Of a stretch of 34,367 bases of DNA, positions 1 through 34,367 are shown one piece after another. Position numbers and translations under genes: made by a program. The notes under the pieces were generated by a model. That model did not search any database and was not told the DNA's origin. It saw only the letters and a list, made by a program, of their open reading frames with translations. The stretch is from Thermotogaceae bacterium (GTDB lineage: Bacteria > Thermotogota > Thermotogae > Thermotogales > Thermotogaceae): NCBI GenBank assembly GCA_015489065.1, contig WGAO01000102.1, positions 1-34,367 of the forward strand, written 5' to 3'. Position 1 is the stretch's first letter. Every line of letters starts with the position of its first letter.

Positions 1-152
1 AGCTGCGCGGTCGCTGTACGGTCTTAGCGGTGAGAAATTGTTCTTCGGTGTTTTTGATGACAAGGGAGTTATGATATATCATAACTCCCTTGTCATCAAA
101 AACACCGAAGAACAATTTCTCACCGCTAAGACCGTACAGCGACCGCGCAGCT
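1..152. repeat. Perfect 152-base palindrome at the window edge
   Basis: Bases 1-76 are the exact reverse complement of bases 77-152, with no spacer; the centre lies between 76 and 77. The right arm (77-152) is in frame with the lipoprotein gene read on the minus strand, so it looks like genuine coding sequence. The left arm is then its mirror copy. The symmetry reaches the first base of the window, so the true arm length is unknown. A fold-back at a contig end is the most likely origin (inference). A real hairpin this long and perfect inside a coding region would be very unusual. Confidence 0.95.
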
Positions 153-1375
153 ATATTTCCATTCTCATCAAACACAACGACAACGCTGTTGTCATGCACC
201 GGGCTGTATCCCTGATCATCCTGCGACTTTGCAAGAGTCCAAAGTCTTCCATCTGAATCAATGCCGTACCCGGCCGGAGCGACGGAGGCGATCATATCGT
301 AGTCCATCGTGTACGGCACCTCTGTTGCTTCTTTGATGACATTTAGATCATTGTCGAGGACAGCATACCAAGTTTTGTAGGTGCTCTCCATCAAATTCTC
401 AAGTTTTGAGAAAAGAACCAGAATTTTGCCAGAGTAAGGCACAACGTAATCGGTACCTATGCTGGCGTCACCCTCATAAACAGACTTTGAAGCCATGCTC
501 AAGGTATTCGGATCTATCTTGACGACAAACTCAGCTGTTACTTCTCCTTTTGGCGCGTAAACATAGCCATCCTCTCCCATCTCCATGTTTCCAAAAAGGC
601 CGTTTATGGTAGCGGAACTTTCCACAACACCGTTTTCTACTCTTACCAACTTGCCGCTATTTGTGAGCGCGATGAAATCAAGAGGATCATCACCAACCTT
701 TACAAGATGCATGAAAGCTCCGCCCGTATCGGCCTTCTTTACAGACACCGAATCATCACCGAAAGTTATGACGCATGTTTTTCCACTCTCTTTTTGATCT
801 GCCACGTAGAGAAGATCACCGTAGTTTCGATCGCCAAGAGAAACAACATATCCTTTCACTCCGCATTCGTTTGTCAGGTTCAACTTTTCTGATGATGCCG
901 AGTAGTATATGAAATTAGTGCTGCTGTACGGATCACCGTCAGCAGAGGAGTAAACCACCCAAACATGATTTTCATCGGTCCCGCCAACTTCTCTTACAAG
1001 GGAAGATAGATCTCCTTCTTCCTTTGGAATCGAGTAAACTTTGTACTTCTTCACAACTGTTCCATCCGGTACTGAGAAAACTTCAAGATAAAGAGTGGAA
1101 GAGCTCTCTGAATTTTCCCAAGCTCCGTACACTATGTGATCTTTGTCTATCTTATAGGCTTTTCCAAACATACCAGCTGGAGCTAAAAGAACGGGAGATG
1201 ACATGCTTAAAATCGAAGGACCACTAGTAGATGATCCACCAGAGCCTGTTGAGGATGATTCTGAGGTAGAAGATGAATCAGGTGTTTCCGAGCCGCCATT
1301 TTGAGGTATCTGACCCTCACACGAGAAAAGAAATAACACCAAAAACGCAAGGAGAATTGGCAGGAGCCTCTTCAC
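1..1375 (-). CDS. Lipoprotein, probable beta-propeller surface protein, 3' end missing
   Basis: This open frame has no stop before the window edge. It starts at GTG 1373-1375 behind a GGGAGGTG ribosome site (1383-1390). The protein opens with basic residues (KR), a hydrophobic stretch and a lipobox-like LFSC (Cys19), then a Ser/Thr/Gly-rich linker to about residue 55, typical of an anchored lipoprotein. The remaining roughly 400 residues consist of repeated short beta-strand-like segments with GDD/DGY turns and text such as ALTNSGKLVRVENG and GIDSDGRLWTLAKS, which resemble propeller blades. No catalytic motif is visible. The last codons (below base 77) are the mirror arm of the palindrome and should not be trusted. 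It is divergent from the malF-type gene, with an 85-base gap. Lipoprotein call is firm; the propeller fold is inferred. Confidence 0.75.
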   Translation of the reverse strand, partial: MKRLLPILLAFLVLFLFSCEGQIPQNGGSETPDSSSTSESSSTGSGGSSTSGPSILSMSSPVLLAPAGMFGKAYKIDKDHIVYGAWENSESSSTLYLEVFSVPDGTVVKKYKVYSIPKEEGDLSSLVREVGGTDENHVWVVYSSADGDPYSSTNFIYYSASSEKLNLTNECGVKGYVVSLGDRNYGDLLYVADQKESGKTCVITFGDDSVSVKKADTGGAFMHLVKVGDDPLDFIALTNSGKLVRVENGVVESSATINGLFGNMEMGEDGYVYAPKGEVTAEFVVKIDPNTLSMASKSVYEGDASIGTDYVVPYSGKILVLFSKLENLMESTYKTWYAVLDNDLNVIKEATEVPYTMDYDMIASVAPAGYGIDSDGRLWTLAKSQDDQGYSPVHDNSVVVVFDENGNIAARSLYGLSGEKLFFGVFDDKGVMIYHNSLVIKNTEEQFLTAKTVQRPRS

Positions 1376-1435
1376 CGATAGACACCTCCCCAAACGTTTT
1401 TAATATTAGACTATTCCAAAAGATGACAGGTTCTA

Positions 1436-1455
1436 TATAATCGAGATTTGGAGGG
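1436..1455 (+). promoter_or_regulatory. Probable promoter -10 box and ribosome site of the malF-led operon
   Basis: A perfect TATAAT lies at 1436-1441, but no convincing -35 box stands 16-18 bases upstream. A GGAGGG ribosome site (1450-1455) precedes the GTG start at 1461 by five bases. If the -10 is real, transcription would start near 1448 and give a very short leader. The same 85-base gap must hold the promoter of the divergent lipoprotein gene, for which only a weak TAATAT is visible. Confidence 0.45.
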
Positions 1456-1460
1456 ATACG

Positions 1461-3131
1461 GTGCTGAAGATTATTAAAGTGACTACTCTGTCGATAATCA
1501 ATGCTATTGTTATTTGGATGGGAGCGTACCTTATCTCCTCTGGTATACTCGTTGGCCTTGGGATAACAATCCTATCCCTTATGGTGCTGATAGATTATTT
1601 CACTCTGAGCGCGAAAGGCTACCCTTTCAGATACATGATACCGGCAATCGCTCTGCTTTTCATACTAGTTCTCTACCCGATATACTTCACGATCAAAACT
1701 GCATTCACGAATTACGGAACGGGCCACCTCATGACAAAACAAGAGGCAATAGAGAGGCTCATATACGATCCAAATTACATATACACAACCGAAGCGAGCC
1801 CGAGCTGGAGATATTCTGTTTACACAAGCGCAGAAGATTTCGTGATTTTATTTAAAAAAGGACCAGAAGAATACATATCCTTTCCGCCAAAATCGGTGGT
1901 CAAGAGGGGAAGAGAGGTGCTTCTCAGAAGGGGAAAACTTGAAAAGATTCCTTTTAAAGCTTTTCCGAAGGATGACCCCAGGTATCTGTTGATCAGCGGG
2001 AAAACCTATAGAAAATTCTATGATCCGGATGACGAGATGACTCACATGAATTCTGGAGAGTTCGGAGCGAGGATAGTTCAGAAGTTTCTCTACAGATCTG
2101 AGTTCATAACACCAGAAGACGAGAAAATTACCATTCGGATAGCGAAAGATGGAAAATGGAGGTTTTTCAAATTTGAAAGACTTTACAGAGTGTCTTTTGA
2201 AATGAGCGAGCTAAAAAGCAAGCCCACTAGGAAGATGGTGATAGTTAACACCTTGACCGGGAAAAAGCTCATAGAAAAGGATGGAACTTTCTACGATATA
2301 TCAAAAGATGGCTCGAAGAAATTCGTCATCGGTTACATAGATTTCGTTGGATGGAGAAATTTCCTTAGGATAATCAAAGATCCCAACATATCAAGACCTT
2401 TCTTGAAAATATTTTCGTGGACCTTCACCTGGGCTACCCTGAGTGTTCTTTTTACATTTGCGATAGGACTTGTATTTGCACTCGTTCTCAACGATAGAAC
2501 TCTCAAGGGGAGAACGATATACAGAACACTTCTCATAATCCCATGGGCTATCCCGGCGTTCATATCGGTTCTGGTATGGAAGAACGGCATGTTCAACGAG
2601 ACTTATGGAGTAATAAACAGATTCGTTCTTCCACATCTAGGTCTTTCTCCTATAAAGTGGTTCAACGATCCACTCTGGGCTAAAGTTGCTGTTTTGATGG
2701 TGAACACCTGGCTTGGATTTCCGTACATGATGACCGTCTCCTTGGGGGCGCTTCAATCCATACCGGATGAGCTTTACGAGGCGGCGCAGATAGATGGTGC
2801 CGGAAAATGGAAGAGATTTTGGAAAATCACTTTCCCTCTTCTCATGACAACTGTTTCTCCACTCCTTGTAGGATCCTTTGCTTTCAATTTTAACAACTTC
2901 GTCAATATCTATCTTCTCACCGGAGGCGGACCACCTCTTCCGAACACGAGCACTCCAGCAGGGGCGACAGATATCCTCATATCCTACACCTACAAACTGG
3001 CTTTCGAAGGAGGAAGAGGACAGGACTTCGGATTTGCATCCGCAATATCGATGATAATATTCTTGATAGTCGCGGGAATCTCCTTTGTAAACTTCAAAAT
3101 ATCCGGAAGTTTTGAGGAGAATCTAAAGTGA
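1461..3131 (+). CDS. malF: MalF-type sugar ABC transporter permease with large extracytoplasmic insert
   Basis: Inner-membrane permease of a maltose/oligosaccharide-type ABC importer (MalF family, binding-protein-dependent transport). Of 556 residues, the first about 75 hold two to three membrane segments. Residues about 75-290 form a hydrophilic insert equivalent to the P2 loop of MalF. The C-terminal half has the six-helix permease core, with the EAA loop at residues 440-448 (EAAQIDGAG) followed by a WKITFPLL helix. E. coli MalF is 514 residues, so the length fits the large-insert subfamily. The GTG start is supported by GGAGGG five bases upstream. Oddly, no MalE, MalG or ATPase gene is adjacent: the next gene, overlapping by four bases, is an unrelated EamA transporter. 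The sugar is not predictable; MalF is preferred over other CUT1 permeases because of the insert. Confidence 0.88.
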   Translation: MLKIIKVTTLSIINAIVIWMGAYLISSGILVGLGITILSLMVLIDYFTLSAKGYPFRYMIPAIALLFILVLYPIYFTIKTAFTNYGTGHLMTKQEAIERLIYDPNYIYTTEASPSWRYSVYTSAEDFVILFKKGPEEYISFPPKSVVKRGREVLLRRGKLEKIPFKAFPKDDPRYLLISGKTYRKFYDPDDEMTHMNSGEFGARIVQKFLYRSEFITPEDEKITIRIAKDGKWRFFKFERLYRVSFEMSELKSKPTRKMVIVNTLTGKKLIEKDGTFYDISKDGSKKFVIGYIDFVGWRNFLRIIKDPNISRPFLKIFSWTFTWATLSVLFTFAIGLVFALVLNDRTLKGRTIYRTLLIIPWAIPAFISVLVWKNGMFNETYGVINRFVLPHLGLSPIKWFNDPLWAKVAVLMVNTWLGFPYMMTVSLGALQSIPDELYEAAQIDGAGKWKRFWKITFPLLMTTVSPLLVGSFAFNFNNFVNIYLLTGGGPPLPNTSTPAGATDILISYTYKLAFEGGRGQDFGFASAISMIIFLIVAGISFVNFKISGSFEENLK

Positions 3132-3931
3132 AAATACTACAGGTTGTACTGGTGACATTCTTGTGGGCTTCCGTTCTTCTAATATCGAGGGAAGTCAACC
3201 TTCACTCCGCTGTTTTTGTTTTCTACAGAACACTCTTCTCTCTTTTGATAATCGTTCCCATGACTCTCATAAAAGGCGAGCTAGAAAAGCCGCGCATAAG
3301 TCATATAATAAGTGGCGCTTTCTTGGCTTTAAACTGGCTCTTTCTTTTCATGGCCGTTCCATTGGTGGGGCCATCAACGGCTGATTTCATATACTATACA
3401 GCTCCCATAATTTCTCTGATCCTTTCAAAGATTTTAGGAGAGGAGATTCCGATCTCTTCCTGGATAGCCGCAGCTATATCGTTCACAGGTGTTGGAATGA
3501 TATTCTCATTCTCGATGTCAAATCCGATCGGAATGCTTTACGCATTCTTAGGTGCTCTCTTTTACGGATCTGTTGTAGTTATGGGAAAGATGATCAAGTC
3601 ATCTCCCACGAGTATAACTCTTTATCAGATGATGGCATCTGCTGCAATAATGTTTCCATTCACTCTCAGATACCATGAACCGATCTCTGCAAAAAACTTT
3701 ATGCTCCTTTTGATCGCTGGTGTTCTGAACACGGGAATAGCGCTTGTTCTTTGGTGGGATGCTTTGAAGAAGCTCGGCGTTAAAACTGCATCAGTTCTTT
3801 CATACATGGATCCGATGTTCGCTCTGATTCTATCAATATTTCTTTTGGGATATCATCCAAGAATGTGGGAAATTTTCGGTGGAATTTTAATATTGATCGG
3901 TGGGATAACTGTAAGCGTAAAGAGCAGGTGA
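3128..3931 (+). CDS. EamA/DMT-family transporter
   Basis: Integral membrane protein of the drug/metabolite transporter superfamily, with about ten hydrophobic segments arranged as two EamA repeats over 267 residues, slightly shorter than the usual 290-300. The first repeat opens with the typical segment FLWASVLLISREVN and has YRTLFSLL in helix 2. The second repeat opens near GMLYAFLGALFYGSVVVMGK and ends with a G-rich last helix, GILILIGGITVSV. Its GTG start overlaps the malF stop in a GTGA, so translation is probably coupled. The substrate cannot be told from sequence; relatives export amino acids or metabolites. It sits where malG would be expected, but it shows no EAA loop and is clearly not a permease of the ABC type. 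Confidence 0.85.
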   Translation: MKILQVVLVTFLWASVLLISREVNLHSAVFVFYRTLFSLLIIVPMTLIKGELEKPRISHIISGAFLALNWLFLFMAVPLVGPSTADFIYYTAPIISLILSKILGEEIPISSWIAAAISFTGVGMIFSFSMSNPIGMLYAFLGALFYGSVVVMGKMIKSSPTSITLYQMMASAAIMFPFTLRYHEPISAKNFMLLLIAGVLNTGIALVLWWDALKKLGVKTASVLSYMDPMFALILSIFLLGYHPRMWEIFGGILILIGGITVSVKSR

Positions 3932-3935
3932 GTCT

Positions 3936-4769
3936 ATGAAAGAAGTTAGCCCCCTGATAATATCCGCGAGCAGAAGGACAGACATACCAGCATTCTATAT
4001 GAATTGGTTTCTATCAGAATGGAATAAGGGATGGACAGAATGGGTAAATCCGTTCAACAAAAATCAGAGAAAAAAAGTTCTGTTTAAAGATACGGAGCTC
4101 GTTGTATTTTGGAGCAAGTATCCAATCGGAATTTTGCAAAACATCAAAAAGCTGGACTTTGATTTCTTACTCCTTTACACAGTCAATCTTTACCCAGATC
4201 TTGAAAAGAAACTTCCGGATATCAAGGAAAGAATAGAACTCTTCAAAAAACTGTCAAATATTTTGGGACCATCTAAAGTGATATGGAGATTTGACCCCAT
4301 TGTTTTTTATAACGACATATCTACATGTGAAATAGTCTCGAAGTTCGACATGATATCCAGAGAACTTAAAGGATATACAAAACGCGTGATAATAAGTGTT
4401 ATGACTCCATACAGGAAAGCTCTTTCTCGTATGAAAAGAGGTGGATTTATAGTTAGAGAACCATCTGAAAACGAGATACTAAACCTCGGAAGGATATTAA
4501 GAGAAATATCGTCAAATCGCGGGATGGAGATACAAACTTGTGCAGATAGGTTCTGGAAAACTTTTGAAAAAGCCGGAGTAAGGAAAGGAAGTTGTATAGA
4601 CGCTGAATATATAGAAAATATCTTCAAGGATAATAAAAGACTTGTTGAGGAGTTGAAAAAACTTAAAAAAGATCAAGGACAACGAAAACTCTGCGGATGC
4701 GTGAATAGCGTAGACATAGGCAAATACAACACATGTAAATTCGGTTGTACATATTGCTATGCCGTGTGA
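3936..4769 (+). CDS. DUF1848 family protein with C-terminal cysteine cluster
   Basis: The N-terminus (ISASRRTDIPAFY, then W..GW..W.NPFN) and the C-terminal cysteines identify the DUF1848 family, whose biochemical role I do not know. Of 277 residues, the last 25 hold C253-G-C255 followed by C267-X3-C271-X2-C274. The CX3CX2C spacing is the one that binds an iron-sulfur cluster in radical SAM enzymes, although here it sits at the extreme C-terminus. W-R-F-D-P (residues about 113-117) fits a barrel-strand motif. The ATG follows the upstream stop by four bases, with an AGGTGAG ribosome site overlapping that stop, so it is part of the malF-EamA operon. A relation to SPL-type or other radical SAM proteins is plausible but inferred. 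Confidence 0.8.
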   Translation: MKEVSPLIISASRRTDIPAFYMNWFLSEWNKGWTEWVNPFNKNQRKKVLFKDTELVVFWSKYPIGILQNIKKLDFDFLLLYTVNLYPDLEKKLPDIKERIELFKKLSNILGPSKVIWRFDPIVFYNDISTCEIVSKFDMISRELKGYTKRVIISVMTPYRKALSRMKRGGFIVREPSENEILNLGRILREISSNRGMEIQTCADRFWKTFEKAGVRKGSCIDAEYIENIFKDNKRLVEELKKLKKDQGQRKLCGCVNSVDIGKYNTCKFGCTYCYAV

Positions 4770-4798
4770 TAAAATTTCCAAAAACCGGGGATGTGGTC

Positions 4799-7624
4799 AT
4801 GATTAAGAAGTTTAAGAGCTTCGGGAGTATTGTAGCATTTCGTGTGATAGTTTCAATGACTGCCGTTATGATCGCAACATTTTTCGTTGCGAACTACACT
4901 TTGACGAAATACATAAACAAAAACTATGAAAATCTGCTCAACATTAGCATCGAGGGAATTAAATGGGATATAAATGTTCTCAAAAAGAGCATCCTGAAGG
5001 AAGCATATAACTTCATATCCCGGAAAATCTCTCCCATGTTTCTTGACTACGCCGTCTCTGATGGAACTGTTGTGTACAACGGAACGAAACTCCCGGATAA
5101 TTACATAATCAAGATAGCTTCATCAGGGCCATCAGGATCTCTCTTCGGCATTCCATACTGGAACATAACTGAGGGAAAGCTAACAGCAGGTGTGATAATA
5201 AACGAATCAATACTCAGAAGGCTTGTAAGAGATGTCAGAGGAAACGGATTCATAGCCATAAGAGCTGGTAAGACTCTGGTTCTTCCGTTTTTCTTGAAAA
5301 ACACAGAAGTTGAGTCTGTGGTAAGAAGGGGTCTGAGAAAGTCCATAGTATTCGTAAACGGACAAAGATATTTCTTCAAATCCTTTTCACAAGATGGATT
5401 GATATTCTACACATTCCTCTCTGCCACCGTATTCGATGAGATCAAAGCAGGACTTTTGAAGGTTCTCATATTGTCGCTCGTAGTCGGAATATCCGTTGTC
5501 GCGTACATTTCACATCTGGTTGCAAGGTATTTGAGTAAAAACCTCAGGATGATACTGGATGGATTTGAAAAACTCAGAGAGGGGAATTTCGAATTCTTAG
5601 ATATTCCATCTCACGACGAGCTCGGAATGATAATGGGAGAATTCAATGTAACAGTTGCCGTTCTCCGGGATGCCATGGAAAGGATGAAGATGGCGAAGGA
5701 AATGGCGGAAGAGGCGAACAAGACGAAAAGTATGTTTCTCGCATCTGTTTCTCATGAGATAAGAAACCCCCTCAATTCGATTCTGGGATTTACTGAGCTT
5801 TTGCTCAAAGAAGAAAAAGATCCTAAAAAGAGAGAATACCTAAGCACGATATACAAGAGTGGAGAGCATCTGTTGAATGTCATAAATGACATATTGGATC
5901 TCTCAAAAATAGAAGCGGGGAAGATGGAGCTTGTTTATGAGGTTTACAACCCGAAAAAGTTGGTTGAGGAAGTCGTCCAGATGTACCAGCCTCAGGCTAT
6001 AAAGAAAGGGATACAGATATTTTCTGAGATAGATAGAAATGTTCCGGATAAAGCAGTTGCGGATCCCTTCAGGGTGAAGCAAATTCTCATAAACCTGGTG
6101 TCCAATGCTGTGAAATTCACCGACGAAGGATATGTCAAGATAAGACTTTACAGAGAAGGAGACGATCTTGTATATGTCGTTGAAGACACGGGTATAGGTA
6201 TTCCAAAAGAGAAAGTTGAAAAGATCTTCGAACCGTTTACCCAAGCTGATGCTACCGTTTCGAAAAAATACGGTGGAACCGGGCTGGGACTGTCGATATC
6301 AAAAAGGCTTGCAAAAATGATGAAAGGAGATCTCTGGATAGAAAGTGACATAGGAAAGGGAACAAAGGTTTATCTGAGGATTCCAATCAAAGTCCTTAAC
6401 GAGGAAGATATTTCAAAACTCAGAGTAATAAAGAACGAGAAATTAGCAATTATTTCGGTGAAAGACGAGAGGATTAAAGAGAATGTCGTATCCTTCCTCA
6501 AGAATCTGGGATTCGAAATAAAAATTAAGTCATCAATAGATGATGTGAAAGAAGAGGTATCCTATCTAGAGCCGAGATTAGTTGTAGCGGAAGTTAAAAA
6601 GACATCAGATATTGGAGGAAAACTCAGGGAGATTCCAACTATAGCATTTATAGACTCCGGGTCGAAGATAAGATTGAGAAATGTTCTTTTTCTTCCAATA
6701 GATGTCGAAATTGCGGAAGTCATAGACGACATCATAGAGTTTCTTGACATATCCACTAAGGAGGAAATATCCGTAGCAATTGTCGATGACAACGATGTTA
6801 ACAGGACCCTCATATCCAAAATGCTCGACAAAATACTGAATACATCAAAGAAATCCGAATTCGAGGATGGGCTCCAAATAGTCAAGGCGGTAGAGGAAGG
6901 AGAAAACTTTGATTTGATACTGATGGATGTACAGATGCCAAATATGGATGGATACGAAGCATGCAGAAAGTTGAGAGACATGGAATACACTGGAAAGATA
7001 ATACTCGCAACCGGAAGCACCGGTCAGGATGTCCTAAAGAAGATGAAAGAAGCAGGATGTAACGACATGATACCAAAACCAGTAAAGATAGAAGATCTAG
7101 AGGAAAAGATCTGGAAATTCTTCCCATTAGCTGTAAAGAGCAAAAAGAAAACGGTGGAAGAAGAGGCAAACAAAGCAAGAATGGAAGAAAAGGAGATTGA
7201 GAAAGAGAAAAGGGAAATGGAAAAAGAAAGGGTTGAAGAGAAAGCGGAAGAGGAAATTACAGAAATCGATGGTGAAATAAGCTCTCTCATAGAGAACGCT
7301 ATTCAGAAAATGGAAAGTGAAATGGGAATGGACAGGGAAGTCGCTATTGGAATGCTATCGGACTACATAAGATTCCTTAAAAGGAAGTTAAAAGCTCTGA
7401 ATGATGCCATGGCGAAGGCGAATGAGATGGGAATCAGAAGAGTTGCTCATGACTTGACTGGGTCTGGAGAAATGTATGGTCTTCCAGAGATAAGCGATAT
7501 GGGAAGGAAAATGAGCGAGTACATGAACAGCAAAGATTTCGATGGTGTCAGGAAATTGGCAAATGACCTTGAGAGGTTCATAATAACGATAGAAAAAGCC
7601 CTGAAAAACTATCAGCTTTCGTAG
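4799..7624 (+). CDS. Membrane-bound hybrid histidine kinase with pseudo-receiver, receiver and Hpt domains
   Basis: Sensor kinase of 941 residues. Order of parts: membrane helix about 11-37, extracytoplasmic sensor region to about 217, second helix about 218-245, HAMP to about 297, dimerisation/phosphoacceptor domain with SHEIRNPL (His319), ATPase domain with N box near 430, DTGIGIP near 461, FEPF near 476 and GGTGLGLS near 491. A degenerate receiver follows (about 547-648; Glu598 where the phospho-Asp should be, acidic pair lost), then an intact receiver (about 658-775, Asp710 in LILMDVQM), a charged coiled coil (about 780-825), and an Hpt-like domain with AHDLTGSG (His884). ATG 4799 was chosen over the in-frame ATG 4745, which would overlap the previous gene; GGGG at 4787-4790 can serve as ribosome site. 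The signal is unknown and no DNA-binding response regulator lies nearby. Confidence 0.93.
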   Translation: MIKKFKSFGSIVAFRVIVSMTAVMIATFFVANYTLTKYINKNYENLLNISIEGIKWDINVLKKSILKEAYNFISRKISPMFLDYAVSDGTVVYNGTKLPDNYIIKIASSGPSGSLFGIPYWNITEGKLTAGVIINESILRRLVRDVRGNGFIAIRAGKTLVLPFFLKNTEVESVVRRGLRKSIVFVNGQRYFFKSFSQDGLIFYTFLSATVFDEIKAGLLKVLILSLVVGISVVAYISHLVARYLSKNLRMILDGFEKLREGNFEFLDIPSHDELGMIMGEFNVTVAVLRDAMERMKMAKEMAEEANKTKSMFLASVSHEIRNPLNSILGFTELLLKEEKDPKKREYLSTIYKSGEHLLNVINDILDLSKIEAGKMELVYEVYNPKKLVEEVVQMYQPQAIKKGIQIFSEIDRNVPDKAVADPFRVKQILINLVSNAVKFTDEGYVKIRLYREGDDLVYVVEDTGIGIPKEKVEKIFEPFTQADATVSKKYGGTGLGLSISKRLAKMMKGDLWIESDIGKGTKVYLRIPIKVLNEEDISKLRVIKNEKLAIISVKDERIKENVVSFLKNLGFEIKIKSSIDDVKEEVSYLEPRLVVAEVKKTSDIGGKLREIPTIAFIDSGSKIRLRNVLFLPIDVEIAEVIDDIIEFLDISTKEEISVAIVDDNDVNRTLISKMLDKILNTSKKSEFEDGLQIVKAVEEGENFDLILMDVQMPNMDGYEACRKLRDMEYTGKIILATGSTGQDVLKKMKEAGCNDMIPKPVKIEDLEEKIWKFFPLAVKSKKKTVEEEANKARMEEKEIEKEKREMEKERVEEKAEEEITEIDGEISSLIENAIQKMESEMGMDREVAIGMLSDYIRFLKRKLKALNDAMAKANEMGIRRVAHDLTGSGEMYGLPEISDMGRKMSEYMNSKDFDGVRKLANDLERFIITIEKALKNYQLS

Positions 7625-8526
7625 GTGAGAAGTTTTAGGTAATAAATAATGAATATCGAAAATACTACTTCTAAAATCAACGCTAAAGTAAATGGCTTGA
7701 CAAGTATAAAACTCGAAGACACACCTACGATCAAATATGATATGAGAACTGTCTTAACCTTTCCTCCAAATTTTTTGTATATCTTGTCGTAGAAATGATC
7801 TCTGTCTCCTCCAAATGGAGATTTTCCCGATCTGACTCTTCTAACAACGCTCATGCTGAGATCCAAAAGATAGATCCATACTGGAAAGATGAACTTTAGT
7901 GATCGAGCGTCAAATCCATATCTCATAGAAGATGCGAGTATTATGGAGAGTAAGCTACCAAGGAGATAACTTCCGGCATCTCCCATGAAAACTTTGGCTG
8001 GCGGGAAGTTGTATATCAAAAAGGCCGCGCAGATCGCTATGAGCCCCAAAGACAAACTTCTTGAAAAAGAGTTCTCCGATGCCAAAAAAAGGTATATTGC
8101 GGATATCGCCACGCTTCCTCCCGCCAAACCATCCATACCATCTATCATATTAACCGCATTTACAAGAGCCACTATTCCAATGACAAACAAGATGGAGTAT
8201 AAGAGATCATGGAAACCCAAAAATCTCATCACTATGCCAGAAGCAACTGTGAACTCAAATAGAAGTCTGAGCTTGGGGCTCAGGGAGAGAAGATCATCCA
8301 AAAGCCCAACAGAAACGAGTACTGAAACTAACATAAGCGAATAGGAATCTCTCCACAGAATAGGAGAAATTCCAAGAAACATCCCCAAACCACCTAGATA
8401 TGGTGTAACACGCGAATGCGTTTTGAGAACGCCATCTGGTCTGTCAACGATTCCAAACTTGAAAGCTATCTTGGCAAAGATCGGTACAAGTGTGGCGGTT
8501 ATGATAAAAGATAATATATAAGTCAT
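7612..8526 (-). CDS. WecA/TagO/RgpG-like undecaprenyl-phosphate sugar-1-phosphate transferase
   Basis: Polytopic membrane enzyme of glycosyltransferase family 4 (MraY/WecA). It would transfer a HexNAc-1-phosphate from a UDP-sugar to undecaprenyl phosphate, the first step in lipid-linked glycan synthesis. Visible motifs: VDRPDG near residue 27, SRVTPYLGGLGMF, the metal-binding NMIDGMDGLAGG near residue 124, VFMGDAGSYLLG near residue 178, and a C-terminal GGDRDHFYDK in the position of the family HIHH-type loop. Length, 304 residues, and about ten hydrophobic helices fit WecA/TagO rather than MraY (which has a longer pentapeptide-recognition region). Its ATG overlaps the stop of the upstream gene by four bases, so it ends the five-gene minus operon. 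It converges on the kinase gene with a 13-base overlap and no visible terminator. Confidence 0.88.
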   Translation of the reverse strand: MTYILSFIITATLVPIFAKIAFKFGIVDRPDGVLKTHSRVTPYLGGLGMFLGISPILWRDSYSLMLVSVLVSVGLLDDLLSLSPKLRLLFEFTVASGIVMRFLGFHDLLYSILFVIGIVALVNAVNMIDGMDGLAGGSVAISAIYLFLASENSFSRSLSLGLIAICAAFLIYNFPPAKVFMGDAGSYLLGSLLSIILASSMRYGFDARSLKFIFPVWIYLLDLSMSVVRRVRSGKSPFGGDRDHFYDKIYKKFGGKVKTVLISYLIVGVSSSFILVKPFTLALILEVVFSIFIIYYLKLLTYES

Positions 8527-9806
8527 CCTTCACCTTCCTCATTCTCCTCTTCTTCTCCTCTGACTAGCTTTTGTATAGCAAATAGCAATTTATCAGCATC
8601 TTCCTCATCATACTCATCTTTTTCCTCCAGCTCATTCAGTATGTCTTCTGCATCCATCCCGGCAAGTTCAATGGGTACTCCTTCTTCTTCCTCTTCCTCT
8701 CCTTCTGCCAATATTTCCCTTGCCCTCTTTTCAACCTCGTCAACATCTTCGTCTGTCAGATTTTCTGAGTGAGTGACTTTCTCAGCAGATTTTTCCTCAA
8801 TCTCTTCTTCTTTCGGTTCCTCCTCAGATTCCTCTTTTATCTCCTCTGACTGCTCCTTAACTTCCTCTTGAGGATATTCTTCTTCAGTCACTAAATCTTC
8901 TTCGCTCTCCCTATCTGAAGGCTCTTCTAAAAACTCACTCTCCTCTTCTTCATCTAAACTTCCGACATTTCCAAGTTTTTGAGTAACAACTTCCATTTCA
9001 CTTTTCCCTTCCTCTGCTTTTTCTTCCGTCTCTTTCTGGATTTCTTCTTTCACTTTCTCCTCTTGAATCTCAGGCGCGAAATCTTCTCCATATATGAGCT
9101 TATCAACTGTATCAAGCGGCGCATTGAAAAGCTCCTCTATGTCTACCTCTACTTCTTTCTCCTCAACTTCTTCCTCTTGCTCTGCCTCAGGTTTTTCTGT
9201 CGTTCCGTGAACAACTTCTCTTACAACTTCTGCATTTCCAACAACTATTCTGATTCTCGGTATCTTTGCCATCATCCCAGCTATGAGCCCGAACTTCAAC
9301 TCTAGTATCATCAAAGCTGAAAATATAACTATAAACAAACCCGTGAAGACTAGGAAAGAAGACTTTCCCTCACCAGCACTAGTGTTTGTAGCTGTAGAAG
9401 TCGGAGGGGTGGATCCAATTGTAAAGCTCTCTAGTGAAAGCTTCTCTTGAGATATGAGTTCTTTTATTTCTTCCCACTCTTTTTCTTCCGGCGAAAGACC
9501 CTTTTTCATTCTGGAGAGAATCGATTTTGCTATCTCATTATCTGGAAAAAGCTTTAAGAAGTCCCTCGCTTTCGCATAATTCTTTATCTCATAAGCACAT
9601 ACTCCCATCCAGAGTTTTATGTAGGGATCGACATCCTCTATAGTGGGATCTTCAAGAAGTGCTTTTTCAAACCATTGGAGTGCCGCTCCACAGTCTTTCA
9701 TTTGCATTGCAGACATAGCGGCTGTGTAGTAAGAGTAAGCTTTGGGCGTGACAGAAAAAACCACTGTAAAGAGCAAAAGATAGATAATTACTACCAATTT
9801 TCGCAT
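8523..9806 (-). CDS. Exported TPR protein with one membrane helix and a very acidic cytoplasmic tail
   Basis: I do not recognise a named family. The 427 residues read as follows: a signal peptide or N-terminal anchor (1-18, MRKLVVIIYLLLFTVVFS); one to two tetratricopeptide-like repeats (about 24-95) with AMQMKDCGAALQWFEKAL; a Ser/Thr linker (TPPTSTATNT); a hydrophobic helix near 149-175; then about 200 residues dominated by Glu, with many EE and EEE runs. Topology would place the repeats outside and the acidic tail inside the cytoplasm (inference). The ATG lies inside the last codons of the upstream pseudo-lipase gene (16-base overlap) and the stop overlaps the WecA-like start, so all three are probably translated together. 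The acidic tail is low-complexity and will give false matches in searches. Confidence 0.75.
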   Translation of the reverse strand: MRKLVVIIYLLLFTVVFSVTPKAYSYYTAAMSAMQMKDCGAALQWFEKALLEDPTIEDVDPYIKLWMGVCAYEIKNYAKARDFLKLFPDNEIAKSILSRMKKGLSPEEKEWEEIKELISQEKLSLESFTIGSTPPTSTATNTSAGEGKSSFLVFTGLFIVIFSALMILELKFGLIAGMMAKIPRIRIVVGNAEVVREVVHGTTEKPEAEQEEEVEEKEVEVDIEELFNAPLDTVDKLIYGEDFAPEIQEEKVKEEIQKETEEKAEEGKSEMEVVTQKLGNVGSLDEEEESEFLEEPSDRESEEDLVTEEEYPQEEVKEQSEEIKEESEEEPKEEEIEEKSAEKVTHSENLTDEDVDEVEKRAREILAEGEEEEEEGVPIELAGMDAEDILNELEEKDEYDEEDADKLLFAIQKLVRGEEEENEEGEG

Positions 9807-12250
9807 GGTAGATCTAACCCCACAGGCTTATAAATTCGCAGCTCATAACTATCACCAATCTTTACCGCTAAATAAAGCTTGCCATCACATGAAAACCCAT
9901 CGATTATTTCAAAATCAAAGACTTGATAACATCCCTTTATCTTCCTGTTAATAGTATCGACGAAAAATGCAACTTTTTTACCGAGCAAAACTAGGTATCT
10001 GTCATCAAGCTCGACTATCTTAAAACCTTCCGCTATGTTACCTTCACCAACTATCCAGCTCTTTTTCAGCTTTTCATCATGAACGAGAAGATAATGATCG
10101 GATGTCAGTATGTAAAGGAGACCTCTTTTCTCCCAAACATACCTTATATCCGCTTTGTGACCTTTCACAGCGATGGAATCTACCGTTATTACCTTCTTGA
10201 GCGATCCTTTCTTATCGAGGAAAGCTATAGTGAAATCAGTGAAGAATATCATCCCATCCTTGATTGGAATCAGCTTTCCAAAGGTACCAGGAGCTTCATA
10301 AATAACCCTGTATCCATTTTCCGTGTAAATCACCAATTTTTCCGTTCCACCCTCGCCAGAGATAACAGCATAGACTTTTCCATCGTTCTCGACTAAAACA
10401 TCTTCCACATCTCCCAAATTCACCGATCCGCTCATCTTTCCAAAGCCTATGGCATTCACGCGGCACTTCTCTGAACCACAGATCATGGTAAGTTCTCCAC
10501 CAACATTTTTCAAAAAGCGGAAAGATCCTTTCTCAACAACATAATCCCAAGTCTGAAGATCTCCACCAGTAGCGAAATATGGTTTATCATCTATGCACGC
10601 TCCAGAGTTGTAAGATGGTATTTTTCTCTTTGCAACTATTCTAAGTATATCTTTCAGCACAAAACCTTCAGGCTGACCAAAGCCTTTCTCGAATTTCTCT
10701 TCTTCTTTCTCCTTCTTTTGAGTAGTTTTTGCAGGAGCTTTTACAGAAGTAGCAGGAGCCTCAGACCTGAGCTTTTTTAACAGATCGGGAGATATGAACT
10801 CCTTATAGTTATCGGTTTTAAACTTAGGCACCTCTGGTAGCTTCTCCGTATCCACAAAGGATTTAATAGCGCTCAATACATCTGCCCTTGAGTACCCGTA
10901 GAAGCTTATATCGTATTTTACAAAAGGTTTTCCTGAAATCTTCGCACTTTCAAGAGTCACAAGTCCATCGCCATTTCCTTTGACAAGTTCGGGATAGAAT
11001 CTTGCAAGCTCTGTACCTCCAACATCTATTTTCATAGGAGGGACCGTTCCAGCTATAACAAAGTAGCTAATATCATTCCTCGGAGAAAGTAGCTTTTGAA
11101 TCTCAGAGCCAGGTATGAGATCTTTGTAAAACACATTCAGATTCTCCAAATAGTTATATACATGACTCTTTATGACAGGAACCATATTTTCTTCAATTCC
11201 GAGATTCTGAGATATTATCGCATCGCTTTTTCCATAAAGAAAAGATGAAAAGAACATTGGATTTGCTATGGAAGTTCCTTTACTCGGCGTGCTTACTAAA
11301 ACGAGTTTTTTTACATTTTTAATTTCAGGATGCCTCTCTAACGCAAGCCGTGCTATAAGACCTCCCACACCATGGGCGATTATCACAAAATTGTTTCTTG
11401 CAAACACAGGGTCTTTGAGTATATTCGCCAGAGTATCTGCCTCAAAAAGCGTATAGCTATTTATCTTGGATTTTTGGAAGAATTCCTCGGCGTCTTTTTC
11501 ATATCTCAAAGATCTCACTTTAGCAAGCGGGTAATCAAAGACATATATCGTCCTATCTGGAAAAACCGATGTCCAGAAGTTCGTATCAGAACTCAACCCT
11601 CCAGAGAAATTCGGATCCTCACCCGGAACGATTATCACAGAAGATTTCACAGAAGAGGCAACTTCCCTGATGAGCTTCAAAGAATTGTATTCCCTTCTAA
11701 CGGGAACCTGTATCGCCATAATGATAGAAGTATGGAAAGCCTCAGCCTCTACATAGTAACCTTTTTCATCCATTCCCATGGTACTTCCCGGAAATATGTA
11801 ATAGACATCAGGATGACCACGAGGTATGTAAGCTAGTGCAACACCCGTTATATTCTCACCGTAGAAGTAATCGGATGGTATGTAGATACGGACTTTCAGA
11901 GGCTTAAACGCAAATTCATCTCTTCCATCTTTGGGTTCAACATTGTAAGCCTCACCGTTTATTATCTTGAGTCCAGGAAATCTATTCTCAATATCTCTGA
12001 CTTTAGACGAGCTGAGCTTTTCGACATTAAATTCCTTGGGATAGGCGTACGCTCCATTTGGAACATATATGAAGAGATTATTCACTACCTGCTCAACTAC
12101 TTGAGGAGGTTGGCTTTTTTTTCTCGGTTGTATGAAAAGTGCAAAGACAAGTATCAGAACTCCAAGAGCTCCAAAAACAGATATCGCCAGTATTCTTCTT
12201 TTTAAGAAGATTCCCAAAACCCTTTTGAGCTTCTCGATGATGTTTTTCAT
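9791..12250 (-). CDS. Membrane-anchored protein with inactive-looking alpha/beta-hydrolase and C-terminal propeller
   Basis: An N-terminal hydrophobic helix (about 20-43, after KRRIL) would anchor the 819-residue protein with most of it outside. Residues about 200-475 resemble a PGAP1/EstA-like lipase: SSVIIVPGEDP, then the nucleophile-elbow region IIAHGVGGLIAR, VSTPSKGT and NGDGLVTLESA. The elbow normally reads GHSxGG; here Gly294 replaces the catalytic serine, and no obvious catalytic histidine follows, so hydrolase activity is doubtful. After a Lys/Glu-rich linker (about 495-530), residues about 540-819 show repeated beta-strand pairs (GKVYAVIS, DGMIFFTDF, DRYLVLLGKK, GKLYLAVK) like a propeller. 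It sits four bases after the polyprenyl synthase and overlaps the TPR gene. Adhesive or scaffold function at the cell surface is inferred. Confidence 0.72.
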   Translation of the reverse strand: MKNIIEKLKRVLGIFLKRRILAISVFGALGVLILVFALFIQPRKKSQPPQVVEQVVNNLFIYVPNGAYAYPKEFNVEKLSSSKVRDIENRFPGLKIINGEAYNVEPKDGRDEFAFKPLKVRIYIPSDYFYGENITGVALAYIPRGHPDVYYIFPGSTMGMDEKGYYVEAEAFHTSIIMAIQVPVRREYNSLKLIREVASSVKSSVIIVPGEDPNFSGGLSSDTNFWTSVFPDRTIYVFDYPLAKVRSLRYEKDAEEFFQKSKINSYTLFEADTLANILKDPVFARNNFVIIAHGVGGLIARLALERHPEIKNVKKLVLVSTPSKGTSIANPMFFSSFLYGKSDAIISQNLGIEENMVPVIKSHVYNYLENLNVFYKDLIPGSEIQKLLSPRNDISYFVIAGTVPPMKIDVGGTELARFYPELVKGNGDGLVTLESAKISGKPFVKYDISFYGYSRADVLSAIKSFVDTEKLPEVPKFKTDNYKEFISPDLLKKLRSEAPATSVKAPAKTTQKKEKEEEKFEKGFGQPEGFVLKDILRIVAKRKIPSYNSGACIDDKPYFATGGDLQTWDYVVEKGSFRFLKNVGGELTMICGSEKCRVNAIGFGKMSGSVNLGDVEDVLVENDGKVYAVISGEGGTEKLVIYTENGYRVIYEAPGTFGKLIPIKDGMIFFTDFTIAFLDKKGSLKKVITVDSIAVKGHKADIRYVWEKRGLLYILTSDHYLLVHDEKLKKSWIVGEGNIAEGFKIVELDDRYLVLLGKKVAFFVDTINRKIKGCYQVFDFEIIDGFSCDGKLYLAVKIGDSYELRIYKPVGLDLPCENW

Positions 12251-12254
12251 AAGC

Positions 12255-13067
12255 TCATCCTCTCTTGATCAGCTCGAGAGATTCCTCAAGGAATGATTTT
12301 GTCCTCTCAAGGCCGTTAAGCTTGAGAAAGTTTAAAGATCTCTCCAGAATTTCATCTGCTATTTCCTTTGCTTTATCCAAACCGAGAACTTTGACGAGCG
12401 TTTTTTTATTGATATCTTTCCCCACATCTTTTCCTATGCTCTTTGAATCCATGGTAAAGTCCTTTATATCATCGTATATTTGAAAGGCTATTCCAAATTC
12501 CCTTCCCGCCTTCTCAAAACTTTTCCAATCGTCAACTCTTTTCACAACTGCCGGTGCGCTCAAAGAAAAACCAAAGAGCGCTCCTGTCTTTTTCTCATAC
12601 ATCTCATATATATCATTCTCCGAAAATTCTGCTCTATCCTCCATTTCTACATCCATCGCCTCTCCTATGAGAACATCATAAGCAGCACTTGAGAAAATCG
12701 AGAAGAGTCTTTCATATTTCGAAATAAGCTTAAATGCCAAAAAGAAAAGTCCATCTCCAGCCAAGAGAGCTATTTCTGGTCCAAAGACGAGATGATTAGC
12801 TCTTTTTCCTCTGCGAAGCGTGGCATCATCGATTTCAGGCATATCGTCATGTATGAGAGTTCCAGAGTGAAAGAGCTCTACAGCAACCGCAGCATCAAGC
12901 ATATCTTCGACACCAAGGTCTTCTGATACCTCCAACATAATCATCGCTCTTAGATTTTTTCCGCCAGCTTTTGGAGTATAGGACATAGCGTCGAAAATTT
13001 TCCAATTTCCCTTGGGAAGAACTTCATTCATTCTCCTCAGGATTATCGCTTTCTTCTCCTCTATCAT
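12255..13067 (-). CDS. Polyprenyl diphosphate synthase
   Basis: Trans-isoprenyl diphosphate synthase that condenses isopentenyl diphosphate units onto an allylic primer. Both Asp-rich metal sites are present: DDMPEIDD starting at Asp74 (DDX4D type) and DDIKD at 199-203, with the following RRGKR and the K(TGALFG) region. Gly, not an aromatic residue, stands at the fifth position before the first motif, which by the usual rule suggests a product longer than farnesyl (inference). ATG 13067 was chosen because a strong AGGAGG lies seven bases upstream; an in-frame ATG at 13088 would place that site inside the gene. The start still overlaps the DUF151 gene by 44 bases. The same pair is, to my recollection, adjacent in T. 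maritima (TM0160-TM0161). Confidence 0.9.
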   Translation of the reverse strand: MIEEKKAIILRRMNEVLPKGNWKIFDAMSYTPKAGGKNLRAMIMLEVSEDLGVEDMLDAAVAVELFHSGTLIHDDMPEIDDATLRRGKRANHLVFGPEIALLAGDGLFFLAFKLISKYERLFSIFSSAAYDVLIGEAMDVEMEDRAEFSENDIYEMYEKKTGALFGFSLSAPAVVKRVDDWKSFEKAGREFGIAFQIYDDIKDFTMDSKSIGKDVGKDINKKTLVKVLGLDKAKEIADEILERSLNFLKLNGLERTKSFLEESLELIKRG

Positions 13068-13581
13068 TGAGCATCCTCCTGAACGCATCTATATCCAAAT
13101 TCTCAACGAACTTTTTGAATTTCTCGTCCTCATCCTCTCTCTCTTCACCCTCCATCTCCACTGAATGTTCATTGACTATTTCGCTCGTCACATATATCGG
13201 CACACCTTTCTTAACAGCTATCACCATCGAATCCGAAGGCCGTGCATCTATTTCCATGTAAGCTGTCTCTTCGACCTCCTCTTCCTCCTCAAAGAAGACA
13301 TTTTCTTTCAACACTATATTTGCATAGAAAGTCCCATCTTTTACCGTGTGAATAACTACTTTATCCACCGAAACATCAAGCGTATTGAGTATGTTCAGGA
13401 GAAGATCGTGCGTCATGGGTCTTGGAGGGTTCAAACCCTCAAGTGCCATAGCAAGCGCGTAAGCCTCGCAAGGACCGATCCATATAGGAACAACTCTCTT
13501 AGTATCCTCTATTCCAAGTAGTACAACAGGTGCGTTGTTTATCTTATCCAGAACGAGAGCTTTTATGAAAGCTCTCTTCAT
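13024..13581 (-). CDS. DUF151 bifunctional nuclease family protein
   Basis: Member of the DUF151/bifunctional nuclease family, whose plant member has RNase and DNase activity; the T. maritima homologue is structurally known, but its cellular role is not settled. The hallmark text is visible: VVLLGIEDTKRVVPIWIGPCEA (split here as a 13-to-35 residue region), LLLNILNTLDVSVDKVVI, TFYANIVL and ARPSDSMVIAVKKGVPIYV. The last 45 residues are acidic and variable. Length 185 fits. ATG 13581 is preferred over ATG 13587, because GGAGGG (13588-13593) lies six bases from the former and touches the latter. It heads the minus operon through WecA and is preceded by a TATAAT box. Confidence 0.9.
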   Translation of the reverse strand: MKRAFIKALVLDKINNAPVVLLGIEDTKRVVPIWIGPCEAYALAMALEGLNPPRPMTHDLLLNILNTLDVSVDKVVIHTVKDGTFYANIVLKENVFFEEEEEVEETAYMEIDARPSDSMVIAVKKGVPIYVTSEIVNEHSVEMEGEEREDEDEKFKKFVENLDIDAFRRMLNDRGEESDNPEENE

Positions 13582-13600
13582 ACTCATCCCTCCTCAAGTG

Positions 13601-13606
13601 ATTATA
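13601..13606 (-). promoter_or_regulatory. Probable -10 box of the DUF151-led operon
   Basis: On the minus strand a perfect TATAAT lies at 13606-13601, 20 bases before the chosen ATG and just ahead of the TGAGGAGGG ribosome site (13588-13596). No good -35 match is seen 16-18 bases upstream. It faces away from a second TATAAT on the plus strand only 25 bases away, so the two promoters are back to back in a 65-base gap. Confidence 0.5.
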
Positions 13607-13630
13607 ACTCGCAATTCCTCTCCAAAGCTG

Positions 13631-13636
13631 TATAAT
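13631..13636 (+). promoter_or_regulatory. -10 box very close to a start codon (leaderless or near-leaderless mRNA)
   Basis: A perfect TATAAT ends ten bases before the ATG at 13647, and no Shine-Dalgarno-like sequence lies between them. With the usual six to eight bases from -10 box to first nucleotide, the leader would be only about three or four bases. The -35 region (CTCGCA at 13608-13613, 17-base spacing) matches the consensus at three positions. Confidence 0.5.
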
Positions 13637-13646
13637 ACCACCAGCT

Positions 13647-14837
13647 ATGAGATATTTGATCTTGAGCGATCTTCACATAGGAGATGGATCATCAAAAGAT
13701 GATTTTCACTACGATAGAGAACTCACCGAGCTCCTCGAAAGATATACAGACGAGGAAGTGTCTCTGATACTGAATGGAGATGCATTTGAGATACTGGAAA
13801 GCGAATGCGTGAAAAGTTTGGGACTGATACCATTTGAGGAACTGGTAAAGAAAATATGCCCAGAGATAATAGACGAAATAGAGAAAAATCACCCGCTCGT
13901 TTTCCAATCCCTCAGAAATTTCTCAAAAAGTCACGAGATAATTTACATAACCGGAAATCACGATTATTACATACTAAAGAACATAGGATTGAAAAAGAAA
14001 ATACTGGAAAAGTTTGAGAAAATCCGAATACTTCCGTTCTTTTATATAGAAGATCTCTCCACGCTGGTAATACATGGAAACCAATTTGATGTGATAAATA
14101 AGTTTACAATAGACAGAAAAACCGGAAAATTGATACCTCCACTCGGCGACTTTATTCCAAGGTATATGATGACTTATTTTGACGAGAGGATAGAAGAGCT
14201 CGTGCCAAAGGAAGTGCTGGTTGATTACGATAACATAAGACCCTTACTGGATGTTTTCGATTGGTTGAAATTCGTCAAAGAGGTGCACAACATAGGAGAA
14301 GATCTCGTAGAGATATGGGTCGGGAGCTTCCTAAATTTGATGAGAAGTAGCTTTGTAAAATCCTGGCTTAAGAGCAACTATCCCTTTCTGAGATTTACAT
14401 CGAAAATATTTCTAAACAAATTCGGAGGCATAAAACTCGGATCTGTACTCGTAAAAGCAGTAATGGGTATAAGAAAAGCAAGAAGAACGGATTACCTACT
14501 GAAAGTCGCCAAGAATTTACTGATCGGAAAAAGAAAACTCCAACCGTCAGATTTTGCGGGATACGATCTAAACGGCTTCGACCTGAAGGTTCCCTTAAAA
14601 GGAATTGTCATGGGACACATACATCATTCGAAATTTCAGATATTTTCAACCGCCGATGGATATAAATTCTATCTCAACACAGGCACATGGAGACCTGTTG
14701 TCGAAAAAATAAAAGGAGACAGAAAGGCTTTCCAAAAGAAAGCAGAACTTTTTTATGCAGTGCTGAGCAAGGTCAATGGAGAAATAGATGTAGAGATAAA
14801 CTCCAAAACGAAATTAGAGAAAATCTCATCTTCCTGA
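13647..14837 (+). CDS. Calcineurin-like metallophosphoesterase
   Basis: Binuclear-metal phosphoesterase with all motifs in order: DLH (Asp8, His10) at the N-terminus, NGDAFE (Asp45), GNHD (Asn104-Asp106), a later IHGNQFD histidine near residue 146, and GHIHH (His324, His326). The 396-residue length and the insert of about 150 residues between the third and last motifs resemble the UDP-2,3-diacylglucosamine hydrolase-like branch, but the substrate cannot be assigned. No signal peptide is visible, so it is cytoplasmic. Unusually for this window there is no ribosome binding site; the ATG lies ten bases after a TATAAT box. The 3' end overlaps the convergent unknown gene by 12 bases. Confidence 0.87.
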   Translation: MRYLILSDLHIGDGSSKDDFHYDRELTELLERYTDEEVSLILNGDAFEILESECVKSLGLIPFEELVKKICPEIIDEIEKNHPLVFQSLRNFSKSHEIIYITGNHDYYILKNIGLKKKILEKFEKIRILPFFYIEDLSTLVIHGNQFDVINKFTIDRKTGKLIPPLGDFIPRYMMTYFDERIEELVPKEVLVDYDNIRPLLDVFDWLKFVKEVHNIGEDLVEIWVGSFLNLMRSSFVKSWLKSNYPFLRFTSKIFLNKFGGIKLGSVLVKAVMGIRKARRTDYLLKVAKNLLIGKRKLQPSDFAGYDLNGFDLKVPLKGIVMGHIHHSKFQIFSTADGYKFYLNTGTWRPVVEKIKGDRKAFQKKAELFYAVLSKVNGEIDVEINSKTKLEKISSS

Positions 14838-15584
14838 CGCAGTTTTGAGAAGATCCAGGCTCTTTAAAAATTCTTTCTCGTCTAAATCGTTCAGCTCTCT
14901 GAAGATCTCATCTAGCTTGATGATTTCTTTAGAAAATATGTTTATTAGAGTTAGGAGTTTTGCACTTTCCATCGTTGATTCCCATTTTTTCAAAATCCAC
15001 GCTCTATAGAACTTCATCTCTTCATCAACAGACAAATCCAAATCCGGGATATTCTTTCCGTAATGTATCCTGTCGCCTCTCCTTGAAACTTCCAGGAAGA
15101 CTTCACCTTCCCTCCTCAAGAAGATATAAGAAAAGAAGTGCTTTTGAACACGTGAAAATCCTTTTAAATCGAGAAATCTTCTTGGTTTACTAACGATCTC
15201 AGGTTTAAATCTCGATTTCATATTCAACTCATAAAAATCTTCTATGATGTCCTTCTTGACGCCCCCTGCAAAAGAAACGAGTTCAACAGAGGCATTCAAT
15301 TCTCTGTAGACCTCTGGAAAGTTCATCTCTATCACATCTGGCACCTTCAGCAAGCTATTTTGATCCGCTGATGTTCCAAAGATCAGCAGAGACGAAAATT
15401 CCGAGTCCATGACATAGGAAACTTCAAACCATTTTGGAACTACAGATCGGATCTCTTCTAATAACTCTTCCAAAGATTTTCTCATCGATCCTCTCATCTT
15501 AATCGGTTCGTGTCTCCAGCCGATATCGAAACTAATCTGAACCGAAAAAGTTTTGTAGGGTCTTGGATCTCCAACTACCTTCAT
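14826..15584 (-). CDS. Protein of unknown function, operon partner of the radical SAM gene
   Basis: I do not recognise this protein of about 252 residues. It has no signal peptide, membrane helix or cysteine cluster. The N-terminus carries an aromatic/charged segment (GDPRPYKTFSVQISF, then GWRHEPIKMRGS), the middle a basic region with KPRRFLDLKGFSR, and the C-terminal 90 residues look helical. Four start codons follow in a row (GTG 15593, then ATG 15590, 15587, 15584). GAGGTG at 15596-15591 best serves ATG 15584, but any could be used. The gene starts within the stop of the radical SAM gene, so the two are almost certainly co-translated. The basic middle could bind nucleic acid (speculative). 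Confidence 0.7.
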   Translation of the reverse strand: MKVVGDPRPYKTFSVQISFDIGWRHEPIKMRGSMRKSLEELLEEIRSVVPKWFEVSYVMDSEFSSLLIFGTSADQNSLLKVPDVIEMNFPEVYRELNASVELVSFAGGVKKDIIEDFYELNMKSRFKPEIVSKPRRFLDLKGFSRVQKHFFSYIFLRREGEVFLEVSRRGDRIHYGKNIPDLDLSVDEEMKFYRAWILKKWESTMESAKLLTLINIFSKEIIKLDEIFRELNDLDEKEFLKSLDLLKTASGR

Positions 15585-15589
15585 CATCA

Positions 15590-17203
15590 TCACCTCAACA
15601 ATCTTTCGAGTATTTCGAAAGTCTCCCTTGAAAGACGATTTCTCATATCATCTATTCCAGTAAATGGTCTTTTCATTATAACCTCTTTTGCTCTCTTTTT
15701 CCCCATACCATTTATTGACCTTAATTCGTCATAGCTGAGTTTATTAAAATCCACAGGATACAGAATACCAGTGAGAGACCTGGGTCCGTGATTTACTACG
15801 ATGAGATCGGATTTTTTCTCAAATTTCGAGTAGGAACCCACCAGAACAGGGTAAGTTCCGAGTTGTCTTCCAAACAAAAGTTTACCCTCCCTCTTCTCCG
15901 GAATTACTCCTCTCAGAATCGTACCGATCGGAAAAACTCTTCTCATCATGGGAAGATCTATCTCTTTTCTGATCTTCTCTTTCCACACCTTGAAAAGCTT
16001 TTTGTTAACTCCGAATTTCTGATTGCTTCTCCAAAGCGGAGTTCCAGGGTAAACCATTACCTGACGAATGTTTATCCTTCTCAAAAGAAGTCCGTCATCC
16101 AGAGTCTTCTTCAAGAATTCATAGTTGATCTCGTAAGTACTTTCATTTTCTCCAAGAAGTCCGTGAAGTACATTCACCCCAGGCAGGAGCTTCGGTACTC
16201 CGTCCACTCTGAAAGAGCCTATTTCGTTTATGATTTCAATAGCTATCTTGACTTCCTCTGGAGAAGAACCTATGTTGTTTTTCTTTAAAACCCTTGGATC
16301 GAAAGATTCCGCACCCAGAGACAAGATATCTCCAGGAGTGTTGTACTTCGCTATTATTTCTATTATTTTGTAAGAATCTTTGTGTCTTGCTATGAAAGAC
16401 GGATTTGCGTTATCCGTGTGAAGAACTTCAATATCGGGAGCTACCGACCTTATTCCAGAGTACAGATCTAAAAGAGCTGACGGATTTGGAAAGCCAGAAT
16501 TCTTCTCAGACATAAACGCTATTATGTTAGCGCTCCTTCCCAGTCTAAAAGCTCTACAACCACTCTTGTAAAGTGCCTCAACTTCTCTGATGATCCCTGA
16601 TATATCCCTTGACCTCAACCTTCCATGAAGAATCGGTTCTGTGCAAAATGAACAGAAAGAGTTTCTCTCACATCCCCTGGATACCTCTATCTCACATATA
16701 ACATTTGGATAAAGTGGGTGCTCTTTCAAAAGCTCCGCTCCGAGGATTGACAGCTCATTTACCAAGTTGTAGTCATCTTTTGCTCCCGGATTCTCCATAT
16801 CGGGAAAAAAAGCCCAGACATCACCACGAACCACATACTCAGCATCAAAATCTGGAAGTATAGCCACGCTTCCCCCCTTTATTGTATAAGCAAGAGTTAC
16901 AGGACCGGATATGATCCTAGTAGATTTCGAATTCTCATTGAGAATCTTTTTGATCTCAGCCAAAGTGATAGGTGTTCCGGATAAATAATGTCCCGGTACG
17001 GTCGTGCCACCGTAAATAACCAGTATATCCGCGTTAAATCTCCAAAGATCTTTTTTTCTGATCTCATCTATAGTTATGTATTCAACAAAGGCGCCCATCT
17101 TCAGAAGGGCGCCATATGTATATCTTATATATGGTGAGATATAGGGGGGTACGCCGAGAGCCGCCGGCTCATCTATGTACCCATCAATCAGAACCGCTTT
17201 CAA
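15590..17203 (-). CDS. Radical SAM protein with C-terminal helix-hairpin-helix (COG1031-like)
   Basis: Iron-sulfur SAM-radical enzyme of unknown substrate. The N-terminal about 150 residues (KAVLIDGYIDEPAALG, LVIYGGTTVPG) look like a Rossmann/B12-binding-type domain. The cluster motif is Cys178-X5-Cys184-X2-Cys187 instead of CX3CX2C, followed by TEPILHGRLRSR; I recall such wider spacing in COG1031. Further radical SAM landmarks are RLGRSANI, LHTDNANPSF and LSLGAESFD. The C-terminal 60 residues hold a helix-hairpin-helix (LRSINGMGKKRAKEVI), suggesting nucleic-acid contact. TTG 17203 is chosen because GGAGGTG lies ten bases upstream, inside the end of the upstream gene; the longer ATG form (17287) would overlap that gene by 104 bases. 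Length from this start is 537. Confidence 0.83.
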   Translation of the reverse strand: MKAVLIDGYIDEPAALGVPPYISPYIRYTYGALLKMGAFVEYITIDEIRKKDLWRFNADILVIYGGTTVPGHYLSGTPITLAEIKKILNENSKSTRIISGPVTLAYTIKGGSVAILPDFDAEYVVRGDVWAFFPDMENPGAKDDYNLVNELSILGAELLKEHPLYPNVICEIEVSRGCERNSFCSFCTEPILHGRLRSRDISGIIREVEALYKSGCRAFRLGRSANIIAFMSEKNSGFPNPSALLDLYSGIRSVAPDIEVLHTDNANPSFIARHKDSYKIIEIIAKYNTPGDILSLGAESFDPRVLKKNNIGSSPEEVKIAIEIINEIGSFRVDGVPKLLPGVNVLHGLLGENESTYEINYEFLKKTLDDGLLLRRINIRQVMVYPGTPLWRSNQKFGVNKKLFKVWKEKIRKEIDLPMMRRVFPIGTILRGVIPEKREGKLLFGRQLGTYPVLVGSYSKFEKKSDLIVVNHGPRSLTGILYPVDFNKLSYDELRSINGMGKKRAKEVIMKRPFTGIDDMRNRLSRETFEILERLLR

Positions 17204-17930
17204 GTAACTTAAGCACCTCCGGATCAGATTTAACGCACAAACTTCCGTACTTGACGCATCCTTTGAATCTTCTGAAAGCAACTTCAACCTTGTGCCACTT
17301 TTTATTTATTATACCTTTTATCACTATTCTCTCATTCTCTTCTTTCATGCTGAACCAATCGAATATCTTAAATATGTCCCCAAGTTCTTTTGGAAAAGCC
17401 AATTCATCTGAGAGCTTTCTTCCATCTAAAAGCGCCTTAAAATCTTTCAAGTCTTCCAAGACTGGGTGAATATCCATCTTCATTACTATCCCGTCTATCT
17501 CTCTGTAAATGTCCATCGGTATTCCACTTTCATCTATATCTACTTTGAAGTATCCTTTTCTCGTTTCGTATTCAAGCATGTACCATCCATCGCCCTCGAC
17601 TATCGTCGCATCTGTAGACTCTTCCAGCGCTTCCAAGGCCACATCTTCAAGATCTTTTATCCCCGACGGAACTCTATAGAGAACCTTGTCTCCCATCCAG
17701 CAGTCTTCATTTATTCTAACCCAAACCAGACTTTTTGGATTCAGAACAAAGACGAGTTTGTCATCACCGTTTTTGTAAACTTTTTCATACCTTATCTTCG
17801 GAAAATCTGATTCTTCAACGAAAAATCGATAGGCAACATACTGAGAGCTCCTCCAAACCTCTGCTATATCTTCCTTGGTTATGCCGAATATCGTAGCTAA
17901 GGCAAAGACGAACACCAGGATTTTTTTCAT
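17184..17930 (-). CDS. Exported protein, possibly LolA/RseB-like, downstream of anti-sigma factor
   Basis: A 248-residue protein with a clean signal peptide (MKKILVFVFALATIFG). The mature part alternates beta-strand pairs: YRFFVEESDFPKIRYEKVY, KLVFVLNPKSLVWVRINE, WYMLEYETRKGYFKVDID, PMDIYREIDGIVMKMDI. This curved-sheet pattern, with the position directly after an ECF sigma/anti-sigma pair, suggests a LolA/RseB fold and a sensing role in the envelope; no named motif proves it. Two cysteines near the C-terminus (KGCVKYGSLCVKS) could form a disulfide. ATG 17930 follows GAGGTG and the anti-sigma stop; an in-frame ATG at 17951 lies upstream of the ribosome site and is rejected. The last 20 bases overlap the radical SAM gene. 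Confidence 0.7.
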   Translation of the reverse strand: MKKILVFVFALATIFGITKEDIAEVWRSSQYVAYRFFVEESDFPKIRYEKVYKNGDDKLVFVLNPKSLVWVRINEDCWMGDKVLYRVPSGIKDLEDVALEALEESTDATIVEGDGWYMLEYETRKGYFKVDIDESGIPMDIYREIDGIVMKMDIHPVLEDLKDFKALLDGRKLSDELAFPKELGDIFKIFDWFSMKEENERIVIKGIINKKWHKVEVAFRRFKGCVKYGSLCVKSDPEVLKLLESGSD

Positions 17931-17940
17931 ATACACCACC

Positions 17941-18324
17941 TCAGAATCCATCCATCACCGTTCTGACAGTATCAAAGTCTACATTTATTTGCCTGACCTT
18001 TTCCATTTTAAGCTCAAGCCTTTTCTGAGGTTCCATAGCCATGAGTCTTTTCTCTTTAACTGTTGGGACTACATAAAACGGTATAAAAAGAGATAGGAAA
18101 ATAGCTGCAGCTGCAACACTCCACCAAACCCATTTGGCTTTCTTTCTGCTTCTTATCTTTTTCAAGAACTCATCTTTTCCTTCCTCAGAGGGAACATAAT
18201 CCATTCTGGCGGCGTAAATTGAGATGATTTTTCTGTATATGTATATCTCATTTCTCTCTTCATCTGTAGCTTCACTTATGTTTCTCTCCCCGTCAAGAAA
18301 TTCGTTTATCCTTTCGTTCCACAT
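17941..18324 (-). CDS. Membrane anti-sigma factor
   Basis: A 127-residue protein that overlaps the end of the sigma-factor gene by 32 bases, the usual arrangement for a cognate anti-sigma factor. Residues 1-60 are the charged cytoplasmic part (NEFLDGERNISEATDEERNE), which resembles the helix pair that clamps ECF sigma factors. It lacks the HX3CX2C zinc site. One membrane helix follows (about 66-90, WVWWSVAAAAIFLSLFIPFYVV), with a short extracytoplasmic tail. ATG 18324 is chosen for its GGGGGT ribosome site eight bases upstream; the longer form from ATG 18369 has no such support. The function follows from topology and context, not from a strong family motif. Confidence 0.75.
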   Translation of the reverse strand: MWNERINEFLDGERNISEATDEERNEIYIYRKIISIYAARMDYVPSEEGKDEFLKKIRSRKKAKWVWWSVAAAAIFLSLFIPFYVVPTVKEKRLMAMEPQKRLELKMEKVRQINVDFDTVRTVMDGF

Positions 18325-18925
18325 TTTTCTTACCCCCTTCGAGGAGCTCTCTGAGCTTTTTCCTCGCATAGTGAAGTCTGCTTTTCACAGTTCCAACTGG
18401 TTTGTTCATTATCTTCGCGATCTCTTCATAACTTAAACCGTCTATATCTCTGAGTTTTATAAGAAGCCTGTTCTCTTCAGAAAGAGCATTTAGCTTTTCA
18501 AGAATTCTTTCGTAATTTATCTCCTCCAAAGCTTCTTCTATAACATTACTGTCTGATACGGGATGATGCAAATATTCTCCTCTGTCTTCATCATCTTCTG
18601 GAAAACTCGTGAGTATCTCCTTTCTTTTCTTTCTCTTCTCCAATATGTCCTTACATACATTTACCGCTATTCTGTGAATCCAAGTTGAAAGTTTTGAATC
18701 TCCTCTGAACTTCTTTATTCCCTTGTATATTCTCATCATAACTTCTTGAACAACATCATCAACATCATCATACCCCAAAAAACTCTTGGCTATTCCACCT
18801 ATCCTTGGGGCATATTCGTAATAAAGCCTCTCATAAGCCCATTCCTCTCCGTTTTTAAGAGCTTTGATAAATCTCTCCTCATCAACATCTTTGACCTTTT
18901 CTCTGCGGCTTTTGTTCACTCTCAT
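18293..18925 (-). CDS. ECF-family RNA polymerase sigma factor
   Basis: Group 4 (ECF) sigma factor. Region 2 is clear: ALKNGEEWAYERLYYEYAPRI, then DDVDDVVQEVMMRIYKG (core binding) and KLSTWIHRIAVNVCKDILEKRKKRKE (-10 recognition). A variable acidic linker follows, and region 4 has LSEENRLLIKLRDIDGLSYEEIAKIMNKP with the helix-turn-helix ending in GTVKSRLHYARKKLREL. Length about 210 is normal. The start is uncertain: GTG 18928, ATG 18925 or GTG 18919; an AAGGTGA site spaces best with GTG 18919. It follows the mutase stop by eight bases and overlaps the anti-sigma gene. I saw no ECF-type promoter pair in front of the operon. Confidence 0.92.
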   Translation of the reverse strand: MRVNKSRREKVKDVDEERFIKALKNGEEWAYERLYYEYAPRIGGIAKSFLGYDDVDDVVQEVMMRIYKGIKKFRGDSKLSTWIHRIAVNVCKDILEKRKKRKEILTSFPEDDEDRGEYLHHPVSDSNVIEEALEEINYERILEKLNALSEENRLLIKLRDIDGLSYEEIAKIMNKPVGTVKSRLHYARKKLRELLEGGKKNVERKDKRIS

Positions 18926-18933
18926 CACCTTTT

Positions 18934-20616
18934 TCAGATTATCGGAGCCTCCGTATACTCGCCAAAAACTTCCCTGAGAACATCGGATATTTCACCAACT
19001 GTTGCGTATACCCTGACCGCATCTATTATAGGCGGCATCAGATTTTCATCACCTTCAGCAGCTTTTCTTACTCTCTCAAGCGCTCTTTTTACTTTTTCAT
19101 TGTCTCTCTCTTCCTTAAGCTTTCTCAATCTGGCCTTTTGTCTTTCCTCATCCTCAGGATCGACTTTCAATATGTTGTCGATCGGAAAATCCTCTTCAAT
19201 TTGGAATTTGTTCACACCAACTATTATCCTCTCGCCGCTTTCCACAGCCAGCTGATACCTATAAGCACTCTCGTTTATCTCCCTCTGAACATAGCCACTC
19301 TCTATCGCCTTCACCATTCCACCAAGAGCATCTATTTTGTCTATGTATTCTTTCGCCCTTTCCTCTATCTCATTAGTCATAGCTTCTATAGCGTAGGATC
19401 CCGCCAATGGATCCACAGTGTCCCCAACCCCAGATTCATAAGCTATTATTTGCTGCGTTCTCAAAGCTATCCTGACGGACTCTTCAGTCGGAAGTGCAAG
19501 CGCTTCATCGTACGAGTTGGTGTGAAGAGATTGTGTTCCTCCAAGTACCGCTGCCAAGGCTTGAATTGTGACACGGACTATGTTGTTCATCGGCTGCTGG
19601 GCAGTCAAAGTTGAACCGCCAGTTTGTGTGTGAAATCTCATCCTCATCGCGCTCTCGTTCGTAACACCAAAACGCTCTTTCATTATCTTAGCCCACAACC
19701 TTCTCGCTGCCCTGAACTTGGCTATTTCCTCTAAAAAGTCGTTGTGTGCAGCAAAAAAGAACGACAACCTTTTTCCAAACACATTTGGATCGAGTCCAGC
19801 CTTTATAGCGGCTTCAACATAAGCTATAGCATCCGCCAAAGTGAAAGCAACTTCTTGCACAGCTGTTGAACCCGCCTCCCTTATGTGATAGCCGCTTATA
19901 CTTATCGGATTCCAATTTGGAAGATTCTTTGCGCAAAACTCTATTATGTCAGTTATTATTCGCATAGAAGGCTGAGGTGGAAATATGTATGTTCCTCTTG
20001 CTATGTACTCCTTCAGTATGTCGTTTTGTATCGTTCCCCTGAGTTTTTCCATTGGAACTCCTTGTTTTTCCGCAACAACTATGTACATAGCAAGGAGTAT
20101 GGCTGCGGTTGAATTTATCGTCATAGAAGTACTCACCTTATCGAGCGGTATTCCATCAAAGAGAACTTCCATATCCTTTAGAGAATCTATCGCAACTCCC
20201 ACTCTTCCAACTTCTCCTTCTGCCATTGGGTGATCCGAGTCATATCCGATCTGAGTCGGGAGATCAAAGGCAACTGATAGACCTGTTTGCCCTTGGGATA
20301 AAAGATACTTGTACCTTTTGTTCGACTCCTCAGCTGTTCCAAATCCGGCATACTGTCTCATCGTCCAGAAACGTGCTCTGTACATAGTCGGCTGGACGCC
20401 TCTTGTGAAGGGATATTTCCCAGGAAATCCCAAATCCCTCTCATAATCCATATCTTTTATATCAAGTGGTGTGTAAAGCCTCTTAATCTCATATCCAGAC
20501 GTGGATTCGAATTTCTCCTTTCTTTCAGGAAAACGTGATAAAGCTTTGTTTACCACTTTTTCTTCCCATTCTTTCAAGCCCTCTTCAATTTTCTTAATTT
20601 CATCATCTTTAAACAA
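18934..20616 (-). CDS. mcmA1: Methylmalonyl-CoA mutase, alpha (catalytic) subunit
   Basis: Catalytic subunit of the B12-dependent mutase interconverting succinyl-CoA and methylmalonyl-CoA. The 560 residues cover only the TIM-barrel/CoA domain; the B12-binding domain is absent, as in split archaeal and some bacterial enzymes. Three residues I recall as diagnostic in the Propionibacterium enzyme fall at identical numbering: Tyr89 (MRQYAGFG), Arg207 (ARGTY) and His244 (SGYH). Tyr89/Arg207 point to methylmalonyl-CoA rather than isobutyryl-CoA. Other matches include [18 protein letters not shown] and [16 protein letters not shown]. The start is TTG 20616, with GGGAGGGG about six bases upstream. 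The beta subunit, epimerase and the MeaB chaperone are not in the window. It leads the sigma/anti-sigma operon. Confidence 0.93.
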
Positions 20617-20652
20617 TTAGATCCCCTCCCAAAGGCGGTCTTCTCAACGGTA

Positions 20653-20658
20653 TATAAT
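20653..20658 (+). promoter_or_regulatory. Possible -10 box of mutS in the shared divergent gap
   Basis: TATAAT lies at 20653-20658 within an AT-rich run (20651-20670), 50 bases before the mutS start. No recognisable -35 box is present at 16-18 bases. The same run read on the minus strand offers TATATT for the mutase operon, so the two genes probably share this 92-base region. Confidence 0.35.
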
Positions 20659-20708
20659 ATATCATTAAAAGTGCGAAAAAACCGCATTGATTCTGAGGAG
20701 GAATTCTA

Positions 20709-23126
20709 ATGAAAATGACTCCGATGATGAAACAGTATTTGGAGATAAAGAGAAAGTACAAAGACTCGATACTTCTCTTCCGACTTGGAGATTTCTATGA
20801 AGCTTTCTTTGACGATGCAAAGACTATTTCGGAAGTTCTCAACATAGTTTTAACGAAACGCCAGAGTGCGCCCATGGCTGGTATACCACATCATGCCCTT
20901 GAATCTTATCTGAAGAAACTAGTTGACGCTGGCTACAAAGTTGCGATATGCGAGCAGGTAGAAGATCCTAAAACCGCAAAAGGACTTGTAAAAAGAGAAG
21001 TCGTTAGGGTCGTAACACCCGGAACAATTCTCGAAGATGAGCTCCTATCACAATCAAACAATTACATAGTATCCATATGGAAAAACATAGCAGTGTACGC
21101 AGATGTCTCAACTGGCGAGGTATTTGTCAGATTTTATTCGTCGTTTGACGAACTTGTGGACTCAGCCTCAGCTTTGGGCATTTCACAGATCATATGTCCC
21201 TATGACACCGCTGAGAAAATCAAAGAGAGATTGAATGTATTCATAGATCCTCTCGATGAGTGGTACTACTCAGAAGAGGGAACAAAGGAGGAATTCGAAT
21301 CAACATTTGGAGTGGAAAGCTTGGATCACCTAGAAATAGGCGAAGGAAAGAAACCTCTCGTAGCCCTCATAAGATATCTAAAATATACCCTCGTCACCAA
21401 TAACTTGAATCTGAGAACACCAAAAGTTATTAAAGAAGAGGAATGGCTTGTATTAGATTCATCTACCGTTGAAAATTTATCCTTGATCCCAGGAGAGAAG
21501 GGAAAGAATCTGTATGACATAATGAACAACTGCAAAACATCAATGGGATCTCGTCTCCTCAAGAAATGGATGCTCCAACCTCTCAAAGACAGAGAAGAAA
21601 TAGAAAAGAGGCTTGATATCGTACAGAATTTTCTGGAGGATCCTCTCTCGCTCAACGAGATCAGGGAATATCTCAGGAGCGTTTATGACCTTGAAAGGAT
21701 AATGTCGCGACTCTCCTACGGAAAATCTTCTCCAAAAGACCTCGTATCACTGAGAGAGAGCCTTAGAATAACATCTGAAATAAATGAAGTCCTATCGACA
21801 AATGACAAACTCAAGCACCTCTCCATCAAAGAACTCCCAGACCTTGTAGAGTACCTTGACAGAGCTATATACGATGAGCCATCATCCACCGTTGGAGATG
21901 GAAAAGTCATAAGAGATGGATTCTCAAAAGAATTGGACGATTACAGAGAGCTCTTGTTTCATTCTAAAGACAGGCTCGCACAGTTTGAAAAAGTTGAGAG
22001 AAGAAGAACTGGAATCCAGAATTTAAAGGTTGGCTATAACCAGGTGTTTGGGTACTACATAGAAGTCTCGAAAGCGAACTTAAGTAAGGTACCAGATTAC
22101 TATGAGAGGAAACAGACACTGGTAAACTCAGAAAGGTTTATAACACCAGAGCTCAAAGAATTCGAAGAAAAAGTTCTCTCAGCTAAAGAGAAGGTAGAAG
22201 AGATAGAGAAAGCCCTTTATGAAAAAGTTCTAAAAAGAGTTAAAGAAAACTTAAAAGACATAGAGGAAATATCCCTATCCCTTGCTGAAATAGACCTTTA
22301 CTCAACCCTCGCTTATAACGCCTCGTTGTACGGATACACCAGACCGGAATTCTCATCAGATGAACTGATCATTAGAGAAGGAAGACATCCAGTAGTTGAG
22401 AGATTTACAAAAGAATTCACGCCGAACGATGTACACATGGACGAAAGATCGCGTTTTATCATCCTCACGGGTCCGAACATGTCAGGTAAATCTACATACA
22501 TAAGGCAAATAGGGCTAATAGCTGTTATGGCGCAAATGGGGTCTTTTGTTCCCGCGTCCTATGCGAAACTTCCCATATTTGACAGAGTGTTTACAAGAAT
22601 GGGAGCAAGAGATGATATATCAAGCGGGAAGAGCACATTCATGGTTGAGATGAGCGAAGTATCTCTGATACTATCACGAGCAACGAAAAACTCTCTCATA
22701 CTCTTGGATGAAATCGGAAGAGGTACGAGCACATTTGATGGGATTTCAATAGCATGGGCAGTATCCGAACACATCCACACAAAAATAAGAGCCAAAACTA
22801 TATTCGCAACACACTTCACAGAGCTAACAGAGCTTTCCTCTATGTATGAAGGAATTAAAAACATGACGATAGAAGTTGCTGAGGAAAACGGAAATGTGAG
22901 ATTCCTTCACAGAGTTGTGGAAGGTATAGCAGATAGGAGCTACGGAATAGAGGTAGCCAGACTCGCAGGACTTCCAGAAGAAGTAGTCTCAAGAGCCAAG
23001 GAAGTTCTGAATGTAATAGTTGAAAAGAGCGAGCTTGATAAAAGACTCAGAGTACTTGACAAAGAAAAACTTGATAAATTGAAGAAAAAAAAGAAAGGAA
23101 AGGAAAATCAAATGGAGCTGTTTTGA
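20709..23126 (+). CDS. mutS: DNA mismatch repair protein MutS
   Basis: Mismatch-recognition ATPase of 805 residues, near the usual 800-850. The N-terminal domain has MMKQYLEIKRKYKD and the mismatch-wedging Phe-X-Glu in GDFYEAF (residues about 27-33). The clamp/lever region includes IQNLKVGYNQVFGYYIEVSK. The ATPase domain has the P-loop GPNMSGKST (588-596), SLILLDEIGRGTSTFDG (Walker B and signature) and FATHFTEL. The C-terminus is short and ends with MELF, without a long tetramerisation tail. A GAGGAGG site lies seven bases before the ATG. The gene stands alone; mutL is not adjacent. It converges on the broken ATPase gene with a two-base gap. Confidence 0.97.
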   Translation: MKMTPMMKQYLEIKRKYKDSILLFRLGDFYEAFFDDAKTISEVLNIVLTKRQSAPMAGIPHHALESYLKKLVDAGYKVAICEQVEDPKTAKGLVKREVVRVVTPGTILEDELLSQSNNYIVSIWKNIAVYADVSTGEVFVRFYSSFDELVDSASALGISQIICPYDTAEKIKERLNVFIDPLDEWYYSEEGTKEEFESTFGVESLDHLEIGEGKKPLVALIRYLKYTLVTNNLNLRTPKVIKEEEWLVLDSSTVENLSLIPGEKGKNLYDIMNNCKTSMGSRLLKKWMLQPLKDREEIEKRLDIVQNFLEDPLSLNEIREYLRSVYDLERIMSRLSYGKSSPKDLVSLRESLRITSEINEVLSTNDKLKHLSIKELPDLVEYLDRAIYDEPSSTVGDGKVIRDGFSKELDDYRELLFHSKDRLAQFEKVERRRTGIQNLKVGYNQVFGYYIEVSKANLSKVPDYYERKQTLVNSERFITPELKEFEEKVLSAKEKVEEIEKALYEKVLKRVKENLKDIEEISLSLAEIDLYSTLAYNASLYGYTRPEFSSDELIIREGRHPVVERFTKEFTPNDVHMDERSRFIILTGPNMSGKSTYIRQIGLIAVMAQMGSFVPASYAKLPIFDRVFTRMGARDDISSGKSTFMVEMSEVSLILSRATKNSLILLDEIGRGTSTFDGISIAWAVSEHIHTKIRAKTIFATHFTELTELSSMYEGIKNMTIEVAEENGNVRFLHRVVEGIADRSYGIEVARLAGLPEEVVSRAKEVLNVIVEKSELDKRLRVLDKEKLDKLKKKKKGKENQMELF

Positions 23127-23128
23127 TG

Positions 23129-24173
23129 TCAATATCTCTCTAAGCCCTTTAGCAGATCTTTTGCTACCTTCTCGTCCAACTTTGTCTGGAATCTGATTAT
23201 TCTGCTCAGAGGATCATAAAATAGAATCTCTCCTTCTATCAATCTTCTTATCTCCTTAAGTTTTTCTCCGCTCTTGAGAAATTCTCCCATAAACGTCTCT
23301 TTAAAAGGAATCTCCTTGAGAATCTCTTTAAGCACCCTTATATCTTCTCCATTTTCTATTTTTTCATCTATGTACGAAAGTAACCTTGATCTAGATTGAA
23401 GGTAAAGCCGATGTATGGTGTCCTCAAAATCTTCGTTTAACAATACCCTTTCCAGCATCCAAGGCACTCCCCCAACATATTCAACAACGAACGAAGCTGC
23501 CCTTTCGGAGAAACCCTCGGATATGAGTATCTTCTCAGCAGTATTATCGTCGAAATAGTCTACAAGATAGAATTCAGATGTATTCTTAAGCGCAGAATCG
23601 GTATAAATCTGCTCTATGAAGTAAAGTGTCTGATGACATAACTATTACATGAGCAAGATGCAGGACTTTTGTAATACGAACAAAGAAGTTGAACAGCTCT
23701 TTAATGAGCGGTCTTTGTTTTCCCCCGTTTAGATATACCTCTTTGAGTTTTTGAATTTCATCAAAAACTATCACCGGTGTTCTTTTTTCCAAAGCATGTT
23801 TTTCAAGGATTCTCTCCATATACTCAAATGCATCTATCTTCTTCTGCTCTATTTTCTTTTTACTCTCAACGCTAACTCTGAAAAAGCTCATTATCCCCCC
23901 TTCGATTTTCTTTGAAACCTCCTCGAGCTCTCTGTAAGACTCTTCATCCACAAAAAACATATCGATTACATCTTTGTAGCTGGATATCAACCTTCCCCTT
24001 AGATCAAACCAGTAGTATACGGACCTTTTTTTAGGAAACTCTTCAACGACTTTCATAAGTAGCGTTGTCTTTCCACTCGACTTAGGACCATATACAAAGA
24101 GAATAGCATTCGGCTCTGTCAAAAGATAGTGCTTTAGCCATTTCTTCTCTTTTTCCCTATCCCAAAATTTCAT
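23129..24173 (-). pseudogene. Archaeal-type ATPase (PF01637-like) disrupted by one frameshift
   Basis: Two minus-strand reading frames form one protein. Residues 1-195 start at ATG 24173 (GGGGGCG site upstream) with YGPKSSGKTT (P-loop) and VIVFDEIQKL (Walker B), and stop at 23586. In the next frame, sequence from about 23620 to 23129 continues without a stop: the family segment S-S-D-T-L then F-I-E-Q-I-Y appears only if one extra base, about 23621, is skipped; then LVDYFD, GGVPWMLERVLL and a C-terminal winged-helix-like region follow. Together they give about 348 residues, the normal family size. So a single +1 insertion is the only lesion. It may be a recent pseudogene, a sequencing error, or less likely a frameshift site. 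The family is common in archaea, which suggests transfer. Confidence 0.82.
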
Positions 24174-24499
24174 GATATCGCCCCCGCTGGAATGCTTACA
24201 CAGAAAAGTTTATCATGAAAGAGTTTGTATCACTTTGGAAACAAAAAGAATCTAGTGAATCCTACAAGATGTGATCAAACGCGTGAATTATGAATTTAGA
24301 TTCAAATATTTCTTCAAATTACCAGATATCGAACTTTTCAACCTTGTAATGGTAATGAGCAAACTTCACGGCTCATACCATCTTCTGAGGTTTGCTAATT
24401 TTTAGGAAAATCTAAATTTTCAACATCTATACTATACTGACCTTTGAAAAAACAGTGTCTTGAAGTTCGAAAAATGTTATGGTATAAATCCTCCCCGGA
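24174..24499. other. 326-base gap without a convincing gene
   Basis: This AT-rich stretch separates the broken ATPase from the tRNA pair. Its right end holds the tRNA promoter (24460-24488). A 40-residue plus-strand frame from GTG 24283 to TAG 24405 reads protein-like (PDIELFNLVMVMSKLH) but has no ribosome site and no recognisable family; it could be a remnant. I see no strong inverted repeat, tandem repeat or insertion-sequence end. Confidence 0.5.
24460..24488 (+). promoter_or_regulatory. Promoter of the tRNA-Asp/tRNA-Thr unit
   Basis: A -35 box TTGAAG (24460-24465) and a -10 box TATAAA (24483-24488) are separated by exactly 17 bases. TGG directly before the -10 gives an extended -10 element (TGnTATAAA). 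Predicted start near 24495, a few bases before the tRNA-Asp 5' end at 24500. Confidence 0.75.
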
Positions 24500-24577
24500 G
24501 GGGACGTGGTGCAGCCTGGTTAGCACGCCGGTCTGTCAAACCGGTGGTCGCGGGTTCAAATCCCGTCGTCCCCGCCA
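24500..24577 (+). tRNA. tRNA-Asp (anticodon GTC)
   Basis: Cloverleaf by eye: acceptor GGGGACG pairs with CGTCCCC, the T arm has GGGTTCAAATCCC, and the anticodon stem CCGGT/ACCGG encloses a loop with GTC at 24535-24537. Discriminator G73 fits Asp and the 3' CCA is encoded (24575-24577). Confidence 0.95.
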
Positions 24578-24591
24578 TTTTTTAATCGGAA

Positions 24592-24668
24592 GCCGGCGTA
24601 GCTTCAAGAGGTGGAGCGCCGCCTTGGTAAGGCGGAGGGTGTGGGTTCGAGTCCCACCGCCGGCTCCA
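24592..24668 (+). tRNA. tRNA-Thr (anticodon GGT)
   Basis: Acceptor GCCGGCG pairs with CGCCGGC; the anticodon stem CCGCC/GGCGG encloses TTGGTAA with anticodon GGT; the T arm has GTGGGTTCGAGTCCCAC; CCA is encoded at the end. It lies 14 bases after tRNA-Asp and is probably cotranscribed. It ends two bases from the convergent rhomboid stop, with no terminator between. Confidence 0.95.
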
Positions 24669-24670
24669 TT

Positions 24671-25372
24671 TCACCACCAGTAGTAATAATTCTTATTTCT
24701 CCAGTATGCGTAATATCTCTTTCTGTAAATCCCACCTATAATCATTCCATATACAAATCCACCCGCGTGAGCCCACCAGGCTACATTCGTAGCCTGGAAT
24801 GCCGTATCTATCATCCCGTTATAGACTTGCATCAGAAACCAGAAGAAAAGATAAACGAAAGCAGGGATCTCAACGAATGTAAAGAATATGAAGAAGAATA
24901 CAAGAGAAACTATTCTTGAGTGCGGAAAAAGCATGAAATACGCTCCCATGACGGCTGAAATAGCTCCAGATGCTCCTATCATCGGAACTGTCTCAGTTGG
25001 CATGAACACAAAATTTACAAGAGCTGCGAATATTCCACCTGAAAGATAGAACAAGAGGAATTTCCAATGCCCAAGTACATCTTCAACATTATCCCCGAAT
25101 ATCCACAAGTACCACATATTCCCGATTATATGCATCCACCCACCATGTATGAACATATGGGTTATCCAAGGAAGAAGGGAAAATCCCAAAATATTTCTAA
25201 CGCTTTCTACTGTGTACCTCGCTGGAACTATTCCGTAGTGTGCGAAAAAGCTGTACAGCTGGGGATGAGTCAGAGATAGCTCATAGAGAAAAACAGCTAT
25301 GTTTATCACGATCAATGAGTAGAGAACATAGGGCTTCTTTCGACTGGGAATAGTATCGTAAAGCGGAAACAC
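24671..25372 (-). CDS. Rhomboid-family intramembrane serine protease
   Basis: Membrane protease that cleaves transmembrane substrates. The catalytic dyad is intact: Ser135 in GASGAIS and His202 in WWAHAGGF. The family HGGWMHIIGNMWYL motif (L1 loop/helix 2) precedes them near residue 75-90. About six to seven hydrophobic segments fit in 233 residues. The C-terminus is unusual, rich in Tyr, Trp, Arg and Lys (YYAYWRNKNYYYWW). The start is GTG 25372, with AGGAGGG five bases upstream. The gene lies just behind the tRNA-Leu terminator on the same strand, so it may depend on readthrough. Substrates are unknown. Confidence 0.92.
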   Translation of the reverse strand: MFPLYDTIPSRKKPYVLYSLIVINIAVFLYELSLTHPQLYSFFAHYGIVPARYTVESVRNILGFSLLPWITHMFIHGGWMHIIGNMWYLWIFGDNVEDVLGHWKFLLFYLSGGIFAALVNFVFMPTETVPMIGASGAISAVMGAYFMLFPHSRIVSLVFFFIFFTFVEIPAFVYLFFWFLMQVYNGMIDTAFQATNVAWWAHAGGFVYGMIIGGIYRKRYYAYWRNKNYYYWW

Positions 25373-25390
25373 AGTATCCCTCCTTTTCTA

Positions 25391-25413
25391 CAAAGAAAGC
25401 CCGCCAAGCGGGC
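25391..25413 (-). terminator. Intrinsic terminator after tRNA-Leu
   Basis: On the minus strand GCCCGC, loop TTG, GCGGGC form a six-base-pair GC stem (25413-25399), followed by TTTCTTTG (25398-25391). It starts four bases after the tRNA-Leu 3' end and stands 18 bases before the rhomboid start codon. Confidence 0.75.
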
Positions 25414-25416
25414 CTG

Positions 25417-25502
25417 TGCCGGGGACCGGAGTCGAACCGGCACGGGGTTTGCACCCCAGCGGATTTTAAGTCCGCTGCGTCTGCCAATTCCGCCACCCCG
25501 GC
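25417..25502 (-). tRNA. tRNA-Leu (anticodon TAA)
   Basis: The minus strand gives acceptor GCCGGGG pairing with CCCCGGC, D-arm TGGCGGAATTGGCAGACGC of class II type, anticodon stem GCGGA/TCCGC with loop CTTAAAA (TAA at 25468-25466), a long variable arm TGGGGTGCAAACCCC and T arm with GGTTCGACTCC. Discriminator A73 fits Leu. The 3' CCA is not encoded (CAG follows), unlike the two neighbouring tRNAs. Confidence 0.95.
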
Positions 25503-25561
25503 TCGGTAATATTTTATCATCATTAAAAAATTTTGGTATAGGCTTATAAGATTTCCACCCC

Positions 25562-25590
25562 TTGTTTTGCTCAGAGCAACAAATTAAAAT
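25562..25590 (+). promoter_or_regulatory. Promoter of the por operon
   Basis: A -35 box TTGTTT (25562-25567) and a -10 box TAAAAT (25585-25590) are separated by 17 bases. The predicted start lies near 25597, about 30 bases before the porC ATG, and the GGAGG ribosome site (25615-25619) is within that leader. The spacer contains a perfect palindrome. Confidence 0.7.
25567..25579. promoter_or_regulatory. Operator-like palindrome inside the por promoter
   Basis: TTGCTC (25567-25572), a single central A (25573) and GAGCAA (25574-25579) form a perfect inverted repeat. It overlaps the last base of the -35 box and fills most of the -35/-10 spacer, the classic place for a repressor. The regulator is unknown; the sequence does not fit the Rex consensus as I recall it. 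Confidence 0.5.
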
Positions 25591-25628
25591 CGAAACGGTT
25601 AAGGAAGAAAATAAGGAGGTGATTACAG

Positions 25629-26207
25629 ATGCCAGCAAAGTACCTGGAGATAAGATGGCATGGAAGAGCCGGACAAGGTGCAAAGAGCGCCGCTCAAATG
25701 CTTGCTGAAAGCGCACTGGAAAAAGGAAAATTTGTACAAGCTTTTCCAGAATATGGTGCTGAAAGAACAGGAGCTCCTATGAAAGCTTACAACAGAATTG
25801 GTGATGAACCAATTCTGGTCAGAGCTGTCATAGAAAATCCGGACATAGTCATAGTTGTAGACGACACACTTCTCTCTCCACAGCTTATCAGTGGGCTTGA
25901 TGAAAAAGACGGAATACTCCTCGTTAACACAGTAAGAGATTTCTCATGGATCAGAAGTAGAACGAATTTCAAAGGAAAAATCTGCAAAGTCCCAGCCACT
26001 GACATAGCTCTCGAAGAGATTGGAAAAGGCGTTCCAAATACCGTTATGCTTGGAGCTCTTGTAAAGATAACCGGCGTTGTCCCACTCGAAGCAATAGAGA
26101 GCAGAATCGAGAAACTCTTCTTAAGCAAATTCGGAGAGGAGATCGTTGAAAAGAACAAGAAAGCTTTGAGACGCGGATTCGAAGAGGTTGAATGTGAGGA
26201 GGTGTAA
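25629..26207 (+). CDS. porC: Pyruvate:ferredoxin oxidoreductase, gamma subunit
   Basis: Subunit of the heterotetrameric enzyme that oxidises pyruvate and CoA to acetyl-CoA and CO2 with reduction of ferredoxin. The 192 residues carry the gamma-family text EIRWHGRAGQGAKSAAQML near the N-terminus, FPEYGAERTGAPMKAYNRI and PNTVMLGALVKITGVV near the C-terminal third. Length equals the T. maritima PorC as I remember it. A strong AAGGAGGTGA site lies seven bases before the ATG. It is first in the operon, followed two bases later by porD. Specificity for pyruvate rather than another 2-oxoacid rests on the four-gene order and similarity, and is likely but not proven. Confidence 0.95.
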   Translation: MPAKYLEIRWHGRAGQGAKSAAQMLAESALEKGKFVQAFPEYGAERTGAPMKAYNRIGDEPILVRAVIENPDIVIVVDDTLLSPQLISGLDEKDGILLVNTVRDFSWIRSRTNFKGKICKVPATDIALEEIGKGVPNTVMLGALVKITGVVPLEAIESRIEKLFLSKFGEEIVEKNKKALRRGFEEVECEEV

Positions 26208-26209
26208 AA

Positions 26210-26512
26210 ATGCTTAAGGGCTGGAAAGACATACCCATCGGGGGAATAATAGATGAGCCCGGAAAATCGAGAGAGTACAAGACCGGAACCTGGAGAGTTC
26301 TCAGACCGATCCTTCATGAAGACAAGTGCGTTCACTGTATGTTTTGTTGGCTTTACTGCCCGGACATGGCAATCGTAATAGATTCGAGCGGACAGAAACC
26401 TAAAATGGTTGGTTTCAACTACGATTACTGTAAGGGATGCGGCCTTTGTGCAGATGTATGTCCAACTAAAGCCATAGAAATGAGACCAGAGACGGAATTT
26501 ATCGAAGAGTGA
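26210..26512 (+). CDS. porD: Pyruvate:ferredoxin oxidoreductase, delta subunit (2x[4Fe-4S] ferredoxin)
   Basis: A small ferredoxin-like subunit of 100 residues that carries electrons from the beta-subunit cluster towards free ferredoxin. Two complete cluster motifs are visible: CVHCMFCWLYCPD (CX2CX2CX3CP) and CKGCGLCADVCPTKAI. The N-terminal 40 residues include GWKDIPIGGII and the TGTWRVLRP segment usual for the delta chain. GGAGGTG precedes the ATG by five bases. It is embedded in porC-porD-porA-porB, with two bases to porC and 13 to porA. Confidence 0.95.
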   Translation: MLKGWKDIPIGGIIDEPGKSREYKTGTWRVLRPILHEDKCVHCMFCWLYCPDMAIVIDSSGQKPKMVGFNYDYCKGCGLCADVCPTKAIEMRPETEFIEE

Positions 26513-26525
26513 GGAGGTGATCCGA

Positions 26526-27710
26526 ATGTACAATATAGATCTTAAGAAAGCAAAAGCCATGACTGGTGCAGAAGCTGTGGCAAATGCTATGCGCCAGATA
26601 GAACCTCATGTTGTAGCGGCCTATCCAATAACCCCACAGACTCCAATAGTCGAATATTTTGCTAAATTTGTGGCTGATGGTGTGGTCAGGACTGAAATGA
26701 TACCAGTCGAATCTGAACACAGCGCAATGAGTGCAGTCGTGGGTGCAGCAGCAGCTGGCGCAAGGGCAATGACTGCGACGAGTGCAAATGGGCTTGCACT
26801 TATGCACGAAGTCGTCTACATTGCTGCATCCTCAAGACTTCCAATAGTGATGCCAGTTGTTAACAGAGCTCTATCAGGACCTATAAACATCCACTGTGAT
26901 CATTCAGACGCAATGGCTGAGAGGGATTCCGGTTGGGTACAGTTTTTCGCAGAGAGCAATCAAGAGGCATACGATCTCACTATATTGGCTTTAAAGCTGG
27001 CAGAAAACGAGAACGTTAGACTTCCAGTAATGGTTAACTTGGATGGGTTCATCCTTTCACACGGCGTAGAACCGGTTGAACTTCTCCCAGACGAGGTAGT
27101 AAAGGAATTCGTAGGAGAACCGAATGTCATGTATCCACTTCTTGACACAGAAAAACCGGTTACCTATGGACCTTTAGATCTTTATGACTACTACTTCGAA
27201 CACAAAAGACAGCAGGTAGAAGCCATGGAAAATGTTAAAAAGGTCTTCCCGAAAGTAGCGGAAGAATTCCAGAAAATAAGCGGAAGAAAGTACGACTTCG
27301 TTGAGCCTTATAAACTGGAAGATGCTGAGTATGTGATGGTGGCTCTAGGTTCAACGAACAGCACTATAAAGTATGTCGTTGACTGGATGAGAGAAGAGGG
27401 CTTTAAAGTCGGTGCTCTCAAAATCTGGATGTTCAGACCATTTCCAAAGTTCCAAGTTCAGCAATACTTGAATGGAAGAAAAGGCGTCATAGTGCTTGAT
27501 AGATCCGCTTCCTTTGGAGCAGAGGCACCACTTTACGAAGCAGTTAAGTCCGCGCTCTACAATGTCACGATACGTCCACAAATGGGATCTTATGTTTACG
27601 GACTCGGAGGAAGAGATATTCTTCCAGAGCATATTAGAAGCGCTTTCGAGGACGCCATCAGTGGAAACCTCATAGTTGATGAGCAACGCTATCTAGGACT
27701 CAGAGAGTGA
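26526..27710 (+). CDS. porA: Pyruvate:ferredoxin oxidoreductase, alpha subunit
   Basis: Alpha chain of 394 residues with the pyrimidine-binding part of the thiamine diphosphate site. The family text is clear: MTGAEAVANAMRQIEPHVVAAYPITPQTPIVE, then VPVESEHSAMSAVVGAAAAGARAMTATSANGLALM in parts, RLPIVMPVVNRALSGPINIHCDHSD, and the C-terminal VLDRSASFGAEAPLYEAV with YGLGGRD. ATG 26526 is chosen because GGAGGTG ends eight bases upstream; an in-frame GTG at 26517 lies within that ribosome site and is rejected. Followed 13 bases later by porB. Confidence 0.95.
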   Translation: MYNIDLKKAKAMTGAEAVANAMRQIEPHVVAAYPITPQTPIVEYFAKFVADGVVRTEMIPVESEHSAMSAVVGAAAAGARAMTATSANGLALMHEVVYIAASSRLPIVMPVVNRALSGPINIHCDHSDAMAERDSGWVQFFAESNQEAYDLTILALKLAENENVRLPVMVNLDGFILSHGVEPVELLPDEVVKEFVGEPNVMYPLLDTEKPVTYGPLDLYDYYFEHKRQQVEAMENVKKVFPKVAEEFQKISGRKYDFVEPYKLEDAEYVMVALGSTNSTIKYVVDWMREEGFKVGALKIWMFRPFPKFQVQQYLNGRKGVIVLDRSASFGAEAPLYEAVKSALYNVTIRPQMGSYVYGLGGRDILPEHIRSAFEDAISGNLIVDEQRYLGLRE

Positions 27711-27723
27711 AGGGGGGATACAA

Positions 27724-28704
27724 ATGCCAGTTAATCTTTTCGATTTAGCAAAAACTTTTGAGACAAGAGCAGAAGATGTAGGCTTGGTACAAGGTCACAG
27801 ACTCTGCCCAGGATGCGCAGCACCTATAGTCGTGAAATTCTCTCTTATGGTTGCAAGGAAACTCGGATATGAACCCGTTGTAGCACTAGCTACGGGATGT
27901 CTTGAAGTTTCAACAACAATTTATCCATACACCGCTTGGACAGTTCCATACATACATAACGCTTTTGAGAACTCCGCAGCCACTATGAGCGGCGTTGAAA
28001 CGGCTGCTAAAGCTCTCAAAAAATTTGGAAAGATTCCACAAGATAAGAAATACGCGTTCTTTGTCTTTGCAGGGGATGGAGGAACATATGACATAGGTCT
28101 TCAGTCGCTCTCAGGTATGATAGAGAGGGGACACAAGGTCATCTATGTTCTATACGATAATGAAGGTTACATGAACACAGGAAATCAGAGATCTGGATCC
28201 ACTCCAACGGGATCGAATACAACGACAGCACCGGTTGGTAAGGTCATACCCGGAAAAGTCCAATTGAAAAAGAACATCGTCGAGATAGTTGCTGGACACG
28301 AATATGTCTATGCCGCTACCGCTTCAATAAGTGATCCAAACGACTTCTTCGCTAAGATAGAAAAGGCTTTGAATTTTGATGGTCCCTCATTTATAGCGGC
28401 GTTCTCACCCTGTGTCAGATTTTGGAGGGTTCCAGATAGCGCTGCAAATTCCATATCAAAGCTCGCAGTTGAGACAAAATACTGGCCGCTTTACGAAGTC
28501 GACAGAGGAGTTTACAAAGTAACGCGAAAGCCAAGGCAATTCAAACCTCTCATAGAATTTCTCAAACCACAAGGCAGGTTCAAACCGCTCTTGTCAAGAC
28601 CAGATGCCGAAGAAATAATCAATGAACTTCAGGAATATGTCGACAGGCGCTGGGAAAGGCTTCTGATTCTTGAAGAAGCTACCAAAGGGAAATACATAAG
28701 GTGA
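27724..28704 (+). CDS. porB: Pyruvate:ferredoxin oxidoreductase, beta subunit
   Basis: Beta chain of 326 residues that binds thiamine diphosphate and the proximal [4Fe-4S] cluster. The cluster cysteines are in LCPGCAAP (two), ATGCLEV and FSPCVRFWR. The cofactor motif runs from GDGGTYDIGLQSL to LYDNEGYMNTG, with the Gly-Asp-Gly and Asn residues for the metal-diphosphate. GSTPTGSNTTTAPVGK and the C-terminal PLYEVDRGVYKV also match the family. A GGGGG-type ribosome site precedes the ATG, and a strong terminator follows the stop by two bases, ending the operon. Confidence 0.95.
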   Translation: MPVNLFDLAKTFETRAEDVGLVQGHRLCPGCAAPIVVKFSLMVARKLGYEPVVALATGCLEVSTTIYPYTAWTVPYIHNAFENSAATMSGVETAAKALKKFGKIPQDKKYAFFVFAGDGGTYDIGLQSLSGMIERGHKVIYVLYDNEGYMNTGNQRSGSTPTGSNTTTAPVGKVIPGKVQLKKNIVEIVAGHEYVYAATASISDPNDFFAKIEKALNFDGPSFIAAFSPCVRFWRVPDSAANSISKLAVETKYWPLYEVDRGVYKVTRKPRQFKPLIEFLKPQGRFKPLLSRPDAEEIINELQEYVDRRWERLLILEEATKGKYIR

Positions 28705-28706
28705 CT

Positions 28707-28732
28707 AAGGGGGACATGCTCCCCCTTTTTCT
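28707..28732 (+). terminator. Intrinsic terminator of the por operon
   Basis: AAGGGGGA (28707-28714), loop CATGC, TCCCCCTT (28720-28727) give an eight-base-pair stem, and the T run extends to 28730. The next gene's ribosome site begins only a few bases later, leaving no room for a separate promoter in between. Confidence 0.9.
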
Positions 28733-28749
28733 CTTGAGGAGGGGATACA

Positions 28750-29265
28750 ATGAGAAAAACGGGAACGCTGCTGTTGATAATATCTTCCTTGCTCTTTGCT
28801 GGAAAAATCTGGTTTGATTTTTCCACCCCTCTTTCTGCTTACATTCAAAGCACCATTAAAAATGAAGATGGACTTGGTGTATCCATTGGAGTGAAAATCT
28901 GGAAAATACCACAGTTTGAGCTCACATATATGAGAATCGGAAATGATCATTACATTCTTTTAAAACCTCTCATGCTTGAGGGAGAAATCTCAAGCATGTA
29001 TTCGAAACAGTTCAAGATGCAGGCTCTTCTCAATCTTGGAATTGACGGTTCTTACCCGGATTACAGCTCAAGTGCATATTTAACTACAGGAATTGAAATG
29101 TCCTATGAAACGGCGGGAAATCAAGGGGTATTCTTCAAGCTGTGCCTTGAATCAGGAATTCGTTTGGAACTCTTACAGGGAATAAATAAATTCAGTCCGT
29201 ACTACATACAGCTGATCGGACCGATCGTTATAAAACCTTCTATGATAATAGGAGGAAAATTTTAA
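28750..29265 (+). CDS. Small exported protein, possible outer-envelope beta-barrel
   Basis: I do not recognise the family. The 171-residue protein begins with a signal peptide (MRKTGTLLLIISSLLFAGK). The mature part consists of amphipathic beta-strand-like segments (GVSIGVKIWKIPQFELTYMRIG, MQALLNLGIDGSY, SSAYLTTGIEMSYE, VFFKLCLESGIRLELL) and ends in GGKF, a terminal Phe as in many outer-membrane proteins. Thermotogota have an outer toga, so a small barrel is a reasonable inference. A GAGGAGGGG site lies six bases before the ATG. It starts 18 bases after the por terminator, so expression probably comes from readthrough. It converges on the PCMT gene with a four-base overlap. Confidence 0.72.
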   Translation: MRKTGTLLLIISSLLFAGKIWFDFSTPLSAYIQSTIKNEDGLGVSIGVKIWKIPQFELTYMRIGNDHYILLKPLMLEGEISSMYSKQFKMQALLNLGIDGSYPDYSSSAYLTTGIEMSYETAGNQGVFFKLCLESGIRLELLQGINKFSPYYIQLIGPIVIKPSMIIGGKF

Positions 29266-30218
29266 AAAATTCTCTCAACCCAAAAATCAGTTCTTTTGGA
29301 ATTGAATGCAAACTTAGAAGATATCAAATCCGGGAAGTTCTCTTTTTCCAATGACTTTACTGCTCTTTTCAATCTCAGACACTCTTTGCACATCAACCAC
29401 TCACCATTTCTGTGAACGGCAGAACAATCTTCATCCACAAAGAAGTATTCTGTTCCGATCTTCCCAACAGACGCCGTTAAGACTTCAAGAACAGGCATAG
29501 AGATCGATAACATACTTATCTTTTTAAGGTAATACTCACAAGTTTGAAAACTTTTTAAAAGCCTCTCATTGAGATTTCCAAGCATTCCAGAAGCTTTTAT
29601 AAAATTAGTTGCTGACTTGTAGATTCCCGCAAGAAAATCTCCGTTTTTTTTGAAGAGAATCGCAGGTTGGTAATAGGAAATGCTCTTTAGATTCATAGGA
29701 GCTATTATCTTTCCACCATCAGAAAGCTGATCAATCCAATACTTTGGTATCTCATCAACGCCAACTGTTGCAAATATCACATCATAAGGCGCAAGATCAG
29801 CATATCCATAGTATCCATCGCCCACGACAAACAAAACATTTTCTATAGATAGCTTTCTCAAATTTTCCTTTGCTAAACTGCAGAGCTTTTCCTCATATTC
29901 AATCGATACGATCAATCCTTCTTCGCCAACGACCTTCGACATCACGGCAGCGTTGTAACCAGTTCCTCCACCTATTTCAAGTACTTTCATACCTTTTCTA
30001 AGCCCAACATCCCTCATAAACTCAGCCATCAAAGACGGCTGACTAGATGTGCTGTAAAAGTTCTCACCTTTGTAGCTTAAGAGCGCACTATCCGAGTATG
30101 CATCCTTAGATTCCACTTCGATGAATTCTTCCCTCGGAATTTCTCCAAAAGCTTTTGCGATCTCCTCAGGGTATCCCAATCTTCTGATCATTTCATAGAG
30201 CTTTCTTGGTGATGACAT
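29262..30218 (-). CDS. pcm: Protein-L-isoaspartate O-methyltransferase, long Thermotoga type
   Basis: SAM-dependent repair enzyme that methylates L-isoaspartyl residues in damaged proteins. The N-terminal two thirds are the PCMT core: IPREEFIEVESKDAYSDSAL, STSSQPSLMAEFM (substrate loop), VLEIGGGTGYNAAVMSKVVG (SAM motif I), IEYEEKLC and VGDGYYGYADLAPYDVIFATVGV. Residues beyond about 215 form the extra C-terminal domain that I recall from the 317-residue T. maritima enzyme; here the length is 318. A CX2C pair (MCKECLR) in that domain is worth noting. ATG 30218 is chosen with GGAAGGG eight bases upstream; it overlaps the clamp-like gene by 26 bases. A longer start at 30266 lacks support. Confidence 0.93.
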   Translation of the reverse strand: MSSPRKLYEMIRRLGYPEEIAKAFGEIPREEFIEVESKDAYSDSALLSYKGENFYSTSSQPSLMAEFMRDVGLRKGMKVLEIGGGTGYNAAVMSKVVGEEGLIVSIEYEEKLCSLAKENLRKLSIENVLFVVGDGYYGYADLAPYDVIFATVGVDEIPKYWIDQLSDGGKIIAPMNLKSISYYQPAILFKKNGDFLAGIYKSATNFIKASGMLGNLNERLLKSFQTCEYYLKKISMLSISMPVLEVLTASVGKIGTEYFFVDEDCSAVHRNGEWLMCKECLRLKRAVKSLEKENFPDLISSKFAFNSKRTDFWVERIF

Positions 30219-31164
30219 ACCTTTTTCCCTTCCCATCCACAAATCTAACGACTCCTCCGCCCACATCTACCCAAACGCTACTCATACCTGAAAGATATGA
30301 GCTGAATTTCCTCACAGGAACTCTTATCCTGAATTCTAGGTCCAAATCAATACTATCGCTCATTGCAATCATCATTTCTCCTCGACTACCAGTAATGGTG
30401 ATCTTTCCAGATTTTATTGAAATTTCAGTCTCGAAATTTCCAAGGAGACTGGCACTTTTCTTGACGATTTTTCGAAATTTTTCATCTAACTTCCTTGCGT
30501 TAGAGATTCTCGGAAGAGCTATGTGCTCTTCCATCACTTCTCCACAGATTGATCCTTCCATTACAGCCGATCTAAATCCAAGCGACTTACCACCGAAAAT
30601 CTCCCAATCTCTTAACTTTTGAGCAGCTTTTGAAAATCTCCGCACAGATTGATATGGCATCGAGAAAGAAAAGCGTCTGCCGCTACCATTAAAAACATAG
30701 AAAACAGACAGATTGGAAGTTATCGCATGAGCCACTGAAATTTTCCCAAAATGGACTTCCACCATCTCTTCTTCGCTCATTGGCTTGCTTATATAATCAA
30801 GTCCCTGGACATAGTCATGAATTTCTCCCACCCTTTCACCAAATGGCACTTTTCCCACTTTCTTTCTGTATTTTTTGAAAACGGCGTTGAGTTCGCCACA
30901 TCTTATAAGTATTTCACCGTTATGACATATCTCAAAGTCTTCTTCGCAAAATCTTAAGATTGAATACACAAGATTGATTGGAAAAGAGACATCTGGGAGA
31001 TCGGCGTCTATTTTGATGGAAAAGACAAGGCACCCATCCCAAGCTGATATTTCGTTAGAATGAAGATCCACAAACTGAAATATCTCATCCGACCTTCCTA
31101 TCACTCTTTTGAGGATCTGGAGCTTTCTCAAAAAATCCCTGCTATCTATTTTGATGCATGACAT
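30193..31164 (-). CDS. Divergent sliding-clamp-like (DnaN-fold) protein
   Basis: Protein of 323 residues without a motif I can name, but the architecture looks like a bacterial beta clamp. The N-terminal part reads DSRDFLRKLQILKRVIG, then DLHSNEISAWDGCLVFSIKID, as in clamp domain 1. The last 80 residues read ETEISIKSGKITITGSRGEM, FRIRVPVRKFSSYLSGM, VWVDVGGGVVRFVDGKGKRY, ITKKAL, which parallels domain 3 of DnaN (EISVEDGKL..., F..KYLLDAL, V.L......LI......Y.Y...P). Length is below the usual 365. It is too divergent to be the replicative clamp. Its ATG overlaps the LysM gene by 23 bases, and it overlaps PCMT. The fold is an inference from pattern; the function is unknown. Confidence 0.6.
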   Translation of the reverse strand: MSCIKIDSRDFLRKLQILKRVIGRSDEIFQFVDLHSNEISAWDGCLVFSIKIDADLPDVSFPINLVYSILRFCEEDFEICHNGEILIRCGELNAVFKKYRKKVGKVPFGERVGEIHDYVQGLDYISKPMSEEEMVEVHFGKISVAHAITSNLSVFYVFNGSGRRFSFSMPYQSVRRFSKAAQKLRDWEIFGGKSLGFRSAVMEGSICGEVMEEHIALPRISNARKLDEKFRKIVKKSASLLGNFETEISIKSGKITITGSRGEMMIAMSDSIDLDLEFRIRVPVRKFSSYLSGMSSVWVDVGGGVVRFVDGKGKRYVITKKAL

Positions 31165-32593
31165 AAACCGTCACATCCTTTTTCCAGAGCTTGATCGCCA
31201 AGAGCATGTCTCCAACATAGATATCTATCTTGTTTTGCTTTATAGCACTTCCTACATCTTCTACATGGAAAACTCCTCCGCCTGGCATTCTTGAGAGCTG
31301 TGGAATATATATGTAACTTCCAAGAGGTATGACTTTCGGATCAGATGCAACTGTCCACCATTCTCTAACCAAATTTCCCGATCTTGTCACCCTAAATGAT
31401 GCTTGCTCTGGAAGGATCCCGTCTTCCCATTCGGTATAAAAAGTAGCTGAGAATTCTCCGAGTTTATCAAATATGTATTTGAAAGGATCTCGTGGTTCGT
31501 TATTTATAAGCAGTGCAAAATCAAGATATCCATGACATTCCCCTATGATCTGACCGCTTCTCACCCAGTTTCCCTCTTTCACTTTTGCTTTACCACTGAA
31601 TTTATAAGAGGTGTAAACTTCATTACCGTGATACAGCCTTATGTAGCCGTCTCTGACTTCTTCAACTCTTCCTGGCATTACCGCTCTGAAAATCCCATCT
31701 ACCTTAAACCTTATCCAACCACTTTCATCCATTCCTTTCACGACATCTCCCTTTTTCAAACTCCCAACAGGTAGTGTTATCACATCTTTTAGAGAAACAG
31801 GTATTTTCAGCTTGTCTCCAACCATTAATTTTCTTGGATCAGCTATGTTATTCATCTCGAGAATATCTTTTACAGAAACTCCAAAGGCTTTGGCTATATT
31901 CAAAATTGTATCTCCTCTCTTTACGATCAATATCACAAAAGGAGCAACAATGGGATCTTTACCGCCTACATCAATCATCCTAAAGAGTGAGCTCATCTCT
32001 CTTTTGAGTTCTCTAATCTTTTCATCAACAGAAGCTATTCTCTTATCTTCGAGGTATTTCAGCCTTTTTTCCAAATCCAGTGAAAGCAACTTCAAACTGT
32101 CTATCTCTGACGAATTGGATTTAACATCACTCTTTAGAGAATCAATGGAGCTTTTCAAATCAAAAATATTTACCTGAAGACCTTCAAATTTCTCATCTAA
32201 ACTGTTTATGTAATTCTTTAATCCATTTAGAGATATCTCATTGCTGTATTCTTTGTCTCTCATATCCTTCAAGCTGGCGCTTAAATCCTCTATATCATCT
32301 TTGATATTTCGTATTTCTTTTTCAAGATTTGAAATTTTCAATCCAAGAAGATTGAAGCTCTTTGAACTCTCATAAGATAAGTAATTCAGGCTACCTTCAA
32401 GTGTTTCGTAGTTCTTTGTTAATTTTGAATATTCTTTTTGAATTTCAAGAAGCCTTTTTGAATTCTCTCTGGAAATCTTCTCAATAGAATCAATTTTCCC
32501 AGACACCTGGGATGTTGAGAAAATAAGAAAAGCTATAGACATCAAAACTATGCCAAGAATGCCCCAGTATATCAGTCCCTCACTTCCTGCCAT
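31142..32593 (-). CDS. Membrane-anchored coiled-coil protein with LysM, degenerate M23 and 3D domains
   Basis: Cell-wall protein of 483 residues. An N-terminal helix (about 8-28) anchors it; residues about 30-215 form a long coiled coil (LEGSLNYLSYESSK, IRELKREMSSL). A LysM domain follows (about 222-266, VKRGDTILNIAKAFGV...MNNI). Residues about 285-375 resemble a LytM/M23 endopeptidase (IRLYHGNEVYTSY, VKEGNWVRSGQIIGE, DFALLINNEPRDP), but the HLH metal ligands are replaced by YLD (near 355) and the YXHLS histidine is lost. The C-terminus (about 400-483) is a 3D domain: SDPKVIPLGSYIYIP, HVEDVGSAIK, KIDIYVGD with conserved Asp residues, related to MltA-type transglycosylases. A role in division or wall remodelling is inferred. 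It overlaps DUF2225 upstream by 22 bases. Confidence 0.85.
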   Translation of the reverse strand: MAGSEGLIYWGILGIVLMSIAFLIFSTSQVSGKIDSIEKISRENSKRLLEIQKEYSKLTKNYETLEGSLNYLSYESSKSFNLLGLKISNLEKEIRNIKDDIEDLSASLKDMRDKEYSNEISLNGLKNYINSLDEKFEGLQVNIFDLKSSIDSLKSDVKSNSSEIDSLKLLSLDLEKRLKYLEDKRIASVDEKIRELKREMSSLFRMIDVGGKDPIVAPFVILIVKRGDTILNIAKAFGVSVKDILEMNNIADPRKLMVGDKLKIPVSLKDVITLPVGSLKKGDVVKGMDESGWIRFKVDGIFRAVMPGRVEEVRDGYIRLYHGNEVYTSYKFSGKAKVKEGNWVRSGQIIGECHGYLDFALLINNEPRDPFKYIFDKLGEFSATFYTEWEDGILPEQASFRVTRSGNLVREWWTVASDPKVIPLGSYIYIPQLSRMPGGGVFHVEDVGSAIKQNKIDIYVGDMLLAIKLWKKDVTVYVMHQNR

Positions 32594-33234
32594 CTCTCTT
32601 GAGCCGCCTTTATGTAAGGTGATGGGACTCCTCTGTATTTATTCACCAGCATCGAAAACCATTTAACCGCTTCTTTTCTGTTTCCGAGGAGTTTGTTGAG
32701 TTCACCCAGATAAAACAGTATCATCGGCTCTTCCTTTTCACTTGTTATCTCCTCTTTGAAGTGTTTTTCGAAGAACTTTAAAGATTTTGCGAGTGCTATT
32801 TTTTCCTCCTTTTCCAAACCTTTTTCTCTATAGAGCCATGCGAGCTTTAAATATGCCTCAGCTGCTCCCCTGCTGTGTTCCATTACGGTATAGACGGCTG
32901 CAGCAATCGAGAAAAGCTTTATTGCATCATCTAAACTCCTTTCCTCACCAAGATTCAAACTGCCAAATTCCTTTTTTGCATTTTCGAGGACTTTTTTCAC
33001 TTTGTCCAGCTTATCTTCGGGAATTTCAAGTGTGCCGAAATCTCTTTCAAACAATGTGAGATAACACTTGGGACATGATATTACCTGATAATACAGAGCG
33101 TTAACACCTTTGAAATTCGGTTTGAGATCTTCATCTCTGGATTCTACTATTATCGCATCCGAGAAAACTCTCGGATAGCTAAAATCATTTCCGCAAAGTT
33201 GGCACACAAACTCCTTATACCAAAACGATGGCAT
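32572..33234 (-). CDS. DUF2225 family protein (zinc-binding N-terminus plus helical repeats)
   Basis: A 220-residue cytoplasmic protein. The N-terminal 60 residues hold two CX2C pairs, FVCQLCGNDF and ISCPKCYLTLF, a probable structural zinc site. Residues about 105-215 are TPR-like helices with AAEAYLKLAWLYREKG and YLGELNKLLGNRKEAVKWFSML. This combination matches DUF2225, a family of unknown function common in Firmicutes and Thermotogota. GGAGGTG lies five bases before the ATG. It lies 24 bases after ftsY on the same strand and overlaps the wall-protein gene, so it is in the ftsY operon. Confidence 0.85.
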   Translation of the reverse strand: MPSFWYKEFVCQLCGNDFSYPRVFSDAIIVESRDEDLKPNFKGVNALYYQVISCPKCYLTLFERDFGTLEIPEDKLDKVKKVLENAKKEFGSLNLGEERSLDDAIKLFSIAAAVYTVMEHSRGAAEAYLKLAWLYREKGLEKEEKIALAKSLKFFEKHFKEEITSEKEEPMILFYLGELNKLLGNRKEAVKWFSMLVNKYRGVPSPYIKAAQERWQEVRD

Positions 33235-33258
33235 TTTTACACCTCCGAGAATATATTA

Positions 33259-34146
33259 TCACTCTGCAAAGAGCGCCTCCACGAATTCCTCAGCATTGAA
33301 TTGTCTGAAGTCCTCTTCTTTTTCTCCAACTCCTATGAACTTTATAGGTATTCCCAGCTCCTTTGCTATTGCTATCACTATTCCACCCTTGGCAGTTCCA
33401 TCGAGCTTTGTTATAACTATTCCCGTTACATCGACTATATCTTTGAATATCTTTGCCTGAACGAGTCCGTTTTGTCCAGTTGTCGCATCTAAAACAAGTA
33501 GAACTTCATGTGGAGCGCCTTTTATCTCTTTATTAACTACTCTGTGTATTTTTCTTAGTTCTTCCATTAAATTCTTTTTGTTGTGGAGCCTTCCGGCTGT
33601 GTCTATTATCACGACATCTTTTCCTCGCGCTTTTGCATGTTTTACAGCATCAAAGGCTACCGCTGCTGGATCCGACCCTTCTTGATGTGATATCACAGTA
33701 GCCCCTACCTTCTCCCCCCAAAACTTAAGCTGTTCTATTGCAGCAGCTCTAAAAGTATCCGCCGCCGCTAAGACCACGCTTTTTCCATCACCTATGAATA
33801 TTCTTGCCAGCTTCGCGCATGTGGTGGTTTTCCCTGATCCATTTACCCCGACAACGCTTATAACGCTTGGCGGAATCTCTGGCAAATTGAGATCTGTCTT
33901 GAAATTCAGAATTTCAAGTATCTTCTCCTTTAAAAATCCTAGAGGATCGTCGGGCTTTTCTCTTCTCAAATCTTCTAGGAGTTCCAAGGTTGTTTCCACT
34001 CCAACATCTGCAGATATCAAAATTTCTTCCAATTCCTCTAAAGTTTCTTCATCGACTTTTCCTCTTTTCAAAATTGATACAACTTTTCCAAAGAAGCCCT
34101 TTCTTGTTTTTTGGAGTCCTTTTTTCAGAGCATTAAAAAATCCCAT
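33259..34146 (-). CDS. ftsY: Signal recognition particle receptor FtsY
   Basis: SRP-receptor GTPase that docks ribosome-SRP complexes at the membrane. The 295 residues are close to T. maritima FtsY and lack the long acidic A domain of E. coli. The N helical domain (KTRKGFFGKVVSIL, LEELEEILISADVG) is followed by the GTPase domain: P-loop GVNGSGKT (100-107), DTFRAAAIEQLKFW, DTAGR, TKLDGTAKGG and the closing GVGEKEEDFRQFNAEEF. ATG 34146 is chosen because GGAGGAAGG lies just upstream; a longer in-frame ATG at 34215 would add 23 unrelated residues. A weak TAGAAT -10-like box lies at 34184-34179. It heads the five-gene minus operon. Confidence 0.96.
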   Translation of the reverse strand: MGFFNALKKGLQKTRKGFFGKVVSILKRGKVDEETLEELEEILISADVGVETTLELLEDLRREKPDDPLGFLKEKILEILNFKTDLNLPEIPPSVISVVGVNGSGKTTTCAKLARIFIGDGKSVVLAAADTFRAAAIEQLKFWGEKVGATVISHQEGSDPAAVAFDAVKHAKARGKDVVIIDTAGRLHNKKNLMEELRKIHRVVNKEIKGAPHEVLLVLDATTGQNGLVQAKIFKDIVDVTGIVITKLDGTAKGGIVIAIAKELGIPIKFIGVGEKEEDFRQFNAEEFVEALFAE

Positions 34147-34367
34147 ATCCTTCCTCCTTCCAGAAAGTTTGCTTTTGTATTCTACACTTTGATTCGTTCG
34201 AAGTGGAAGCTTCAAAATTGCAAGGGCAAAAAGTTGAATTCACTATCGATTTTGTATAGAAGCAGAATGCGTTTTATCAGCTGGTGATTTTTCAGAAGAT
34301 GTGGTTTTTAGGTAGCAAAGTGAGAAAGTGAAAGCCAATTTAGATAGTTGTTACTACTACTTATTTC
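34147..34367. other. Upstream region of ftsY, no gene seen
   Basis: This 221-base stretch holds the ftsY ribosome site and a weak minus-strand -10-like TAGAAT (34184-34179). Beyond 34216 it is AT-rich with stops in all frames that I followed, and I see no tRNA, strong hairpin or repeat. The adjacent gene on the right must lie outside the window. Confidence 0.5.

Follow-up and report, generated by a model that had tools for sequence, protein, structure and literature searches.

The locus at positions 30193–31164 encodes a protein of 323 residues, and raises the question of whether a bacterium that already carries the replicative clamp DnaN might possess another one. The preliminary description took the protein for a possible divergent, undescribed sliding-clamp paralogue that is not the replicative clamp, having read in its start and end the strand and helix rhythm of DnaN domains 1 and 3, and placed it among wall, targeting and repair genes with an overlap with PCMT. 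The window, i.e. the whole stretch of 34,367 nucleotides from a Thermotogaceae bacterium, contains the following genes around it:

29262..30218 (longest ORF from 30266), minus strand: protein-L-isoaspartate O-methyltransferase (PCMT), downstream neighbour; PF01135, E 8.3e-56
30193..31164, minus strand: divergent DnaN/β-clamp paralogue of 323 aa with three clamp domains, D1 (residues ~1–107), D2 (~108–213) and D3 (~214–323); by ORF, AlphaFold2, Foldseek and hhalign
31142..32593, minus strand: cell-wall protein with coiled-coil, LysM, M23-like and 3D domains, upstream neighbour; LysM E 6.6e-14, 3D E 1.8e-12
32572..33234, minus strand: DUF2225 protein, same operon; PF09986, E 3.6e-37
33259..34215, minus strand: FtsY, same operon; TIGR00064, 342 bits, above cut-off

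Family searches resolved this minus-strand run as ftsY–DUF2225–LysM/3D–paralogue–pcm, in agreement with the setting described earlier. The ORF consists of 323 uninterrupted codons, and overlaps the upstream LysM/3D gene by 23 nt (31142–31164) and the PCMT gene by 26 nt from its likely start, an ATG at 30218 preceded by an AGG-type ribosome-binding site, or by 74 nt from the longest ORF. We consider it a real gene, because its homologues keep the reading frame across a phylum. On the plus strand, 28750–29265 encodes a 171-aa protein with a signal-like N-terminus, located between the convergent pcm and a run (25629–28704) that resembles pyruvate-ferredoxin oxidoreductase subunits; the closest genome has a counterpart of this gene at the same place (L003:3407–3916).

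Clamp fold and domain order

Searched as a single sequence, the 323-aa protein had no match exceeding the thresholds of Pfam, NCBIfam and PHROGs, or among the sequences of the PDB. In contrast, a profile from an alignment of 17 family members (A1) had β sliding clamps as its top four PDB matches (E 4.5e-4, 0.021, 0.026 and 0.06), the sole further match having an E of 1.4. Aligned by hhalign against 30 Thermotogota DnaN, the family reached P 97.9%, E 4.9e-13 and a score of 98.1 over 314 columns, compared to scores of at most 18.7 for 29 controls (reversed DnaN, five column shuffles and 23 unrelated families). A broader family profile reaches full-length Thermotogota DnaN at 1e-18. The DNA_pol3_beta Pfam models do not match the 323-aa protein and give three PF00712 matches among the 17 members; the relative L015 clears the PF00712 cut-off with 26.1 bits, though via its third domain.

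The AlphaFold2 model of the monomer (pLDDT 91.0, pTM 0.87) has three repeated clamp domains, each composed of two βαβββ units as assigned by DSSP. Structural similarity search using Foldseek demonstrated that all 50 PDB matches listed are DnaN, with a best E of 6.5e-17, TM-scores of 0.73–0.79 and RMSDs of 4–5.5 Å; phage clamps were matched in the viral structure library. A distant relative of 16% identity adopts the same architecture of three domains with two βαβββ units each (pLDDT 94.3), and its 50 listed PDB matches are likewise all DnaN, including the T. maritima clamp (PDB 1VPK), at E 4e-20. The DnaN-like rhythm is thus real and spans all three domains rather than 1 and 3 alone, and these searches gave no clear match to another family.

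Domain-wise hhalign yielded 95.7% for F1–D1, 45.8% for F2–D2 and 91.1% for F3–D3, and across registers 93.7% for F1–D2, 1.2% for F2–D3 and 53.3% for F3–D1. A circular permutation of DnaN (D2–D3–D1), an idea that came from the DGC motif described below and from the one relative whose third domain matches the N-terminal Pfam model, is rejected by the F2–D3 value, by F3–D1 falling below F3–D3, and by F1–D1 exceeding F1–D2. The paralogue has the three-domain clamp fold, and its domains are homologous to those of DnaN in co-linear order.

Distribution, descent and gene context

The same genome carries a separate, canonical dnaN (G000:C83), and the paralogue is therefore not the replicative clamp. 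Together with the profile match and the predicted fold, this bears out the earlier proposal of a divergent sliding-clamp paralogue beside a normal dnaN. DnaN exceeds the Pfam cut-off in 99 of 103 Thermotogota genomes. Two of the genomes surveyed each contain a pair of matches to the DnaN C-terminal domain that exceed the cut-off (G039:C3:62171 and C23:20517; G060:C1:1818708 and C1:806411), possibly second canonical-type dnaN copies besides the paralogue. Moreover, a 502-aa frame in G058 (C55:31053–31460), longer than any DnaN and perhaps from a mobile element, has a DnaN C-terminal match over the cut-off (E 9.7e-9), and frames of ~510–543 aa in genus g31 (G073, G074, G077, G080 and G081; e.g. 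G074:C1:1145364–1145639) show sub-threshold DnaN C-terminal matches at E 0.006–0.02.

A single-protein search of 61 related genomes found 19 matches, and the A1 search found the paralogue in 98 of the 103 Thermotogota genomes, nearly always as a single copy. When a wider alignment of 47 members (A2) was run over 390 genomes, the strong matches were confined to Thermotogota; the weak ones outside the phylum mostly resembled ordinary DnaN in length and score, the best being a 379-aa frame at E 4.5e-11. The gene is absent from five genomes, namely the pairs that represent genus g3 and family f7, plus G030, in which a relaxed search turned up their DnaN alone. It is split into two frames in G022 (L017:456–1472 and 1420–2001) and G089 (C9:270749–271671), whether through a frameshift, a stop codon or an error in sequencing; the polC of G089 is likewise in pieces.

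The sequences fit vertical inheritance within Thermotogota, because a tree of 54 members groups them by family with the minimum possible changes, except for family f1, which is split in two. Mean between-family identity is 21.6%, compared to 43.6% for DnaN over the same genome pairs. A phage origin was rejected, since tblastn against 50,697 phage records found no match. In Thermotoga maritima MSB8, whose IspD matches PDB 1VPA along its entire length, the gene (L062:6393–7442) lies between the hsp33/ispD genes and alaS, and we take it to be TM1395. Our literature search, which covered papers outside subscription, found none on a clamp paralogue of Thermotoga or Thermotogota or on TM1395 in Thermotoga, in keeping with an undescribed protein; a "DNA clamp superfamily" label may already exist in databases such as InterPro.

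In families f11 and f9, the paralogue lies directly downstream of polC, which is itself preceded by ruvC; the gap between polC and the paralogue is –11 to +11 nt at the ten loci read. This adjacency occurs in 16 of 17 genomes of f11 and 14 of 21 of f9 (30/38 together); the seven f9 exceptions all belong to one genus, and the f11 one is a fragment of the gene that lies on another contig. The identity of PolC is certain (NF001688, 1732 bits). The linkage is absent from the window's own family and the remaining ones, where the neighbours are alaS (in the T. maritima group), ddl, ispG, tsaD, a GTPase or the ftsY/pcm run, several of these names outside f9 and f11 resting on sequence recognition only. 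A functional tie to ftsY/pcm was rejected, as that order is confined to genera g1 and g2, and ruvC–polC is the only tight linkage seen in more than one family. The ftsY–pcm setting is a local accident, because the neighbours differ elsewhere in the phylum and polC adjoins the gene in two families.

The PolC tails that could be read keep a Q-x-x-L-F-type motif with or without the paralogue in the genome, and the idea that the tail tracks the presence of the paralogue was accordingly rejected. Since the motif is kept either way, the C-terminal QxxLF tail of PolC probably still binds ordinary DnaN; this, together with the families in which polC is not adjacent, makes the link between PolC and the paralogue non-obligatory. 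Besides full-length PolC, many f9 genomes have a second PolC-like frame of ~900–1025 aa (e.g. G086:C2:267282–269729, G096:C1:1984984–1987356 and G060:C1:1829520–1831880), scoring 830–970 bits against TIGR01405, below cut-off, over about model positions 380–1175 of 1211.

Residues lost, kept and newly conserved

In DnaN, the partner pocket comprises R152, L155, T172, G174–L177, P242, R246, V247, N320, Y323, V344, V360 and M362–R365, with H175 and M362 bridging its two subsites, and the dimer interface contains the hydrophobic residues I78, F106, I272 and L273 (PMC11139829). The linear equivalents of the pocket, including TDGHRL and MPMRL, are not conserved in the paralogue, whose C-terminus is RYVITKKAL-like in place of the IMPIRIV of DnaN and lacks MPIR. 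Judged from these equivalents, the alignment shows the canonical QLxLF-binding pocket to have been lost. By contrast, the counterparts of I78 (position 69), F106 (94) and L273 (240) are hydrophobic in 54, at least 52 and 46 of 54 members, respectively, whereas that of I272 is variable, gapped and poorly aligned. The six bore helices carry a net charge of +8.3 per protomer, compared to +4.1 in DnaN, and the paralogue as a whole is basic (pI 8.3) whereas Thermotogota DnaN is acidic (pI 4.8).

The most conserved residues of the paralogue are G23, E26, D43, G44, C45, D123, E131, P170, Y171, R175, H/R176, K179 and C207, several of which fall within three segments:

31027..31038, minus strand: codons of D43-G44-C45-L46, the D1 loop motif [AG][TS]DGCL; D43 96%, G44 89%, C45 94% (n = 54)
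30628..30657, minus strand: codons of P170-Y171-x-S-x-R175-R176-x-x-K179, the second D2 helix, which is a basic bore helix and the most conserved stretch
30544..30546, minus strand: codon of C207 at the end of the last D2 strand; C in 52/54 members

R175 and K179 are invariant, and position 176 is H or R in all 54 members. The F1–D2 profile alignment superimposes D43-G44-C45 onto D173-G174-H175 in domain 2 of DnaN (SDGFR / TDGHR). By secondary-structure position, C207 corresponds to M362 of DnaN domain 3, and P170 and S173 to N320 and Y323, each one domain earlier; this F2–D3 part of the mapping is manual and was made after the conservation had been seen, so that the low p value obtained for it by random sampling does not count as a test. 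Altogether, the most conserved residues (DGC45, PY-S-R-H-K and C207) sit at the D1/D2 junction, where a displacement by one domain would put the D2/D3 pocket of DnaN. Both C45 and C207 are cysteine in 51 of 54 members; of the three members that lack C45, two have lost C207 as well. This pattern, with few changes behind it, suggests that the two are in contact.

Possible roles and comparison with known clamps

We favour the reading, with a probability of roughly 0.6, that this gene product represents a divergent second sliding clamp, a DnaN paralogue inherited vertically in Thermotogota that acts as an accessory or repair ring at or near the PolC replisome. It would be loaded onto DNA and close into a ring around it, most likely as a homodimer. 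Partners might dock at a new site where D1 meets D2, formed by the loop G23-x-x-E26, the loop DGC45, the helix P170-Y171-x-S-x-R175 and C207; this putative site would be the D2/D3 position of DnaN moved by one domain, and a C45–C207 contact may make it more rigid or sensitive to redox state. If PolC stays on DnaN via its QxxLF tail, the task of the second clamp would lie with different clients or at a different step. Against this reading, the far greater divergence compared to DnaN (21.6% versus 43.6%) could mean relaxed constraints, the polC linkage is missing in the window's own family and others, and five genomes, including both members of two genera, do without the gene. Doubtful, and to be held only tentatively, is the more specific proposal that Thermotogota replicate or repair DNA with two clamps, the second of which gave up the QLxLF pocket and moved its site to D1/D2, with a Cys–Cys pair replacing His175/Met362 and a new binding code coupled to PolC.

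The best rival, which we nevertheless regard as unlikely, is a mixed ring of one paralogue and one ordinary DnaN protomer, offering one canonical pocket and one new site in the manner of heteromeric PCNA rings. The D1 interface positions equivalent to I78 and F106 have stayed hydrophobic, nearly all genomes carry both proteins, and the opposite charges of the two (pI 8.3 and 4.8) could favour mixed pairs; however, nothing indicates unequal faces in Thermotogota DnaN. Strong divergence, loss of the canonical pocket and dispensability in a few lineages would also suit a clamp that has degenerated and lost the ability to encircle DNA, but binds it as an open arc or has a regulatory role, e.g. by titrating the clamp loader or DnaN. 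Yet the three domains are complete, as are the six bore helices with their conserved basic residues, the hydrophobic interface positions are retained, and a regulator needing D1/D2 alone would be expected to lose D3, so that we rate this reading somewhat below the mixed ring. That the fold has been re-used outside DNA metabolism, e.g. in envelope or protein-repair work, is suggested by the operon with ftsY, DUF2225, LysM/3D and pcm in the window's genus group; this seems highly improbable, given that such a neighbourhood occurs in g1 and g2 only, that the sole tight linkage across families is to ruvC–polC, and that the bore helices are more basic than those of DnaN.

To our knowledge, the general view is that in bacteria a single DnaN with a single pocket handles all clamp traffic. 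If the second-clamp reading is true, a phylum-wide and ancient clamp without the QLxLF pocket, linked to polC, would mean that work at the fork is divided differently in a phylum that includes the model hyperthermophile Thermotoga maritima. The paralogue is small, should be thermostable, and can be expressed for structure determination and binding assays.

Compared to DnaN (T. maritima TM0262, PDB 1VPK; E. coli β), the paralogue shares the three-domain fold, the domain order and profile homology over 314 columns, and has hydrophobic equivalents of most interface residues as well as basic bore helices. However, identity in structural matches is only 9–14%, Pfam and NCBIfam do not recognise it, and it lacks the TDGHRL loop of D2, the FPDYRRV linker and the MPMRL C-terminus. 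It also differs in being basic, in its conserved DGC/C207 cluster at D1/D2, and in not being the replicative clamp of its genome. The divergent β clamps of phages (BFVD matches, e.g. A0A6J7X9H3 and A0A7G5BAQ6) have a similar length and are structurally just as similar (E ~1e-14, TM-score up to 0.82); with about 8–16% identity to the paralogue, they are no closer to it than cellular DnaN. PCNA and the 9-1-1 complex (Rad9–Hus1–Rad1) provide an analogy only, that of a specialised second clamp beside the replicative one: these eukaryotic and archaeal clamps are trimers of two-domain protomers, whereas the paralogue is a three-domain protomer of the DnaN type.
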